Shown here one piece after another: positions 1-64,000 of a DNA stretch of 64,000 bases. The DNA is from Pedobacter schmidteae (GTDB taxonomy: Bacteria > Bacteroidota > Bacteroidia > Sphingobacteriales > Sphingobacteriaceae), in NCBI RefSeq assembly GCF_900564155.1, contig NZ_LS999839.1:4027097-4091096 (forward strand), in the 5' to 3' direction. Every line of letters starts with the position of its first letter. The stretch's first letter is position 1. A program made the position numbers and the translations under genes. The notes beneath the pieces were generated by a model, which saw only the letters and a list, made by a program, of their open reading frames with translations, ran no database searches and was not told where the DNA came from.

Positions 1-800
1 GGCTTACGCTATTGTATGGATTGGTTATTGCTATTCCAGCTATCGTTGTAGGCGGCCCGCTTTTTTCCAGAACCTTAAAACATATCTCATCGGTGCCGCT
101 AAGCACTTTTGTATCGGCCGATAAGCCTGAGACAGAATTGCCAGGGGCATTTAATAGCTTTTTTACCGCTTTGCTGCCGGTGCTATTGTTAATTGGCGCT
201 ACCATATTTACTTTTTCTAATAATCAGGATCCTGCATTGGTACAGTTTTTTGCTTTTGCCGGTAGTCCTACTATTGTGATGCTGGTTGCCTTGGTTACCG
301 CAACTTTTACGCTGGGTATTTTTCAGGGGAAAAAGATGGGCGAGGTGATGAATATTTACGCTGAATCTATCAAAGATGTAGCCATGATTCTGCTCATTGT
401 TGGCGGATCAGGGGCATTGAAGCAGGTTTTGATAGATAGTGGCGTAAATGACCAGATTGCGCTACTTTTGAAGGACCTGGATATGCAGCCTTTGTTTTTG
501 GGTTGGCTAATTGCTGCGCTTATTCGTTTTTGCGTAGGTTCGGCTACGGTTGCTGGATTGACAACTGCCGGAATTATTTTACCTTTAATGGCAGCAGCTC
601 ATGTAAATCCCAACCTGATGGTTTTGGCTGTTGGGGCGGGAAGCCTCATGTTTTCGCATATCAATGATGCGGGGTTCTGGATGTTTAAAGAGTATTTTAA
701 CTTAAATATGAAAGATACCTTTAAGTCCTGGGCGGCCATGGAATCGATTGTGGGCATTGTAGGCCTCATTGGTGTACTTTTATTAAATCAAATTATTTAA
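1..800 (+). CDS. GntP/DsdX-family permease, C-terminal part (gene cut by window start)
   Basis: Inner-membrane proton symporter of the GntP family, which includes gluconate permeases and the D-serine permease DsdX. The reading frame is already open at the first bases (codons from base 3) and runs to TAA at 798-800, so only about 265 C-terminal residues of a family usually near 440 are present. Long hydrophobic segments alternate with short loops. The stretches LYGLVIAIPAIVVGGPLF, GGSGALKQVLIDSG and the GSATVAGLTTAG region fit GntP members. It is followed after 2 bp by ridA and then by a D-serine dehydratase-like enzyme and a dipeptidase. That context favours a D-hydroxy-amino acid over gluconate as substrate, but this is inference. 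No gluconate kinase or dehydratase is nearby. Confidence 0.85.
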   Translation, partial: LTLLYGLVIAIPAIVVGGPLFSRTLKHISSVPLSTFVSADKPETELPGAFNSFFTALLPVLLLIGATIFTFSNNQDPALVQFFAFAGSPTIVMLVALVTATFTLGIFQGKKMGEVMNIYAESIKDVAMILLIVGGSGALKQVLIDSGVNDQIALLLKDLDMQPLFLGWLIAALIRFCVGSATVAGLTTAGIILPLMAAAHVNPNLMVLAVGAGSLMFSHINDAGFWMFKEYFNLNMKDTFKSWAAMESIVGIVGLIGVLLLNQII

Positions 801-802
801 AT

Positions 803-1282
803 ATGACTATGGAAACTTTTAATGCAGATGAGCAGTTTAATCAACTGGGGCTAACTTTGCCACCGGCACCGGCACCTTTGGGTGTTTACAAGCCATTTTT
901 GATAGATGGTAAATACCTCTATTTGTCGGGACATGGGCCTGTTAATGACGACAGGAGTTTAATGATAGGTCGTATTGGCGCCGATCTTGATCAGGAGGAC
1001 GGCAAGTTGGCGGCCAGGCAGGTGGGGTTAACCATGTTGTCGACCATTAAAACAAATCTGGGAAGCCTAAATCGTGTAAAAAGAGTAATTAAGGTGTTAG
1101 GTATGGTCAATTGTACACCTGATTTCGAGAAACATCCTTTTGTAATTAATGGTTGTAGTGAACTGTTTGCACAGGTTTGGGGCAATGAAAATGGAATAGG
1201 TACCCGTAGTGCGGTGGGCTTTGGCTCGTTGCCCGACAATATTCCCGTTGAAATCGAAGCTTTGTTTGAGCTACATGACTAA
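803..1282 (+). CDS. RidA family protein (YjgF/YER057c/UK114)
   Basis: A 159-residue Rid-family protein. RidA hydrolyses reactive enamines/imines such as 2-aminoacrylate, made by PLP-dependent serine/threonine dehydratases. The C-terminal stretch TRSAVGFGSLPDNIPVEIEA matches the family signature and keeps the Arg needed for deamination in RidA. The N-terminal part contains FLIDGKYLYLSGHGP, the usual G-x-YLSG strand. The start is ATG at 803, 2 bp after the permease stop; a second ATG at 809 is possible. The last 8 bases overlap the start of the next gene, so translation is probably coupled. Its position beside a D-serine dehydratase-like enzyme is biochemically sensible, because that reaction would release 2-aminoacrylate. 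Confidence 0.88.
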   Translation: MTMETFNADEQFNQLGLTLPPAPAPLGVYKPFLIDGKYLYLSGHGPVNDDRSLMIGRIGADLDQEDGKLAARQVGLTMLSTIKTNLGSLNRVKRVIKVLGMVNCTPDFEKHPFVINGCSELFAQVWGNENGIGTRSAVGFGSLPDNIPVEIEALFELHD

Positions 1283-2402
1283 CGAATATATGGAACAGGA
1301 TTGGTATCAAATAGATGGTGTTCATGACCTGGATTCGCCAGCATTGGTTTTTTATACCGAACGGATTGTAGCTAATATTGAACTGCTAAAAAGGAGTATC
1401 GATTCGATTGCCCGATTACGCCCTCATGTAAAAACGCATAAATCGGCCGAAATTACGCAGCTGCTGATCCAGGCGGGAATCATGAAGTTTAAATGTGCTA
1501 CTATTGCTGAGGCCGAAATGCTAGGTAGTTGTGGGGCAGCGGATGTGTTGTTGGCCTATCAGCCTGTTGGTCCAAAAATAGACCGTTTTATAAGGCTGAT
1601 GAGCACTTTTCCGTTAACCCAATTTTCGTGTTTGTTGGACAATGAGGTGACTTTGGATCAGCTAGCCCTGGCTGCCAAAAGTTCAGGTCGGGATATTACT
1701 GTATTTCTGGACCTGAATTTAGGAATGAACCGTACAGGAATAACACCAGGCAAAAATGCAGTTGCCCTATATCGAAAGGCATTTGAAAACGAAGGCATTC
1801 GTATCGCAGGATTGCATGGTTACGACGGACATATTCACGATTCATCGTTGGAACGAAGAAAGGAACAATGGCAACAGGGATGGGATTCTATTCAAACCAT
1901 GAAAGATGAAATCCTGGCCGATGGTTTACCTGCTCCGCTTATCGTTGCCGGTGGCACGCCAACCTATCCTTTTTATGCGGCACAACAGGAGGTTGAATGT
2001 AGTCCGGGTACCTTTATTTTGTGGGATAAGGGCTATAGTAATACCTGTGCGGAGCAGCCTTATTTTATTGCTGCAGCATTGATTTGCAGGGTAATTTCTT
2101 TGCCGGATGAAACTAAGGTGAGTGTAGATCTGGGGCATAAAGCTGTTGCTGCCGAAAATGAATTAGTCAAGCGTGTTAGTTTTATCAATGCACCTGATGC
2201 GGGTATCCTGAGCCAGAGTGAAGAACATCTGGTGCTGGAAATGCCTCTGGGGCATGGATTTAAAATAGGCGATGTTTTGTATGGTATACCCATTCACATT
2301 TGTCCTACGGTAGCCTTATACGACCTGGCCATAACCGTATCCGACCATCGGGTTTCGGGTGTCTGGAACATTATTTCAAGAAGAAGAAAAATTAATATAT
2401 AG
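1275..2402 (+). CDS. D-threonine aldolase / D-serine dehydratase-like PLP enzyme
   Basis: Fold-type III PLP enzyme with an alanine-racemase-like N-terminal barrel and the C-terminal D-serine-dehydratase-like domain. The family includes D-threonine aldolase and eukaryotic-type, zinc-dependent D-serine dehydratase. Seen: the PHVKTHKS motif (about residues 45-52) that holds the Schiff-base lysine, a VAGGTPTYP phosphate-binding segment, and C-terminal GHGF plus HICPT. The H-x-C pair of HICPT is the metal site in this family. The ATG at 1275 overlaps the ridA stop by 8 bases (375 residues); ATG at 1290 is the alternative. The sequence cannot separate aldolase from dehydratase activity. The neighbouring RidA and DsdX-like permease make D-serine or D-threonine deamination attractive. 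Confidence 0.86.
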   Translation: MTNEYMEQDWYQIDGVHDLDSPALVFYTERIVANIELLKRSIDSIARLRPHVKTHKSAEITQLLIQAGIMKFKCATIAEAEMLGSCGAADVLLAYQPVGPKIDRFIRLMSTFPLTQFSCLLDNEVTLDQLALAAKSSGRDITVFLDLNLGMNRTGITPGKNAVALYRKAFENEGIRIAGLHGYDGHIHDSSLERRKEQWQQGWDSIQTMKDEILADGLPAPLIVAGGTPTYPFYAAQQEVECSPGTFILWDKGYSNTCAEQPYFIAAALICRVISLPDETKVSVDLGHKAVAAENELVKRVSFINAPDAGILSQSEEHLVLEMPLGHGFKIGDVLYGIPIHICPTVALYDLAITVSDHRVSGVWNIISRRRKINI

Positions 2403-2405
2403 CCT

Positions 2406-3476
2406 ATGTTTGCAATAGATGCGCATCTGGATTTGAGTATGAATGCGTTGGAATGGAACCGCGACCTGAGGTTGGCGGTTGCTGATATCAATAAAAGAGA
2501 AGTTGGCTTGACCGACAAACCTGATAGGGCAAAGGCAGTAGTGTCGTTACCTGAGTTGAGGAGGGGTAAAATTGGGTTGGTGGTGGCCACGCAGATTGCC
2601 CGTTTTGTAGCGCCAGATAATAAGTTGCCGGGCTGGCATTCGCCGGAGCAAGCCTGGGCGCAAACACAAGGGCAATTGGCCTGGTACAAAGCCATGGAAG
2701 CCGCTGGAGAAATGGTGCAGGTTCACAATCTGGAAACTTTACAGCAGCACCTGGATTTGTGGACAACAGCTATGGATGATGCTCAAAAGCCGATTGGTTA
2801 TATTTTAAGCCTGGAAGGTGCCGATTCTATAGTAACCATCGGACACCTGGAGAAAGCCTATATTAATGGATTAAGAGCTGTGGGACCGGCACACTATGGC
2901 CCGGGCAGATACGCACAGGGGACCGATGCAACAGGCTTTATGGGGCCTAAGGGACATGAGCTGCTCAAAGAAATGGAGCGATTGAATATCATCCTGGATG
3001 CCACACATTTATGCGACGATAGTTTTTGGGAAGCGCTGGATCATTTTGGCGGACATGTGTGGGCTTCGCACAACAATTGCAGGGCGCTGGTTAATCATAA
3101 CCGACAGTTTAGTGATGATCAGATTCGTGCACTGATTGACAGAGGTGCGGTTATTGGAGGGGCTTTGGATGCCTGGATGATGGTTCCTGGCTGGGTACGT
3201 GGACAATCGACACCACTGGGTATGAACTGCAATCTGGATGTGATGATTGATCATATTGATCACATTTGCCAGATTGCCGGAAACTCCAGGCATGTGGGCA
3301 TTGGCTCAGATCTGGACGGGGCCTTTGGAAAGGAGCAGTGTCCTTATGATGTGGAAACTATTGCTGATCTTCAAAAAATACCGGTATTATTTGCAAAAAG
3401 AGGCTACTCGCCCGAAGATATTGAAAACCTGATGCAGGGCAATTGGCTTCGTTTTTTAAGAAAGGCATGGGGTTAA
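2406..3476 (+). CDS. Membrane-dipeptidase-family (M19) peptidase
   Basis: A 356-residue dinuclear zinc dipeptidase of family M19 (renal dipeptidase type), whose members cut dipeptides and often accept a D-residue at the second position. Metal ligands are visible: H-x-D in DAHLDLSM near the N-terminus, the bridging Glu in LEGADS, His in DATHLCDDSF, and His in the SHNNCRAL strand. No signal peptide is present, so it is probably cytosolic. It starts 3 bp after the previous stop as last gene of the operon. Inference: it releases D-amino acids from imported or peptidoglycan-derived dipeptides for the PLP enzyme upstream. Confidence 0.9.
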   Translation: MFAIDAHLDLSMNALEWNRDLRLAVADINKREVGLTDKPDRAKAVVSLPELRRGKIGLVVATQIARFVAPDNKLPGWHSPEQAWAQTQGQLAWYKAMEAAGEMVQVHNLETLQQHLDLWTTAMDDAQKPIGYILSLEGADSIVTIGHLEKAYINGLRAVGPAHYGPGRYAQGTDATGFMGPKGHELLKEMERLNIILDATHLCDDSFWEALDHFGGHVWASHNNCRALVNHNRQFSDDQIRALIDRGAVIGGALDAWMMVPGWVRGQSTPLGMNCNLDVMIDHIDHICQIAGNSRHVGIGSDLDGAFGKEQCPYDVETIADLQKIPVLFAKRGYSPEDIENLMQGNWLRFLRKAWG

Positions 3477-3520
3477 AAAAATGCGAGCGTCGAAAAGGCG
3501 GTGGCTAGGGTAATGGAAAC

Positions 3521-3655
3521 CTATTTAAGTACCCAATAGCCCAGAGCAAGCCATACGAGCCCTTTAATCAGGAAAAATAAAAATCCCCATATGCCAACTT
3601 TTTTCAGCCATTTTAACAGGACTGTTTTTTTTTCGGATGTAGGTTTGGTGTTCAT
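3521..3655 (-). CDS. Small single-span membrane protein (44 residues)
   Basis: A short gene read leftward from ATG at 3655 to TAG at 3521, giving a 44-residue product. It has a polar, lysine-rich start (MNTKPTSEKK), an amphipathic KWLKKVG segment, and a hydrophobic helix rich in Phe, Leu and Trp ending in GYWVLK. This positive-then-hydrophobic pattern is typical of small inner-membrane proteins. It lies 34 bp downstream of the hmuV stop on the same strand, so it may be the last gene of hmuTUV. A TACCTTTG box (3661-3668) lies just before the ATG and could give a nearly leaderless transcript. Function is unknown. The coherent codons and topology argue for a real gene, but no homologue is certain. 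Confidence 0.6.
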   Translation of the reverse strand: MNTKPTSEKKTVLLKWLKKVGIWGFLFFLIKGLVWLALGYWVLK

Positions 3656-3689
3656 ATTTGCAAAGGTAATTGATTTATACATCAGTTAG

Positions 3690-4484
3690 TTAGGGATTTG
3701 TATTTATAGCAACGTTGCGTGGGATAAAAAAGTGTGTCAATGTGCGTGGATTTGTGTACACATCCGAGTTGATCTCAAACACCTCATAAATGTTTTTGGT
3801 ACTTAGTACCTCGGCCACGGTTCCATCGTACCATTTTCTCCCATTTTTTAGCATAATGATACGATCTGCGTATTGGGCGGCCAGGTTGATGTCGTGCAAA
3901 ATGGTAACAACCATAAAACCCCTTTTGGTCAGCATTTTTGCAATTGCCAGGGTTTGTTGCTGATATTGCAAATCCAGACTGGCCACAGGTTCATCCATCA
4001 GCAGCAAGGCATTGGGAATATCCCAGATCTGGGCCAGTACGCGAGCCAGTTGTACCCGTTGCTGTTCGCCACCCGACAGGCTAAGGTAAGACCGATCGGC
4101 AAATGCCGCAATGCCTGTAAGCTCCATAACTGCTATTGCAATATCCTGATCTTTTAAAGAGGGAGTGTTGCGGTAATGTGGATAGCGACCCATCATTACA
4201 ATTTCCAGTACGGTAAAGGCCATGTTGACAATGTTTTGCTGATTCAATACCGCACGTTTTAGCGCCAGCTGGCTTATGGTGTATTCGGTAACACACTTGT
4301 CCTGCAGTTTTACCGTGCCCGAAACCGGTGATTTTTCGCCACTGAGCAGCCTGAATAGAGTTGATTTTCCGGCCCCGTTTGCGCCCAGTATCACCAGTAG
4401 TTCGCCAGGTCGGATGCTAAAGGAAATGTCTTTTACCAATGCTCTTTTTCCTACTTTATAGGTTAATGAATCTGCTACCAACAT
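3690..4484 (-). CDS. hmuV: Heme ABC transporter ATP-binding protein HmuV
   Basis: ATPase subunit (264 residues) of the inner-membrane heme importer. Walker A is GANGAGKST (residues 34-42), the ABC signature LSGGEQQR (136-143), Walker B LLLMDEP with D164/E165, and the switch His is H197 in LHD. The ALLLMDEPVASLDLQYQ and AAQYADRI stretches are characteristic of HmuV/FecE-type ATPases. It starts 1 bp after hmuU ends, so translation is coupled. It forms a three-gene operon with hmuU and hmuT, divergent from the TonB receptor at 6696. Length is normal. Confidence 0.93.
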   Translation of the reverse strand: MLVADSLTYKVGKRALVKDISFSIRPGELLVILGANGAGKSTLFRLLSGEKSPVSGTVKLQDKCVTEYTISQLALKRAVLNQQNIVNMAFTVLEIVMMGRYPHYRNTPSLKDQDIAIAVMELTGIAAFADRSYLSLSGGEQQRVQLARVLAQIWDIPNALLLMDEPVASLDLQYQQQTLAIAKMLTKRGFMVVTILHDINLAAQYADRIIMLKNGRKWYDGTVAEVLSTKNIYEVFEINSDVYTNPRTLTHFFIPRNVAINTNP

Positions 4485-4485
4485 A

Positions 4486-5532
4486 TTATAAAACGAGTTT
4501 CTTCTTGTCTTTGATTAAAATGTATAAAAAAAGAGGGGTACCCAATAGAGCTGTGATTACACCTATGGGTAGTTCTATTGGGGCAATAACCGTTCGGCAA
4601 AGCATATCGGCCAGGGTAAGCATTAATGCCCCGAATAGTGCCGAAGCAGGCAGTACATGTTTATTGTCGACCCCAATCAGCAATCTAATCGTATGAGGCA
4701 CCAGCAAACCTACAAAGCCGATGATGCCGGACACGGCCACCGATGCGCCAACTGCCATGGTTGCCAGGATCACTACATTTCTTTTGATGGTAGCTACTTT
4801 TAAGCCCAGCTGCGCGGCCTGGTTTTCGCCCAGTGCAAAGGCATTTAAAGCTTTGCCCATACGCGGCAGCAGGATTATAGGGATAGTGATAAATGGCAAT
4901 ACTGCCATTACTGTTTCCCAGGTAGCGCCGCCAAGACTACCCAACATCCAGAAGGTGATGTTTCTCAATTGTTGATCATCAGCCGCAAAAGTGATGAGCC
5001 CTGTTAATGCCCCTGCAAGCGCATTTATGGCAATTCCTGCCAGTAACATCGTAGCTACGTTTGATTTGCCATCGGTACGTGAAATCTGATAAACAATCAA
5101 CGCAGCTATTCCCGCGCCGGCAAAAGCACCGAAAGCCAATAGGTAATACCCTAATAGATTACTTAAGCTGGTCAATAGGCTAATTTCCAGCACGATAATA
5201 ACGACAGCGAGTAAAGATGCACCTGCTGAAATGCCAATCAAACCGGGCTCGGCCAGTGGATTTCTGAAAATGCCTTGAATTGCTGTGCCGGATATGCCCA
5301 ATGCAGCGCCTACCAGTATGCCGAGTATCACTCTGGGCAGACGCACGATATTCATGACACCCTCATACTGTACAGAAACCACTTTAGTGCCAAACAAGCC
5401 TATTTTTTTTCCAAGAATAACAAAAACATCTGATATGGGTATTTTTACGGCACCGAGGCTCATCGAAAAAGCAGCAGCAATCAGTAGCGCAAGGGACAAC
5501 GATACATACAGAAAGAACCTTCTTTTTACCAT
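4486..5532 (-). CDS. hmuU: Heme ABC transporter permease HmuU (FecCD family)
   Basis: Inner-membrane permease (348 residues) of the FecCD/BtuC family with about ten hydrophobic segments. Family landmarks are LPRVILGILVGAALGISG near residues 65-85, NPLAEPGLIGISAGAS, and the C-terminal GFVGLLVPHTIRLLIG, where the ATPase docks. ATG at 5532 lies inside the last 7 bases of hmuT, so the two genes are translationally coupled. With hmuT and hmuV it forms a complete periplasm-to-cytosol heme transporter, supplying the heme oxygenase encoded at 10536. Confidence 0.93.
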   Translation of the reverse strand: MVKRRFFLYVSLSLALLIAAAFSMSLGAVKIPISDVFVILGKKIGLFGTKVVSVQYEGVMNIVRLPRVILGILVGAALGISGTAIQGIFRNPLAEPGLIGISAGASLLAVVIIVLEISLLTSLSNLLGYYLLAFGAFAGAGIAALIVYQISRTDGKSNVATMLLAGIAINALAGALTGLITFAADDQQLRNITFWMLGSLGGATWETVMAVLPFITIPIILLPRMGKALNAFALGENQAAQLGLKVATIKRNVVILATMAVGASVAVSGIIGFVGLLVPHTIRLLIGVDNKHVLPASALFGALMLTLADMLCRTVIAPIELPIGVITALLGTPLFLYILIKDKKKLVL

Positions 5533-6353
5533 TTACTGTTCAATTCGGTAATCGCCTGCGCCAGTCTGACCGAGAAGTTGATCAGCAGATCGCCATCCAT
5601 TTCCACTATTCTTTTATTTTTTCCGGCATTGGTTAATGCTACTCCAGGCATTTTCAAAATGCTGGTGATGCCGCCCAGACTTTTGTAGCCAAAATCAAAC
5701 ATCAGGATGATATCAGGATTGGCACTCACCAATGCCTCAGTTGTATAAGGTTTGAATTTAGAGAATCCTTGTGCAGCATTTTTGCCCCCCGAAATCCTGA
5801 TGATAGCATCCATACTGGTATCTTTTCCAGCAACCATCATCACACCGGTTCCCCGGGCATAAAGGAACAATACTTTAGGCGATTTGGGGTTTTTCTTTAC
5901 CGTTTCCAAAGCCTTATTTACCGCTAATGTGGTTTGTTTAATCAGCTGTTCGCCTTTTGTACGCTGATCTACTGCTATAGCCACCTGACGGATAAAGTTT
6001 AGCGCGCCTTCAGCGCTAAATTCCTGTTTAATGACAACGACTTTTATTCTTGCTGATTTTAATTGGTATTCTACAGCCTTGGCAATCATATTATCAGGCG
6101 CCAGCACCAGGTCGGGCGAGAAGGAAATGATGCCTTCGGCAGATATGGCCCGGTCTTTACTTACTTTAGGCACTTTATTGATATAAGCAGGGTAGGCACT
6201 GGTCACATCAACGGCAACAATCTGCTGACCAAGTCCCAATGCATCTACTGTTTCGGTAAGGGCTGCACTTAAAGTTATGATCCGTTTAGGAACAGTTGCA
6301 TTGGCCATATGGCCAAATAATATGAGGAGTAAAAAGGAGAATATTTTCTTCAT
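5526..6353 (-). CDS. hmuT: Heme-binding periplasmic protein HmuT
   Basis: Periplasmic binding protein (275 residues) of the TroA-like fold that hands heme to HmuUV. A signal peptide is clear (MKKIFSFLLLILFGHMANA). The mature protein starts with VPKRIITLSAALTETVDALG, the canonical opening of heme/B12 binding proteins, followed by AISAEGIISFSPDLVLAPDN. No lipobox Cys is present, so it should be soluble. It is the first gene of the leftward hmuTUV operon. The promoter region at 6384-6417 carries a TTCCTTTG box and a copy of the element found at the two rightward heme promoters. Confidence 0.92.
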   Translation of the reverse strand: MKKIFSFLLLILFGHMANATVPKRIITLSAALTETVDALGLGQQIVAVDVTSAYPAYINKVPKVSKDRAISAEGIISFSPDLVLAPDNMIAKAVEYQLKSARIKVVVIKQEFSAEGALNFIRQVAIAVDQRTKGEQLIKQTTLAVNKALETVKKNPKSPKVLFLYARGTGVMMVAGKDTSMDAIIRISGGKNAAQGFSKFKPYTTEALVSANPDIILMFDFGYKSLGGITSILKMPGVALTNAGKNKRIVEMDGDLLINFSVRLAQAITELNSKW

Positions 6354-6383
6354 TATATGTTTTTTTATGCTTGGTTGGTTTTA

Positions 6384-6417
6384 CAAAGGAAGCTTTAATT
6401 AAAATCATTCCAAATAA
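6384..6417 (-). promoter_or_regulatory. hmuTUV promoter with candidate iron/heme operator
   Basis: On the - strand a TTCCTTTG box (6384-6391, one mismatch to TAnnTTTG) lies about 30 bp before the hmuT ATG. Just upstream, 6395-6417 holds a 23-bp element starting TTATTTGGAATGATT. It matches 18 of 23 positions of the element at 12245-12267. Placement next to the -7 box suits a regulator. A Fur-like role is inferred; no Fur gene is in the window. A further short palindrome, ACCGTTGCTTAACGGT, lies at 6421-6436. Confidence 0.45.
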
Positions 6418-6566
6418 TTTACCGTTGCTTAACGGTATCGGTATTTTTCGTTTTTCCGTTTTTTTTGCTTGCTATTGATGTTGTGATTTATTTTTAATGT
6501 TCTTTTATTTAGAGGTTTACGTAGTTATTTTTTTGTGCAGTCTATTGTCGTTTGATTGGTAGTATT

Positions 6567-6690
6567 GGTTAAAATTATCCTGATTCCGTTAACATAATCC
6601 CGAAATGGTTAAAAATAATCCGGATCACGTTGCCGGATTATTGACAAATGTAAGCATATTTGTGATCTTATTTAGACTGGTTAAAAATAA
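6567..6690 (+). promoter_or_regulatory. hmuR promoter module (duplicated at 12176-12267)
   Basis: The 342-bp gap between divergent hmuT and hmuR holds this module. GGTTAAAATTATCC (6567-6580) and GGTTAAAAATAATCC (6607-6621) are two related elements 40 bp apart. A 10-bp inverted repeat, AATAATCCGG (6614-6623) and CCGGATTATT (6633-6642), flanks 9 bp. A CATATTTG box (6655-6662, one mismatch to TAnnTTTG) follows. Then comes the 23-bp element TTATTT-N11-AAATAA (6668-6690), ending 5 bp before the start codon. Block 6599-6690 recurs at 12176-12267 with the same internal spacing. Inference: the upstream elements bind the AraC regulator encoded in the operon, and the downstream element is a repressor site over the transcription start. 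Confidence 0.6.
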
Positions 6691-6695
6691 CTTCT

Positions 6696-9062
6696 ATGCC
6701 CACGTGTAATTATTCTGTGATTAAAAACGTCCTGTTTATGGTATTGCTGCTGCTGGTGGATGTTGTTCGGGCGGACGATACAAAAGGAAGATTAACAGGA
6801 ATAGTGTTGGATGAATTGGGGAAGCCTATGGCTGGAATTACAGTGTCGCTTCAGCCCGACTACAGGAAGGCATTGAGCGATGAGAAGGGTAAATTTAGTA
6901 TAACCGGTTTGTATGCAGGAATCTATACTCTGACCGTAAATGCAATAGGTTTTGAAAGCCACCGACAGGAAATTGAGCTTACCGGAGGGCATACGCTGGT
7001 CATTACTATTCAGTTGAAACGGGGTAACAAAGCTTTAAATGAAGTGAGCATAAATAGCCATCATAGTAATCCTGATAATTTCATTGATATGGTCCGCACG
7101 GCAATGCCAAGCAAAGTGATCAGTCGCCAGGAAATTGAAATGATGGGTAGCAGAAGACTTGACGAGGTGCTAAAAGAGCAAACCGGGCTGGCCATGGTGA
7201 ATGATATTGGCTCGGGCAGCAGGGCAATAGGTTTGCAAATGCAGGGTTTTAGCAGTGGTTATACCATGATTATGATAGACGGGCAACCTATGGTGGGCCG
7301 CAACAATGGCAACCTGGATTTGTCGAGGATCACCGTTTCCAATATCGAGCGGATAGAGATCATCAAAGGTGCTTCTTCCTGTCTGTTTGGAAGCGAAGCG
7401 CTTGCCGGTGTAATCAATATTGTGACCAGAAAAAATATTACTCAGCCACAGGCAATGGCCGCATTGCGTTACGGGAGTTTTAGCATGCTTGATGCGACGC
7501 TTGAGGGAGAAACTCCTTTTGCAGGTAAAAAAGGATCGGCCTATTTGTCGGCCAACTATTACCGTACAGATGGTTTTAATGCCAATCCCTATCTTAATGA
7601 GGGCAAAACTGCACCGCCATTTAACAGTCTGGCTTTGCAGGGCAGAGGGCGATACCTGTTGAGCGAAAAAAGTGCGATTAACCTAAATGGACGATATGTG
7701 ACCCGGCATTCGGACAATCAGATTTCGTATGGGGTAAAGCCTAGCAGGGATGTATTGGATGAAAAGGATTTGAACGGTTCGGTGGCATTGAACAATAATT
7801 TTAATAATGGATTAAAGTTAAAAACGCAGTATTATTTAACCAATTATCAGACCAGACAGAACATCACCGATTTAACCAGTGGAACCGTTATGCCCGGAAA
7901 CCAATTTGATCAGTATCTGCATCGGGCCGAAGTACAGGGAGCAAAACAATTTTCTGACGCACTAGAGCTTACCGGTGGTGTAGGGGGGGCTTATGAACTG
8001 CTAAATAACACTGCCTATCGTAATACCAAGAGCATGGCCAATTATTTTGGGTATGCACAGGCCAATTGGCAGGCTGCCAGTCAGCTGTCGGTAACAGCGG
8101 GTGCACGTTATGATTACCATGATAAATATGGTGCAAAAGTAAATCCAAGTATTGGGTTACAATATAGTCCATACACTAATTTTACACTGAAAGCTGCTGT
8201 AGGTAGCGGTTTTAAGACACCTAATTTCCAGCAGTTGTACATGGTGTTTACCAATCTTCAAACCGGTTATACTGTTTTGGGTGCCGAGGAGTTCTGGCGT
8301 GAACTGAAGCTTTTGCAAGATGCAGGCCAGATTCTGAATGTATTTTCTTCGGCACAAAATGTTGGTCAGCTGAAACCCGAACGTTCGGTATCCTATAGCG
8401 GAGGGTTCAATTATAGTCCTATAGCCAGTGTAAAACTGGATGTCAATGTGTTTTATAATGACATGAAGAACTTTATCAACTCTGAGCAGGTAGCGGTAAA
8501 AGCCAACAATCAGCAGGTTTTTTCCTATATGAATATCGCCAGGGCATATACTACCGGTGTGGAGATGGGAGTAGGTTGGGCAGCTACCAGATCGATAAAT
8601 ATTTCTGCCGGTTACCAATTGCTTTATGCGGTGGACAAGGGGGTGGTCGACTCTATAAAGAATGGTACCGGTTTATATGGTTCCGTATATGACACTGATA
8701 TCAATGATGTTAGAAAATCAACCCGCAAGGATTATTTCGGCCTAAATAACCGTTCCCGTCATATGGCAAACATCAAAGCTAGTTACAGTCACGAACGATC
8801 TGGTATTACGGGAACTTTCAGGGTCAACTATCGCAGTAAATATGGTTTTTCTGAAGACAATAAGGGCAATAAGTTTTTAGACCCTTATGATACTTATGTC
8901 CGCAGTTTCTTTTTGCTGAATGCTGCGGTACAAAAGACATTTTATAACAAGCATTTACAGTTGCAGCTAACGGCAGACAACCTGATGAACTATCGTGATC
9001 AGTTGATGCCGGCACAGCAGGGCCGGGCTATAGTTGCTGGCGTCAGTTGGCGTTTTTTTTAA
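6696..9062 (+). CDS. hmuR: TonB-dependent heme receptor, HmuR-like
   Basis: Outer-membrane heme receptor of 788 residues. A signal peptide is followed by a carboxypeptidase-regulatory-like domain (about residues 31-110), a plug domain (about 125-240, with MQGFSSGYTMIMIDGQPM and IEIIKGASSCLFGSEALAGVINIVTR), and a 22-strand barrel ending in an aromatic residue (SWRFF). GFKTPNFQQLY (near 505) sits where heme receptors have the FRAP box, and QLKPERS (near 558) where they have NPxL. The gene heads an operon with two HmuY lipoproteins, heme oxygenase and an AraC regulator. Heme specificity comes mainly from that context; a siderophore receptor is the less likely alternative. Confidence 0.88.
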   Translation: MPTCNYSVIKNVLFMVLLLLVDVVRADDTKGRLTGIVLDELGKPMAGITVSLQPDYRKALSDEKGKFSITGLYAGIYTLTVNAIGFESHRQEIELTGGHTLVITIQLKRGNKALNEVSINSHHSNPDNFIDMVRTAMPSKVISRQEIEMMGSRRLDEVLKEQTGLAMVNDIGSGSRAIGLQMQGFSSGYTMIMIDGQPMVGRNNGNLDLSRITVSNIERIEIIKGASSCLFGSEALAGVINIVTRKNITQPQAMAALRYGSFSMLDATLEGETPFAGKKGSAYLSANYYRTDGFNANPYLNEGKTAPPFNSLALQGRGRYLLSEKSAINLNGRYVTRHSDNQISYGVKPSRDVLDEKDLNGSVALNNNFNNGLKLKTQYYLTNYQTRQNITDLTSGTVMPGNQFDQYLHRAEVQGAKQFSDALELTGGVGGAYELLNNTAYRNTKSMANYFGYAQANWQAASQLSVTAGARYDYHDKYGAKVNPSIGLQYSPYTNFTLKAAVGSGFKTPNFQQLYMVFTNLQTGYTVLGAEEFWRELKLLQDAGQILNVFSSAQNVGQLKPERSVSYSGGFNYSPIASVKLDVNVFYNDMKNFINSEQVAVKANNQQVFSYMNIARAYTTGVEMGVGWAATRSINISAGYQLLYAVDKGVVDSIKNGTGLYGSVYDTDINDVRKSTRKDYFGLNNRSRHMANIKASYSHERSGITGTFRVNYRSKYGFSEDNKGNKFLDPYDTYVRSFFLLNAAVQKTFYNKHLQLQLTADNLMNYRDQLMPAQQGRAIVAGVSWRFF

Positions 9063-9080
9063 GATTGAAAACCGAATGAT

Positions 9081-9761
9081 ATGATCAAAAAAACAGATAT
9101 GAGAAAGCGCAAATTAATACAAGGAGTGGCCATATTGGCCATGCTGACCGTGATGGCTTCCTGTACCAAGGAAGAAATAAAACCAGTATTGGAAGATGGG
9201 CTAAGTACAGTGGTAAAAGACATTCCCGGAGATGTGGGGAATACAGTGGGCGGTACAAAACCCTTTGAGATTTTTTATTTCAGCCTTAAAACGGGGGCAA
9301 AAGTTGATAAAAGTAAGTTACTGACCGCCGACTGGGACCTGGCCTTTGCAAAGGAATACAATTCCTACGTATCCGTTAACAATGGTACCAACGACCAGAG
9401 CTATGGCTTTGGTGGACCTGGAAAAGGGGGGATGGTAGTGGTAAATCAGGCTTACGATGCGGTTAAGACAGCTCCATCTGATGAGGCGTTTACCACCAAT
9501 GGAATTACCGCTGCCGGATGGGATTCGGGAAACGGCAATGGCTGGTATTTTTATGAACTGAACACTCATATTGCAGTGCCGATTAAAAATAGAACCTATG
9601 TACTGCGTACTGCCGAAGGTAAATATGCAAAATTACAAATGGTAAGCATGTATAAAGGTGCACCAGCTACGGTGACCGATTTGAACTGGCCGGCGCCCTA
9701 TTTTACCTTCCGGTATTATGTACAGCAGGACGGAAGCAGAAACCTGTCTACCAAAGACTAA
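9081..9761 (+). CDS. HmuY-family heme-binding lipoprotein (copy 1)
   Basis: Putative hemophore-like lipoprotein, 226 residues from ATG 9081. ATG 9099 gives a more typical signal (MRKRKLIQG...) and is equally possible. The lipobox is VMASC, with the Cys followed by TKEE, a Lys-acidic pattern that resembles the surface-export signal known in Capnocytophaga lipoproteins. The HmuY core is visible: DWDLAF, a Gly/Asn-rich loop, GWYFYELNTH, then RTYVLRTAEGKYAKLQMVS and YFTFRYYVQQDGSR. HmuY of Porphyromonas gingivalis binds heme through two His; here the His in NTHIAVP aligns with a His in both other copies. It starts 18 bp after hmuR. Confidence 0.88.
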   Translation: MIKKTDMRKRKLIQGVAILAMLTVMASCTKEEIKPVLEDGLSTVVKDIPGDVGNTVGGTKPFEIFYFSLKTGAKVDKSKLLTADWDLAFAKEYNSYVSVNNGTNDQSYGFGGPGKGGMVVVNQAYDAVKTAPSDEAFTTNGITAAGWDSGNGNGWYFYELNTHIAVPIKNRTYVLRTAEGKYAKLQMVSMYKGAPATVTDLNWPAPYFTFRYYVQQDGSRNLSTKD

Positions 9762-9796
9762 ATCAATAGATTATCCATTTAATATTATATTTTTTT

Positions 9797-10498
9797 ATGA
9801 ACTATTTAAAAACTGTTAAAATCTGCAGCTTATTGCTTAGCACAGTTGTCATTGTTGCCTCTTGTAAAAAAGACAAAAAGGAAGAAGAACCAACCGTAGC
9901 TCCGTATTATTATAAACTGGAACGGATTGAGAATTTCAGTTCCAGTGTTACAGGCGCAACTACCATTTATTTTAATTTTGCCAACAAGAAAGAGGTAGCT
10001 GCAAGTCAGGCAAAAACCAATGATTGGGATATGGCTTTCGGAGGACTTCTGGCTAGTTTTGTGAGCGGAAATAATGGGGCCGACGCTGTAAATTATGGTA
10101 CTGGTGGTACCGCAGTTGGCGGGGCATTGGTGATAGAAAAACCATTTGATGAAGTAACCGATATACCTGCTTCGGCGGGCTTTAAAACCGGAAAAGATTT
10201 ATTTGGGATGGACAAAGAAGGCGCACGTGCTGACGGAATTGGCTGGTATTTGTATGACGAAACCGGACTGATAAGAGGAGATGGAAGCGCGCGTAAAAAA
10301 CATGTGGTGTATGCCATGCCCGAAAAACGTACCGTAGTTATCCGCGCTGCTAATGGCGACTTTGTAAAAGTGAAAATGATAAGCTGTTATAAAGATGCTT
10401 TTACAGCCGATAAATGGTTCATCGATAGCACTAAGATGTTTTATACGTTTGAATATGTAATCGTGCCTAAAGGCAGTACCAAATTTGTAATTAAATAA
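9797..10498 (+). CDS. HmuY-family heme-binding lipoprotein (copy 2)
   Basis: Second HmuY-like lipoprotein, 233 residues. The signal peptide ends in VIVASC, followed by KKDKKEEE, strongly charged and consistent with surface export. Shared core motifs are NDWDMAFGG, SFVSGNNG, GWYLYDETG, KKHVVYAMP, RTVVIRAANGDFVKVKMISCYKDAF and FYTFEYV. It is closer to the copy at 12281 than to its immediate neighbour at 9081; both carry SCYKDAFT and end in KGSTKF. It sits 35 bp after copy 1 in the hmuR operon. Sequence alone cannot tell which residues bind heme; the conserved His in KKHVVYA and the Met after it are candidates. Confidence 0.87.
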   Translation: MNYLKTVKICSLLLSTVVIVASCKKDKKEEEPTVAPYYYKLERIENFSSSVTGATTIYFNFANKKEVAASQAKTNDWDMAFGGLLASFVSGNNGADAVNYGTGGTAVGGALVIEKPFDEVTDIPASAGFKTGKDLFGMDKEGARADGIGWYLYDETGLIRGDGSARKKHVVYAMPEKRTVVIRAANGDFVKVKMISCYKDAFTADKWFIDSTKMFYTFEYVIVPKGSTKFVIK

Positions 10499-10535
10499 TT
10501 AACCCGAAAATTTAACACCTTAAATTCATAAACAT

Positions 10536-11096
10536 ATGTTAAGCAATTCCATTAAAGAAGCGACTAAAGAAGCGCACCAGAACCTGGAAAAAAAAGTAGT
10601 GGTAAAAATGAAAGCCATCCGTAGTGACGCCGATTATGCTGATTTTTTAAAGCATTTTTATGCCTATTTCAATGAGGTTGAACAAGCGATTGCCCCTTAT
10701 ATCAACACCGGATTGTTACCTGACTATGCCGAGCGCCGCAATTCTGCTTACCTGAAAAAAGACATTGAAGAATTGGGTGGAAGCACCAATGATTTACCTG
10801 CTGCACAGGCACCGGAAATTACGAATACGATACAGGCCCTGGGTGCTTTGTATGTGATGGAAGGTTCTATTATGGGGGGACCAATCATTGTAAAGATGCT
10901 GGAGAAATTTGGAATCACTAAAGGAGTATCCTTCTTTTCGGGATATGGAGAGGCAACCGGACAAATGTGGGGTAAGTTTATTGCAGTGTTAAATGCGCAG
11001 GCAAAAAACGAAACTGAAGAAGCTCAGGCTATTGCTACCGCCAACGGTACATTTTCACAATTCGGAGAAGTATTTGGCGAAGTGAGCGTAGTCTGA
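10536..11096 (+). CDS. Biliverdin-producing heme oxygenase
   Basis: Cytosolic heme oxygenase (186 residues), which opens the heme ring to biliverdin, CO and iron. H14 in KEAHQNLEK is the expected proximal heme ligand, and ALYVMEGSIMGGPIIV matches the distal glycine-rich helix. Length is at the small end of the bacterial HemO/HmuO family. It lies 37 bp after the second HmuY gene in the hmuR operon. Import and degradation of heme are therefore encoded together, the strongest argument that the island uses heme as an iron source. Confidence 0.92.
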   Translation: MLSNSIKEATKEAHQNLEKKVVVKMKAIRSDADYADFLKHFYAYFNEVEQAIAPYINTGLLPDYAERRNSAYLKKDIEELGGSTNDLPAAQAPEITNTIQALGALYVMEGSIMGGPIIVKMLEKFGITKGVSFFSGYGEATGQMWGKFIAVLNAQAKNETEEAQAIATANGTFSQFGEVFGEVSVV

Positions 11097-11124
11097 AAAG
11101 TTCCGCTAAAAGATATACACGCTC

Positions 11125-12120
11125 ATGAAAATAAAATCTAAAATTGAAGGGTCGGACGAGTGGTTGTTCATTGAAGAAATTCCTGAACGTTACTCGCCCA
11201 GTGCCCCGCTCTCAGAAAAAAATGTGAACATTAAAAGCCTGCCGGCGCAAAAACTGGTAAACTACCAGCTTAGCGCAGGGGGCTTGTTCCTTGTGCACTC
11301 TACCATGCAATTTAATGCCAGTGTTAAAGTGCTTTCGGAAATAGAAGGAGAGACCATTACCTCTCAGTTCATTTTTTATGGCCCCAATCTGAATGCCGTT
11401 AAAAAGGAGGTCAAAAGTAGCCGCCGGGAGGGTAGCAGACACAATATCCGGTATATCCCATCCATAAAAGGCAAATACCCAATGGTACCTGATATAGAGT
11501 ACAAGTACTTTCTGCTGGTGTTATCCAAAGAATATTATTTTCACCTGATTGATCAGCATTCGCTGCTGCATAGCGATTTTGTCCGCGAAATTTTAAAAGG
11601 GAAATATACCTCATTTGCTGCAAAAGATCTTCCGGTAACCACCGAAATGAAAAGGGTGATCAATGATATTTGTGAATGTAAAAGAACAGGCGAGCTAAAA
11701 AGGTTGCATACAGAATCGAAGATTTTGGAACTGCTGATGCTGCAACTGGAACAAATGCAATCGGGGGTAGAGGTTGATAAATACCTGATCAAGCAGGATG
11801 ATTTAAAAAAAATAGAACATGCCCGCGATATTTTGGACGCCTCCTATACCTATCCGCCTACCATTATTGAGCTTTCTAAACAGGTTGCGCTAAACGAATT
11901 TAAGCTCAAAAGAGGCTTTAAGGAATATTACGGGACAACCATTTATGGTTATGTAACCCGGCTTAGGATGGAAGAAGCCAGAAGGCTGATTCTGGACGAA
12001 CGGAAAAGTGTGGGGCAGGTTGCTGCCGCTGTTGGCTTTAACCATCAAAGTCATCTTACAGATGCATTTAAACGTTATTTCGGTATTCTACCCAGCGAAA
12101 TTAAATCCAACGAGGACTAA
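11125..12120 (+). CDS. AraC-family regulator, PchR-like
   Basis: Transcriptional regulator of 331 residues, with a ligand-sensing N-terminal half and an AraC/XylS DNA-binding domain at about 230-328. The second helix-turn-helix segment (SVGQVAAAVGFNHQSHLTDAFKRYFGILPSEI) and the preceding ALNEFKLKRGFKEYYGTTIYGYV resemble the PchR group, which activates siderophore or heme uptake genes. It is last in the hmuR operon, 28 bp after heme oxygenase. The next unit begins within 160 bp. Inference: it activates both heme units through the shared GGTTAAAAATAATCC element. Confidence 0.88.
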   Translation: MKIKSKIEGSDEWLFIEEIPERYSPSAPLSEKNVNIKSLPAQKLVNYQLSAGGLFLVHSTMQFNASVKVLSEIEGETITSQFIFYGPNLNAVKKEVKSSRREGSRHNIRYIPSIKGKYPMVPDIEYKYFLLVLSKEYYFHLIDQHSLLHSDFVREILKGKYTSFAAKDLPVTTEMKRVINDICECKRTGELKRLHTESKILELLMLQLEQMQSGVEVDKYLIKQDDLKKIEHARDILDASYTYPPTIIELSKQVALNEFKLKRGFKEYYGTTIYGYVTRLRMEEARRLILDERKSVGQVAAAVGFNHQSHLTDAFKRYFGILPSEIKSNED

Positions 12121-12175
12121 TGATATCGTTCCCTGCAATCATTGATCCCATATCCATAAAATGGACGATTTCTAT

Positions 12176-12267
12176 CCCGAAATGGTTAAAAATAATCCGG
12201 TTTCCGATAACAGATTCTATTTTATAGTACGCATATTTGTTTTGTTATTTAGACTGATTAAAAATAA
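12176..12267 (+). promoter_or_regulatory. Second copy of the 92-bp heme promoter module
   Basis: This block repeats 6599-6690. The first 25 bp (12176-12200) are identical, the CATATTTG box (12232-12239) is identical and at the same distance, and the terminal 23-bp element (12245-12267) differs at one base. By hand count about 72 of 92 positions match, with no gap. It drives hmuY copy 3. An ATG at 12161 opens a frame through this block into hmuY3, but the duplicated regulatory sequence shows the true start is downstream. Confidence 0.65.
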
Positions 12268-12280
12268 GTACAAATCAAAT

Positions 12281-13060
12281 ATGCTTAATATAATGAAACA
12301 TTCACGTTTAGCAGGATTACATAGTTTCCTGTTTTTCTCTTTGTCTATGGCTGCATTCAGTACCATATTTACCAGTTGTTCGGAGAAGGATATTGCCGAA
12401 CCCGAAAAGGAGGTAGAAGTAGTTGTATTTAACAAACTGCTCAAGGTAGAGAATTTTGCCATGGAAACTGATGATAAGAACCCTACAGTATCTAAAACGG
12501 CCGTTTATTATAGCCTGGAAGACCGAAAAGATATCGCCTTGGTAAATGCCAAAACCACCCGCTGGGATATTGCCTTCAACGGTCTTTACAACAGTTTCAT
12601 TTCGGGTAACAATGGTAAAAATGAAGCTAATGCTGGTTTTGGGTCTAACGGAGTAGGTGGTGTAATGATTGTACAAAAACCTTACGACGAGGTGATAGAC
12701 ATTCCGGCCGACAGTGAGTTTAAAACCGGAAACGGATTGATCGGTACAGATGATGCCGGTGCATTTGGACAAGGAACTGGCTGGTACCTGTACGATTTTG
12801 GAGGTTCTATTGTTGCAACGGGAGCAGACAAGCAACATGTAGCTTACGCCTTGGGGAATCCGCTGAAACTGCTTAACGGAACTACCATCCCAGCCCGAAC
12901 TATTATTGTACGCACGGCCAAAGGTAACTATGCAAAGATCAAGATGATCAGTTGTTATAAAGATGCTTTTACACCTGATCTGTGGTTCAAAAACACACCG
13001 CATATGTATTTTACTTTTGAATATACGCTTGCTCAAAAAGGAAGCACAAAATTTAAATAA
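12281..13060 (+). CDS. HmuY-family heme-binding lipoprotein (copy 3)
   Basis: Third HmuY-like lipoprotein, 259 residues from ATG 12281 (ATG 12293 also possible). The frame stays open upstream through the promoter module, which is not coding. The signal peptide ends IFTSC, followed by SEKDIAEPEKE. Core motifs are RWDIAFNG, SFISGNNG, GWYLYDFGG, KQHVAYALG, RTIIVRTAKGNYAKIKMISCYKDAF and YFTFEYT. It is the first gene of the second rightward heme unit, 18 bp before the next lipoprotein gene. Nearest relative in the window is copy 2. Separate transcription under the same module suggests duplication of promoter and gene together. Confidence 0.87.
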   Translation: MLNIMKHSRLAGLHSFLFFSLSMAAFSTIFTSCSEKDIAEPEKEVEVVVFNKLLKVENFAMETDDKNPTVSKTAVYYSLEDRKDIALVNAKTTRWDIAFNGLYNSFISGNNGKNEANAGFGSNGVGGVMIVQKPYDEVIDIPADSEFKTGNGLIGTDDAGAFGQGTGWYLYDFGGSIVATGADKQHVAYALGNPLKLLNGTTIPARTIIVRTAKGNYAKIKMISCYKDAFTPDLWFKNTPHMYFTFEYTLAQKGSTKFK

Positions 13061-13078
13061 CCCTTTTTTTAACTCAAT

Positions 13079-14047
13079 ATGAATTTAAAAAGTATACCCT
13101 TTTTAACGGGAATCCTATTGCTTATGGTTTTGTTTGCCTGCAACAAAACAATGGACCTCCCGGCACAGCCGGGCAACAGGATATTGTCCTATAAAGTCAC
13201 TAATGTACAAGACACCGTAATCTATGGAGCAATAGATGATATTGAAAAAAGTATTACCGTATATGTGCCTTTTTACTACAACCTTGCAGTAATAGACCCC
13301 GAAATTAAGCTAAGCGATGGAGCAAAGCTAGAAGAGGCTGTTGATGCGGTTGAGGTAACCCGTACCGATGTGGTGTACAAAGTAAAGGCTGCTGATGGCA
13401 CTATAGCCAGTTACAAACTTAAAATTGTGGTACAAAATGCCGGAGATCTGTACGTAAAGGAATTGTCGACTGCCAGCAGCATTGCTGTTTTTTATCCGAA
13501 TGCACAATTTATTGTATCCGGAAATTTCTTTACCATCGATCCGGCCCTCATTGACACCCGGATGGTGGCTAAAAATGGAGGAAAAGAAAGTTCCATTAGC
13601 TATGGTACAATGGGTGGTGGAAGGAATGTAGAGAATGGCCAGGTTGCCTATAACATTAATTATAACACCTTGTTGCCAACCTTGGATAGCGGATTATATT
13701 ATATTAAAGTTAAGGTATTTGGACAATCAGCACAATCCAGGTACCCGATACGGATTTCCTATAAACAACCTGATATTGCCCTGGTAAGCCGCGAGTTGAA
13801 ACAAGGTGAGTCGTTCTCCTACAATGTGATGCCGGGTACCGTCCTTACCGGAATTAAAAGTGTTGCATTGGCTGATGATAAAGGGGTATTCAGAAACCTG
13901 ATTGTAGGTGCTTACACCCGTACCCAGCTACTTTTGCAGGTTCCGGACAATTTTCCTCCCGGCGACTACCAGCAGTTGCGTATCGAATTTGATGGCTGGA
14001 ATACCCTAACCAAAAACTTCATCATTTTTAAAGTAAACCCAAAATAA
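13079..14047 (+). CDS. Lipoprotein with DUF5018-like N-terminal domain
   Basis: Unknown exported lipoprotein, 322 residues. The lipobox is VLFAC, followed by NKTMDLPAQPGNRILSYKVTN. The first 110 residues after the Cys (ILSYKVTN, VYGAIDD-like turns, VYVPFYYNLAVIDPEI, LSDGAKLE) look like the DUF5018 bacterial Ig-like domain. The remainder is beta-rich and may hold two further Ig-like/IPT modules. It is the second gene of the unit led by hmuY3. Size and layout resemble the lipoprotein at 14870. Inference: a cell-surface accessory in hemoprotein or heme capture; no direct evidence of ligand. Confidence 0.7.
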   Translation: MNLKSIPFLTGILLLMVLFACNKTMDLPAQPGNRILSYKVTNVQDTVIYGAIDDIEKSITVYVPFYYNLAVIDPEIKLSDGAKLEEAVDAVEVTRTDVVYKVKAADGTIASYKLKIVVQNAGDLYVKELSTASSIAVFYPNAQFIVSGNFFTIDPALIDTRMVAKNGGKESSISYGTMGGGRNVENGQVAYNINYNTLLPTLDSGLYYIKVKVFGQSAQSRYPIRISYKQPDIALVSRELKQGESFSYNVMPGTVLTGIKSVALADDKGVFRNLIVGAYTRTQLLLQVPDNFPPGDYQQLRIEFDGWNTLTKNFIIFKVNPK

Positions 14048-14090
14048 ATGAATCTCAGCCCTTTTGGCCTAATCATATCTTAAAAAAAAC

Positions 14091-14729
14091 ATGAAACAAA
14101 CATTATTAAAAACGCTTATAGCTGCAGCAGTTATAACCATCAGTGTATCATCCTGCAAAAAAGAAAATGAACCAGCAGCGCCTGGACTATCTGCCAACCA
14201 TGCTACAAAAGCTGTAGTACCGGGTGCGATCAATGTGGCATCATTTACCACTGTATGGGGCAATCCTTATAACCCTGCAAGTTACGGTACCATAGCCTAC
14301 AGCCTGGTTGCGAATGCAATATTAACACCTGGCGAAGCCTTGTTTAGCGGGCAGGTAAACAACACGCTTAGCGCCGGAACAGGATTCACCCTGCATTACC
14401 TATACAATACCAGTTTAACATTGGCCGGTATTACTGCCGCCGACTTTCTCGTGCCAGCAAACAATTATACTGCGGCATCAACTATTGGTATGAACACCAG
14501 TACAGGAATACCTAATGGCTGGTTTAATTACGCTACTTCAGCTCCAACGCCAGTTGCGGGGTTCTTTGCCATTGTAGATGATGGTACTGATACCTATGTT
14601 ATTCAGTTGACAGGTTTCCCGAACTCAGCTTCGCGTCCTGCAAGCACTGATCAGAACGGCGATGGTGTCATCAACGGAAGAGACATTGAAGTGAAAAGCG
14701 ATGTAAACTTCTCTTACAAGTTATTATAA
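14091..14729 (+). CDS. Lipoprotein of unknown function with EF-hand-like loop
   Basis: A 212-residue lipoprotein. The signal peptide ends VSSC, followed by KKENEP. The mature protein is rich in Ala, Thr, Asn and Gly, with little charge, and looks all-beta. Near the C-terminus, DQNGDGVINGRD has the D-x-N-x-D-G-x-I-x-x-x-D spacing of a calcium-binding loop as in dockerins or thrombospondin-like repeats, but only one copy is present. It lies 43 bp after the DUF5018-like gene. Not recognised as a known family. Possibilities include a calcium-dependent adhesin or substrate-binding lipoprotein working with the HmuY protein. Confidence 0.65.
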   Translation: MKQTLLKTLIAAAVITISVSSCKKENEPAAPGLSANHATKAVVPGAINVASFTTVWGNPYNPASYGTIAYSLVANAILTPGEALFSGQVNNTLSAGTGFTLHYLYNTSLTLAGITAADFLVPANNYTAASTIGMNTSTGIPNGWFNYATSAPTPVAGFFAIVDDGTDTYVIQLTGFPNSASRPASTDQNGDGVINGRDIEVKSDVNFSYKLL

Positions 14730-14813
14730 TCTGAATTAATTTAATCACAACAGCCGAAGGGCCGGGATACGGCAGGCTTTGAAAACAACCGTACCCCTAA
14801 TGAGATGATCCCG

Positions 14814-14853
14814 ACCGGCATAAGGAGCAAATATATCCTTTTGCCGGTTTTTT
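14814..14853 (+). terminator. Intrinsic terminator or attenuator within the second heme unit
   Basis: ACCGGCA-T-AAGGA pairs with TCCTT-T-TGCCGGT, followed by six T. The stem is 12 bp around one T-T mismatch, with a loop of about 9 nt. It sits in the 140-bp gap between two co-directional lipoprotein genes, the largest gap inside this unit, so it probably lowers expression of the downstream genes rather than ending the locus. Confidence 0.8.
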
Positions 14854-14869
14854 ACCAAACCCATAACAC

Positions 14870-15787
14870 ATGAAGAACTTTTATATTTTAATGCTGCTGC
14901 CGTTACTGTTTTTTTCCTGTAAAAAGGAATATCCAGATTATCCTTATGCAGAAATACAGCAATTTATCATTAAAGATGCCAAAGGAGCCGAACTTAAAGC
15001 GGTGATTAAAGGTGATGACATTATGATTTACTGGCCACCCATGCAGAATGTACCAGATTCCATCAGCCCATTGGCCACAGTTTCTGAAAGGGCAACGATT
15101 TTACCTGAATCCGGTAAAAAAGTACCTTTTAAAGACGGGACAACTTATACGGTTACCGCGCAAAATGGAACCATAAAACAATACAAATTGAAACTGGCCC
15201 TGAACCAGGTAAAGCCCCTGCTTATTGTTAGTACAAGTGCTTTAGTGGGAGCATCCTTAGGTATAGGAGGTGATTTCTTTATACCCGATGCCACAAAGAC
15301 AAAGGCGTTTCTTATCGATAGTAAAGGGCAAGAAATACAACTGAACAATCTACTTTCCATTACACCGATCAGCATTTCGCTTTACCTGCCGGAATTGGAA
15401 GAAGGTAACTATAGAGTTAAATTAATCAGCGGGATACATACCGTGTTTGCAAAAGATCCGCTTGCAATCACTTATTCGGCCAGCCCGATCCTGGACCGCG
15501 TTCTTGTTGATTACCCAAGGGATCTAAAAAGGGGAGGAACATACAAATATCGTTTTACCGGTACCCCAATATCTAAGATTACAAAATTGCGGTTAAAACT
15601 GCTGACCGATAATAGCTTCCAGGATGTGGAAATTAAATCAAGAAATGTCGATAATACTGTTGAGATAAAAATACCATCCACTATGCCATTGGGCACTTAC
15701 ACCGCTTTTGAGATCAGCTCTTCATTGTTTGTCGCGCCATTTGTCAGGAACCTGAGCGCTTCGTACCGCATTGTAATCTCAGAATAA
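14870..15787 (+). CDS. Lipoprotein of unknown function, beta-rich
   Basis: A 305-residue lipoprotein. The signal peptide ends LLFFSC, followed by KKEYPDYPYAEIQQFIIKDAKG. The layout parallels the product of 13079: an N-terminal Ig-like domain about 100 residues long (with YTVTAQNGTIKQYKLKLAL, matching YKVKAADGTIASYKLKIVV in the other), then two beta-rich parts. The two genes may be diverged paralogues. It follows the intrinsic terminator and precedes the S41 peptidase by 9 bp. Function unknown; probably surface-exposed. Confidence 0.68.
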   Translation: MKNFYILMLLPLLFFSCKKEYPDYPYAEIQQFIIKDAKGAELKAVIKGDDIMIYWPPMQNVPDSISPLATVSERATILPESGKKVPFKDGTTYTVTAQNGTIKQYKLKLALNQVKPLLIVSTSALVGASLGIGGDFFIPDATKTKAFLIDSKGQEIQLNNLLSITPISISLYLPELEEGNYRVKLISGIHTVFAKDPLAITYSASPILDRVLVDYPRDLKRGGTYKYRFTGTPISKITKLRLKLLTDNSFQDVEIKSRNVDNTVEIKIPSTMPLGTYTAFEISSSLFVAPFVRNLSASYRIVISE

Positions 15788-15796
15788 AAATATAGG

Positions 15797-17068
15797 ATGA
15801 AATATAAAGTTTACTGGATCATAGCAATAGCATTTGCATTGGGCTGTAAAAAAGATAGCCTCATTGACAATGATGCACCTATTTCACCAACTACAGGTAC
15901 ACGTAAACAATTTACGCTGGATTCGATTTTTCTGTATGCCAGGCAGACTTATCTGTGGAATGAGGCATTGCCTTCCTATGCTGATTTTGATCCGCGTAAC
16001 CGCTACGCGGCCTTATCACCCGATTTGAAAGCGTTTAAGCAAGAACTGTTTGACATCAGTCAACTGAAGTTAAATCCCTTAACCGGTAAAGCTTACGAAT
16101 TCTTATCGGGTAGCGGTTGGGCAAAATATTCCTACATGCAGCAGGGCGCACTTGCCGGACAAAAGACAGCCGGGACTACTGTAGCTACTGTTGCTGTACT
16201 GGAAAAGAAGTTGATACAGCAGTCTGGCAAGACCGTTGCCTATCTGGCTGTGGGTGCATTTCCTTCATTAAATAGCTGCAAAGCAGAGCTGGATGTTGCT
16301 TTTACAGAATTTTCGGCTACACAACCTGAAGATTTAGTTATCGATCTAAGAAGCAATACCGGGGGATATGTAGAAACGGCTGAGTATTTGGCTAATCTGA
16401 TAGTACCTTCAGCATTGAATGGTAAGTTGATGTATAGCGAACAATACAACCCGCTGATGCAAAGTGGAAAAGCCGTTATTTTAAAGCATCAGCCTTATCT
16501 GGATAGCAATGGAAAAACGGTACTTTACAATGGGCGGTTGGCCACCATGGCGGATGTGGATTATACCGAAGCCGTTAACAGCTATAAGTTTAGTAAAAAG
16601 GGGAAACTGGAAAGTGTTAAGAATATTTATTTCATCGTATCCAATCGTACAGCATCAGCTAGCGAAATGCTCATTAGTTGCATGAAACCCTATTTTAAAG
16701 TCGTGCTGGCTGGCGAACCCACCTATGGCAAGCCTGTAGGCTTTTTCGGGATTCAGGTAGCGGAATATATAGTTTATCTGTCGGGTTTTTTGATCCGAAA
16801 TGCCGATGGTTGGTCTGATTATTTTAATGGGATGGGGGTGGATATTGCGGTTGCACCAACATCAAATGCGGTATTGGGAGATTCTGCTGAACCATGCTTA
16901 GGTGCCGTATTGGCCAGCATAAATGGTCATGCAATTTCTGCTGTAGGCTATACTGGCATTAAACAGAACCGGTTAATGAACATACCTTCAACCCTCAACG
17001 ATGCTGAAACACCAGAAGGAGCTGAAGGTATGATAGAAAATCGATTAAAATTTAAAAGCAGGAATTAG
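15797..17068 (+). CDS. S41-family peptidase lipoprotein without a PDZ domain
   Basis: Serine peptidase of family S41 (C-terminal processing peptidase type), 423 residues. It is lipid-anchored by FALGC, followed by KKDSL. The catalytic dyad is S287 in NRTASASEM and K312 in TYGKPVG, 25 residues apart as in Tsp and CtpA. The core strand EDLVIDLRSNTGGYVETAEYLANL is typical. The usual PDZ domain is not visible; the N-terminal part is a helical S41 N-domain and a short linker. It is the last gene of the hmuY3 unit, and its stop overlaps the stop of the convergent DUF1080 gene by 4 bp. Inference: it may cut hemoproteins or process the lipoproteins of the locus. Confidence 0.85.
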   Translation: MKYKVYWIIAIAFALGCKKDSLIDNDAPISPTTGTRKQFTLDSIFLYARQTYLWNEALPSYADFDPRNRYAALSPDLKAFKQELFDISQLKLNPLTGKAYEFLSGSGWAKYSYMQQGALAGQKTAGTTVATVAVLEKKLIQQSGKTVAYLAVGAFPSLNSCKAELDVAFTEFSATQPEDLVIDLRSNTGGYVETAEYLANLIVPSALNGKLMYSEQYNPLMQSGKAVILKHQPYLDSNGKTVLYNGRLATMADVDYTEAVNSYKFSKKGKLESVKNIYFIVSNRTASASEMLISCMKPYFKVVLAGEPTYGKPVGFFGIQVAEYIVYLSGFLIRNADGWSDYFNGMGVDIAVAPTSNAVLGDSAEPCLGAVLASINGHAISAVGYTGIKQNRLMNIPSTLNDAETPEGAEGMIENRLKFKSRN

Positions 17069-17763
17069 TCTTTGCTTAATTTTTTAATCGGTTTAAGGAC
17101 CACTTTTTTGAATTCTACTTCAGATCCTTCGGCCTGCAAGGCAATTTGTCCGCTTTTGGCTGTGCAGTTTGTACCGTGGTTGGCCAGTTTTCCGTTTACC
17201 CATACTTTTACCTCATCGTTCAGACATTCTACAACCATGGTATTCCATTCACCAACAGGTTTTTCCAGGTTATCGCCCAACCTTTTTATCCTGCGTTGCT
17301 TGTCGCCATTTATACCCCAGTTGGCTTTAGGACCACGTCTGCTTTCCATATCCGGTACGGTGATGTCTTCTTCAATACACCAGAAGTCGCCAGCATTCTC
17401 ATGCATCATCTGTACTTCCAGTGATTTTGGGAACATACTGTAAAGTGCCCTTGGTGTTGAGGCGTGGACTAAAACGCCGCAGTTTCCGGGTTTGGCCGAG
17501 AAGCGATATTGTACTTCAATGCGGTAATTCTGGTAGCTGGCATCGGTAATCAGGTGCCCTTGTGGCTTACCCATACTTACCAGCAAGCCATTGCGGACAA
17601 TAAATGAGGGTTTCACATCAGGATTTTTATCCTTTTCAGGCACATCGCTATGCCAGCCCGTCAGATCTTTTCCGTTGAATAATTTTTTGGTTTGTGCAAA
17701 TGACAAGGTGCCGGTTAGGCACAGCATTACAATTAATAATTTGGTGGTTCGGTTTTGTTTCAT
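17065..17763 (-). CDS. DUF1080 (3-keto-disaccharide hydrolase domain) secreted protein
   Basis: Secreted beta-sandwich protein (232 residues) of the DUF1080 family, now linked to cleavage of 3-keto-glycosides. The start at 17763 gives MKQNRTTKLLIVMLCLTGTLSFAQ, a clean signal peptide; the frame stays open upstream but lacks a signal there. Family motifs are LFNGKDLTGWHSD, NGLLVSMGKPQGHLITD, GNCGVLVHAS, EVQMMHENAGDFW, KPVGEWNTMVVEC and GQIALQAEGSEVEFKKVVL. It is monocistronic, convergent with the S41 peptidase gene and overlapping it by 4 bp. Related chemistry may be encoded at 42.5-51.4 kb. Confidence 0.88.
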   Translation of the reverse strand: MKQNRTTKLLIVMLCLTGTLSFAQTKKLFNGKDLTGWHSDVPEKDKNPDVKPSFIVRNGLLVSMGKPQGHLITDASYQNYRIEVQYRFSAKPGNCGVLVHASTPRALYSMFPKSLEVQMMHENAGDFWCIEEDITVPDMESRRGPKANWGINGDKQRRIKRLGDNLEKPVGEWNTMVVECLNDEVKVWVNGKLANHGTNCTAKSGQIALQAEGSEVEFKKVVLKPIKKLSKD

Positions 17764-17932
17764 TTGTTTGTTTTTTTGTGTGTTGAGGAAAAGTACTGAA
17801 AAACATCCTCTTTGGAAGCTAAATATAACATTCCAGGGCCGAATGTTTCTATATAATGAAAAGAAATTTTTAAGTGGATACAATATTTTGTTCAATTGTT
17901 CGTCTTTATTATTGAGAGCGTTAATTTAGATG

Positions 17933-17966
17933 AGCGGGAATAGTCGGAGGATTATTCCCGCTTTTT
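17933..17966 (+). terminator. Orphan intrinsic terminator
   Basis: AGCGGGAATA (17933-17942) pairs with TATTCCCGCT (17953-17962), followed by a T-rich run. It points rightward, but no rightward gene ends nearby; the closest upstream stop is at 17068, beyond the DUF1080 gene. The 304-bp gap 17764-18067 otherwise holds only the DUF1080 promoter area and the upstream region of the kinase gene. A short RNA ending here is possible. Confidence 0.7.
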
Positions 17967-18067
17967 ATTTTTATTCAGTTTATTCATTTAACCGGATCAG
18001 GCAGCCTTTTTTGCTTTGACACGATAAATACGTAAATTAAGCTAATCGTCACTAATGGAGAAACTTA

Positions 18068-20050
18068 ATGAATATTAAATCGACAAATGTTTCGCGCAAA
18101 AATCTAAAAGAAATACAGAAGATTTTGGAGGTCAGTCCCATGGGAGCTTTTCAGGCGGATACGGGAGGTAATTGTCTATTTTTGAATAAACAATGGGTAA
18201 GTATCTCCGGTACAAGCATCGAGCAGTCATTGGGAAAAGGCTGGATGGCAATAATACATGAAGAAGATATCGGTCAGATCAACAATTTGCTGCAGAATGT
18301 AATTGCGGAAGGAAAAGAAGTGTTTGATTTTGTTTACCGGATTCACCACCCGGTAAAAGGAATTCGTTGGCTGAAAGTAAATGCTAAGTTTATTTTTGAT
18401 GAACTAGGTGCAATTTCCTGTTACATAGGTTTTCTGGAGGACATTACCGAACGAACGTTGAGTGATCAGGCTTTAAGAGAAATAAAAGAAAAGTTGGAAC
18501 GGAGCAACCTGATTCTGGATGTAAGTCAGGAACTGAGCACTACCGGGGGATGGGAATTTAATTTGCTAACCGGCGAAGTATTCTGGACAAAACAGATTTA
18601 TGAGATTCATGGTGTGGATCCAGATTTCGTTCCTACGTTTGAAAGCATTCTTGCACTTTATGACGAGGGGTATTCCGAGATTCTGAAAATTCATGTAAAT
18701 GATGCCATTGAGCACCAGATACCGTACGATTTTGAGTTTAAGCTGCGTACGCCAGGTGGCATGAAAAAATGGGGCAGGGGAGTTGGTATTCCTGTTGTGG
18801 TAGACAAAAAAGTAGTGGCACTTAGAGGTGCTATTACTGATATCACACAGAAAAAAGAGATTGAACTGGAACTTATCCATGCAAAGAACATAGCCGAAAA
18901 TTCTGCGAAAGCGAAGACTGATTTCCTCTCGGTAATGAGCCATGAAATTCGTACGCCGTTAAATGGGATTATTGGTATTGCCAATTTGTTGAAACTTAGG
19001 CATACTATGGACCAGGAAGAATACGTACGGAGTCTTATTTTTTCGGCTGATCACTTGCTGCAGCTTATTAATGATATTCTTGACCTGACTAAAATTGAAA
19101 GCGATAAGCTGGAACTGATTTTGGCAGAGGTAAATATTTTTGAGCTGGTAAAGAACATCAAAAATCAATTTAAATCGCTTGCCGAATCAAAAGGAATTCA
19201 GTTAAAGAGTTTTGTAGATGACGATATTCCGGAAAGACTAATTGCCGATCCGGTGCGGCTTGGGCAAATATTAAATAACCTGATCAGCAATGCCATCAAA
19301 TTTACAGAACGTGGAGATGTAACCATTGTATTACGTCTTACCACGCTAACAAATGATAAAGCAGGCATACACTTTTCCGTAAAAGATACCGGAATGGGCA
19401 TTCCGGAAGAATTGTACGATACTGTTTTTGAAAGTTTTAAACAAGTGCAACAATCGGCCCATCGCAAACATACTGGAACTGGACTGGGGCTGGCCATTAC
19501 CCAAAAATTAATTGAGTTGCATCACAGTCAGATTATGCTAAACAGCAAGGTGGGCGTGGGGACCGAATTTCATTTTGAAGTTTGTTTTGATCTGGCTACA
19601 GATCAGAATTCGCCTGGTAATTTCCTACCCAGCCCCGAGATTTCTGTTTATGAACATAAACTTAAGGGTTTACGCATTTTATTTGTGGAAGACAATACCA
19701 TTAATGTGATGGTTGCCAAAAAACAGCTGGAGTACTTTGGCTGTATGCCCGACTGCGCTTATAGTGGGAAAGAAGCATTGGTATTGCTGGATCATAACAC
19801 CTATGATGTGGCACTGTTAGATCTTCATATGCCTGAAATTGATGGGTACGCCTTGGCCGAACTTATTCAGCAGAAATATCCGGGAATTCATATAGTTATT
19901 TTTACCGCCGATATTATGACCGAAGTTAAAATGAAGTTGGCCAAAATGCATATTTATGATATTTTGAACAAGCCATTCTCGCCAGCGCGAATGTTTGATG
20001 TGCTGTATAATGTTGGCATGAACCGGGGTGTTTTACCAGAAGTAAAATAA
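18068..20050 (+). CDS. Hybrid histidine kinase (PAS-PAS-HisKA-HATPase-REC)
   Basis: Sensor kinase of 660 residues without signal peptide or membrane span, so probably cytosolic. Two PAS/PAC domains occupy about 15-130 and 150-262. HisKA follows, with the phospho-accepting H292 in SHEIRTPLNG, then HATPase (N box NLISNAIKFT, G boxes DTGMGIP and GTGLGLAI). A C-terminal receiver domain (about 533-650) has LFVEDN, the acceptor Asp in VALLDLHMPEIDG and K in NKPFSP. No response regulator partner is adjacent. A long intergenic region precedes it and the gene appears monocistronic. Confidence 0.93.
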   Translation: MNIKSTNVSRKNLKEIQKILEVSPMGAFQADTGGNCLFLNKQWVSISGTSIEQSLGKGWMAIIHEEDIGQINNLLQNVIAEGKEVFDFVYRIHHPVKGIRWLKVNAKFIFDELGAISCYIGFLEDITERTLSDQALREIKEKLERSNLILDVSQELSTTGGWEFNLLTGEVFWTKQIYEIHGVDPDFVPTFESILALYDEGYSEILKIHVNDAIEHQIPYDFEFKLRTPGGMKKWGRGVGIPVVVDKKVVALRGAITDITQKKEIELELIHAKNIAENSAKAKTDFLSVMSHEIRTPLNGIIGIANLLKLRHTMDQEEYVRSLIFSADHLLQLINDILDLTKIESDKLELILAEVNIFELVKNIKNQFKSLAESKGIQLKSFVDDDIPERLIADPVRLGQILNNLISNAIKFTERGDVTIVLRLTTLTNDKAGIHFSVKDTGMGIPEELYDTVFESFKQVQQSAHRKHTGTGLGLAITQKLIELHHSQIMLNSKVGVGTEFHFEVCFDLATDQNSPGNFLPSPEISVYEHKLKGLRILFVEDNTINVMVAKKQLEYFGCMPDCAYSGKEALVLLDHNTYDVALLDLHMPEIDGYALAELIQQKYPGIHIVIFTADIMTEVKMKLAKMHIYDILNKPFSPARMFDVLYNVGMNRGVLPEVK

Positions 20051-20119
20051 TTGTAAGGAATGATGTAGCTAAGGTTAAATAAAAATGTTTATTATTGCCT
20101 CAAACTATAGGTGAACTTC

Positions 20120-21601
20120 ATGAAAACTAAAAAGATGCTCTTTTTTATCGCTTTTTTTGCGTGTATAAATGCTATTGCACAAACGCAGATCGGCATTATT
20201 AAGAGTCCTCAGTGGAATTTAATTGCGTCTTATGACAGCAAATTTGGGAATACACTTGAACTTTCAAATAATAGTTTGGCCATGATTGTAGGTATACCCA
20301 AAGAGGATTTTGCGATCCTCAGTCTAGATCATAAACTGGCGCAAAATTGGCTCACTCCATTGGCCGGATATCCACTCACTATTGGAAAATTTAAAAGTAA
20401 AATCCTGGTGATAGCTGCCTCCGACCGATCTTTTTTAAAAAGCTTCAGTGGTTCCTATAAAGCTTATCTCCTTGACGAAAAAACAGGTAAGGTATTGTCA
20501 GAAAAGATTATTTATGATGGAAACAAAGATTACATAGAAGAGCCTGATTTCTATTTTGCAAAAGATGGTTCTTATTTCAGAATGTCGATTCGATTAACAT
20601 CAATGAAACGAAAAGCGACTATTTTTGCAGTTTCAAAATCAGATAAGTTATATCGGACAACGCAGAATTTTAGCATCATTAATTATGATGCTGACTTAAA
20701 TCAAAAAGAAACAGTAGAACCAAGAATGCCGGAGGGAGACAGCTGGACAATTTCAAATGGTACAGACGGTAGTTTTTTTATTGCTACGGTAGATAATAAA
20801 AATGCTAAAGTGAATATAGCGACTTATATATCGAGTGGTGCCGATCCTTTAAAAGTAATATCTATTCCAATAGATGTTAGAAAAGGTGGGGAAATCAGAT
20901 CCTTCAAATGTATTGCAGGAACAAAGCCATTCATTAGCTATCTGGCAGTAGTTTATGAAAATACTGCCAAAGAAATATCTCTACTTATCTCCAGATTAGA
21001 CTTTAAAGACGGCAGCTCAAAACTATCTAAAGAGGTTTTTGATAGTAAACACGTTAAAGAACTGCAAAGATCTTTTGTTCCTGTCAATAATAAACTTGAT
21101 GATCTGCAGTTTACCAAAATAGATTTCTTAGGTGTCAAAAATCTTGCTGAGTACGGTGATAAAATAATGGTTAGCGTGGCAGCTGCTTACGTCGAATCAT
21201 CCAAGTATGGAACTATTACATTTGAGGGCTCATTGTTGATGAATATCTATGATCAGGAATTAAAAGGTTTGTATCATCAATTCATTCCCAGAACTTATAT
21301 GAGTTTAGATGGAGAAGGATCAGATATTGCTTACACGCTTAAAAATAATACATTAAGAATGATTGCAAACGTCAGATCGGGGAGCCTTAGTTCAGTTTCC
21401 TCATGGTACGGTGAAATGGACTTTGTTAGCGGAAAAATGCTGAAGTTTACTAAAGTTCCTGATAAGGAAATTAAAGGGGGCTTTTATGTGCATACACCTG
21501 CGGTAACCTGGTTAGACCAGTCATTCATTCTACCTTATTTTGATAAACAACGTATTTTTAGAACTACATTGGATGCTCAAATGCAGTTATTGAGTTATTA
21601 A
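20120..21601 (+). CDS. Secreted protein of unknown function
   Basis: A 493-residue exported protein. ATG at 20120 gives MKTKKMLFFIAFFACINAIAQ, a signal peptide with a typical A-x-A-like cleavage site; a GTG at 20111 in frame is less likely. The rest shows repeating short beta strands with Asp/Gly turns (SLDHKLAQNW, NYDADLNQKE, NIYDQELKGLYHQF, TTLDAQMQLLSY) about 90-130 residues apart. This hints at a beta-propeller-like fold, but I do not recognise a family. It stands alone between the kinase and a small unknown gene. Confidence 0.72.
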   Translation: MKTKKMLFFIAFFACINAIAQTQIGIIKSPQWNLIASYDSKFGNTLELSNNSLAMIVGIPKEDFAILSLDHKLAQNWLTPLAGYPLTIGKFKSKILVIAASDRSFLKSFSGSYKAYLLDEKTGKVLSEKIIYDGNKDYIEEPDFYFAKDGSYFRMSIRLTSMKRKATIFAVSKSDKLYRTTQNFSIINYDADLNQKETVEPRMPEGDSWTISNGTDGSFFIATVDNKNAKVNIATYISSGADPLKVISIPIDVRKGGEIRSFKCIAGTKPFISYLAVVYENTAKEISLLISRLDFKDGSSKLSKEVFDSKHVKELQRSFVPVNNKLDDLQFTKIDFLGVKNLAEYGDKIMVSVAAAYVESSKYGTITFEGSLLMNIYDQELKGLYHQFIPRTYMSLDGEGSDIAYTLKNNTLRMIANVRSGSLSSVSSWYGEMDFVSGKMLKFTKVPDKEIKGGFYVHTPAVTWLDQSFILPYFDKQRIFRTTLDAQMQLLSY

Positions 21602-21694
21602 GCGTAAAGGATAACCGTATAATTTTGTCAAGGTAGTTATTGCCAGACATTATAAAAATTAGAAGCCAACACAATAAATTTGTATTTTCAACGC

Positions 21695-21702
21695 TATATT
21701 TG
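21695..21702 (+). promoter_or_regulatory. Bacteroidota -7 box before the gene at 21708
   Basis: TATATTTG matches TAnnTTTG exactly and ends 5 bp before the ATG. If used, transcription would begin at or next to the start codon, giving a nearly leaderless message. No clear -33 element at the usual spacing was seen. Confidence 0.4.
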
Positions 21703-21707
21703 CGAAT

Positions 21708-21941
21708 ATGAGTTTACCATTGCGCATTACCTTCGAAGACAAAGATTATACCTACGTTGTTCTAACGAAATCTATTACCAGAGAAACCCCATCGATCCGG
21801 ATTCACCTGAATGGCGAAGAATATGAACTGGCCCGTAATGAAAAGGGCGACTGGGATGCCGCTGATGCCACTATTAGTGATCACCAGGGGCTATTGAGTG
21901 CAATTGCCAGAAATATTAAGCTTCGGTATCGCTTACATTAG
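21708..21941 (+). CDS. Small protein of unknown function (77 residues)
   Basis: A short acidic soluble protein (MSLPLRITFEDKDYTYVV...). It shows strands with charged turns, an EEYELARNEKGDWDA segment and a C-terminal amphipathic helix (LLSAIARNIKLRYRLH). No signal peptide or known motif. The frame is preceded by an exact TAnnTTTG promoter box and followed by a region without another open frame on this strand, which supports a real gene. The 163 bp from 21942 to 22104 show no recognisable element. Confidence 0.6.
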   Translation: MSLPLRITFEDKDYTYVVLTKSITRETPSIRIHLNGEEYELARNEKGDWDAADATISDHQGLLSAIARNIKLRYRLH

Positions 21942-22104
21942 GCGTAGATTATCTAATATTTTTTAGTCGCAGATACTTTTGCCTGCTTGCTTTGTGCGAA
22001 GCATTGTTGTAAATAAATAGTTGATGGTGAAAATGTAACTGCTGATTGGGCTGCGTTGGTTTATAAGAAGATAAAAAAGTGTTGAAAGGAAAGTAAGAAC
22101 GGAA

Positions 22105-22452
22105 TTAAACCGCACTTAGGTAATTGGTTAGAGAATCGATAATTTTCGCAGGCATGGGCTGGCCGGTTTTATTTTCCAGCTGGTGCTGACCAGAATTGAA
22201 TTTTTCTATGTAAGTGCCTGTTTGGCTGTTGAATTTTAAATACCCTTGATCAAAGAACCTTTCCTGTACTTCTCCTGAGGAGTCCATGGAACGGAAAGTT
22301 AACCTGAGAATTTTTCCTGATTCCTTTTCGATGACCAACCATAGGTAAATATCAGCGATATCTGCATTTTCTTCCAGATCGTAACGTTTGATCTCCAACA
22401 CAATATGTTTTTCGTTCTCTAGAAAGTATAGGCAGGTAAAATCGGGTTTCAT
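22105..22452 (-). CDS. Hypothetical protein (115 residues)
   Basis: Cytosolic protein without signal peptide. It starts MKPDFTCLYFLENEKHIVLEIKRYD, alternating hydrophobic and charged residues like a beta-sheet protein. A middle segment DIYLWLVIEKESGKILRLTFRS and a C-terminal helix AKIIDSLTNYLSAV follow. I do not recognise the family. It is monocistronic, with its stop facing the stop of the 77-residue gene and its start divergent from the DinB-like gene 83 bp away. Confidence 0.6.
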   Translation of the reverse strand: MKPDFTCLYFLENEKHIVLEIKRYDLEENADIADIYLWLVIEKESGKILRLTFRSMDSSGEVQERFFDQGYLKFNSQTGTYIEKFNSGQHQLENKTGQPMPAKIIDSLTNYLSAV

Positions 22453-22535
22453 TTGTTTTCAATAGTAGATGAGCCCGAAAATAGGAAAAATTTATCAGAC
22501 GTTTTCTATCTTTAGACTCTATTAAATGCAATCAT

Positions 22536-23090
22536 ATGAACTCAAGTTATCTGTCAAGTGTAATTAAGCAATTTGAATATTATAAAATGCTTGGGGAAAA
22601 GGCGATGTTACAACTCCCTGATGAAGCGCTTTTTTGGCAATATAATCAAGACAGTAACAGTATTGCTGTGATTGTGAATCATGTTGCAGGAAATATGCTC
22701 TCCAGGTTTACAGATTTTTTAACCACGGATGGAGAAAAGGCCTGGCGGAACCGGGACATGGAATTTGAAAATAAGTTTTCCAATCGGGAAGAATTGACGA
22801 GCCATTGGAATTTGGGTTGGAGCTGTTTACTGCAGGCATTGCATAGTCTTACAGAAGCACAACTGGAAAATATTGTTTATATCCGTAATGATGGGCATAC
22901 GGTTGTGGAAGCAATTAACAGACAACTTGCACATTATCCGTATCATATAGGTCAGATTGTTTTTATTGCAAAGATGGCGACTAATGAGAAGTGGGAGAGT
23001 TTATCTATTCCCCGGAATAAATCAAATGATTACAACGAAAGGAAATTTACCCAGGATAAATCCAGAAGGCATTTCACGGACGATCTTTAA
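22536..23090 (+). CDS. DinB-like protein (DUF1572 family)
   Basis: A 184-residue four-helix-bundle protein of the DinB/YfiT superfamily, DUF1572 type. Putative metal ligands are His in IVNHVAGN (near residue 47) and the two His of LAHYPYHIGQIV (near 130-135), in the expected H...H-x3-H arrangement. Members are thiol-dependent transferases or of unknown activity, so no substrate is given. No signal peptide. Monocistronic by spacing (89 bp before the next gene). Confidence 0.85.
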   Translation: MNSSYLSSVIKQFEYYKMLGEKAMLQLPDEALFWQYNQDSNSIAVIVNHVAGNMLSRFTDFLTTDGEKAWRNRDMEFENKFSNREELTSHWNLGWSCLLQALHSLTEAQLENIVYIRNDGHTVVEAINRQLAHYPYHIGQIVFIAKMATNEKWESLSIPRNKSNDYNERKFTQDKSRRHFTDDL

Positions 23091-23178
23091 TTTTGTTGAA
23101 AGTTGTTGATCTGGAGACTTGGAAATGATGACCAATTATAGAATTTGTATTTTTAAAAAATCAAATTTGGAGTAAAAC

Positions 23179-24006
23179 GTGACCAAAAAAGATAAAATAC
23201 CATTTCATAGGGAGGAATTGAATGTATCCGAAATAGAGATTGCTTCTATGGAAGGAGTGGATAAATTTAATCTGGGGGCTCACAGAGATGATCACTATAT
23301 GTTTGTGATTCAGCAACAGGGTATGTTCGTATTGGAATTGGATTTTAACATAGTCACATTAAATGGTGCTTCACTAAGTTTTGTTACGCCAGGGCAGGTT
23401 CATAAATATATCGATCAAAAAAATAGTAAGGGCTGGTTCGTTTTTGTTGACCCTAAATTGCTGAGCATTCAGTACAGAGAAGTATTTGACACTTTTTTAC
23501 ATTATCGTCAGGTTGTTTCTGTGCAAAAAGAGGATGGCGTATTTGTGATGACAGATGCGTTGTCTGAATTACTGAATAACAAAAATATGCCTATGCAGAA
23601 AAATGTATTGCAATCATTGATACAAACTATTGTGGGTATGGTTGCTTCTCAGGTTTTGCAGGCTCAGGAGGAGCAAAGTGGTGTAAGTGGTTCCAAATAT
23701 ACATTGGTAACGAAGTTCAAGCAGTTGGTAAAAGAGAAATTTAAAGTCAACAAACAAGTGAAGGATTATGCAGGCATGCTTCATATCACGCCGCTTTACC
23801 TTAACGAAATGACAAAGAAAATAACAGGATTTTCTGCGAGTTACTGGATTCATCAGGAAATTATTCTGGAAGCAAAACGACTTTTATATTATACCGATTT
23901 GACCATAATGGAAATCGCATACGAAATTGGATATGAAGATCATGCCTATTTTTCGCGCTTCTTTAAAAAGAACACTGGCATTACAGCTTCTGCATTTAGA
24001 ATTTAA
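23179..24006 (+). CDS. AraC-family regulator of the adjacent siderophore module
   Basis: A 275-residue regulator with an N-terminal cupin-like sensing domain (FVIQQQGMFVLELDFN, SFVTPGQVHKYI) and a C-terminal AraC DNA-binding domain (about 170-275, with HITPLYLNEMTKKITGFSASYWI and MEIAYEIGYEDHAYFSRFFKKNTGITASAFR). The start is GTG at 23179; the next Met is at residue 24 and would remove part of the sensing domain. It lies directly upstream of an MFS transporter and a siderophore-interacting protein. The 9-mer CCAATTATA occurs both upstream of this gene (23132) and upstream of the MFS gene (24021), possibly its binding site. Confidence 0.87.
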   Translation: MTKKDKIPFHREELNVSEIEIASMEGVDKFNLGAHRDDHYMFVIQQQGMFVLELDFNIVTLNGASLSFVTPGQVHKYIDQKNSKGWFVFVDPKLLSIQYREVFDTFLHYRQVVSVQKEDGVFVMTDALSELLNNKNMPMQKNVLQSLIQTIVGMVASQVLQAQEEQSGVSGSKYTLVTKFKQLVKEKFKVNKQVKDYAGMLHITPLYLNEMTKKITGFSASYWIHQEIILEAKRLLYYTDLTIMEIAYEIGYEDHAYFSRFFKKNTGITASAFRI

Positions 24007-24020
24007 AAACTATATTTTGT

Positions 24021-24075
24021 CCAATTATACCCATTAAATACCTATCGGGGGTTGCTAAGCTGCATCCTAATTTTG
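24021..24075 (+). promoter_or_regulatory. Promoter and candidate AraC site of the MFS-SIP operon
   Basis: Two similar elements, CCAATTATAC (24021-24030) and CCATTAAATAC (24031-24041), lie head to tail at one helical turn, as AraC-family sites often do. An exact TAnnTTTG box, TAATTTTG, is at 24068-24075, 25 bp before the MFS start codon. The first 9 bases, CCAATTATA, recur before the AraC gene at 23132-23140. Confidence 0.4.
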
Positions 24076-24100
24076 CATCATAAAATTAAAAGAAATTTAT

Positions 24101-25279
24101 ATGAATGCAACGATTAGAAGAAATACAGATTTTTATAGCGCAACAATTCCGATCATCATATCTGTCTTTTCTGTTTACCTGAGTATAGGAATAACATTGG
24201 GAATACTACCCGAATATATCCGCTTTAGTTTAAAATATGGAAGTATGCTGGTAGGCATGGTTATAGGTTTGCAGGCCCTGGCAACTTTATTGACAAGAGC
24301 TTATGCAGGTAAAGTAACAGATATAAAGGGGGCCAAACTAAGTAGTCGTGTAGGAGCGCTATTGGTAATGCTGGCAGGTGTTTTGTATCTCACTGCACCT
24401 TTGTTTAGTCCAAATGCAATTGTCGTATTGGCTATTATATTGATATCAAGAACAGTTCACGGTGTATCGGAAAGTTTTGTGGTTACAGGAGCGTTGACCT
24501 GGGCTATTGGCCTGGTCGGGGCGGAAAAATCGGGAAGGGTAATGACCTGGAATGGTATTGCGATGTACGCGGGCATCGCTATAGGTGCGCCATTGGGTAT
24601 ATGGTTGAGCAAAAGTTTTGGGATAGAGGTTGCATTTGGCTTTATTATAATTTTATCCATTGTTAGCTGGCTTGCGCCAAATAAACTTCCTGAACTAAAT
24701 ATAGAAACAGTTCATAAACGAATGCCTTTCTATAAAGTTGTTAGCAAAATTGCGGGACCAGGGATGGCATTGGGACTCTCATCCATCGGATTTGTATGCA
24801 TATCTTCTTTTGTTGCCTTGTTTTTTGTTCAGAACCATTGGGGAGACGCATCATTGGCCTTTATGTTGTTTGGGGGTTTTTATGTCCTGGTAAGAATATT
24901 TTTTTCTACCTTCCCTGATAAATATGGAGCTTATAACGTTGCCTTTGTATCATTACTTATTGAAGTGGTTGGACAATTGACGCTGATGGCTTCTACTTCT
25001 AAAATGATGGCCATGATTGGTTGTAGTTTAACAGGGGCCGGATTCTCCCTCATTTTTCCCTCATTAGGTGTTTTGGTGGTTAAAAAAGTGACGCCACAAA
25101 TGCGGGGAACTGCGTTAGGGGCATATGCAGCATTTTTTGATTTGTCATTGGGAATGGCAGCACCCATGGCCGGGTTGCTAGCAAGCTGGTACAATTATGA
25201 CTCGGTTTATCTTTTCGGAGGGATCAGCTGCACAGTTGCTATCATGGTATTGGTGTTAGGAAAAAATAAGGAAGCATAA
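24101..25279 (+). CDS. MFS transporter, probably siderophore- or metabolite-related
   Basis: A 392-residue major-facilitator protein with about twelve hydrophobic segments. TRAYAGKVTDIKGAK fits the conserved loop between TM2 and TM3 (G-x-x-x-D-x-x-G), and the corresponding DKYG lies in the second half. Substrate and direction are not visible. It is flanked by an AraC regulator and, 79 bp downstream, a siderophore-interacting protein. Export or import of a siderophore or related chelate is the best inference. Confidence 0.85.
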   Translation: MNATIRRNTDFYSATIPIIISVFSVYLSIGITLGILPEYIRFSLKYGSMLVGMVIGLQALATLLTRAYAGKVTDIKGAKLSSRVGALLVMLAGVLYLTAPLFSPNAIVVLAIILISRTVHGVSESFVVTGALTWAIGLVGAEKSGRVMTWNGIAMYAGIAIGAPLGIWLSKSFGIEVAFGFIIILSIVSWLAPNKLPELNIETVHKRMPFYKVVSKIAGPGMALGLSSIGFVCISSFVALFFVQNHWGDASLAFMLFGGFYVLVRIFFSTFPDKYGAYNVAFVSLLIEVVGQLTLMASTSKMMAMIGCSLTGAGFSLIFPSLGVLVVKKVTPQMRGTALGAYAAFFDLSLGMAAPMAGLLASWYNYDSVYLFGGISCTVAIMVLVLGKNKEA

Positions 25280-25358
25280 AACGAATTGTTGAAAGATTGG
25301 CTTTTTTTCAAAACAACCGGCAGTAAAGACGATTTATAGAATTACAAACATTAATAAT

Positions 25359-26168
25359 ATGGAAACAGGACGCATACAACTTGAATTATTTGTCAGCAAA
25401 AAAAAGTACCTCACACCACATTATATTCGCATAACACTTACGGGCGATGGAATTGAAGCCATTGCCAATACGACCGTCGGTATAAACAATAAAATTTTGA
25501 TTCCACCGGCAGGGCTTTCTAAAATTTATTTTCCGAAGTATGATGCTGAAAAAAGGCAATGGATTGAGCTATCTGATGAAATAAGACCTTGGGTGAGGAC
25601 CTATACCCATCGTGGAATTGATCTGGAAAAGAAAGAAATATGGATTGACTTTGTGGCGCACGGCGATGAGGGACCGGCATCCGCCTGGGCTATAAATGCC
25701 AGGCCAGGTGACGTATTGGGGGTAATGATGAAAGAAAAAAAAACGGAATTATATCCCCAGGCTGACAACTATATATTAATTGCAGATGCTACGGGTATCC
25801 CGGTTTTAGGTGCTATTTTGGAAGACCTGCCTGCTACGGCCAAAGGGATTTGTATTATTGAAGTCCATGGTAAGGAAGACGAACAAAATTTGGAAACGAA
25901 AGCAAATATGGAGTTCCAATGGTTGCATAATGACAGTCCCCAAAAAAGGAGCTTACTACCTGCAATGTTAAAGCGTTTGGAGTTGCCGGAAAAGAGTCGT
26001 TATGCATACGTTGCGGCCGAATTTTCAGCAGTAAAAGAAATCCGCGAATACCTACGGAAGGGGAAAAAATGGCAACGTGACGAGTTGGATGCATTTTCTT
26101 ATTGGAAATCGGGGGTAGCAGAGGATAAATCCGCGACCGAACGCCGTCAGGAAATGTCTGAAGAATAA
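25359..26168 (+). CDS. Siderophore-interacting protein (FAD-dependent ferric reductase)
   Basis: Cytosolic flavoprotein of 269 residues, related to ViuB/YqjH, which reduces iron in ferric siderophores so that it is released. The FAD motif is RTYTHR (residues 80-85), followed by DFVAHGDEGPASAWA (about 98-111), both diagnostic of the family. The C-terminal NAD(P)H-binding part has LIADATGIPVLGAILEDLP. Its neighbours, an AraC regulator and an MFS transporter, make a compact siderophore module separate from the heme island. Confidence 0.9.
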   Translation: METGRIQLELFVSKKKYLTPHYIRITLTGDGIEAIANTTVGINNKILIPPAGLSKIYFPKYDAEKRQWIELSDEIRPWVRTYTHRGIDLEKKEIWIDFVAHGDEGPASAWAINARPGDVLGVMMKEKKTELYPQADNYILIADATGIPVLGAILEDLPATAKGICIIEVHGKEDEQNLETKANMEFQWLHNDSPQKRSLLPAMLKRLELPEKSRYAYVAAEFSAVKEIREYLRKGKKWQRDELDAFSYWKSGVAEDKSATERRQEMSEE

Positions 26169-26241
26169 GTGTTTTGATCAGTTTTGTGGAGCAGTTAATA
26201 GCCTCCAAAAAATGATTTGATTTATATCTTTTCAGGATTTA

Positions 26242-26667
26242 CTATAAAATCCAGTAAGCCAGGAAATGAGACAAAGCAATGAATAAACAAAGTGGACTGT
26301 AAAATCTGGTATCCATTTTGGCAAATTTACTTTGAATGTGTCTTTTAGTAAAACCAACATAATTAAAATCACCAAGTGCGCGTATCAGAAAAATGATAGC
26401 GATGCCTGGTACTAAATAGTGGATGATATTTTTTGCTATGTCGAATGTGATAAAACCAACCAAAGTAAGATCTGTCAACATAAAGAAGAGCAAACCTAAT
26501 GCAACTGTTAAGGTGCCCAAAATACCGGGACTGAACATTTTTTTTTCATCGCTATTGGTGGGTATAGCCGAGTCAATAGCCCATGTGCCGCCAAAGGCCC
26601 AATAGATGTGAAGCAAAGCAATTAGCAGGAAAATAAGGCTGTTTAAAATAAGTAGTGCGTACATCAT
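26242..26667 (-). CDS. DUF3995 integral membrane protein
   Basis: A 141-residue protein with four predicted membrane helices. ATG at 26667 gives MMYALLILNSLIFLLIALLH; an ATG one codon in is equally good. The stretch LLHIYWAFGGTWAIDSAIP is the hallmark of DUF3995, with HxYWAxGG at the first helix, and GDFNYVGFTKR is also typical. Function of the family is unknown. It is monocistronic and convergent with the siderophore-interacting protein gene. Confidence 0.85.
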   Translation of the reverse strand: MMYALLILNSLIFLLIALLHIYWAFGGTWAIDSAIPTNSDEKKMFSPGILGTLTVALGLLFFMLTDLTLVGFITFDIAKNIIHYLVPGIAIIFLIRALGDFNYVGFTKRHIQSKFAKMDTRFYSPLCLFIALSHFLAYWIL

Positions 26668-26739
26668 AAGTATAGGCAAATATATAGTAAATATAAAAAC
26701 CGTTCACCTTGCGCTGGCGTATAAGGTAAATTCAACTAT

Positions 26740-26954
26740 CATAAGGTTCATTTCGACGGGCGAAATTGCCTTTCTACCTATTGTCTATTTCCCTGAAGCT
26801 CTTTTGGCCGTAACTTTAACCTGTCAATCTTACCCTTCAACAGTTTAAGATATGTGAAGATTGCGAAGGGGAAGACATGTTTTTTTAAGGGTTAGCGATT
26901 AATTTTCGCAGTTTAAGGATCCGTAAGTAGTGTGGCGCTGCTTACGGATTTTTT
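26740..26954 (+). ncRNA. Candidate structured small RNA (unassigned)
   Basis: The 537-bp gap 26668-27204 has no supportable gene. Within it are hairpins ATTTCG/CGAAAT (26750-26766) and CAATCTT/AAGATTG (26825-26863), with the intrinsic terminator at 26919-26954 last. No rightward gene lies upstream that would need that terminator. No clear TAnnTTTG promoter was found, and I do not match it to 6S, SRP or tmRNA, so the call is weak. Downstream, 26955-27131 shows nothing recognisable. Confidence 0.3.
26919..26954 (+). terminator. Intrinsic terminator without an upstream gene
   Basis: ATCCGTAAG (26919-26927) and CTTACGGAT (26941-26949) form a perfect 9-bp stem followed by six T. Rightward orientation. 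The preceding protein gene is on the other strand. Confidence 0.8.
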
Positions 26955-27131
26955 GTTAGAGCAGTCGCTATATCAAACAGGTACCTCATACAGGTACATA
27001 GTAGGTGTAAATACGGGCAATGTAGTATCAATATGGCTGTCAGGTATAGCCAGCCTAGCTATTATAATTAGAGTTACAAACAACAAATGTGCTTTGAAAA
27101 AAAATATTGAATCCTCTCGAGGGATGTAAAA

Positions 27132-27139
27132 TATCTTTG
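27132..27139 (+). promoter_or_regulatory. -7 box of the fucosidase promoter
   Basis: TATCTTTG matches TAnnTTTG exactly, 65 bp upstream of the GH29 start codon, giving a leader of about 60 nt. No strong -33 element seen. Confidence 0.5.
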
Positions 27140-27204
27140 TAGATTTAAAGGAATATGCTAGTTATAACGGTAGCATTAAATAAATGGTAAATCAAGCCTA
27201 AACG

Positions 27205-28668
27205 ATGAAGATATTATTCCTTTTTACCGCTTATAGTTTTTTTGTTTTTGCGACAGCTAATGCGCAATCTTCTGCTCCTAAGCCTTACGGTGCGGTACCT
27301 TCCGAAAGGCAGTTGAAGTGGCAGGAAACGGAAATGTATTGTCTGGTACATTTTACACCTACCACTTTTCAGAACAAAGAGTGGGGCTATGGCGATGCCG
27401 AGCCATCTTTGTTTAATCCTTTAAAATTTAATGCCCTGCAAATTGTTCAGGCAGCCAAAGCAGGGGGCTTCAAGGGACTGATTGAAGTGGCAAAACATCA
27501 CGATGGTTTTGCCTTATGGCCTACCAAGACTTCGGCTTATAATATTAGTAAAAGTGGCTGGAGAGGTGGTAAGGGCGATATGGTAAAAGAATTTCAGCTG
27601 GCTGCAAAAAAAGAAGGCTTAAAATTTGGTGTTTACTGCTCGCCCTGGGATAGGAACAATCCAAAATATGGTACGCCGGATTATGTTGAGGATTATAGAA
27701 ATCAGATAAAAGAGTTATATAGCAATTACGGAGAGCTTTTTATCAGTTGGCACGATGGGGCCAACGGTGGCGATGGTTATTATGGAGGTAAAAAAGAACA
27801 GCGAAAAGTAGATCAGTCCAAGTATTACGACTGGTTGAATACCTGGACAAATATAACGAGGAGGATGCAGCCCAACGCGGCCATATTTAGCGATATTGGT
27901 TTGGATGTGCGTTGGTTGGGTAACGAAAGAGGTCTGGCGCCGGAAACCAGTTGGGCCACCATTGATATTAAAGGGAAAGATGGTAAACCGGCTATGCCTG
28001 GATTTATGGACGAATCGAACCTGGGTACAGGTACAAGAAATGGGAAAAAATGGATTCCTTTTGAAGCCGATGTACCCCTAAGACCAGGCTGGTTTTATCA
28101 TAAGGATCAGGATGACCAGGTGAAATCTGTAGCCCAGTTATTTCATATTTATTGCAGTTCTGTGGGGCGTGGCGGTTGTTTGGACCTAGGATTGTCGCCC
28201 ACACCTGAAGGTTTATTGCACCAGAATGATGTGGATACCCTGGCTAAGTTTGGTGCTATGCTAAAGCAGCTGTTTGCACACAACCTGGCCACGCAGGCAA
28301 AGATCACGTTGTCGAATGTCCGTGCCGGACAGCAACGCTTGTTTGGTGCAGCCAACCTGACAGATAATGATCGCTATAGCTATTGGGCAACTGATGAAAA
28401 GGTTCACGAGGCTGCAGCTGAACTCAGTTTTACAAAACCGGTAAGTTTTTCTATCGTCAGGCTTCGGGAAAATATTAAACTGGGGCAGCGGATAGATAGT
28501 GTAATTGTGCAGGTTTATAAGGACAAGGCCTGGGTGGATATTGCACAGGCAACAAGCATTGGTGCTGGTCGCATTATCCGGCTGCCACAAACGCAGAAGG
28601 CCGATCGGTTGAGGCTGAAGATCTTTGCTCCGGTATGCATTGCCATGAGTGAAATTGGGCTGTATTAA
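27205..28668 (+). CDS. Alpha-L-fucosidase, glycoside hydrolase family 29
   Basis: Secreted GH29 enzyme of 487 residues, removing alpha-L-fucose from glycans. The signal peptide is MKILFLFTAYSFFVFATANAQ. The barrel has EMYCLVHFTPTTFQNKEWGYG, EVAKHHDGFALWPTKTSAYN and GVYCSPWDR. The catalytic nucleophile is most likely D184 in FISWHDGANG. A C-terminal domain (about 380-487) resembles the F5/8-type beta domain of GH29-B enzymes. It is followed 42 bp later by a TonB receptor, suggesting a small uptake pair. Confidence 0.92.
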   Translation: MKILFLFTAYSFFVFATANAQSSAPKPYGAVPSERQLKWQETEMYCLVHFTPTTFQNKEWGYGDAEPSLFNPLKFNALQIVQAAKAGGFKGLIEVAKHHDGFALWPTKTSAYNISKSGWRGGKGDMVKEFQLAAKKEGLKFGVYCSPWDRNNPKYGTPDYVEDYRNQIKELYSNYGELFISWHDGANGGDGYYGGKKEQRKVDQSKYYDWLNTWTNITRRMQPNAAIFSDIGLDVRWLGNERGLAPETSWATIDIKGKDGKPAMPGFMDESNLGTGTRNGKKWIPFEADVPLRPGWFYHKDQDDQVKSVAQLFHIYCSSVGRGGCLDLGLSPTPEGLLHQNDVDTLAKFGAMLKQLFAHNLATQAKITLSNVRAGQQRLFGAANLTDNDRYSYWATDEKVHEAAAELSFTKPVSFSIVRLRENIKLGQRIDSVIVQVYKDKAWVDIAQATSIGAGRIIRLPQTQKADRLRLKIFAPVCIAMSEIGLY

Positions 28669-28710
28669 TATTGATTTGGAGGTAGTATATTTGCCGCTCG
28701 AAATCAAACC

Positions 28711-30636
28711 ATGATGTATTTAAAACGCAGTACTTTTTCAATAATTGTTTTTTCAACGTTCTGTATGCTCTTTACACTCTCTGTGCTCCCTAACGTGGCT
28801 CTTTATGCCCAACAGCCTTTGGTGAAGCTAAAGGGCGATAGCATTAATAAGTTGAACGAGGTAGTGGTACAAGAGAACAGGTTGCATCTGCCTTTTTCTA
28901 AGCAAAACAGAAACATCTGGATTATCGACAGAGAGAAGATTAAAACGCTTCCCGCCAGGTCGATTAGTGAATTGCTGAGTTATGTTTCCGGAATAGATGT
29001 CCGTCAGCGTGGTCCTGGTGGTCTGCAGGCTGACATCAGCATTGATGGAGGCACATTTGACCAGTCGCTGGTGTTGATCAATGGAATTAAAGTTTCTGAT
29101 CCTCAAACGGGGCATAACATGATGAACCTACCCATCAGTATGGACGATATTGATCATATTGAAGTACTGCGTGGATCTGCATCAAGAGTATATGGAATTA
29201 ATGCCTTAACGGGGGCAATTAATATTGTTACACGAAATGCTTCGCAAACAGGGGCCACTGCAAACGTATTTGCAGGTAGCAGTTTTAAGGACAATGTATC
29301 CGGAAGTAAATATTATAACTACGGAATTCGGTTAAGTGGCAACCTGGTATTAAATGGATCGAGTCACTTATTGTCGGCCGGACAGGAGGCCGGTAATGGC
29401 TACCGTTACAATACGGCTTTTAATAATCAGAAAATTTACTACCAGGGGAAGTATGCCGCAGGGAAAACAGATGTGATTGATGTACTGGCAGGGTATACGC
29501 ATAATAACTTTGGTGCCAATGCTTTCTATTCTTCTCCAGGTGATAAGGAATCTGAGGAAACGGTAAAGACTGCACTAGCCTCTGTAGCTTACACAACTAA
29601 GTTAAGCGATAACTGGACTATCGTTCCAAGGATCAGTTATAGGAACAATGTAGATGATTATTTATATATCAAACAGACGCCGGAAAAATTTCGCAATCAC
29701 CATATTACCAATGTATTTGATGCCGAGCTGAACAATACCATTGTAACCCGCATCGGGACATTTGGATTGGGACTTGAGGCCAGGACCGAACGTATCAATA
29801 GTACCAACCTGGGGAAACGCAATCGCAATAATGCTGGGGTGTTTGCTGAATACAAATTTGAACCGCTGGAACGTTTGCTGATCAATGCCGGCGCGTATAC
29901 GAATTACAATTCCGATTATGGCTGGCAGGCCTTTCCGGGATTGGATGCCGGATATAATTTTTATGGCAACTGGCGTGTGTTTGCCAATGTAGGTACCGGG
30001 CAGCGCTTGCCTACCTATACCGATTTGTATTATAAAGGGCCTACCAATATTGGTAATGCGCAGTTAAAACCTGAGCAATCAAAGTATGCCGAGGGTGGTG
30101 TTAAATTTAATAATGAGCGATTGTCGTTAAATGCCAGTTATTTTATACGTCGCATAGATCGTTTTATAGATTGGGTAAAAACCTTGCAGACCGACCCTTG
30201 GCAGCCACAGAATTTTAGCAGAATAAACACGCAGGGTTTTACTTTTAGTGCCGATTATACGCTGATGCCGGGAGTTGAGGCAGCTTTGAGTAATGTAAAG
30301 TTGGGCCTGGCTTACACCAACCTGAATCCCGATTTTAAAAAGACACTAAGTACAGCCGTTTTTTCTCGTTACGCACTGGAAAGTTTAAGGAACCAATTGA
30401 GCAGTACGGTAAGTGCCGACGTTTACAAACAGTTTTCGCTGACCTTAACTACCCGTTATTGCGAGCGGATTAGTTACAAGGACTATATGGTTATGGATGC
30501 CCGGTTATCCTTTAAACAAAAACACTACAGCATTTATGCGGATGGTGCCAACTTGTTTAATGTTCAGTACATCGAAGCAGGAGCAGTGCCAATGCCGGGT
30601 TCCTGGTTTACATTGGGACTGAAAACAGGTTTCTAG
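28711..30636 (+). CDS. TonB-dependent receptor
   Basis: Outer-membrane receptor of 641 residues with a signal peptide ending near LYAQ. It has a TonB-box-like LNEVVVQENR, a plug domain (about 60-175: LPARSISELLSYVSGIDVRQRGPGG, DGGTFDQSLVLINGIKVSDPQTGH, IEVLRGSASRVYGINALTGAINIVTR) and a barrel ending TLGLKTGF. It lacks the carboxypeptidase-like and STN domains seen in the SusC proteins of this window and is close in size to BtuB-type receptors. The substrate is unknown; no cobalamin riboswitch is visible in the 42-bp gap. Its stop overlaps the convergent gene by 4 bp. Confidence 0.88.
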   Translation: MMYLKRSTFSIIVFSTFCMLFTLSVLPNVALYAQQPLVKLKGDSINKLNEVVVQENRLHLPFSKQNRNIWIIDREKIKTLPARSISELLSYVSGIDVRQRGPGGLQADISIDGGTFDQSLVLINGIKVSDPQTGHNMMNLPISMDDIDHIEVLRGSASRVYGINALTGAINIVTRNASQTGATANVFAGSSFKDNVSGSKYYNYGIRLSGNLVLNGSSHLLSAGQEAGNGYRYNTAFNNQKIYYQGKYAAGKTDVIDVLAGYTHNNFGANAFYSSPGDKESEETVKTALASVAYTTKLSDNWTIVPRISYRNNVDDYLYIKQTPEKFRNHHITNVFDAELNNTIVTRIGTFGLGLEARTERINSTNLGKRNRNNAGVFAEYKFEPLERLLINAGAYTNYNSDYGWQAFPGLDAGYNFYGNWRVFANVGTGQRLPTYTDLYYKGPTNIGNAQLKPEQSKYAEGGVKFNNERLSLNASYFIRRIDRFIDWVKTLQTDPWQPQNFSRINTQGFTFSADYTLMPGVEAALSNVKLGLAYTNLNPDFKKTLSTAVFSRYALESLRNQLSSTVSADVYKQFSLTLTTRYCERISYKDYMVMDARLSFKQKHYSIYADGANLFNVQYIEAGAVPMPGSWFTLGLKTGF

Positions 30637-31283
30637 CCCATTTCTTCTATCTGGTCCGAATTGTAAGTAAATATGCCTTTGCTTTGTGTTAGCGATTGCT
30701 TCAGCATGGCCGAGGCTACTTTTTCTATGTGAATGCTGCGGTATTTTTTTAGGCCTCCAATCAACAAGGGGTTTAAAATCCGCATCAATCCGATCATAAA
30801 ACCTTCGGCACTACGCTGTTCTGTACGCTCGCCCACCAGCAAGGAGGGACGGTAAATATGGACGCTTTGAAAAGGAATACTCTTTAGATCCCGTTCTACT
30901 TCACCTTTCAGCCGGGAGTAAAAGATAGAGGCATGAACATTGGCGCCCAGGGCTGATACCAGGTGGTACTGTTGCACGCCGTTTTGATGGGCCATAAAGG
31001 CAATGTCCAGCGGATATTGATAATCTATCTTTCGATATTGCTGTTCGTCGGGCGTTTTACTTTTTGTGGTACCAAGGGCACAAAATACCACATCTCCTTT
31101 AATGTCGTCCTGATGGTTTTCAAGCCGGTCAAAATCAACCACCAGTTGTTTCAATTTAGGGTGTTGCAGTTGTATTTCCTTTCTTAAAATGGCGGTTACG
31201 CTTGTATAATAAGGGTGATCTAATAGTTTTTGTAACAAATTGTTGCCAATTAAACCCGTAGCTCCGGCTATTATTGCTTCCAT
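30633..31283 (-). CDS. NAD(P)-binding Rossmann protein (TIP30/HTATIP2-like)
   Basis: Cytosolic atypical short-chain reductase of 216 residues. The nucleotide-binding motif is GATGLIGNNLL (residues 7-17). DVVFCALGTTKSKTPDEQQYRKIDYQYP is the family hallmark, and YSRLKGEVE holds the Y-x-x-x-K pair. Members are NADPH-binding proteins with uncertain substrates. Monocistronic. Its 3' end overlaps the TonB receptor stop by 4 bp (CTAG). Confidence 0.88.
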   Translation of the reverse strand: MEAIIAGATGLIGNNLLQKLLDHPYYTSVTAILRKEIQLQHPKLKQLVVDFDRLENHQDDIKGDVVFCALGTTKSKTPDEQQYRKIDYQYPLDIAFMAHQNGVQQYHLVSALGANVHASIFYSRLKGEVERDLKSIPFQSVHIYRPSLLVGERTEQRSAEGFMIGLMRILNPLLIGGLKKYRSIHIEKVASAMLKQSLTQSKGIFTYNSDQIEEMG

Positions 31284-31477
31284 TTATGATAAATATAGGA
31301 GATTAACAATCAGATCAGGCATAAGTTTTATCAATTGCGACTTAAATTCTTTGAAATATTTTATAATATTAGCAGGGATATTTATTAGATTTATCAGAAA
31401 GTTACCTCTCGTTGTTAAGAAAATATTATTGTTGTTTTAAAAGATCCGGATACATGGACAGCAGTGTAACAAATACT

Positions 31478-31485
31478 TAGATTTG
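31478..31485 (+). promoter_or_regulatory. -7 box of the ECF sigma gene
   Basis: TAGATTTG, an exact TAnnTTTG match, 48 bp upstream of the sigma factor ATG. The 250-bp divergent region 31284-31533 contains nothing else recognisable. Confidence 0.45.
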
Positions 31486-31533
31486 CGCTTTGTTGATAGG
31501 GATTTAAATAAGGAAGGTATAAAAACTTAAAAA

Positions 31534-32109
31534 ATGTGCTCATATAGTTCGGAAGGCTTTACAGATGAAAAATTGATTGAACTGATTCGTGAAGATGACG
31601 ATCGGCAAGCTTTCGATGAATTGTACAACAGGCACTGGAAATACCTTTTTACGGCTTCATTTAATATGACCAGGGATAGAGATGATAGTCTGGATATCTG
31701 TCAGGCTGTATTTTTATGGCTTTGGGAACACCGTAAAACGCTGAACATCAAAACAAGTGTAAGAGGGTATTTGTACAGCTCAATAAAATATAAGATTGCC
31801 AACTTTATCAGAAGAGGTAAAATACGTGATCACTTTTTTGATGAGTTGAAACGGGTAGACTCCACGGCTTTTCAGGAGAACGAACTGGAAGTAAAAGAGT
31901 TGAAAGTGCTGATCAACCAGCTGATCAACGACCTTCCTCAAAAATGCAGGGAGGTGTTTCAACTGAGCAGAAACGAGAACATGACCCATAAACAGATTGC
32001 CGATAAATTAGGCATTTCGGAGAAGACTGTAGACGACCACATCTTGCGGGCATTAAAGAAGCTTAAAACCCCATTGAATAAATTAGCTACAGTTTTTTTA
32101 ATGCTGTAA
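31534..32109 (+). CDS. ECF RNA polymerase sigma-70 factor (SusC-linked type)
   Basis: Extracytoplasmic-function sigma factor of 191 residues. Region 2 is about 22-92 (AFDELYNRHWKYLFTASFNMTRDRDDSLDICQAVFLWLWEHR) and region 4 about 125-180 (LPQKCREVFQLSRNENMTHKQIADKLGISEKTVDDHILRALKKL). It is of the type paired with FecR and a signalling SusC in Bacteroidota. The FecR gene follows after 93 bp. Expected action: released from FecR when SusC binds its ligand, then transcribes the locus from 33590. Confidence 0.92.
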   Translation: MCSYSSEGFTDEKLIELIREDDDRQAFDELYNRHWKYLFTASFNMTRDRDDSLDICQAVFLWLWEHRKTLNIKTSVRGYLYSSIKYKIANFIRRGKIRDHFFDELKRVDSTAFQENELEVKELKVLINQLINDLPQKCREVFQLSRNENMTHKQIADKLGISEKTVDDHILRALKKLKTPLNKLATVFLML

Positions 32110-32202
32110 ATCAGTTGCTTGTCATTTATTTTATTTTTTTTTTAAGTAGGAACAGGTGTATGTCCACATTTAAGTGCCATAGTTATAAAGGCACATTAAA
32201 AG

Positions 32203-33354
32203 ATGATGGATAAACAAGCGTTCACACAACTGGCAGATAGGGTAGCAGATGGTTCAGCTACCGATAAGGAGTTGTCTTTGTACAGCAACTATATCAACCG
32301 GTTTAACGACGATTCCAAATGGGATGGTCAGTTGATGGGCGATGAAGAAGCTACTAAACTGCAGCTTTATGCAATGATTGCTGATGGCACAGCTGCTAAA
32401 GTTATTCCATTCTACAGTAGTAAGGCTTTCAGATATCTGGCTACAGCATGTATTGCTTTAATTGTGAGTGCCATTGGTGCCCTTTTTTACCAAAACTATC
32501 CCAAAGCCTCAAAGGATAAAAATAAAACCGCCCTGAAAAATGATGTTTTGCCAGGGGGGAATAAAGCCATACTTACCCTGGCCGATGGTTCGCAGGTATT
32601 ACTCAGTGATACCGGCAATGGTCAAATTGCCGAGGAACAAGGTATTAGCATTACTAAGACAAAGGATGGACAATTGATATACCGGGTAAATAACCCGGCC
32701 CTCGCTGCTGCCATTGGAAATGAACCTGTTGTGACTTACAATACCATCTCTACCCCCAGAGGTGGTCAATACCAGGTATTGCTTCCAGATGGTACGCAGG
32801 TTTGGCTAAATGCATCTTCTTCTTTGAAGTTTCCAACCTCCTTTGTGGCTAACCAACGGAAGGTAAAGTTAAAAGGGGAAGCTTATTTTGAAGTGGCTAA
32901 AAATAAAGAGAAACCTTTTGTGGTAGATGTTGAGGATATGAGTGTGGAAGTTTTGGGGACACATTTTGATGTGATGGCTTACGAAGATGAAAAAAGTATA
33001 AATACAACGCTGATGGAAGGTGCTGTCAAGATCATCAAAAACAACCAGACAAAGGTTTTAGAACCAGGGCAGCAGGCCAGAGTTACGGATGATATAGAAG
33101 TAGTTAAGGCTACGGGAGATGTAATTGCCTGGAAAAATGGTCTCACTTCTTTTAAAGACGCCGATATCAGGACCATCATGCGCCAGGTATCCCGCTGGTA
33201 TGATGTAGAAGTTAATTATGAAGGCGAATTGCCGAGACGACTTTTTACGGGAGAAATATCGAGGAAAGCTAACCTCTCTGAATTGATTAAGATTATTGAA
33301 TTGAGCAATATACATCTTAAACTAGATGGGAAGGTAATTACGGTAAAACCTTAA
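32203..33354 (+). CDS. FecR-family anti-sigma factor
   Basis: Single-span inner-membrane regulator of 383 residues. The N-terminal cytosolic part binds the sigma factor, the membrane helix is about residues 75-97 (YLATACIALIVSAIGALFY), and the periplasmic FecR domain includes YNTISTPRGGQYQVLLPDGTQVWLN and VKLKGEAYFEVAKN. A C-terminal DUF4974 domain (FTGEISRKANLSELIKIIELSNIHLKL) receives the signal from the SusC STN domain. ATG 32206 is an alternative start. The 235-bp gap to susC holds a hairpin. Confidence 0.92.
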   Translation: MMDKQAFTQLADRVADGSATDKELSLYSNYINRFNDDSKWDGQLMGDEEATKLQLYAMIADGTAAKVIPFYSSKAFRYLATACIALIVSAIGALFYQNYPKASKDKNKTALKNDVLPGGNKAILTLADGSQVLLSDTGNGQIAEEQGISITKTKDGQLIYRVNNPALAAAIGNEPVVTYNTISTPRGGQYQVLLPDGTQVWLNASSSLKFPTSFVANQRKVKLKGEAYFEVAKNKEKPFVVDVEDMSVEVLGTHFDVMAYEDEKSINTTLMEGAVKIIKNNQTKVLEPGQQARVTDDIEVVKATGDVIAWKNGLTSFKDADIRTIMRQVSRWYDVEVNYEGELPRRLFTGEISRKANLSELIKIIELSNIHLKLDGKVITVKP

Positions 33355-33484
33355 TTGTGAATTTTTAAGACCAAACGCAGCCATGTAGCAACAAACAAAA
33401 TTGTCTAACCAAACCAACCAAACGTATGAAAGAATAGCTACAAACCCCGCCTTCAGGTTAATACTAAAAAACCGGTATTGCGCT

Positions 33485-33509
33485 AACAGTACCGGCTACG
33501 CTGTTTTTT
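33485..33509 (+). terminator. Hairpin with T-run between fecR and susC
   Basis: AACAGTA and TAC(GC)TGTT can pair around CCGGC, followed by six T. It may separate the sigma/FecR message from the SusC operon. The stem is interrupted by a 2-nt bulge, so the call is moderate. Confidence 0.4.
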
Positions 33510-33589
33510 ACAACAGTTGCAGGGATTAACTTATTTCACAAATCTAACGACAGATTATCAAACACTTAAAACCCTAACAAAACAAAAGT

Positions 33590-36500
33590 ATGGATTTTTA
33601 TTCTCTTTGTGGGCCCCCTAATGAAAAAACCAGGGGCCTTACCAAACTCTTTCTGGTTATGAAATTAACTTTATTTATCGTAATTGTTATTGGCTGTATG
33701 CAGGTGAACGCCTCTGGATACGCCCAAAAAATTACGCTCTCGGTTAAGAATGCTCCTTTGGAAAGGGTTTTTCAGGAAGTGAAAAAACAAAGCGGCTATC
33801 TTTTCTGGTATGAAAATTCACTGCTTAGCAATACCCGTAAGGTAGATCTTGATTTAAATGAGGTATCACTGAAACAGGCGCTCGACGAATGCTTTAAAAA
33901 TCAACCCCTGGCTTATCAGATTGTAGGCAATACCATAGTGGTAAAAAGCAGAGGGCTTGTGCTGAACAGGAACCTGGAACGAGAAATCAGAGGGGTGGTA
34001 TCAGATTCGGTAGGGCCAATACCGGGTGTTTCTGTAAAGCTGAAAAACAAAACCACAGTGGGCACTACTACAGATACTTATGGCCGGTTTACCCTAAAAA
34101 TACCTGATGACAATGCCGTCTTGATTTTTAGTATGGTGGGCTACGATTTGCAGGAAGTTCCCGTAAAGAATCTTTCGGTATTAAATGTAACGTTGAAAGC
34201 TACGCCAAATACACTTGACGATGTAGTTGTAGTCGCTTTTGGTACACAAAAGAAAACGGATATGGTGGGTTCCATTACTTCCATTAAACCGTCTGACCTA
34301 AAAGTACCATCAAGCAATTTAACAACAGCATTGGCTGGCCGGGCAGCGGGAGTTATTGCCTATCAGAGAAGTGGAGAACCGGGACAGGATAATGCCGATT
34401 TCTTTATTCGCGGAGTTACCTCTTTTGGAACCGGAAAAGTAAACCCACTGATATTGATTGATGGGGTAGAGCTGGGTGTTACAGAGCTGGCACGTTTACG
34501 ACCTGATGATATTGAAAGTTTCTCTATTATGAAGGATGCGACCTCAACAGCTTTGTACGGTGCCAGAGGTGCAAATGGGGTGATCTATGTGACTACAAAA
34601 CAAGGTAAAGAAGGGAGGGCTACCATCTCATTCAGAGCTGAAGGGAGTGTTTCGCAGGCAACCTCCAATGTGGAACTGGCCGACCCGGTAACATTTATGA
34701 AATTATACAACGAAGCCCAGTATGCCAGACACCCTTTTGAAAATCCATTTTATACCCAGGAGAAAATCGACGGTACAGCCGAGGGAAAAAGCGCTGTTAT
34801 TTATCCGGCTGTAGATTGGAGAAAAGCACTTTTTAAAGACAGATCCTTTAATCACAGGTATAATTTGAATGTGAGCGGTGGCGGCAAAGTGGCCCGTTAT
34901 TATGTAGCAGGTTCAATGGCACAGGATAATGGGGTGGTGAGAATGGATAAGATCAATAATTTTAACAATGGCATAGATTTAAAAAGTTATACCCTCCGGG
35001 CAAATGTGAATATAGACCTGACCAATACAACTGAATTGATTGTGAGGTTGAACGGGAATTTTGACGATTATACAGGTCCGATAGATGGCGGTGGGAATTT
35101 ATACAATAAAGTTATCCGAAGTAACCCGGTCGATTTTTTGCCTTATTATCCAAAGGACGATGCCCATCGTTCTGTACAGCACATTATGTTCGGAGGCTTG
35201 TCCGACAAGGGCTTTCTAAACCCTTATGCTGATATGGTAAAAGGTTACAAGGATTATAGCCGTTCTTTAATGCTTGCACAGCTGGAGCTGAAACAAAAAC
35301 TTTCTTTCATTACAGAAGGCTTGACTTTCAGGACAATGATGAATACTAACCGGATATCACGCTACGATATTGCCCGGGCTTACAGTCCGTTTTTTTATCA
35401 GCTAAGGGATTATGACAAAAGAACAATGGAGTATGACCTTACTTTATTTAATGAAGATACTGGTAGGGAATTCCTCGATTTTAGCCTGATTAACGATCTC
35501 AGAGAACAGAATTCAGTTTTTTATATGGAGTCTGCGCTCAATTACAACCGTACATTTTCTAATAAACACTCATTAAGTGGCTTATTGGTTTATATCATGA
35601 GATCTGGCACCAATGCACGGGCCGGCGATTTGCAACTTTCGCTTCCGTCGCGAAACCTGGGGCTGTCAGGCCGTGCAACGTATGGTTACGACAACAGGTA
35701 TTTCGCAGAGTTTAACTTTGGTTATAATGGTTCCGAAAGGTTTCATGAAAGTAAAAGATTTGGTTTTTTCCCTTCAGCCGGTTTGGCCTGGACAATTTCA
35801 AATGAGCAATTCTGGAAAACACTTAAGGGCAAAATTAACAATCTCAGGTTAAGGGCTACATACGGTTTGGTGGGTAATGATGCCATCGGATTGGATGAAG
35901 ACAGGTTCTTTTACCTGTCTAATGTAGATATGACCAACCCGTACAGGGGATTTACATTTGGAAGAGAAGGAAGTACCACAAAAAAAGGTATCAATGTTTC
36001 GCGCTATGCCAATGCCGACATTACCTGGGAAACAGCTTATAAAACTAATCTGGCGCTGGAGCTAGGTTTATTTAATAAGGTAAATATTCAGGCCGATTTT
36101 TTTACGGAAAAGCGTAAAAGTATTTTAATGAAACGGGTAAGTATTCCTTCAACGATGGGGCTCACTGCCGGTTTAAGCGCAAACGTAGGAGAGGCAACTG
36201 CTAAGGGAATGGATATCTCGGTAGATTATTCGCATAATTTTACTAACGGAATGTGGCTGCAAACAAGAGGTAATTTTACCTATGCAACCAATAAAAGAAC
36301 CATATATGAAGAGCCGACTTATGTCAGGGAATGGTGGAAATCGATGGTTGGATATCCGATAAATCAACAATGGGGATATATTGCCGAACGTTTGTTTGTA
36401 GATGACAATGAGGTGGCCAATTCGCCGGCCCAGAATTTTGGTTCGGTAAATGTTGCCGGAGACATTAAATACAAAGACGTAAACAACGACGGACAGATTA

Positions 36501-37015
36501 CAGAGCTGGATATGGTGCCAATTGGCTTACCTACAGTACCCGAAATTGTATATGGAATGGGCTTCTCCTGGGGTTTTAAGAACTTTGATATCTCTGCATT
36601 TTTCCAGGGATCGGCCATTAGTTCTTTTTGGATAAATCCGCTAACGGTGGAACCTTTTGTAGGTGGTAAACAGATCATGAAAGCGTTTGCCGACAATCAT
36701 TTTTCTCCGGAAAATCCTAATTCCTATGCTTTGTGGCCAAGGCTAAGTACCGAAACGCATAAAAACAATACACAACCCAGCACCTGGTGGATCAATAATG
36801 GCAGCTTCCTGCGGTTAAAACAAGCGGAAATTGGCTATTCTCTGCCTTCAAAAACAGCGCAAAGGCTCAAAATGAAAAATATGCGCTTTTATTTGAGTGG
36901 TACTAATTTGTTGCTGCTGAGCCACTTTAAATTGTGGGATATTGAAATGGGCGGCAATGGATTGGGGTATCCGCTGCAAAAAGTATTTAACCTGGGTTTA
37001 AATGTCACATTTTAA
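33590..37015 (+). CDS. SusC/RagA-family TonB-linked transporter with STN signalling domain
   Basis: Outer-membrane transporter of 1141 residues. The long leader before the signal sequence (MKLTLFIVIVIGCMQ at residue 24) is common in this family, so ATG 33590 is kept. The STN domain is about 50-120 (ITLSVKNAPLERVFQEVKKQSGYLF), the carboxypeptidase-like domain about 130-205, and the TonB-box region DDVVVVAFG. The plug follows (IRGVTSFGTGKVNPLILIDGVE, DIESFSIMKDATSTALYGARGANGVIYVTTK), then the barrel ending in NVTF. The STN domain implies direct signalling to FecR. It precedes SusD by 10 bp. The substrate is not readable from sequence. Confidence 0.95.
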   Translation: MDFYSLCGPPNEKTRGLTKLFLVMKLTLFIVIVIGCMQVNASGYAQKITLSVKNAPLERVFQEVKKQSGYLFWYENSLLSNTRKVDLDLNEVSLKQALDECFKNQPLAYQIVGNTIVVKSRGLVLNRNLEREIRGVVSDSVGPIPGVSVKLKNKTTVGTTTDTYGRFTLKIPDDNAVLIFSMVGYDLQEVPVKNLSVLNVTLKATPNTLDDVVVVAFGTQKKTDMVGSITSIKPSDLKVPSSNLTTALAGRAAGVIAYQRSGEPGQDNADFFIRGVTSFGTGKVNPLILIDGVELGVTELARLRPDDIESFSIMKDATSTALYGARGANGVIYVTTKQGKEGRATISFRAEGSVSQATSNVELADPVTFMKLYNEAQYARHPFENPFYTQEKIDGTAEGKSAVIYPAVDWRKALFKDRSFNHRYNLNVSGGGKVARYYVAGSMAQDNGVVRMDKINNFNNGIDLKSYTLRANVNIDLTNTTELIVRLNGNFDDYTGPIDGGGNLYNKVIRSNPVDFLPYYPKDDAHRSVQHIMFGGLSDKGFLNPYADMVKGYKDYSRSLMLAQLELKQKLSFITEGLTFRTMMNTNRISRYDIARAYSPFFYQLRDYDKRTMEYDLTLFNEDTGREFLDFSLINDLREQNSVFYMESALNYNRTFSNKHSLSGLLVYIMRSGTNARAGDLQLSLPSRNLGLSGRATYGYDNRYFAEFNFGYNGSERFHESKRFGFFPSAGLAWTISNEQFWKTLKGKINNLRLRATYGLVGNDAIGLDEDRFFYLSNVDMTNPYRGFTFGREGSTTKKGINVSRYANADITWETAYKTNLALELGLFNKVNIQADFFTEKRKSILMKRVSIPSTMGLTAGLSANVGEATAKGMDISVDYSHNFTNGMWLQTRGNFTYATNKRTIYEEPTYVREWWKSMVGYPINQQWGYIAERLFVDDNEVANSPAQNFGSVNVAGDIKYKDVNNDGQITELDMVPIGLPTVPEIVYGMGFSWGFKNFDISAFFQGSAISSFWINPLTVEPFVGGKQIMKAFADNHFSPENPNSYALWPRLSTETHKNNTQPSTWWINNGSFLRLKQAEIGYSLPSKTAQRLKMKNMRFYLSGTNLLLLSHFKLWDIEMGGNGLGYPLQKVFNLGLNVTF

Positions 37016-37025
37016 TAACTGAGAG

Positions 37026-38966
37026 ATGAAATTTATCAGAATAATAATTTTAATCGCTTTTGCTACGTCGTTAGGTGCGTGTAAAAAGTATATAGACGTA
37101 GTGCCCGACAATGTAGCTACGTTGGACTATGCATTCAGAATGCGGTCGACTGCCGAAAGGTATCTGTATACCTGCTATTCTTTTCTTCCTAAAATGGGTA
37201 ATATGTATCATAGCCCGGGAATGTTTGGCGGGGATGACCTTTGGGTTTCCAGCGACAAAGTGGATTACTGGGCTAACTGGACTATTGGGATCGGTTTGCA
37301 GAATATCAATACGCCAATTCTTGATTTCTGGAGAGGGACGCAGGAGCAGGATGAAAATGGGAACTGGTTAAATAAACCAAGTGCCATTACACAATCGCTC
37401 TGGATCGGTATTAGTCAGTGTAATATATTTTTAGAACATATAGGTAAGGTACCTGATATGGAGGAATATGAACGTGAACAATGGATTTCCGAGGTAAAGT
37501 TTCTAAAAGCTTATTATCATTTTTTCCTGTTAAGAATGTATGGGCCTATTCCAATTGTAGATAAAAATATCCCGGTATCGGCCTCAGTTGAGGAAGTTAG
37601 AATTGCCAGAAAGCCCGCTGATCAGGTTTTTGAATATATAGTGTCCCTGTTGGACGAGGCTACGGTTAATCTTCCGCTGCAAATCAGGGACGAAAGTTCT
37701 GAATTGGGTCGGATTACAAAGCCAATTGCCATTGGGATGAAGGCAAAGGTTTTGGTTTATATGGCCAGCCCTTTGTTTAACGGGAATCCGGATTATACAG
37801 GATATTCCAATAAAGATGGTACCAGACTTTTTAGTGCGGGAGTGGATAAAGAAAAATGGAACAGAGCTGCCAAAGCGTGCAAGGAGGCAATAGATCTGTG
37901 CCATTCGCTGGGATTAAAAATGTACGAATTTCCGGGAACAAGCCAGGCTCCGAACCTATCAGCAGACACCAAAGTGGGTATGAATGCACGTCTGATTACG
38001 GACAGGTGGAACTCTGAAATCATATGGGCCAATACAGGCACATCAACGAAAGATTTACAATCATGGGCCACACCAAGAGGTTTCGACGCCAGTCAGGCAG
38101 CATACACAGGTTCTACAGGTACTATTGGAGTACCGTTGAAAATAGCAGCGCTTTACTATACTAAAAACGGAGTGCCGATTGAAGAAGATGTTCAATGGAA
38201 CTATACGGGGCGTTTTAATTTAAGAAAAGCTACAGCTGCCGAAAAATACCTGATAAAAGAAGGGTACACCACGGCGGAATTTAACTTCAACAGGGAGTCA
38301 AGATTTTATGGTTCATTAGGCTTTGACGGGGGCATGTGGTATGGTTTAGGCAAATTTGACGACAATACTTCTTACTGGCTGGAAACCAAAAAAGGTCAGT
38401 TCGGTGGAAAAACCGGGACCAGCTGGCATTCTGTAACTGGGTATTATGCAAAAAAATATGTAAACTATACCAATAGTATCACCAGTTCAACGAACTATAC
38501 CACAACGAATTGGCCTTGGGTAATGTTAAGGTTGTCAGATTTATACCTGCTTTATGCAGAAGCACTTAACGAATACCAGGGGCCGGGTACCGAAGTATAC
38601 CAGCATCTTGATCTGATCAGGGCCAAAGCCGGTTTAAAAGGTGTGCAGGAATCCTGGACAAACTATTCCAGAAACCCTGGTAAAGTGTCAAATCAGATAG
38701 GTATGCGCGATATCATACACCGCGAGCGCTCGATAGAGCTGGCCTTTGAGGCCGAACGTTTCTGGGACCTGCGCCGATGGAAAGAAGCTCCTGATGTGTT
38801 GAACAGACCGATTACGGGGTGGGATGTCGATCAGGAAAGAGCTGATGCCTACTATCGGGAAAGAGTACTGCATAATCAAGTCTTTAACCTGAGAGATTAT
38901 TTTTGGCCAATTAGCGAAAACGATCTGATTACAAATAAAAACCTCGTGCAAAGTCCGGGATGGTAA
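37026..38966 (+). CDS. SusD/RagB-family surface lipoprotein
   Basis: A 646-residue outer-membrane lipoprotein that closes over its SusC partner as a lid and binds ligand. The signal peptide ends SLGAC, followed by KKYIDVVPDN. Typical segments are WISEVKFLKAYYHFFLLRMYGPIPIVD, LLYAEALNEYQGP and RSIELAFEAERFWDLRRWKEA. It is larger than the average SusD (about 500-600) because of a long middle insert (about 330-480). Forms the SusCD pair with the upstream gene. Confidence 0.94.
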   Translation: MKFIRIIILIAFATSLGACKKYIDVVPDNVATLDYAFRMRSTAERYLYTCYSFLPKMGNMYHSPGMFGGDDLWVSSDKVDYWANWTIGIGLQNINTPILDFWRGTQEQDENGNWLNKPSAITQSLWIGISQCNIFLEHIGKVPDMEEYEREQWISEVKFLKAYYHFFLLRMYGPIPIVDKNIPVSASVEEVRIARKPADQVFEYIVSLLDEATVNLPLQIRDESSELGRITKPIAIGMKAKVLVYMASPLFNGNPDYTGYSNKDGTRLFSAGVDKEKWNRAAKACKEAIDLCHSLGLKMYEFPGTSQAPNLSADTKVGMNARLITDRWNSEIIWANTGTSTKDLQSWATPRGFDASQAAYTGSTGTIGVPLKIAALYYTKNGVPIEEDVQWNYTGRFNLRKATAAEKYLIKEGYTTAEFNFNRESRFYGSLGFDGGMWYGLGKFDDNTSYWLETKKGQFGGKTGTSWHSVTGYYAKKYVNYTNSITSSTNYTTTNWPWVMLRLSDLYLLYAEALNEYQGPGTEVYQHLDLIRAKAGLKGVQESWTNYSRNPGKVSNQIGMRDIIHRERSIELAFEAERFWDLRRWKEAPDVLNRPITGWDVDQERADAYYRERVLHNQVFNLRDYFWPISENDLITNKNLVQSPGW

Positions 38967-38982
38967 AACTCAATTTAATTCA

Positions 38983-40164
38983 ATGATGAAAACAATATTG
39001 TCAGTTGCCCTTGTACTTTTAATGTGCATTTACGGGTGTAAAGAAAAGGAAATACAGCCATTGATCAAGAATGGTAATAAGCCAGGTATGGTTTCCAATG
39101 TAAAAATTGCGAATGGAAATGGAGAGGTAAAAGTGAGCTATACCTTGCCTGATGATTTGGATTTACTGTATGTTGAAGCAATATTCTCGACAAATGGAGG
39201 AGAAAAACGTACCGTGAAATCAAGTATTTACTCCAGCAGTGTACTTCTGGAAGGTTTTGCCGATACAGATGAGCATGAAGTAACATTGTACGCAGTAAAT
39301 CGCTCCGAAAATAAATCAGATCCTGTGACCATCAAAATTAAACCCTTGGTAGCGCCACTTCATACTGTTTTTGCTACACTTACCGTAGCCGAGACATTTG
39401 GCGGGGTAAGCATGTTTCTTAAAAATGAACTGCAGAAAGAATATGTACTGAACACCCAGTTCAAAAATGAGCAGGGAGAATGGGTGGCATACGACCGTTT
39501 ATATACCAACGCAAAGGAAAAAGAACACGCTGTAAGAGGGCTGCCTGCAAAGCCTACGGAGTTCGCTTTTTTTCTGGTGGATAAATGGAAAAATCATTCG
39601 GACACTTTAAAAGCTAATTTAACTCCACTTTTTGAAGCATTGCTGGATAAGAACATCTGGAAACACAATCCATTGCCTACCGATACGTATACGCCCGAAT
39701 TTCCCTCCTGGGAAATCAGTAACCTGTGGAAAGGCGGGACGGCCAGTATTTTTTATCAGAAACCAGGCGCCACGGTTGTATTGCCTAACTGGTTTACCAT
39801 CGATTTAGGAAAAAGATACAAGTTCAGCAGGATCAAAGTGAATCAGCTTTCTCATGCTAATGCCTGGATGTTTGCCAGTGGGGCACCGAAAACATTTGAA
39901 ATTTACGGCAGCAACAGTCCAGGGAGCGATGGCAGTTGGACAAGTTGGACGCTATTGTCGGCCTTTCAGTCTATTAAACCTTCGGGGGCCGCTTTGGGCA
40001 CACTGAGTAACGAAGATATCGCTGTAGCAAAAGAAGGAGAGAATTTCATATTCCCGGTTAGTGCCCAGCCCTATAGATACATCAGGTTTAAAACACTCAC
40101 TACCTGGGCGGGAGTAACCAATGTAATGATTTCCGAACTCACCCTATGGGGACAGGAACTATAG
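38983..40164 (+). CDS. Surface lipoprotein with DUF4959/DUF5126/DUF5000-type domains
   Basis: A 393-residue lipoprotein. The signal peptide ends CIYGC, followed by KEKEIQPL. The N-terminal fibronectin-like domain (GMVSNVKIANGNGEVKVSYTLPDDLDLLYVEA) is the DUF4959 type. A middle Ig-like domain follows, and a C-terminal galactose-binding-like domain (about 240-393: DNYWFTIDLG-like WFTIDLGKRYKFSRIKV, FEIYGSN, YRYIRFKT, SELTLWG) matches DUF5000/F5-8 type. Such proteins follow SusD in Bacteroidota glycan loci and probably bind the glycan. ATG 38986 is an alternative start. Confidence 0.85.
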   Translation: MMKTILSVALVLLMCIYGCKEKEIQPLIKNGNKPGMVSNVKIANGNGEVKVSYTLPDDLDLLYVEAIFSTNGGEKRTVKSSIYSSSVLLEGFADTDEHEVTLYAVNRSENKSDPVTIKIKPLVAPLHTVFATLTVAETFGGVSMFLKNELQKEYVLNTQFKNEQGEWVAYDRLYTNAKEKEHAVRGLPAKPTEFAFFLVDKWKNHSDTLKANLTPLFEALLDKNIWKHNPLPTDTYTPEFPSWEISNLWKGGTASIFYQKPGATVVLPNWFTIDLGKRYKFSRIKVNQLSHANAWMFASGAPKTFEIYGSNSPGSDGSWTSWTLLSAFQSIKPSGAALGTLSNEDIAVAKEGENFIFPVSAQPYRYIRFKTLTTWAGVTNVMISELTLWGQEL

Positions 40165-40188
40165 TAATTCATATTAATAAGAAATCAC

Positions 40189-40887
40189 ATGAACATAAAA
40201 ATTAAAAGCTGGTTATTATTTTGTCTGATGGTCTTCACAGGGATTTATTTATCGGCCTGTAAGAAAATGGACGACAGCTATCGGCAGTTTATCGAAAAAG
40301 GGGAAACCATTTATATTGCAAAGGCCGACTCTATAAAAATAAATGGTGGGCGTAACCGGGTGGAAGTAACCTGGTTGCTGTTGTCGGACCCTAAAGTGAG
40401 TAGCTATAAGTTACTTTGGAACAATGGCAGGGATTCGTTGGTAAAAGCAGTAAACAAAACAAAAGACGTAGATACGGTGAAAGCGCTTTTGACCAATATG
40501 GCAGAGGGTACTTACTTTTTCGATATTTATCTTTACGACAAGCTTGGCCACTCTTCGGTAAAGGCAACAAAATCAGGAATGGTATACGGGGAAAGGTTTC
40601 AATCATCTTTGCTCACCAGAGCTTATCGCAATATCACGCGCTCGGGTGCAGATGTAAATGTAGAATGGATGCCCGCCGATGCCATTGCAAAACAAGTTGA
40701 TTTACAGTATACCAATGTTAATGGCGAATTGGTAAAAGTAAAGATAACTGATAAGAAGCAGATCGTGACGCGTTTAGTAGGTATGCCTGTGAATGGTGCT
40801 TTTAGTTATCGGACGGTATTTGAACCTGAAGAAAAAGGATTGGATCTGTTTTATACGGATTATATGACCGTGCAACTTACCCTTTAA
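40189..40887 (+). CDS. DUF4998 lipoprotein
   Basis: A 232-residue lipoprotein with signal peptide ending YLSAC, followed by KKMDDSYRQFIEKGETIYIAKADS. That start and NGGRNRVEVTWLLLSDPKVSSYKLLWN are typical of DUF4998. Two fibronectin-like beta modules are likely. It lies between the DUF4959/5000-type lipoprotein and the TIM-barrel-like protein and belongs to the surface set encoded with SusCD. Ligand unknown. Confidence 0.85.
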   Translation: MNIKIKSWLLFCLMVFTGIYLSACKKMDDSYRQFIEKGETIYIAKADSIKINGGRNRVEVTWLLLSDPKVSSYKLLWNNGRDSLVKAVNKTKDVDTVKALLTNMAEGTYFFDIYLYDKLGHSSVKATKSGMVYGERFQSSLLTRAYRNITRSGADVNVEWMPADAIAKQVDLQYTNVNGELVKVKITDKKQIVTRLVGMPVNGAFSYRTVFEPEEKGLDLFYTDYMTVQLTL

Positions 40888-40901
40888 TTTAAATACAAGT
40901 C

Positions 40902-42395
40902 ATGTATAAAGCTTTTATCAGTGTTTTAATCTGCAATTATTTTCTGTGTTGCAATTTAACAGCTTCAGGTGGTGTCAAAAAATGGCGCCAGGCCCCTGTA
41001 TCTGTTAATGATGCTGCGAAAAGGAAAAAAAATGCACTAAGCGGACCATCTATTCAAATATCGCCCGGATTTGCTTACTACCTCAGCAGAAGTAAAGAAA
41101 GCATAGTGGAGGAAATAGAATTGGCGGGCTATAAGACAGTGCATTATTTTGTAACTAACGAAAATTTTGTAGATAAAGAACTGGTAAAAGCTTTTCAAGA
41201 CAAAAATATTGCCGTGTGGGCAATGGTATTGGGTAATGGTACTTATTCTACTGCGTCATTTCCGACAGGTTGGGAGGCTTGGAAAGTGAAGTTTATTGCA
41301 CCTTATAGCTTTGATGGTTTTACCTTTTTATCCCCCTTTAGCACCGGATACCTGAACTGGAAAAAAGAAAAACTTACCCGGTTAATACAGGAGGTCCCTT
41401 TTGACGGTGTAGAGTTTGCTGAGTCGTACCTGCCCGGTTCCTGGGACGAAAGTATCAAAGCTTCGCATGGCGACGTAAGCGAGAATGCAATAAACGCTTT
41501 TAAGGCAAAGTACCATCGCAACATCCCTGAGTTTTTTGATGTACATGCACCCAGGTATTATAAAACAGATACTGCGCTTTACCAATCGTGGATAGATTTC
41601 AGGGTTGATGGAGTTAATCATTTTTTGAACGAACTCATCAACGGCGAAGGAGGAGTAAGAGCTGTCCGTCCCGATATTTTGGTGGCTACCTGGAGCCTGG
41701 GGATTAATGCCGGGCCAAATTCGGTTGAGCTGCTTAGAACACATAATGGTCTGGATATACCAAAAATGATAAAATTGGTGAAGCCGGATATCCACTTTAT
41801 TCAAACTCATTATCCGGATTGGATTAAGAGTGAGGCTGATTTACCCCCGGATTACTTTAAGGCTTACACTTCTTTTTTTAAAGAAATCCGTAGCGAAAAT
41901 AAAAAAATGCCGATAGGATTGCAGGCTGATATTGGATCCGTCAAATCAATGATTAAGTCGGATAATTGGTTTAAACAGTTTTTCATTACGGCGGGGAAGT
42001 ATGGCTATAGTGCGGCAACGGCATACGAATACCATTTAGGTGGTTACATGTACAACGAGAAGCCTAAGGCTATGGTTGTAAAAAAAATAGATGAAAATAC
42101 CCTGCAGATTTCTTTTAATAAGAGGATAGATGAGGTGAGTGCTGCTATTCGGTCGAACTACACTTTTAGACAGGGTGCAAAAGTAGCAGAGGTAAACATT
42201 AAAAAGATTTCCATAGATGGGAACAGGATCATCCTGAATACTGATAAACTTCCGAAGCAGGATTTTGAACTCGAGCTGAAAAATATTAAAGATACCCCTC
42301 AGCTGTGGTTTTATAAAGGGTACCCGGCAAACCTATCGGCTGCTCAGGAATTAAAAGTGGAGGGATATATTTCTAACATTATTATTAAATATTAA
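40902..42395 (+). CDS. Exported TIM-barrel-like protein, putative glycoside hydrolase
   Basis: A 497-residue exported protein with signal sequence near the N-terminus (a Cys pair in FLCCNLTASG could be a lipobox). The body looks like a (beta/alpha)8 barrel: strands YKTVHYFVT, IAVWAMVLG, FDGVEFAESYLPGSW, PDILVATWSLG, PDIHFIQTHYP, MPIGLQADIGS and YGYSAATAYEYHLGG follow one another at barrel-like intervals. The Glu in VEFAES and the late Glu in AYEYHLG are candidate catalytic acids. A C-terminal Ig-like domain (about 395-490) ends the protein. I cannot assign a CAZy family. As the only enzyme-like product directly after SusCD it may be the first degradative enzyme. Confidence 0.6.
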   Translation: MYKAFISVLICNYFLCCNLTASGGVKKWRQAPVSVNDAAKRKKNALSGPSIQISPGFAYYLSRSKESIVEEIELAGYKTVHYFVTNENFVDKELVKAFQDKNIAVWAMVLGNGTYSTASFPTGWEAWKVKFIAPYSFDGFTFLSPFSTGYLNWKKEKLTRLIQEVPFDGVEFAESYLPGSWDESIKASHGDVSENAINAFKAKYHRNIPEFFDVHAPRYYKTDTALYQSWIDFRVDGVNHFLNELINGEGGVRAVRPDILVATWSLGINAGPNSVELLRTHNGLDIPKMIKLVKPDIHFIQTHYPDWIKSEADLPPDYFKAYTSFFKEIRSENKKMPIGLQADIGSVKSMIKSDNWFKQFFITAGKYGYSAATAYEYHLGGYMYNEKPKAMVVKKIDENTLQISFNKRIDEVSAAIRSNYTFRQGAKVAEVNIKKISIDGNRIILNTDKLPKQDFELELKNIKDTPQLWFYKGYPANLSAAQELKVEGYISNIIIKY

Positions 42396-42461
42396 AAAAA
42401 TTCGGCTAACTTATGTTTTGTTTGTGATTTTTAAGGCATTGATAATTATTTTTATTTTTAT

Positions 42462-42515
42462 ATAAGCGTGTTTTGTCTTGTAATTGATAAAAATTGTTTA
42501 ATTTAATACGCTTAT
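42462..42515 (+). promoter_or_regulatory. Probable promoter/operator region of the oxidative block
   Basis: The AT-rich gap 42396-42563 contains an 8-bp inverted repeat, ATAAGCGT (42462-42469) and ACGCTTAT (42508-42515), centres 46 bp apart. It suggests separate expression of the block starting at 42564. No exact TAnnTTTG box was found. Confidence 0.3.
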
Positions 42516-42563
42516 TAATAATAAAATTACAAAACTAAAATAGACACACAAAAACTAAATCAT

Positions 42564-43574
42564 ATGAAACCTTTTAACCGCAGATCCTTTATCAGGACCA
42601 CAGCTCTGGCAGGAGCAGGTATTGGATTTTTTAACTCAGCCAAAGCGCTTGACCAGGCGTTGACGCCAACGGTCGCAACTCCCCAAACTGGTAAACATAT
42701 TGGCATTATCGGATTGGATACCTCGCATAGCGAAGTTTTTACCAAAGCAATCAACAATGGAGGACCGGAAATGGCAGGTTACAAAGTGGTAGCCGCTTAT
42801 CCGCATGGCAGCAAAGACATCCCTCAGGCTTTGAAGATGAAACCTGGTATTATTGAAGCAGTAAAAGGAATGGGAGTAGAAATTGTAGATTCTATTGAGG
42901 AGCTGATCAGGAAAGTTGATGTCGTATTATTGGAGAGTATTGATGGCAGGCCACATTATGAACAGGCTTTGCCGGTGATGCAGGCCGGTAAAAGAATGTT
43001 TATCGATAAACCCATCGCAGCTACACTGGAGGATGTAAAAAAGCTGTTTGCGGCTTCTAAAAAATACAATGCACCTATTTTCAGTTCATCTGCATTGCGC
43101 TACGATGGCAATGTGATGAAAGTAGTTTCGGGATCTATTGGCAAAGTTTTTGGCGCCGATGTGTATACACCAGCCGAAATAGAGCCCAATCATATGGATA
43201 TGGCCTGGTATGGCATTCACGGTATAGAAATGCTGTTTACGGTAATGGGACCAGGTTGCAAAACAGTAACCCGGATCCATAAAGATGGTACCGACTTTTT
43301 AACAGGTGTTTGGGAAGATGGACGCATCGGTAGCGTAAGGGCAATTCGTCAGGGTGCCTCTAATATTGCAGGCACCGCATTTGGTGAAAAAGGAATTGCT
43401 CCACTTGGGCCGTTTAGCACTTATGCACCTATGATTACTGAGATCATCAACTTTTTTGAAACCGGGAAACCACCGGTATCAGAAGCCGAAACCATGGAGA
43501 TCTTTACATTTATACGTGCTGCCGATATGAGCCGTAAGCGCAATGGTGCTACCATCTTATTGGCCAGCGTATGA
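42564..43574 (+). CDS. Tat-exported Gfo/Idh/MocA-family oxidoreductase
   Basis: NAD(P)-dependent oxidoreductase of 336 residues. The N-terminus NRRSFIRTTALAGAGIGFF is a twin-arginine signal, so it is exported folded, probably with bound cofactor. The Rossmann part has HIGIIGLDTSH, a variant of the usual GxGxxG, and the family motif EKP-like IDKPIAATLEDVKKLF. The H in the MDMAWYGIHGIEML helix is a candidate catalytic residue. Its stop overlaps the next start by 4 bp (ATGA). With the cytosolic homologue at 48784 it suggests oxidation of a sugar or cyclitol. Confidence 0.87.
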   Translation: MKPFNRRSFIRTTALAGAGIGFFNSAKALDQALTPTVATPQTGKHIGIIGLDTSHSEVFTKAINNGGPEMAGYKVVAAYPHGSKDIPQALKMKPGIIEAVKGMGVEIVDSIEELIRKVDVVLLESIDGRPHYEQALPVMQAGKRMFIDKPIAATLEDVKKLFAASKKYNAPIFSSSALRYDGNVMKVVSGSIGKVFGADVYTPAEIEPNHMDMAWYGIHGIEMLFTVMGPGCKTVTRIHKDGTDFLTGVWEDGRIGSVRAIRQGASNIAGTAFGEKGIAPLGPFSTYAPMITEIINFFETGKPPVSEAETMEIFTFIRAADMSRKRNGATILLASV

Positions 43575-44386
43575 AAATAAATGTTCTTGTATTTGCGGCG
43601 TTAGTCCTTTTTACTTTAAATGGATTTGCTCAAAGGTCTGGCAACAAGGTTGATAAAAGTGCCGGGGTTAAAGTGATGAGCTATAATATTCGCATTGCCA
43701 GTCCGCCATCAAAAGGTTGGGGATTTACCGATTTACAGGCTATTGTCAATGTGATCAATCGGGAGCAACCCGATCTGGTTGCTTTACAGGAGGTAGATGT
43801 GTATACCGAAAGGTCGGGTAAACAATCGCACCAGGCAAAAGAGCTGGCCGAAAAGACTGGAATGCATTATCATTTTGCCAAGGCCGTTGACCGCAGTGGT
43901 GGCGACTATGGAGTAGCAGTGCTTTCCCGTTTTCCGATTATAAGGGCGGAAAGTTTCCGTTTGCCGCTTACCGAAGGTTCGAAGGGTGAAATTCGGGCCG
44001 CTGCCTTAATTCATGTCAGTTTATTTGGGCAGGAGGCTGTTTTTATGTCAGCCCATTTGGATCATATGAGCGATGCAGACAGGAAATTGCAGGTTGAGGA
44101 ACTTAACAGGATCATCGGCCGAAAGGCAAAGTATCCTGTCATATTTGGTGCTGATTTGAACATGAAACGGAATAATCCGGTAATTGCTGTATTGGAAAAG
44201 GAAATGGTTTTTCATTGTACCAATTGCCCGCCTACTTTTCCTGCAGATAAACCGGTTGAAACAATTGATTATTTGATGTTTAATAAAAAAGCATTCAAGG
44301 CATATAAGATATCTGATTATACTGTAGGTAATGAAACTTATGCTTCAGACCATTTACCACTGATGATGTATGTGACTAAAAAGTAA
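43571..44386 (+). CDS. Secreted endonuclease/exonuclease/phosphatase-family hydrolase
   Basis: A 271-residue metal-dependent hydrolase of the EEP fold, exported by MKINVLVFAALVLFTLNGFAQ. Active-site residues are visible: N in MSYNIRIA, E in VALQEVD, H in SAHLDHMS, D-x-N in GADLNMKR and the final DH in YASDHLPL. The family covers nucleases, sphingomyelinases and phosphatases, so the substrate is open. It overlaps the Gfo/Idh gene by 4 bp and is part of the same operon. Confidence 0.88.
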   Translation: MKINVLVFAALVLFTLNGFAQRSGNKVDKSAGVKVMSYNIRIASPPSKGWGFTDLQAIVNVINREQPDLVALQEVDVYTERSGKQSHQAKELAEKTGMHYHFAKAVDRSGGDYGVAVLSRFPIIRAESFRLPLTEGSKGEIRAAALIHVSLFGQEAVFMSAHLDHMSDADRKLQVEELNRIIGRKAKYPVIFGADLNMKRNNPVIAVLEKEMVFHCTNCPPTFPADKPVETIDYLMFNKKAFKAYKISDYTVGNETYASDHLPLMMYVTKK

Positions 44387-44430
44387 CATCATTGGAATCA
44401 AAAATGAAACACACAAACTGAAACAATAAA

Positions 44431-47400
44431 ATGAAACGGAATTATTTATTGATACTGGCTGCGTTTTTTTTGCTCGCAGCCTGTTCAAAAACACGTGAAG
44501 TGGCCAATGTTTTGTATTTCACAAAAAATGCGGACGACAGAAATGTGGCCCAGTTAAAAGAAGCAGGAAAGAAAAATAACTGGAAGGTTGTTGTGACTGA
44601 TAATCCGCGTTATTTCAGCGAAGATTCGTTAAAAAAGTTTAATACCATCGCTTTGTCATTTTCGGCATTAAATGGATTGGATTATAAGTCTTTGCCGGAA
44701 TTGAAAAGATATGTAGAGTCAGGCGCAGGAGGCATTGTAGCCATTCGTGATACGAGTTTACAGGCTGGAGGCTGGCCATGGTTACAAACACTTGCGGCCA
44801 GGAAGGACGATACCGGAGGGATAACAAATGACGACAGGATATATGTTGTCAATAAAACGGCCGATAGTAAAATACTTGCTCAGGCTTTGCAGGCTACTAT
44901 TGGAACCAAACAAGCTGCCGACTATACCAAGGCAAAAACCCTTGCAGTTCCGGATAGCAGCCGCTACACCAGGATTGTACTGGCCGAAGGCTTGGACGAA
45001 CCCATGGAAATGGCCATTCTGCCCAATCAGAATATTCTTTTTATAGAGCGTAAGGGTGGGGTTAGATTGTACAATAACGAAACCAAAGAGGTAAAAACCA
45101 TTGCCAATATCGGTGTATTTAGTGGTATTGAAGATGGTTTGCTCGGCGTGGTGCTTGATCCAAAATTTGCCGATAATCATTGGGTGTATTTATACTATGC
45201 CGTTGCCGGAGAAGAAGCCATCAGCCGCTTGTCCAGATTTCAGCTGAACGGCGAAAACCTGAACCTCAAATCTGAACAGGTATTGCTTGAAATTCCTACG
45301 CAACGTAAATATTGCTGTCACTCGGCCGGTTATCTGGCATTCGATGCTAAAGGAATACTTTACCTTTCTACGGGCGATAACACCAATGCCGAAGAAACTG
45401 AAGGTTATACCCCTGTAGACGAACGACCGGGGCATGAGCTGGCCGATGATCAGGCTACTTCTGCCAATACCAACGATTTAAGGGGTAAAATTCTGAGGAT
45501 TAAACCTGAGGAGGATGGAAGTTATTCCATTCCCGATGGCAATCTTTTTCCTAAAGACGGTTCCAAAGGACTTCCTGAAATTTATACCATGGGATCGCGA
45601 AATCCTTATCGCTTTAGCATTGATCATAAAAATGGTTATCTGTACTGGGGAGATGTAGGGCCCGATACCAAGGTGGTGGGCGAAGGTGGCGAATACATGA
45701 GCTTTGATGAAATTAATCAGGCAAAAGGGCCCGGATTTTTCGGCTGGCCATATTTTTTAGGTAATAATCAGGCTTTTCCGAAGTATGATTATGCCACCAA
45801 AAAGCCCGGTGATAAAAAGGATCCGGCAAAACCGCTTAATAATTCGCCCAACAATACCGGCGAACGCGAGTTGCCACCGGCACAAAGTGCGATGATATGG
45901 TATGGGAAAATTCCGTCTAAAAACTTTCCGATGGTAGGAAGTGGCGGCGCCACAGCAGCTGCCGGCCCGGTTTATTATAGCGATATGTTTCCTAATGCAC
46001 CTTACAAATTATCGGACTACTACAATGGTAAGTTGTTTATTTATGAGTGGATAAGAGGTTGGATTATGGCGGTAACGTTTGATGAAAAAGGTAATTACCT
46101 GCGTATGGAACCATTTTTGAAGCACCTTAAATTTTCAGCTCCGATTGATATGCAGTTTAGTGCTGATGGAGCCATTTATATGCTGGAATATGGTACCAAT
46201 TGGTTTTCTAAAAATACGGATGCCAAATTGGTGAGGATTGAGTACCAGGAGGGAAACAGAAGGCCTGTGGCCGAGATTGAAATTGATAAGAGTTATGGAG
46301 GAGCCCCACATACCGTATCGCTTTCGGGCAATAAATCTGTAGATTATGATCAGGATGATAAATTAAGCTACAGCTGGAAAATTGACGGGAAAACCATTGA
46401 GGGGCCGGTAACTAAATATACGTTCGAAAAGACCGGAATTTATAATGTGGAATTATTGGTTAAAGATGACAAGGGAGCCGTAGGTACAGCCAAAACAAAA
46501 GTTCATGTAGGAAATACGCCGCCAGTGGTAAATATCGAGACCTCTATAAACCGAAGCTTTTACTGGGATAATCAGATCCTGGATTATAATGTGAGTGTTA
46601 AGGATGCAGAAGATAAGACTATTGACCAGTCTAAGATAAATGTAGCCTTTGGTTATATACCTCAGGGCAAAGACGTAGCAGTAATTCTGGCGGGAAATCA
46701 GGATCCTAGCGGTTATAAATATTTGAAAGGCTCACAAATGCTGGCCAATCTGGACTGTAAAGCATGTCATTCTATGGATAAGGAATCTGTTGGACCAACT
46801 TACCTGGCCATTTCTGCCCGTTATATGGGTAAAAAAGATGCGGTTAAAAACTTATCACACAAAATTATTGAAGGTGGAAGTGGAAGTTGGGGCGAACGGG
46901 CGATGTCGGCCCATCCAGCGCTTTCCAGTGCCGATGCAGCAGAAATGGTGAATTACATCCTTTCTTTGTCCGAAAAACCTAAGAAACTGCCATTAAAAAA
47001 CAGCATTCCTTTAAAAGATCATATTGGTAAAGGAATTGAAGGGAGTTATCTGTTGAATGCCAGTTATCGTGACCTCGGTGCAAATGGTATAGAGGCTTTA
47101 GATGGAAGGGCTTACATTTCATTACGTAATCCACTTGTTCAGGCCGATGATTTTGACAAAGGTAATGTACGTATCTCTACCATCACCACCGAGTTTATGG
47201 CTTATGTGACCGGTTTGGTCAACCAAAGTTACATCAGTTTCCATGATGTGGACCTTTCGGACGTGAAACGCTTGAAATATCGGGTGCAACTGGCCGGATC
47301 GGGTGGTAATATTGAGTTGCGGCTTGACAGCAAAACCGGACCATTAGTGAGTACGCTGACGGTGCCTGCCGGCAATGCAGCTGATCCAAAGTCGGGATGG

Positions 47401-47523
47401 AAAGAACTGGAGTCGGAAGTTACAACCACCAAGGGAAAACATAACCTGTACTTTGTTTTTACGGCACCAGCTACAAAACAGAATATGTTTAATCTCGATT
47501 GGATCTATTTCTCTAACAAATAA
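44431..47523 (+). CDS. Multidomain lipoprotein: ThuA-like, PQQ-type sugar dehydrogenase, PKD, cytochrome c, CBM6-like
   Basis: A 1030-residue lipoprotein (lipobox LLAAC, C18). The N-terminal part (about 25-165) resembles a ThuA/glutamine-amidotransferase-like domain. Residues about 183-605 form a soluble glucose/sorbosone dehydrogenase beta-propeller (LDEPMEMAILPNQNILFIER, KYCCHSAGYLAFDAKGILYLSTGD, GSRNPYRFS). A PKD domain follows (about 615-695). The cytochrome c motif is C776-K-A-C779-H780, with a likely Met ligand near 825 in GERAMSAHP. A beta-sandwich of CBM6 type (about 890-1030) ends the chain. Inference: it oxidises a sugar outside the inner membrane and passes electrons to its own heme. 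The propeller could also be non-catalytic. Confidence 0.88.
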   Translation: MKRNYLLILAAFFLLAACSKTREVANVLYFTKNADDRNVAQLKEAGKKNNWKVVVTDNPRYFSEDSLKKFNTIALSFSALNGLDYKSLPELKRYVESGAGGIVAIRDTSLQAGGWPWLQTLAARKDDTGGITNDDRIYVVNKTADSKILAQALQATIGTKQAADYTKAKTLAVPDSSRYTRIVLAEGLDEPMEMAILPNQNILFIERKGGVRLYNNETKEVKTIANIGVFSGIEDGLLGVVLDPKFADNHWVYLYYAVAGEEAISRLSRFQLNGENLNLKSEQVLLEIPTQRKYCCHSAGYLAFDAKGILYLSTGDNTNAEETEGYTPVDERPGHELADDQATSANTNDLRGKILRIKPEEDGSYSIPDGNLFPKDGSKGLPEIYTMGSRNPYRFSIDHKNGYLYWGDVGPDTKVVGEGGEYMSFDEINQAKGPGFFGWPYFLGNNQAFPKYDYATKKPGDKKDPAKPLNNSPNNTGERELPPAQSAMIWYGKIPSKNFPMVGSGGATAAAGPVYYSDMFPNAPYKLSDYYNGKLFIYEWIRGWIMAVTFDEKGNYLRMEPFLKHLKFSAPIDMQFSADGAIYMLEYGTNWFSKNTDAKLVRIEYQEGNRRPVAEIEIDKSYGGAPHTVSLSGNKSVDYDQDDKLSYSWKIDGKTIEGPVTKYTFEKTGIYNVELLVKDDKGAVGTAKTKVHVGNTPPVVNIETSINRSFYWDNQILDYNVSVKDAEDKTIDQSKINVAFGYIPQGKDVAVILAGNQDPSGYKYLKGSQMLANLDCKACHSMDKESVGPTYLAISARYMGKKDAVKNLSHKIIEGGSGSWGERAMSAHPALSSADAAEMVNYILSLSEKPKKLPLKNSIPLKDHIGKGIEGSYLLNASYRDLGANGIEALDGRAYISLRNPLVQADDFDKGNVRISTITTEFMAYVTGLVNQSYISFHDVDLSDVKRLKYRVQLAGSGGNIELRLDSKTGPLVSTLTVPAGNAADPKSGWKELESEVTTTKGKHNLYFVFTAPATKQNMFNLDWIYFSNK

Positions 47524-47560
47524 AACCGGATAATTAAACCACCCTAACCAACCAAACTTT

Positions 47561-48772
47561 ATGCAAAAATCAATTAGACTGCGTTTATCCTCCCTCATGT
47601 TTCTGGAGTATTTTATCTGGGGATCATGGTATGTTACGATGGGAACCTATCTTTTTACAAATTTCAAAGCGGATGCTATACAGGTGGGGTCTTCGTATGC
47701 TAATTTATCTATTGCGGCAATCATTTCTCCTTTTTTTGTAGGCTTAATAGCCGATCGTTTTTTTGCTGCACAGAAAGTTTTGGGCATATTGCACCTTATG
47801 GGGGGCGTTACCCTTTACTACATCAGTACCCTGGGCAATTTTGGTAGTTTTTGGTGGCTTATATTGCTGTACACCTTACTGTATATGCCAACAATGGCGC
47901 TGGCCAATTCTATTTCTTTTAGTCAGCTTAAAGATCCGGGTAAGGAATTCCCTTCTATCAGGGTTTTTGGAACAGTGGGGTGGATTGTAGCCGGGCTTCT
48001 TATTGGTTTTCTGGGAATAGAGAGTTCCGTATATACCTTTCGTATAGCAGCTGTTTCTTCGCTGCTGCTGGGTGTACTTAGCTTTTTTCTGCCCAATACC
48101 CCGGCAAAGAAAAATACAAACAATAGCCTGTCGTCCATACTTGGACTCGATGCCCTGGTATTGTTCAAAAACAGGTCATTTGCAGTTTTTTTTATATCAT
48201 CTATAGCTATCTGTATTCCTCTGTCATTTTATTACAGCTTTACCAATTCTTTTTTGAACGACATTGGCGTAAGCAATACCGCCGGCAAAATGACGTTGGG
48301 GCAGGCTTCAGAATTCTTTTTTATGCTGGCCATTCCGTTCCTGTTTCGCCGTATGGGGGTAAAAAAAATGCTGCTGATTGGCATTGCTGCATGGATATTA
48401 CGTTATTTGCTTTTTGCATATGGTAATGTTGGTACAAATATGTGGATGTTGTATGCCGGAATTGTTCTGCACGGAATCTGTTATGATTTTTTCTTCGTTA
48501 CCGGGCAAATATATACGGATGCAAAAGCGGGACCTGCAGTAAAAAATGCGGCGCAGGGATTGATTACCTTTGCCACCTATGGCTTGGGAATGCTGATAGG
48601 TTCTTATGTATCGGGATTTATCACCGAAAGTTATTCTGCTGTAGTTGATAACGAAACCAGTTACCAATGGCAGCAGGTATGGCTTATGCCGGCCTTAATT
48701 GCAAGTTTTGTTTTGCTTGCCTTTGCCATCCTGTTTAGGGATAAACTTAAAACAATTGATTCAACAAATTAA
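47561..48772 (+). CDS. NupG-type nucleoside:H+ symporter family transporter (MFS)
   Basis: A 403-residue inner-membrane transporter with about twelve helices. Its start, RLRLSSLMFLEYFIWGSWYVTMGTYL, and the FSQLKDPGKEFPSIRVFGTVGWIVAG segment are the hallmarks of the nucleoside:H+ symporter (NupG/XapB) group. It lies between the dehydrogenase-cytochrome lipoprotein and a cytosolic Gfo/Idh oxidoreductase. Bacteroidota members in sugar loci may carry sugars or nucleoside-like compounds; the exact substrate is not visible. Confidence 0.88.
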   Translation: MQKSIRLRLSSLMFLEYFIWGSWYVTMGTYLFTNFKADAIQVGSSYANLSIAAIISPFFVGLIADRFFAAQKVLGILHLMGGVTLYYISTLGNFGSFWWLILLYTLLYMPTMALANSISFSQLKDPGKEFPSIRVFGTVGWIVAGLLIGFLGIESSVYTFRIAAVSSLLLGVLSFFLPNTPAKKNTNNSLSSILGLDALVLFKNRSFAVFFISSIAICIPLSFYYSFTNSFLNDIGVSNTAGKMTLGQASEFFFMLAIPFLFRRMGVKKMLLIGIAAWILRYLLFAYGNVGTNMWMLYAGIVLHGICYDFFFVTGQIYTDAKAGPAVKNAAQGLITFATYGLGMLIGSYVSGFITESYSAVVDNETSYQWQQVWLMPALIASFVLLAFAILFRDKLKTIDSTN

Positions 48773-48783
48773 AAATAAAATTT

Positions 48784-49866
48784 ATGTCTGAAATAAATAA
48801 AACTATAAAGGTGTTAGTAGTGGGATGTGGTAACATGGGTGCTTCTCATGCCGCTGCTTATCACCATCTTGATGGATTTCAAATATGTGGTATTGTATCC
48901 ACCGGTAACAGTAAGGTGGTATTAAACGAAAAGCTAGGTGGTGGTTATCCCTTATTTAGCGATTATGAAGAAGCATTGGCGCAAACCAGGCCTGATGCAG
49001 TGTGTATTTCCACTTATCCGGATACCCACGAGTCTTTTGCCATTAAGGCAATGGAAAGTGGTGCCCATGTGTTTATCGAAAAACCCCTGGCCGATTCTGT
49101 GGAAGGGGCACAACGGGTAGCAGACGCGGCAAAAAAATACGGCAAAAAGTTGCTGGTAGGTTATATATTGCGTTATCACCCATCATGGGAACGTTTTATC
49201 GAACTGTCTTCCGGCATGGGTAAGCCCCTGGTGATGCGCATGAATCTGAACCAGCAAAGTCAGGGTGCAAAATGGACCGTTCACCGTAACCTCATGAAAA
49301 GCCTAAGCCCAATTGTAGACTGTGGCGTGCATTATATTGATGTAATGTGCCAGATGACCCGTTCCAAGCCTGTGCAGGTAAGCGCTATTGGCGCCCGGTT
49401 GACCAATGATATTCCGGAAGATAATTATAACTATGGACAATTGCAGATCCGTTTTGAAGATGGTTCCGTAGGTTGGTATGAGGCCGGCTGGGGGCCAATG
49501 ATGAGCGAAACAGCCTTCTTTGTAAAAGATGTGATTGGGCCCAAAGGGTCTGTTTCTATCGTAGCCAAACAAGCAGGTGGGGCAGGTAAGTCCGACGATG
49601 TGGATGCACATACCAAAACAGAGTCGATAAAAGTACACTATGCCGACCTGGATCAGGATGATAAGTTTAGTAAAGCTGATACTTGGGTAGATCTGACCGA
49701 TGAGCCGGATCATCAGGAGCTTTGCAATCGCGAACAGCGATATTTTTTAAAAGCTATTCTGGAAGATATCGATTTGACAAATCCTACAGATGATGCCATT
49801 AATAGTTTAAAAATTGCTTTTGCCTGTGATGAATCGGTCAAAACAGGGCAAATTGTACCCCTCTAA
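48784..49866 (+). CDS. Cytosolic Gfo/Idh/MocA-family oxidoreductase
   Basis: A 360-residue dehydrogenase without signal peptide. The Rossmann motif is VVGCGNMGASHA (about 12-23), and VFIEKPLADSVEGAQ gives the EKP motif whose Lys is catalytic in this family. A second conserved segment, SPIVDCGVHYIDVMCQM, carries the D...H pair. It starts 11 bp after the NupG-like gene and precedes the ADP-ribosylglycohydrolase-like gene by 10 bp, so it should act on what the permease imports. Confidence 0.92.
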   Translation: MSEINKTIKVLVVGCGNMGASHAAAYHHLDGFQICGIVSTGNSKVVLNEKLGGGYPLFSDYEEALAQTRPDAVCISTYPDTHESFAIKAMESGAHVFIEKPLADSVEGAQRVADAAKKYGKKLLVGYILRYHPSWERFIELSSGMGKPLVMRMNLNQQSQGAKWTVHRNLMKSLSPIVDCGVHYIDVMCQMTRSKPVQVSAIGARLTNDIPEDNYNYGQLQIRFEDGSVGWYEAGWGPMMSETAFFVKDVIGPKGSVSIVAKQAGGAGKSDDVDAHTKTESIKVHYADLDQDDKFSKADTWVDLTDEPDHQELCNREQRYFLKAILEDIDLTNPTDDAINSLKIAFACDESVKTGQIVPL

Positions 49867-49876
49867 ACCTTAGGAC

Positions 49877-51442
49877 ATGAAGTACTTTAAAGTTCTCGTT
49901 TTATCCATAGCTACAGTGGCTATGGGTAAAACCAGTCAGGTTATTGCCCAAAAAAAACAGCAAATACCTGCACAAAAACAAGTGACGCTTTCGAAAGCTG
50001 TTTTGAAAGATAAAATCAAAGGCGGCTGGGCCGGGCAAACCATTGGCGTAACGCTTGGATGGCCATCCGAATTCCAATATCAGGGAACGTTTATACAGGA
50101 TTATGAAACCATTAAATGGCACGACGATTATGTGAACGAGGCCATGACCGTTTTCCCAGGTTTGTTTGACGACGTGTATGTTGACCTTACTTTTGTAGAA
50201 GTATTTGACCGGCTGGGGCTGGATGCGCCTGCTGATTCATTTGCAAAAGCTTTTGCCGCGTCCGAATATCAGTTGTGGCATGCCAATCAGGCTGGCCGTT
50301 ACAATATTCAGCAAGGCTTGCCGGCGGCAAAAGCTGGCCATTGGCTGCACAACCCTCATGCCGATGATATCGATTTCCAAATTGAATCTGATTTTATCGG
50401 ATTAATGAGTCCGGGGATGCCCAATGTGGCTTCCGCCATCAGTGATAAAGTGGGGCATATCATGAACTCGGGAGATGGTTGGTATGGCGGGGTATTTATG
50501 TCCAATATGTACGCGCTGGCATTTGTAAACAATGATATTCCTTATATTGTAAATACTGCTCTAAAAGCAATACCGGCCAAAAGCCAGTTTCATCAATGTC
50601 TGGCCGATGTAGTGAAATGGCACAAAATGTATCCTAATGATTGGAAAAGGACCTGGTTTGAGCTGCAAAGAAAATGGGCAGAGGATATTGGGTGCCCAAG
50701 TATGGTATTTCATCCATTAAATATTGATGCTAAAATCAATGCCGCTTATGTTGTAATAGGATTATTGTATGGGAAAGGTGATTTTACCAAAACCCTTGAA
50801 ATTGCTACGCGTACCGGCCAGGACTCCGATTGTAATCCTTCCAGTGCCGCGGGTATTTTAGGTGTTATTCTGGGGTATGACAAGATCCCTCAAAAATGGA
50901 TGATTCCCCTTAAAAAGGCTGAGCACAGAAATTTTAGTTTTACAAATATCTCGCTAAACAAAGTGTATGAAATGGGCTATGATCATGCATTAAAAAACAT
51001 TGTAAAACATGGTGGGAAAGTGGGTGCCGATCAGGTAAGTATTGCCTTTTCGGCTCCTAAAGCAGTGCGTTTTGAAGAGAATTTTGCCGGACATTTCCCC
51101 ATTGCCCGCATTCCAATGGGGAAATCCTTTTCCGATAAGTTGGAATTTAAAATGAATGGTATCGGTTTTACACTTCGTGGTTACGCACACAAAAAGAAGA
51201 ACGATGCCGCAAAACATGTGTTGCAGGCCGCTTTGTATGTGGATGGAAAGGAAGTGGAACGGGCAAATTTCCCTACAGATCCCAATCAATCCAGGGCCGA
51301 TCTTTTCTGGCGTTATCAGCTTCCGAAAGGAGCGCACCAGGTGAAAGTTGAAATCCTTAATCCTCATCCGGATTATGAATTGGTATCGGTAGACTATCTG
51401 TTATACGACAGTAGGCCAGCCAAACTCCCGGGAGAACTGTAA
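49877..51442 (+). CDS. Exported ADP-ribosylglycohydrolase-family protein
   Basis: A 521-residue protein with a signal-like N-terminus (MKYFKVLVLSIATVAMGKTSQVIAQ). The helical ADP-ribosylglycohydrolase domain (about 40-390) has IKGGWAGQTIGVTLGWPSE, DDVYVDLTFVEV and TGQDSDCNPSSAAGILG, which carry the Asp residues expected to bind two metal ions. A beta-sandwich domain (about 395-521) is added at the C-terminus. Most characterised relatives are cytosolic; export suggests a free substrate such as a nucleoside or glycosylamine rather than modified protein. Last gene of the oxidative block. Confidence 0.88.
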   Translation: MKYFKVLVLSIATVAMGKTSQVIAQKKQQIPAQKQVTLSKAVLKDKIKGGWAGQTIGVTLGWPSEFQYQGTFIQDYETIKWHDDYVNEAMTVFPGLFDDVYVDLTFVEVFDRLGLDAPADSFAKAFAASEYQLWHANQAGRYNIQQGLPAAKAGHWLHNPHADDIDFQIESDFIGLMSPGMPNVASAISDKVGHIMNSGDGWYGGVFMSNMYALAFVNNDIPYIVNTALKAIPAKSQFHQCLADVVKWHKMYPNDWKRTWFELQRKWAEDIGCPSMVFHPLNIDAKINAAYVVIGLLYGKGDFTKTLEIATRTGQDSDCNPSSAAGILGVILGYDKIPQKWMIPLKKAEHRNFSFTNISLNKVYEMGYDHALKNIVKHGGKVGADQVSIAFSAPKAVRFEENFAGHFPIARIPMGKSFSDKLEFKMNGIGFTLRGYAHKKKNDAAKHVLQAALYVDGKEVERANFPTDPNQSRADLFWRYQLPKGAHQVKVEILNPHPDYELVSVDYLLYDSRPAKLPGEL

Positions 51443-51488
51443 AGGGCAAGTATAATTATGGCTACATAAAGCCCATTATAAAGGATAA

Positions 51489-51525
51489 TTAGTTATGTTT
51501 GTATGTCAAATACAAACATAACTAA
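51489..51525. promoter_or_regulatory. Perfect 16-bp inverted repeat over the gatB promoter
   Basis: TTAGTTATGTTTGTAT (51489-51504) and its exact complement ATACAAACATAACTAA (51510-51525) flank GTCAA. The left arm contains TATGTTTG (51494-51501), an exact TAnnTTTG box, 42 bp before the gatB ATG. By symmetry the same box exists on the other strand. No T-run follows, so a terminator is unlikely. An operator or a 5'-leader hairpin fits better. Confidence 0.6.
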
Positions 51526-51543
51526 TAAAACTACTGCCTATAA

Positions 51544-53007
51544 ATGAGTACGAAAACTGCAGTTTCTCCATCAGCATTCGAATTGGTATCTGGTTTAGAG
51601 ATCCACGTACAACTAAATACACAATCAAAAATATTCTCGTCTGATAGTGCTGCGTTTGGCGCAGAACCAAATGCGCATATTTCTACGGTTTCCCTTGCGT
51701 TACCTGGCGCATTGCCAAAATTGAACAAAGAGGTAGTGGCAAAGGCAGTAAGGATGGGGCTGGCATTAAACTGTAGCATCAACCAGCTTAATTTTTTCGA
51801 CAGGAAGAATTACTTTTATGCCGATTTGCCCAAAGGATATCAGATCACTCAAGATAATAAACCCATCTGTCAGAATGGTTTTCTGAATGTTACTTTAAGT
51901 AATGGTGAAGAAAAACGCATTGGAATAAACAGGATTCACCTGGAAGAAGATGCCGGTAAGAGTTTGCACGATCAGGACGATAAATTTTCCTATGTAGACT
52001 TGAACAGGGCAGGTGTGCCCCTGATTGAAATTGTAACTGAACCGGATATCAGAAGTGCTGAAGAAGCCTCACTTTTATTAACGGAAATCCGTAAACTGGT
52101 TCGTCACCTCGATGTAAGTGACGGAAACATGGAAGAGGGAAGTCTGCGCTGTGATGCCAACATTTCTATACGCCCGGTTGGGACACAGGAGTATGGTATA
52201 CGCTGTGAAGTAAAAAACCTGAATTCCATCAGGAATGTGCGCAGGGCAATAGATTTTGAATTTGGTCGCCAGAAAGCGGTGATTTTAGATGGCGGAAGTA
52301 TTGTGCAGAGTACGCTTACATTTGATGCCGATCAGGGCACTACCGCACCAATGCGCAGTAAGGAAGAGGCCAATGATTATCGCTATTTTCCTGATCCCGA
52401 CCTGGCTCCGGTACATATTTCTGATGAATGGCTGGCGCAGCTGAAATTTGATATGCCGGCTTTACCACAGGAAATTGCCAAACACTTGGTGGCCGACTAC
52501 GGCGTAAACAACTCTGAAGCAGCCATGTTGGCTGAAGATCATGATTTGCTGGCTTATTTTAACGAAGCTTTGCCTTATGTAAACAACAAGAAAAGTCTGG
52601 TCAACTGGCTTACAGGTTCCATTAGAGCCTTGTTAAATGAAAAAGAGATCGGTATATCCGCTTTTCGGGTCATTCCAGAGCAACTGGCGGATGTGATCAA
52701 TATGGTGGATGATAAAAAAATTACCCAGCAGGTGGCCTTACAGCAGTTGTTGCCCGAATTGATTAAAGCTCCTGTAGATAGTGTTATGGAACTGGCAGCA
52801 AGGTTAAATCTGTTGATTGAAGAGAACGGAGATGAACTTTCGGCCTTTGTAAGTGATGTGCTGGTAAAATACCAACCACAGGTAGAGGCTTATAGAAAAG
52901 GGAAAAAAGGAGTGTTGGGGCTTTTTGTTGGCGAGGTGATGAAGCTGGCAAAAGGCAAAGCCGATCCTCAGAAAATAAATGAATTGTTACAGGAAAAGTT
53001 AAAATAA
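51544..53007 (+). CDS. gatB: Asp/Glu-tRNA amidotransferase subunit B
   Basis: GatB (487 residues) is the kinase/transfer subunit of GatCAB, which converts Glu-tRNA(Gln) and Asp-tRNA(Asn) to the amidated forms. Family landmarks are SGLEIHVQLNTQSKIFSSD, NFFDRKNYFYADLPKGYQITQ, RIHLEEDAGKS, DLNRAGVPLIEIVTEPD and CDANISIRPVG. The C-terminal YqeY-like tail ends GLFVGEVMKLAKGKADPQKINELL. gatA and gatC are not adjacent. It starts after the palindromic promoter and is followed 8 bp later by a TlpA-like gene. Confidence 0.97.
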   Translation: MSTKTAVSPSAFELVSGLEIHVQLNTQSKIFSSDSAAFGAEPNAHISTVSLALPGALPKLNKEVVAKAVRMGLALNCSINQLNFFDRKNYFYADLPKGYQITQDNKPICQNGFLNVTLSNGEEKRIGINRIHLEEDAGKSLHDQDDKFSYVDLNRAGVPLIEIVTEPDIRSAEEASLLLTEIRKLVRHLDVSDGNMEEGSLRCDANISIRPVGTQEYGIRCEVKNLNSIRNVRRAIDFEFGRQKAVILDGGSIVQSTLTFDADQGTTAPMRSKEEANDYRYFPDPDLAPVHISDEWLAQLKFDMPALPQEIAKHLVADYGVNNSEAAMLAEDHDLLAYFNEALPYVNNKKSLVNWLTGSIRALLNEKEIGISAFRVIPEQLADVINMVDDKKITQQVALQQLLPELIKAPVDSVMELAARLNLLIEENGDELSAFVSDVLVKYQPQVEAYRKGKKGVLGLFVGEVMKLAKGKADPQKINELLQEKLK

Positions 53008-53015
53008 GAATACGT

Positions 53016-54125
53016 ATGATAAAGAGAATAAGCTATATATTGTTGTTGTGTGTGGTGTTTGCGGCGTGTAAAGACAAGGGAAGTTTTGTGATAGAAGGGC
53101 AGTTTAAAAATGCTGCTGCGGGTAGTAAGGTATATTTATTTGGCCTGCAAAAAGATCATGCATTGCCTTTGGACTCTACGGTGTTTTCTGAAAAAGGTGA
53201 TTTTAAATTTACCCACAGTACACCTGATGTAGATTTTTTTAGGATTTCATCAGGAAACAGTGAATATATGATCATAGCTAAAAACGGCGACCAGATTAAA
53301 ATTACGGCCGACCTGTCGGACAAGACGCTTGCTTACAATATTTCTGGTGCTATGGAGGCAGATAAACTGGAAGAACTGAATAAAGTTAAGCATCAGTATA
53401 TGGTTAAAATTGGTGCTATTCAGCAGCAGTTTGACGAAGCGGTAGCGGCGCAGCCGGATAAAAGAGATGCCATTATGGAGCAGATGAGACCTGCTTATAC
53501 ACAAGAAATTGACGGGCTGAATAAAGCGGTGCTAAAATTTGCCCAGGATAATACGGCATCCTTAGCTGGGTTTTATGCAGTAAACCTGTTAAATCCGGCC
53601 GAATATGAGAAGGAATTGGTTGATTATTCAGATAAGATAAAAAGCAATTTCAATAAAAACGCTGCTGTAACCGAATTTTTGGTAAAGATGTCTAAGTTGA
53701 AATCGGTGCAAATTGGGCAGCAGGCACCTGAATTTACCATCAATAGTGTGGATGGTAAGCCGGTTAAGTTGGCCGATTTTAAAGGTAAATATGTGATGCT
53801 TGATTTCTGGGCTTCCTGGTGCATGCCCTGCAGGCAAGAAAATCCTAATGTAGTAAAGGCATTTAATGCTTATAAGGATAAAAACTTTACGGTATTTGGG
53901 ATCTCTTTAGATAAAGATCCGGTAGCCTGGAAAAATGCTATCGCAGCTGATAAATTAACCTGGGCGCATGCCAGCGATCTGAAAGATTTTGAAAGCCCTA
54001 CGGCCAGATTGTATGCTATTGAAGCTATTCCAAGTTCATTTATTGTAGACCCAAATGGTAAAATTATAGCCAAAAATCTACGTGGTGAGGAACTGGAAGC
54101 CTTCTTAAACAAGACTTTACGCTAA
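53016..54125 (+). CDS. TlpA-like thiol-disulfide oxidoreductase lipoprotein with DUF4369
   Basis: A 369-residue periplasmic lipoprotein (lipobox VFAAC). The N-terminal DUF4369 domain (about 25-125: FVIEGQFKNAAAGSKVYLFGL) is followed by a helical linker and a thioredoxin domain (about 230-369). Its redox motif is W-C-M-P-C in FWASWCMPCRQENPN, followed by the cis-Pro region EAIPSSFIVDPNGKI. It probably reduces periplasmic disulfides. It lies 8 bp after gatB and is probably cotranscribed. A paralogue with the same architecture is at 60260. Confidence 0.92.
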   Translation: MIKRISYILLLCVVFAACKDKGSFVIEGQFKNAAAGSKVYLFGLQKDHALPLDSTVFSEKGDFKFTHSTPDVDFFRISSGNSEYMIIAKNGDQIKITADLSDKTLAYNISGAMEADKLEELNKVKHQYMVKIGAIQQQFDEAVAAQPDKRDAIMEQMRPAYTQEIDGLNKAVLKFAQDNTASLAGFYAVNLLNPAEYEKELVDYSDKIKSNFNKNAAVTEFLVKMSKLKSVQIGQQAPEFTINSVDGKPVKLADFKGKYVMLDFWASWCMPCRQENPNVVKAFNAYKDKNFTVFGISLDKDPVAWKNAIAADKLTWAHASDLKDFESPTARLYAIEAIPSSFIVDPNGKIIAKNLRGEELEAFLNKTLR

Positions 54126-54230
54126 CCCTAAATTCATGTTAATATACATGAGGTTCTTAACAATTTATTAACTTGGGTTTAACGCTATATTATAATTGAT
54201 TACCTAATTTCGTAACAAATAATTAAAGCT

Positions 54231-54920
54231 ATGAGCACCGTAAAACAGAAGATACTAATTGTTGATGACGAACCGGATATTTTAGAGTTGATAGAGTATA
54301 ACTTAAAAAAAGAAGGTTATCAGGTTTATTTGGCTGGAAATGGACAGGAGGGGATTACGATTGCAAAAAAGGTACACCCGGATTTAATTATTCTGGATAT
54401 TATGATGCCTAAAATGGATGGCATTGAAGCTTGCCGATTGATGCGTGCTATCCCCGAATTTAAAAATACTTTTATGGTTTTCCTTACAGCCCGCAGTGAA
54501 GAATATTCGGAAATTGCAGGTTTTAATGTAGGTGCCGACGATTATATAGCCAAACCTATTAAACCACGGGCGCTGGTAAGTCGCATCAATGCAATTTTAA
54601 GAAGAAATTCGAGTGCTGATGAGGTGTCGGACAATAAAGTAGAAATCGGCGATCTGGTAATCGACAGAGAAGCTTACCTGGTTTACCAGAACGGACAGAA
54701 AGTAGTGTTGGCAAAAAAGGAATTTGAATTGCTGTACTTGCTGGCTTCAAAACCAGGAAAAGTATATACCAGAGAGTCTATTTTAAAAAATATCTGGGAA
54801 GATTCCGTAGTGGTCACAAACCGTACCATTGACGTACACATCCGGAAATTACGTGAGAAACTAGGCGAGAATTATGTAGCCACCGTTAAAGGCGTAGGCT
54901 ATAAATTTGAGCTGTCTTAA
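54231..54920 (+). CDS. OmpR/PhoB-family response regulator
   Basis: A 229-residue two-component regulator. The receiver domain (1-120) has ILIVDDEPD, phospho-acceptor D56 in LIILDIMMPKMDG and K in YIAKPI. The winged-helix domain (about 130-229) has KKEFELLYLLASKPGKVYTRESIL and RTIDVHIRKLREKLGENYVATVKGVGYKF. No histidine kinase is adjacent. An intrinsic terminator follows 16 bp after the stop, so it is transcribed alone. Confidence 0.93.
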   Translation: MSTVKQKILIVDDEPDILELIEYNLKKEGYQVYLAGNGQEGITIAKKVHPDLIILDIMMPKMDGIEACRLMRAIPEFKNTFMVFLTARSEEYSEIAGFNVGADDYIAKPIKPRALVSRINAILRRNSSADEVSDNKVEIGDLVIDREAYLVYQNGQKVVLAKKEFELLYLLASKPGKVYTRESILKNIWEDSVVVTNRTIDVHIRKLREKLGENYVATVKGVGYKFELS

Positions 54921-54936
54921 ACCCAATCTGACAAAT

Positions 54937-54982
54937 AAAACACAAGGCATAAGGAGAATTTAATCTTATGCTTTGTGTTTTT
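54937..54982 (+). terminator. Intrinsic terminator of the response regulator gene
   Basis: AACACAA-G-GCATAAG pairs with CTTATGC-T-TTGTGTT, a stem of about 14 bp with one mismatch, followed by a T-run. It sits directly after the stop at 54920. Confidence 0.85.
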
Positions 54983-55049
54983 AAGGTTGCTTCCGTCCTG
55001 ATATTCACATTAAGAATGTGTACTTTTGTGTTTTACATAAAATTACCGA

Positions 55050-55772
55050 GTGAAGTACCCAAATTTTAAAGATCTTATTCTATTCGAAAACGATGATTAT
55101 ATCGTTGTAAACAAACCACCATTTGTAGCCTCTTTAGACGAGCGTGGCGGCTCAGGAGAAGTCAATATCCTGCGTTTGGCCAAACAATATTCAGCAGATG
55201 CTCAGGTATGTCACCGTTTGGATAAAGAAACTTCAGGCGCTATCATTATCGCCAAAACACCAGACGCCTACCGCTCTGTATCCATACAATTTGAAAAACG
55301 TAAGGTGAATAAAACCTACCATGCTGTTGTGGATGGTCAGTATACTTTTAAAGAGCTGTTTATTGATCTTCCGATTTTAAATGATGGCAATAAAAGTGTA
55401 ACCATTGACCGTAAGGAAGGTAAACGTGCCGAAACGATTTTCAATACATTAAAGCACTATAGACATTATACCCTGGTGGAATGTAAACCGATTACCGGAC
55501 GTATGCACCAGATCAGGATTCACCTGGCAACCCAACGGGCGGCAATTGTGGGCGATGAGATGTACAGAGGTAAACCGGTATACCTTTCGAACATTAAAAA
55601 GGGCTACCGCTTGTCGAAAGATGAAGAAGAGCAACCCATTATGAAGCGCTTTGCCCTGCATGCCAAGCATTTGGTGTTCAAAGGACTGGATGATAAAGAC
55701 ATTGTCATTGAGGCACCTTATCCTAAAGATTTTGCTACGCTCATTAAATTACTGGATAAATTTGACGCTTAA
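55050..55772 (+). CDS. RluA-family pseudouridine synthase
   Basis: A 240-residue RNA-modifying enzyme. The start is GTG at 55050. The catalytic D58 lies in VCHRLDKETSGAIIIAK; KTYHAVVDG and CKPITGRMHQIRIHLA are the other family motifs. No N-terminal S4 domain is present, so it is a short RluA-type member. The target uridine (rRNA or tRNA) cannot be told. It precedes the ClC gene by 12 bp. Confidence 0.92.
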   Translation: MKYPNFKDLILFENDDYIVVNKPPFVASLDERGGSGEVNILRLAKQYSADAQVCHRLDKETSGAIIIAKTPDAYRSVSIQFEKRKVNKTYHAVVDGQYTFKELFIDLPILNDGNKSVTIDRKEGKRAETIFNTLKHYRHYTLVECKPITGRMHQIRIHLATQRAAIVGDEMYRGKPVYLSNIKKGYRLSKDEEEQPIMKRFALHAKHLVFKGLDDKDIVIEAPYPKDFATLIKLLDKFDA

Positions 55773-55784
55773 AATCAGATAGGA

Positions 55785-57569
55785 ATGTACGTTAGATTGG
55801 TGAATTATATCGAGACAATTAATCAGTACAGGAAAACAAAAATTTCTAATAGAAATTTTCTGGTTATTGCCGCCCTGCTGGTGGGCATTTTTGCAGGCCT
55901 GGCGGCATCTTTGCTGAAAACCATTACGCACCATATCGAAGACTTTTTACAAACAGGTTTTCATTGGCAGTACAAATATTATCTGTATTTCTTTTTTCCC
56001 TTTATTGGGATTTTGTTATCGGTGATGTACGTACGCCGGTTTATCCGTAAAGGGAAATTTGAAACCGGTTTGACCCCCATACTATATACTATCTCCAAAA
56101 AATCGAGTAAAATTGAACCACACAATGTTTATTCACAGGTGATTACTGCAGCATTAACCGTTGGTTTTGGTGGTTCAACAGGCCTGGAAGCCCCCATTGT
56201 GACTAGCGGTGGAGGAATCGGGTCGATTGTTGGCCGTTTTTTTGGCTTATCCTATCGCGAAACCACTATGCTGCTGGCTTGCGGAGCCGCGGCCGGTATA
56301 GCAGGTGCATTTAACAGCCCTATTGCCGGAATTGTATTCGCCATAGAAATCCTGCTTCCCGAATTTACCATTCCAGCTTTTATTCCGCTCTTGCTTTCGG
56401 CTGCAACCGCCGCTGTTGTAGCGCGTTTATTTTATAATGAACAGTTGTTTTTTCTGGTCACCGAGGGTTGGAATATGAATGCACTTCCCTATTACGTATT
56501 GTTGGCTGTATTCATCGGTTTGTTCTCTATTTACTTTAAAAAGATAAATACTTTCGTCAAAACCTCTTTTTACAGGATAAAAAATCCTTATAAAAAAGCA
56601 ATAATTGGTGGTCTGATGATAGGTCTTTTGGTTTTTTTATTTCCAACTTTATATGGCGAAGGCTACATTACTATCAAAAATCTGTTAGGTGGCAATTATA
56701 CAGCATTAATTACCAATAGTATCTTTTCCGGTTACAGCAGCCTGCCCTGGGTAATTATTCTTTTTACCGTAGTCACTGTTTTTGCCAAATCGTTTGCTAC
56801 GTTGATTACTTTGGGAGCAGGGGGGAATGGAGGTATTTTTGCACCCAGTTTAATTATGGGTGGTTTAATGGGCTTTATAGTGGCCTTTACCATCAATACT
56901 TTAGGCATTGCACATTTAAACGTCGCCAATTTTATTGTGGCGGGTATGGCAGCATCGCTTAGTGCCATTATGCATGCCCCACTTACCGGTATTTTTTTAA
57001 TTGCAGAGATTACCGGTGGCTATGTGCTGATGGTGCCTTTAATGATCGCTTCAGCTATAGCCTACCTCATCAATCGAAGTAAACATAAATATTCTATTTA
57101 CACACAGCCTCTGGCCGAAAAAGGGGAGTTGTTATCGCATGAAGATAAGGATACTACCGTATTGAATATGATGAAGATACGGCATTTAGTAGAAAAAAAT
57201 TATCTGATATTGAATGACAATGATTTGCTTGCCGACCGGTTAAGTGAAATATTGCAGTCAAAACGTAATCTATTTCCTGTTGTTGGAGCAGAGGAGGCTT
57301 TCAAAGGCTTGGTGTATGTAGAGGATATTCTAAAAAGAGGAATAAATCATACCGATGGGCTTTCTGTTAACGACTTTATGCAGGCTGCACCCGATATGAT
57401 CATCATCAGCGACCCTTTAAAACTGGTGCTTCAGAAAATGGAAAAGGAAAATGCCTGGTTGCTGCCTGTACTGGACGAGCAGGGCAGGTACCTTGGCTTT
57501 GTTTCCAAAACAGCTATTTTTAATAAGTATAGGGCTTTATTGAGCCGGCAGGCGGATTATATGGGGTAA
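55785..57569 (+). CDS. ClC-family chloride channel/antiporter with CBS domains
   Basis: A 594-residue membrane protein. The transmembrane part (about 25-430) shows the ClC signatures GFGGSTGLEAPIV (gating Glu at E135), GAFNSPIAGIVFAIE and AGGNGGIFAPSLIMGG. A cytosolic pair of CBS domains occupies about 450-590. Whether it is a channel or a Cl-/H+ exchanger cannot be decided from the motifs read here. It is probably cotranscribed with the pseudouridine synthase gene, without an evident functional link. Confidence 0.92.
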   Translation: MYVRLVNYIETINQYRKTKISNRNFLVIAALLVGIFAGLAASLLKTITHHIEDFLQTGFHWQYKYYLYFFFPFIGILLSVMYVRRFIRKGKFETGLTPILYTISKKSSKIEPHNVYSQVITAALTVGFGGSTGLEAPIVTSGGGIGSIVGRFFGLSYRETTMLLACGAAAGIAGAFNSPIAGIVFAIEILLPEFTIPAFIPLLLSAATAAVVARLFYNEQLFFLVTEGWNMNALPYYVLLAVFIGLFSIYFKKINTFVKTSFYRIKNPYKKAIIGGLMIGLLVFLFPTLYGEGYITIKNLLGGNYTALITNSIFSGYSSLPWVIILFTVVTVFAKSFATLITLGAGGNGGIFAPSLIMGGLMGFIVAFTINTLGIAHLNVANFIVAGMAASLSAIMHAPLTGIFLIAEITGGYVLMVPLMIASAIAYLINRSKHKYSIYTQPLAEKGELLSHEDKDTTVLNMMKIRHLVEKNYLILNDNDLLADRLSEILQSKRNLFPVVGAEEAFKGLVYVEDILKRGINHTDGLSVNDFMQAAPDMIIISDPLKLVLQKMEKENAWLLPVLDEQGRYLGFVSKTAIFNKYRALLSRQADYMG

Positions 57570-57765
57570 AAAATAACCGTTCTCCTCAAGAGCGGCATTA
57601 ATCACTGAATAAGCGATGAACGCTGAGGCTCTTTCTGAGAAGGTAATTTTTTAGATAATTACGCTTACAGGTTGATTTATTGTAATTCCGGTTAGTTGAT
57701 AGAATTTTTTAATTAGTTGATTGACTGCAATCCCGAGGTGTCGTGTGAATAGTAGAGGTTATTTG

Positions 57766-57801
57766 AGCACTATCCCTTTTTTTTATATCAGGGATAGTGC
57801 T
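57766..57801 (-). terminator. Strong hairpin downstream of the NtrC-family gene
   Basis: AGCACTATCCC (57766-57776) and GGGATAGTGCT (57791-57801) are a perfect 11-bp inverted repeat with a 14-nt loop. It lies 23 bp beyond the leftward stop at 57825. No T-run follows the stem, so termination is inferred from position. The rest of the gap 57570-57824 shows nothing clear. Confidence 0.5.
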
Positions 57802-57824
57802 TTGATAGGTAGGTACGTTGCCTA

Positions 57825-59231
57825 TTATTCTGCAGCGCGTTTTAGGCCGAATTTCTCGATTTTGCTATACAAATGACTGCGCTGAATTTCAATATCATCA
57901 GCGGTTTTAGATACATTCCAATTGTTTTTTTCCAGTTTAAATTTAATAAACTCTCTTTCGGCGTGATCTTTATAGTCCTGAAAATTGCTGAATTTATCAT
58001 AGTCAACTGCGGCTGTAACATGGCTGCCATTGTGCGTACTGTGGGTTCCCTGAGCACCGATATTGGTACCTCCACCAGGGTTGGCAAACGAAATTACATC
58101 ATTTTCAGTAATGGTCTTATCGCTCAAAATGATCAGACGTTCAATCATATTGTGCAGCTCCCTTACGTTTCCTGTCCACGGCAATGCCTGTAGGGCAACC
58201 ATTGCTGCATCACTGATTTTTTTGACTGGCATACCATAATCGCGGCAAATCTCATCCAAAAAGTTCAATGCAATTTCAGGTATGTCCTCTGTACGTTCGG
58301 TTAGATGTGGAACATGAATATTGATGACATTTAAACGGTGGTACAAATCCATCCGGAAGTTGCCTGCTTCAATTTCTTTTAATAAATCTTTATTGGTTGC
58401 CGCAAGTACCCTTACGTTTACTTCCTGTTCTTTTTCACCCCCTACACGGGTTATTTTATGTTCCTGCAGCGCGCGCAATACCTTAGCCTGTGCCGAAAGA
58501 CTCATGTCGCCAATTTCATCCAGAAACAAGGTGCCGCCATTAGCCAGTTCAAACTTACCTATCCGTTGTTTCACTGCCGAGGTAAATGAACCTTTCTCGT
58601 GCCCGAATAGTTCACTTTCAATCAGTTCAGATGGGATCGCAGCACAGTTTACTTCAATGAGCGGACTGTCTGCCCTATGCGATTTTTCGTGCAACCAACG
58701 GGCCACCAGTTCTTTACCACTTCCATTGGCGCCGGTAATGAGTACCCTGGCTTCAGTAGGTGCAACACGTTCAATGGTTTCCTTTATTTTGCTGATATTT
58801 TCGGAACTACCAAGAATATCCCTGGTTTTACTTACTTTTCTTTTCAATACCTTGGTTTCGGTCACCAAAGTTCCTCTGTCCAACGCATTTCTAACTGTAA
58901 TCAGTAACCTGTTCAAATCAGGTGGTTTAGAAATGAAATCAAAGGCCCCTTTTTTGCTGGCCTCAATGGCAGTTTCGACAGTACCATGGCCCGAGATCAT
59001 AATGAAAGGAAGATCAGGGCTATAGGCCAGGGCCTGTTCTAATACTTCCATACCATCCATGCGGTTCATTTTGATATCGCATAGTACCAGATCGTATTTC
59101 TTTTTTTTAATCAGTTCTAATCCGTCAACACCATTGTCAATATCCTCAACTTCGTAATTTTCATATTCTAAAATCTCACGAAGTGTATTTCTTATTGCCC
59201 TTTCATCATCAATTATTAATAATTTTGCCAT
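57825..59231 (-). CDS. NtrC-family response regulator (REC-AAA+-Fis) with altered GAFTGA loop
   Basis: A 468-residue regulator from ATG 59231 (MAKLLIIDDE; an in-frame ATG at 59246 is less typical). The receiver acceptor is D52. The AAA+ domain has Walker A GANGSGKE (167-174), Walker B GTLFLDE (233-239), and a C-terminal Fis-type helix-turn-helix (about 430-462: NVSKTADDIEIQRSHLYSKIEKFGL). The sigma-54 contact loop reads GSFTSA (214-219) instead of GAFTGA; the central Phe-Thr is kept. Whether it activates sigma-54 promoters is therefore open. No partner kinase is adjacent. Confidence 0.92.
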   Translation of the reverse strand: MAKLLIIDDERAIRNTLREILEYENYEVEDIDNGVDGLELIKKKKYDLVLCDIKMNRMDGMEVLEQALAYSPDLPFIMISGHGTVETAIEASKKGAFDFISKPPDLNRLLITVRNALDRGTLVTETKVLKRKVSKTRDILGSSENISKIKETIERVAPTEARVLITGANGSGKELVARWLHEKSHRADSPLIEVNCAAIPSELIESELFGHEKGSFTSAVKQRIGKFELANGGTLFLDEIGDMSLSAQAKVLRALQEHKITRVGGEKEQEVNVRVLAATNKDLLKEIEAGNFRMDLYHRLNVINIHVPHLTERTEDIPEIALNFLDEICRDYGMPVKKISDAAMVALQALPWTGNVRELHNMIERLIILSDKTITENDVISFANPGGGTNIGAQGTHSTHNGSHVTAAVDYDKFSNFQDYKDHAEREFIKFKLEKNNWNVSKTADDIEIQRSHLYSKIEKFGLKRAAE

Positions 59232-59304
59232 AGGAATGCTAATCATTTTTGTGTTTGGCTACTAATATAATTTTTTATTATCAACAACCTCTTTATTAAA
59301 TAAA

Positions 59305-59680
59305 AAAATGCAAGCCTGTAAGCCGGGTTCTGTTCTCAGCAAGTGAGATTCTACCATTAATCTACTATAAATGTTGCCATTTATCTCTAACGACCTACCC
59401 ACTAACATCGGACGAGCAGCCCTACGTGCGTTAGCCTATTTGGTCTTTCAACTCCCGGGGTTTACCAGTTTTCCGGTCGCCCGGAAAAATCGTGAGCTCT
59501 TACCTCACGTTTTCAACCTTACCTGTGCCTAAGGCCATCGGCGGTATACTTTCTGCGGCACTTTCCATAATCCAGGCATTCAGTCCTGAACCTCTTCCCG
59601 TTAGGAAGCGGGATGCTCTGTGTTGCCCGGACTTTCCTCTTTCCCGGTAAACGGGCCAGCGATAGAACAGCTTGCATTTT
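59305..59680 (-). ncRNA. rnpB: RNase P RNA (class A)
   Basis: Catalytic RNA that matures tRNA 5' ends, read leftward. The 5' part contains GAGGAAAGTCCGGGCAAC and the 3' part ACAGAACCCGGCTTACAGG, the two most conserved blocks. Internal CCGCCGATGGCC, GTGAGGTAAGAGCTCAC and GACCAAATAGG also match. The ends form helix P1: AAATGCAAGC at the 5' end pairs exactly with GCTTGCATTT at the 3' end, which runs into T residues that may terminate transcription. Length is about 375 nt, normal for class A. A TATCTTTG promoter lies at 59685-59692. Confidence 0.97.
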
Positions 59681-59684
59681 GGAA

Positions 59685-59692
59685 CAAAGATA
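59685..59692 (-). promoter_or_regulatory. -7 box of the rnpB promoter
   Basis: On the - strand TATCTTTG is an exact TAnnTTTG match, about 5-7 bp before the predicted 5' end of rnpB. Because that RNA end is fixed by helix P1, this is the best-supported promoter in the window. Confidence 0.7.
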
Positions 59693-59731
59693 CTAAAATT
59701 AAGTATTTGCTAAGGCCTTCTCCTCACATAG

Positions 59732-59812
59732 TCCACACCATCTACACATATCCTTCACAAAAAAGTACCTTTTTGTGGGTTTTATGTGAAGGAGGTGTGA
59801 ACAAGGTGTGAA
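59732..59812. repeat. Symmetrical array of six TGTGAA-type elements between rnpB and ppnP
   Basis: On the + strand TCCACA (59732), TACACA (59743) and TTCACA (59754) are spaced exactly 11 bp apart. They mirror three TGTGAA copies at 59785, 59796 and 59807, also 11 bp apart. All three pairs share one centre near 59772. A short palindrome, AAAAAG-TAC-CTTTTT (59760-59774), lies in the middle. The spacing of one helical turn suggests cooperative protein binding. I do not recognise it as a known family. Confidence 0.7.
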
Positions 59813-59866
59813 GAATCGCTAATCTTGTGAAGAAAATTATGTTTTAATTGTAAAGTATGATTTCAA

Positions 59867-59874
59867 TACATTTG
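59867..59874 (+). promoter_or_regulatory. -7 box of the ppnP promoter
   Basis: TACATTTG, an exact TAnnTTTG match, 37 bp upstream of the ppnP ATG, with a TTG 19 bp upstream (59848-59850) as possible -33 element. Confidence 0.55.
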
Positions 59875-59911
59875 TTTTATAAAAAAATAACCATAACCAA
59901 CCTAAAAAATC

Positions 59912-60211
59912 ATGAGTAATTCAATAAATGAAGCAGTAAGCCATAATGTTTATTTTGAAGGGAAAGTGCAGAGCCTTGGACTGGAAACGGTAAAAGGCAA
60001 AGCTACCTTGGGGGTGATGAAAAAGGGATCTTATACCTTTTCAGCTTCCTCTCCGGAAAAGATGATTGTTGTATCAGGCAGTATGAATGTAAAATTGTTT
60101 CAGGGGGAATTTAAAACTTACAACGAACAGGAAGAATTTGACGTCGCAGCCGGAACCACTTTTGATGTAGTATGTGACGCGGATGTTGCCTATTTATGTT
60201 ATTACGGATAG
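59912..60211 (+). CDS. ppnP: Pyrimidine/purine nucleoside phosphorylase
   Basis: A 99-residue single-domain cupin of the PpnP (YaiE, DUF1255) family, which phosphorolyses several nucleosides. Motifs match the E. coli protein: NVYFEGKVQSLG, GKATLGVMKKGSYTFS, PEKMIVVSGSMNVKL, and a final AYLCYYG. Monocistronic, ending in a strong bidirectional terminator. It may salvage nucleosides that enter through the NupG-like permease at 47561, but the loci are not adjacent. Confidence 0.93.
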   Translation: MSNSINEAVSHNVYFEGKVQSLGLETVKGKATLGVMKKGSYTFSASSPEKMIVVSGSMNVKLFQGEFKTYNEQEEFDVAAGTTFDVVCDADVAYLCYYG

Positions 60212-60215
60212 CAAC

Positions 60216-60249
60216 AAAAAAGGGTGTTGAGATCACAACACCCTTTTTT
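60216..60249. terminator. Bidirectional intrinsic terminator between ppnP and the TlpA-like gene
   Basis: GGGTGTTG (60222-60229) and CAACACCC (60236-60243) form a perfect stem, with A residues before and six T after. It can terminate ppnP rightward and the convergent TlpA-like gene leftward. Confidence 0.9.
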
Positions 60250-60259
60250 ATCCGGTTAT

Positions 60260-61435
60260 TTATTGAAAAATGGCAGCCAGCTTTTTGTCCAGATCTTCAT
60301 CCGAGCCGCCATTGGTATCGCCATACCTGCCAATAATTTTTCCCGAAGGATCAATTAATATTTTAGTAGGCAAAGAACTGATCCCGTATTTGTCCGAAAT
60401 ATCGGCCGGGTTAGGTAAGTTTTTCATCCTTAGGTCCATATCCAGTCCTCGCAATATATGGTGCCATATGCCAATCTGATCCTGCTCAACTGCTTTTTTC
60501 CATGCCGAGTGGTTTCTATCGTCGTCAGATATACCAATAATATCCAGGCCTTTATCTTTATAAGTATCAAATACTTTAATCAGATGAGGATTGCCTTTGC
60601 GGCATGGTACACACCAGCTTGCCCAGAAATCAATGATTACATATTTGCCTTTAAAATCGGATAGCGACAATGGTTTTCCATTGATATCTGTGGTCGTAAA
60701 ATTAGTGGCCATATTACCAGGACTGCCTTTTTCAATACGAGCAATCTCTTTGGCAATATCTTTTACTTCTGCTGTTTTCTTTAAGTTCGCATTAAAATTA
60801 TTATACACTGTTTTTACCGAATCAAGTTTCATTCTCGAAGTGTAAAAGCGCATGGTATTAACCGTGACATACGAATTGGGGTGGCCAATAAAAAAGTCAT
60901 AAGTGATTTTTTTGATGCGATCGTTATAAGGTTCCAGTTGATCTCTGATTTCTGACGCTTTTTCATGATCTTTTTCCTGCATTAATGCATTAGAACTGGG
61001 CTCCATTTCTTTTCTTACCACATCGGTTTTATGGGTCAGTTCTTCCAGTTCGCGTTGACTTTGTGAGCCGGTAATTTTCAGTGTGTTTAAATTCATGGCT
61101 TCGCCGGAAATGGTCATTTTGGCTGCCTCCAAATAGATTTCTTTTCTGCGGTCCCAAAATTGTTGCTGGCTGATCTCTTCTCCTTTGTTTTTAAACATGA
61201 CCGAAGCAGAGCAAGGACTATTAATTTTTCCGCTGATGAGGAATTTTTTGTTTACTATTGGCTTGGATATATTGATGATTTTTCCTGCTGCATTTTGGTA
61301 ATAAATGATCACCGAATCGGCACCATTGACATTCCCGCTAAGAGAAAAAAGGTCGGTTTTTTTTTGGGCCATTGCCGGTATACAAAGACACGTAGCCATT
61401 GTCAATGCGAAGAGGTTCTTTTTTTTCATGTTCAT
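60260..61435 (-). CDS. TlpA-like thiol-disulfide oxidoreductase with DUF4369
   Basis: A 391-residue exported protein. ATG 61435 gives MNMKKKNLFALTMATCLCIPAMAQ; the frame is open further upstream without a signal peptide, and ATG 61429 is an alternative. The DUF4369 domain (about 30-125) is followed by a helical middle and a thioredoxin domain (about 250-391). The redox centre is W-C-V-P-C in FWASWCVPCRKGNPH, with SSLPTKILIDPSGKI after it. It is the third gene of a leftward SusC-SusD-TlpA cluster, a common Bacteroidota arrangement of unclear substrate. Paralogue of 53016. Confidence 0.9.
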   Translation of the reverse strand: MNMKKKNLFALTMATCLCIPAMAQKKTDLFSLSGNVNGADSVIIYYQNAAGKIINISKPIVNKKFLISGKINSPCSASVMFKNKGEEISQQQFWDRRKEIYLEAAKMTISGEAMNLNTLKITGSQSQRELEELTHKTDVVRKEMEPSSNALMQEKDHEKASEIRDQLEPYNDRIKKITYDFFIGHPNSYVTVNTMRFYTSRMKLDSVKTVYNNFNANLKKTAEVKDIAKEIARIEKGSPGNMATNFTTTDINGKPLSLSDFKGKYVIIDFWASWCVPCRKGNPHLIKVFDTYKDKGLDIIGISDDDRNHSAWKKAVEQDQIGIWHHILRGLDMDLRMKNLPNPADISDKYGISSLPTKILIDPSGKIIGRYGDTNGGSDEDLDKKLAAIFQ

Positions 61436-61457
61436 AGTTTTATTTTTTTTTATAAGG

Positions 61458-62879
61458 TTAATAACCAGGGTTTTGTTCGGCCTTGCCATTGGCTTTGATT
61501 TCGTTATCAGGTATCGGTAAAATGAAAGAATTGATAGATTTGATTTCCGGTCTCAGCCCCTGTACTGTTAAAAAGGGCAATCGACGTAGGGCCAACCAAT
61601 CTAACCCATTTTCGGAAACGAAGTTTTTCATCACTTCCTTTACAATCAGCACATGCAACGCATCAGGTGTAATCGCCTTATCAACATTTTCAAAATCGGA
61701 AATTCCGGCATGGGCCATTACCGTTTTTAGCAAAGTTCTGGCTGGACTAAGATCTCCTCCAATCAGTGTGATGGCTTCGGCTTGTAGTAAATAAGCTTCA
61801 GATAAACGGAAGGCATAGGAGTAAATGGAAAGTGGTGTGAGACTGATATTTGTCGGATCGCCGCTATAGTATTTGGTTAGCTGATTTAAAGGGGCGCCTC
61901 GCTTCACTATCGGTTTGTATGTCCAGCTGGCTCGAGGATCGTTTGTCATTAGGGTCACCATAGCTGGGGAGGCGGGAAATTGCGTGTAATATTGGTTTGT
62001 TTGATATTTATAATTCTCTGTTGGAAAAGGCTGCAAACCCAGCATCACTTCCTCGCTGTTAAAGCCTTTGCTTAAAAAGATGTCTTTGGTGTTGGCCTCT
62101 AATTCGAAGGGACCGTTGTCAATTACATCTTTAGTAAGGGCAACTACTTGTGCATAGTCGCCTGCGGCGCCCCGGTTAATCAATACCCTTGCTTTTAGTA
62201 ATTTGGCTGTAGCGGCATTGGTGTAATATAGTTTTGTATTTGTACGTGGCAGATCGGGAATAGCTGCGTCCAGGTCGGCCAGGATGGCGGCATAACTTTC
62301 TGCAACACTTGATCTGGGTAAATTGAGGTTTTCTGAGTTCACAAACTCATTTCGTACTATGATGCCAAATTTGCTGTTGACATTGTAATACTGCCCAAAA
62401 TAAAACAAGAGATCGGCATTTGCAAAAGCCCTCAAAAAATGCGCTTCAGCCTTCATTTGTCTTTTTGTGGCTTCGGGAATGCTGGTTACAGGTTCTACAT
62501 TTTTAAGGAAACCATTAGCCGAATTGACCAGATTATAGCCGTAATTCCACTTAAGGGCCACAGCATAGTTGGTTTTATCAAAACTGAAGTTGCCAAATCC
62601 ATCTTCACCAGAGGAGTTAATCAATAATCCGGAAAGTTGTGATGGAAGGGCCTCATGTGTCTGGTTCCATTTGATAGAAGGAACCTCGTTGTTATCGGCA
62701 CCGGCATCTGCAAAGCGGTAATAAACGCCATTTAATACGGTAAGCGCACTCTTAGTGTCCAGGATAAGGTTTCCATCTACCTGCTTATCTGTGGGCATGA
62801 TATTTAACTGTTTTTTACAGGCCACTATTGGGGCTGTCATCAGTATCAGGGCCAGTAATTTTATATATGCATTTTTCAT
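61458..62879 (-). CDS. SusD/RagB-family surface lipoprotein (second cluster)
   Basis: A 473-residue SusD-like lipoprotein (lipobox PIVAC, followed by KKQLNIMPTDKQ). Typical helical segments are RQMKAEAHFLRAFANADLLFYFGQYYN and FRLSEAYLLQAEAITLIGGD, and FVSENGLDWLALRRLPFL occupies the place of the usual R-E-R-x-x-E-x-x-F/W block in variant form. It lies 17 bp after the SusC partner and 22 bp before the TlpA-like gene. No glycosidase is in reach, so the substrate may be a peptide or other non-glycan nutrient. Confidence 0.92.
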   Translation of the reverse strand: MKNAYIKLLALILMTAPIVACKKQLNIMPTDKQVDGNLILDTKSALTVLNGVYYRFADAGADNNEVPSIKWNQTHEALPSQLSGLLINSSGEDGFGNFSFDKTNYAVALKWNYGYNLVNSANGFLKNVEPVTSIPEATKRQMKAEAHFLRAFANADLLFYFGQYYNVNSKFGIIVRNEFVNSENLNLPRSSVAESYAAILADLDAAIPDLPRTNTKLYYTNAATAKLLKARVLINRGAAGDYAQVVALTKDVIDNGPFELEANTKDIFLSKGFNSEEVMLGLQPFPTENYKYQTNQYYTQFPASPAMVTLMTNDPRASWTYKPIVKRGAPLNQLTKYYSGDPTNISLTPLSIYSYAFRLSEAYLLQAEAITLIGGDLSPARTLLKTVMAHAGISDFENVDKAITPDALHVLIVKEVMKNFVSENGLDWLALRRLPFLTVQGLRPEIKSINSFILPIPDNEIKANGKAEQNPGY

Positions 62880-62896
62880 TTCGATCTGTTTTTAAG

Positions 62897-64000
62897 TTAA
62901 AATCCAACTTTTAATCCCAATGAGAATGTTCTTACGGTTGGGTAAACGCTGGCGTCAAAATATCCGCCGGTTACACTATAGGTATCGTTTGAAGTCTCGG
63001 GGTCGTTGCCCGGGTACTTTGTGATGGTAAACAGGTTTGTTGCTGATGCAAATATTGAAGCATTGATCAGCCCGGCGCGTTCCATCCACTTGCTTTTACT
63101 GAGTCGGTAATTGAAGCTCAATGTTCTTAATTTGATATAAGAAGAACTGAAAACATCCATACTAGATATGGGCGACCTACCATCTCCAAGTAGTAAGCGG
63201 GGTTGATCGCTATTCAGATTATCGGCATTATACCTTTTCAGCATAACGGCATTTGCATTGGAAGTGCCCGAAAATTGTGTGCTGGATACATGGTCTCCCC
63301 ACAACAGACTTCCGCCTTGCGAGAAAGTGAAATACAATTGCAAGTCTAAATTTTTATAGGTAAAACCCTGGGTGAAACCGCCGTAGTATTTTGGCGCAAC
63401 GCGGGCAATAATCTCATTAGTTTTTGGATAGGCACTATTGTATTGTTTATAGATTTCATAATCCAGGTCGTACATGACATCCCCGATATTCAGGTAGGGA
63501 TAAAATATATCACCAAACATACCCAGGTCCTTTTTATAGGCATCAAGTTGTTCCTTTGTTTTAATAATGCCTGTTACCTTATAGCCGGTAATCAAGCCCA
63601 GGGGTTCACCTTCAACAAGAGTGGTATTGCCCAGTTCCAATCCGCTTAAACTTCCTATTTGCCCCAGGTCTGCATTTTTATCCAGTCTGGTTACCAGCGA
63701 TTTGTTCCAGGTTACATTAAATGAAGCATTCCACCTGAAGTTTTTGTTGCGGATCAAATCGCCCTGCAAAGAAACTTCCAGCCCGGTATTTTTAATATCG
63801 GCTGTGTTTTTCAACAAGGTGCCGTAAGCGCTACTTGGTGCAACAGGCAGGGCCAGCAAAGCACCATTGGTTTTTTTGTTGTAGTAATCTACAGTAGCCT
63901 GCATCCTATTGTTAAACAAAGAGATGTCCAGGCCTAAATCTGTAGCTTTTGTACTTTCCCATTTGATGGCCTGGTTGCCCAGTTGTGTAGGAATAAGCGC
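62897..64000 (-). CDS. SusC/RagA-family TonB-linked transporter, C-terminal part (cut by window end)
   Basis: The leftward reading frame is open from the last base of the window. It encodes about 367 C-terminal residues of a protein normally near 1000. Barrel segments typical of SusC are seen: STKATDLGLDISLFNNRMQATVDYYNKKT-like strands, NTADIKNTGLEVSLQGDLIRNKNFRW, and the C-terminal FASATNLFTITKYPGNDPE and TFSLGLKVGF. No start, plug or STN domain can be judged. First gene of the SusC-SusD-TlpA cluster. Confidence 0.93.
   Translation of the reverse strand, partial: ALIPTQLGNQAIKWESTKATDLGLDISLFNNRMQATVDYYNKKTNGALLALPVAPSSAYGTLLKNTADIKNTGLEVSLQGDLIRNKNFRWNASFNVTWNKSLVTRLDKNADLGQIGSLSGLELGNTTLVEGEPLGLITGYKVTGIIKTKEQLDAYKKDLGMFGDIFYPYLNIGDVMYDLDYEIYKQYNSAYPKTNEIIARVAPKYYGGFTQGFTYKNLDLQLYFTFSQGGSLLWGDHVSSTQFSGTSNANAVMLKRYNADNLNSDQPRLLLGDGRSPISSMDVFSSSYIKLRTLSFNYRLSKSKWMERAGLINASIFASATNLFTITKYPGNDPETSNDTYSVTGGYFDASVYPTVRTFSLGLKVGF

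Follow-up and report, generated by a model that had tools for sequence, protein, structure and literature searches.

The known AraC-family activators of iron uptake include YbtA, PchR, AlcR, MpeR and DesR (PMC7600106). Like the locus discussed here, these systems place an AraC regulator next to genes for outer-membrane iron receptors, alongside Fur, yet they belong to Proteobacteria and concern siderophore biosynthesis or receptors, whereas the present locus brings together receptor, HmuY and heme-oxygenase genes in the Bacteroidota (PMC7600106). On the side of gene content the closest described systems are Porphyromonas gingivalis hmuYR and Flavobacterium psychrophilum hfpRY, which likewise combine an HmuY-type hemophore with a TonB receptor under iron control (PMC10434189, PMC6613475, PMC9331221); the Flavobacterium HmuY-type operon is iron-repressed (PMC9331221). 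The regulators reported for hmuYR differ from those predicted here, being CdhR and the non-canonical PgFur, and the accessible parts of these hmuYR and hfpRY accounts mention no tandem operator served by an AraC activator (PMC10434189, PMC6613475, PMC9331221). One of them calls the regulation of HmuY operons in Bacteroidota poorly understood (PMC10434189), and a literature search with subscription journals largely outside its coverage found no description of AraC regulators of HmuY operons. Dual control by AraC and Fur, already known from siderophore systems (PMC7600106), seems from the sequence to operate here on heme-uptake genes of Pedobacter and its relatives, which are soil bacteria.

The window, by which we mean the whole stretch of 64,000 nucleotides analysed, comes from a Pedobacter genome of 6.2 Mb. 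Two heme units and a set of divergent transporter genes make up the gene setting:

3690-6353, minus strand: hmuTUV heme ABC transporter genes, divergent (HmuV over the cut-off for NF010068, heme ABC ATPase; HmuT matching Peripla_BP_2)
6696-9062, plus strand: HmuR-like TonB-dependent receptor, opening unit 1 (plug and beta-barrel domains by Pfam)
9096-9761, plus strand: HmuY-family gene (PF14064, E=2.8e-10)
9797-10498, plus strand: HmuY-family gene (PF14064, E=5.1e-6, barely above the cut-off)
10536-11096, plus strand: heme oxygenase (PF01126, E=1.7e-16)
11125-12120, plus strand: AraC-family regulator, cupin-like N-terminal domain and double HTH (HTH_18, E=1.7e-23)
12292-13060, plus strand: gene for an HmuY-family lipoprotein, opening unit 2 (PF14064, E=3e-8)

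Scores of 41.0, 27.1 and 34.4 bits against a cut-off of 27 place the three PF14064 genes in the HmuY family, and the HmuY, heme-oxygenase and heme-ABC matches point to heme as the substrate. The third HmuY gene starts at 12280 or 12292; its longest open reading frame, from an ATG at 12161, would enclose the promoter, and automatic annotation may miscall the start. The second heme unit ends with an S41-type peptidase gene (15797-17068), and S41 matches in L047-L062 show this peptidase gene to be frequently retained in the heme loci of relatives.

The regulator encoded between the two promoter blocks had been called a PchR-type AraC protein in the preliminary description. Membership in the AraC family stands: the double HTH is recognised by PF12833 (HTH_18) with 83.1 bits against a cut-off of 33.6 (E=1.7e-23). 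In the predicted structure (pLDDT 80) the DNA-binding domain reaches Z scores up to 15.0, and a beta-rich, cupin-like N-terminal domain resembles, with moderate scores, those of BgaR (Z 8.4, 138 residues) and AraC (Z 7.0, 148 residues), as for a cupin-type sensor and dimerisation domain. Beyond family and fold the PchR label finds no support; NCBIfam matches to other AraC regulators cover the C-terminal part only and stay below cut-off, and in a search of solved structures by sequence the matches were confined to the HTH domain. Across 54 orthologs the residues that never or hardly ever vary include H106 and H149, which we regard as candidate ligand residues only. Family scans recognise this gene as the sole DNA-binding protein of the locus. 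AraC-family genes are plentiful in these genomes, with 23 matches in the window's own.

Both heme units are preceded by a related block of 92 bp. By hand count, 6599-6690 and 12176-12267 had been found to agree, ungapped, at about 72 of 92 positions, and comparison within the window gives exactly this number. The next best ungapped match to the block in the window reaches 45 of 92 (mean 24.5, SD 4.4) and the best on the reverse strand 44, so the match between the two blocks is real and above chance. Its reported details hold as well: the first 25 bp are identical, with identity beginning at 6597, two bases before the start given earlier; CATATTTG is the same at 6655-6662 and 12232-12239; and a single mismatch separates the two versions of the terminal 23 bp. 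A repetitive element was considered and rejected because the pattern of the first island occurs in the whole genome at these two places only. The elements that we distinguish upstream of the units are as follows:

6395-6417, minus strand: separate predicted Fur box for the divergent hmuTUV, with no AraC repeats alongside
6577-6592, plus strand: unit 1 predicted distal half-site R1, ATCCTGATTCCGTTAA, 20 bp before R2
6597-6612, plus strand: unit 1 predicted half-site R2, ATCCCGAAATGGTTAA, the same in both copies
6618-6633, plus strand: unit 1 predicted proximal half-site R3, ATCCGGATCACGTTGC, 21 bp after R2 and beginning 37 bp before the -7 box
6655-6662, plus strand: unit 1 putative -7 box, CATATTTG, TAnnTTTG with one mismatch; probable start site at about 6667
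6668-6690, plus strand: unit 1 predicted Fur box, TTATTTAGACTGGTTAAAAATAA, fitting the genome-wide iron-gene motif, at about +2 to +24
12174-12189, plus strand: unit 2 predicted half-site R2
12195-12210, plus strand: unit 2 predicted proximal half-site R3, ATCCGGTTTCCGATAA
12232-12239, plus strand: unit 2 putative -7 box, CATATTTG; probable start site at about 12244
12245-12267, plus strand: unit 2 predicted Fur box, TTATTTAGACTGATTAAAAATAA, with zero mismatches to the Fur pattern

This anatomy emerged from a promoter comparison across 13 named Pedobacter and three Mucilaginibacter loci. The predicted AraC operator consists of two or three direct half-sites with the consensus ATCC-N6-SGTTAA at a pitch of 20-21 bp, in keeping with the direct repeats some two helical turns apart to which AraC/XylS regulators bind. 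Half-sites, -7 box and Fur box are kept in all 13 Pedobacter loci, where R1 too is retained upstream of the receptor gene, and recur in altered form in the three Mucilaginibacter loci. Conservation of the islands between flanks that mostly fail to align, which is the comparison across relatives that had been proposed as a check, thus bears out the earlier suggestion that they are protein-binding sites under selection. The 31 bp described as largely diverged do, however, contain, at fixed spacing, the 3' portion of one more conserved half-site (CGTTGC, 6628-6633): R3, the third, had been missed. In copy 1 a perfect inverted repeat, AATAATCCGG ... CCGGATTATT, spans R3 and the following spacer (6613-6645); it is lost in copy 2 and in most relatives.

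The idea that one module drives both heme units was correct in that both share the block, yet the AraC-binding module would be only a part of a compound promoter. The first island is likely bound by AraC, while the middle one appears to be the -7 box and the last a Fur box. A pattern for the latter finds 29 matches in the genome against one for the reversed control, and precedes feoAB, ferritins, TonB receptors, hemA and aconitase, named by eye from their translations, as well as hmuT. The genome encodes three Fur-family proteins, and the box is, as expected of a Fur operator, a palindromic A+T-rich site common to its iron genes. Reading all three islands as AraC sites was rejected because the last one also precedes unrelated iron genes; this 23-bp island is a predicted Fur box. 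With a core promoter in the middle and a Fur box at the end, the promoter would therefore have two regulators.

The start-site map of Flavobacterium psychrophilum gives a -7 consensus of TAnnTTTG at -12 to -5 (PMC9723704). Judged by this Flavobacterium consensus, CATATTTG agrees at five of six specified bases, with the mismatch at the first T, in a fixed register; receptor promoters of Sphingobacterium have a weaker box. If the box is taken as -12 to -5, the proximal half-site would be centred at about -41.5, the position of a class-II activator. A similar placement of the proximal site is seen in class-II activation by an AraC-family protein in the RamA complex (7bef), the position in the window being deduced from the -7 box.

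The geometry is rigid on this side of the promoter. Among 54 scorable promoters, which share descent, 52 have a proximal half-site that begins 37 bp ahead of the -7 box, within an allowed range of about 24-49 and with four unscorable promoters left out. The distance from half-site to Fur box, in contrast, floats between 48 and 55 bp in these 52 promoters. Sequence upstream of the Fur box matches itself best at a lag of 20/21, and in one clade also at 42; the 20/21 peak is absent from 23 control Fur promoters. The 37 bp recur in four further genomes, of which two belong to another family of the class; here the half-site frame was chosen by eye before scripting, and two of the four have a -7 box with one mismatch.

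Which protein reads the half-sites? The pattern of R2 and the start of R3 has 21 matches in 145 Pedobacter genomes, confined to exactly the 18 that carry an AraC ortholog at least 80% identical and lying within about 10 kb of that gene; the other 127 genomes have none, nor does the reversed control. The operator moves with AraC and the receptor in a single unit, however, and co-occurrence alone therefore cannot name AraC as the binder. Receptor promoters of AraC-lacking Pedobacter proved useless as a control for separating AraC from its locus because the receptor is missing there: only one of 37 such genomes has even a distant receptor match.

Stronger evidence comes from recoding. Pedobacter loci whose AraC proteins are 45-57% identical carry AATACGGATTGMACAAA repeats in the corresponding place, Sphingobacterium loci carry the type TTTTGCATACA, and L093, L083 and L094 are intermediate. 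Mapped on the AraC tree, half-site type needs six changes for seven groups, the minimum possible, compared with a mean of 27.6 after shuffling. The recognition helices of two measured Pedobacter orthologs are 93-100% identical to those of the window's protein, while HTH2 outside the clade falls to 44-75%. It is thus probable that the half-sites are the operator of the adjacent AraC protein.

Taken together, the block is very probably a complete dual-control promoter that joins class-II AraC activation to Fur repression at the start site. The evidence consists of the sites, their spacing, their conservation and their co-variation with AraC, all read from sequence, and from these we infer binding, direction of regulation, start sites and ligand. 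The locus-encoded AraC protein would bind the 16-bp direct half-sites every 20-21 bp; at the proximal one, which would span about -49 to -34 and overlap the -33 region, it could touch RNA polymerase at the CATATTTG -7 box. In iron-replete cells transcription would be blocked by Fur seated on the start-site palindrome of 23 bp. Low iron would remove Fur, after which AraC could activate once its cupin domain senses a ligand; heme, or a product of its uptake, is the probable one. Since AraC is encoded inside unit 1, activation would be self-reinforcing. Such a scheme lays out in concrete terms how heme uptake may be wired in Bacteroidota.

Other accounts of the block have to be weighed against this one. 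Of all its elements the Fur box has the best support, and HmuY operons are known to be repressed by iron (PMC9331221), which could speak for a promoter with Fur alone: regulation would act through the last island only, and the upstream ones would form a curvature or UP-like element to which no specific activator belongs. Direct repeats every 21 bp, held at 37 bp from the -7 box, are at odds with this, as are a recoding of half-sites that tracks the AraC clade and the lack of repeats in the 23 control Fur promoters, which include the own promoters of the other clade's AraC genes; we consider it improbable. Slightly better chances, though still poor ones, go to another DNA-binding protein, encoded elsewhere, as reader of the repeats. 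In favour of this, these genomes hold many AraC-family genes (the 23 matches above are from the window's own); the pattern, however, is found only beside this AraC gene, family scans recognised no second DNA-binding protein in the locus, and half-site type tracks AraC phylogeny even in three paralogous loci of one genome.

Could the two blocks simply be a recent duplication, undiverged and free of selection? Copy 2 is restricted to some relatives, namely the window, L047 and L051, with a variant in L050, L052 and L053. Between the islands, nonetheless, the copy 2 sequences of the window and L047 have bases in common where copy 1 reads differently, which makes the copies appear older than the split of these two species, and the islands persist across genera where the flanks are unalignable or saturated. 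We give this explanation almost no weight, and equally little to a transcribed leader element, a riboregulator in place of DNA operators. The last island would indeed fall in the 5' leader, but the half-sites lie upstream of the presumed start, the Fur-box motif also precedes unrelated iron genes, and an Rfam scan of 6300-12500 gave no match.

Starting from the dual AraC and Fur promoter, a wider generalisation may be entertained tentatively, with the balance somewhat against it. A family-wide, heme-sensing cupin-type AraC, often beside a heme oxygenase, would govern HmuY heme uptake in Sphingobacteriaceae and certain relatives. Its promoter would be rigid, with repeats every 21 bp, 37 bp up to the -7 box and a floating Fur box, and the half-site letters alone would be rewritten, together with the recognition helices. 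If true, the rigid-promoter family would be a natural series from which AraC specificity could be decoded. The recoded operators, readable and constant in geometry, make with their AraC proteins a comparative set that is useful for predicting binding specificity.

Genome G063 encodes three AraC paralogs, in loci L083, L085 and L094, each beside its own half-site variant, a natural test of operator insulation. In the other Pedobacter AraC clade (L078-L097) a Fur box of its own, but no tandem repeat, accompanies the regulator gene, and this AraC would therefore be iron-controlled and not self-activating, unlike that of the window. Finally, in L050, L052 and L053 a second, variant module stands near 11720-11836 ahead of another HmuY-family gene; its half-sites lie 48 bp from CATATTTG and not 37, one helical turn more.
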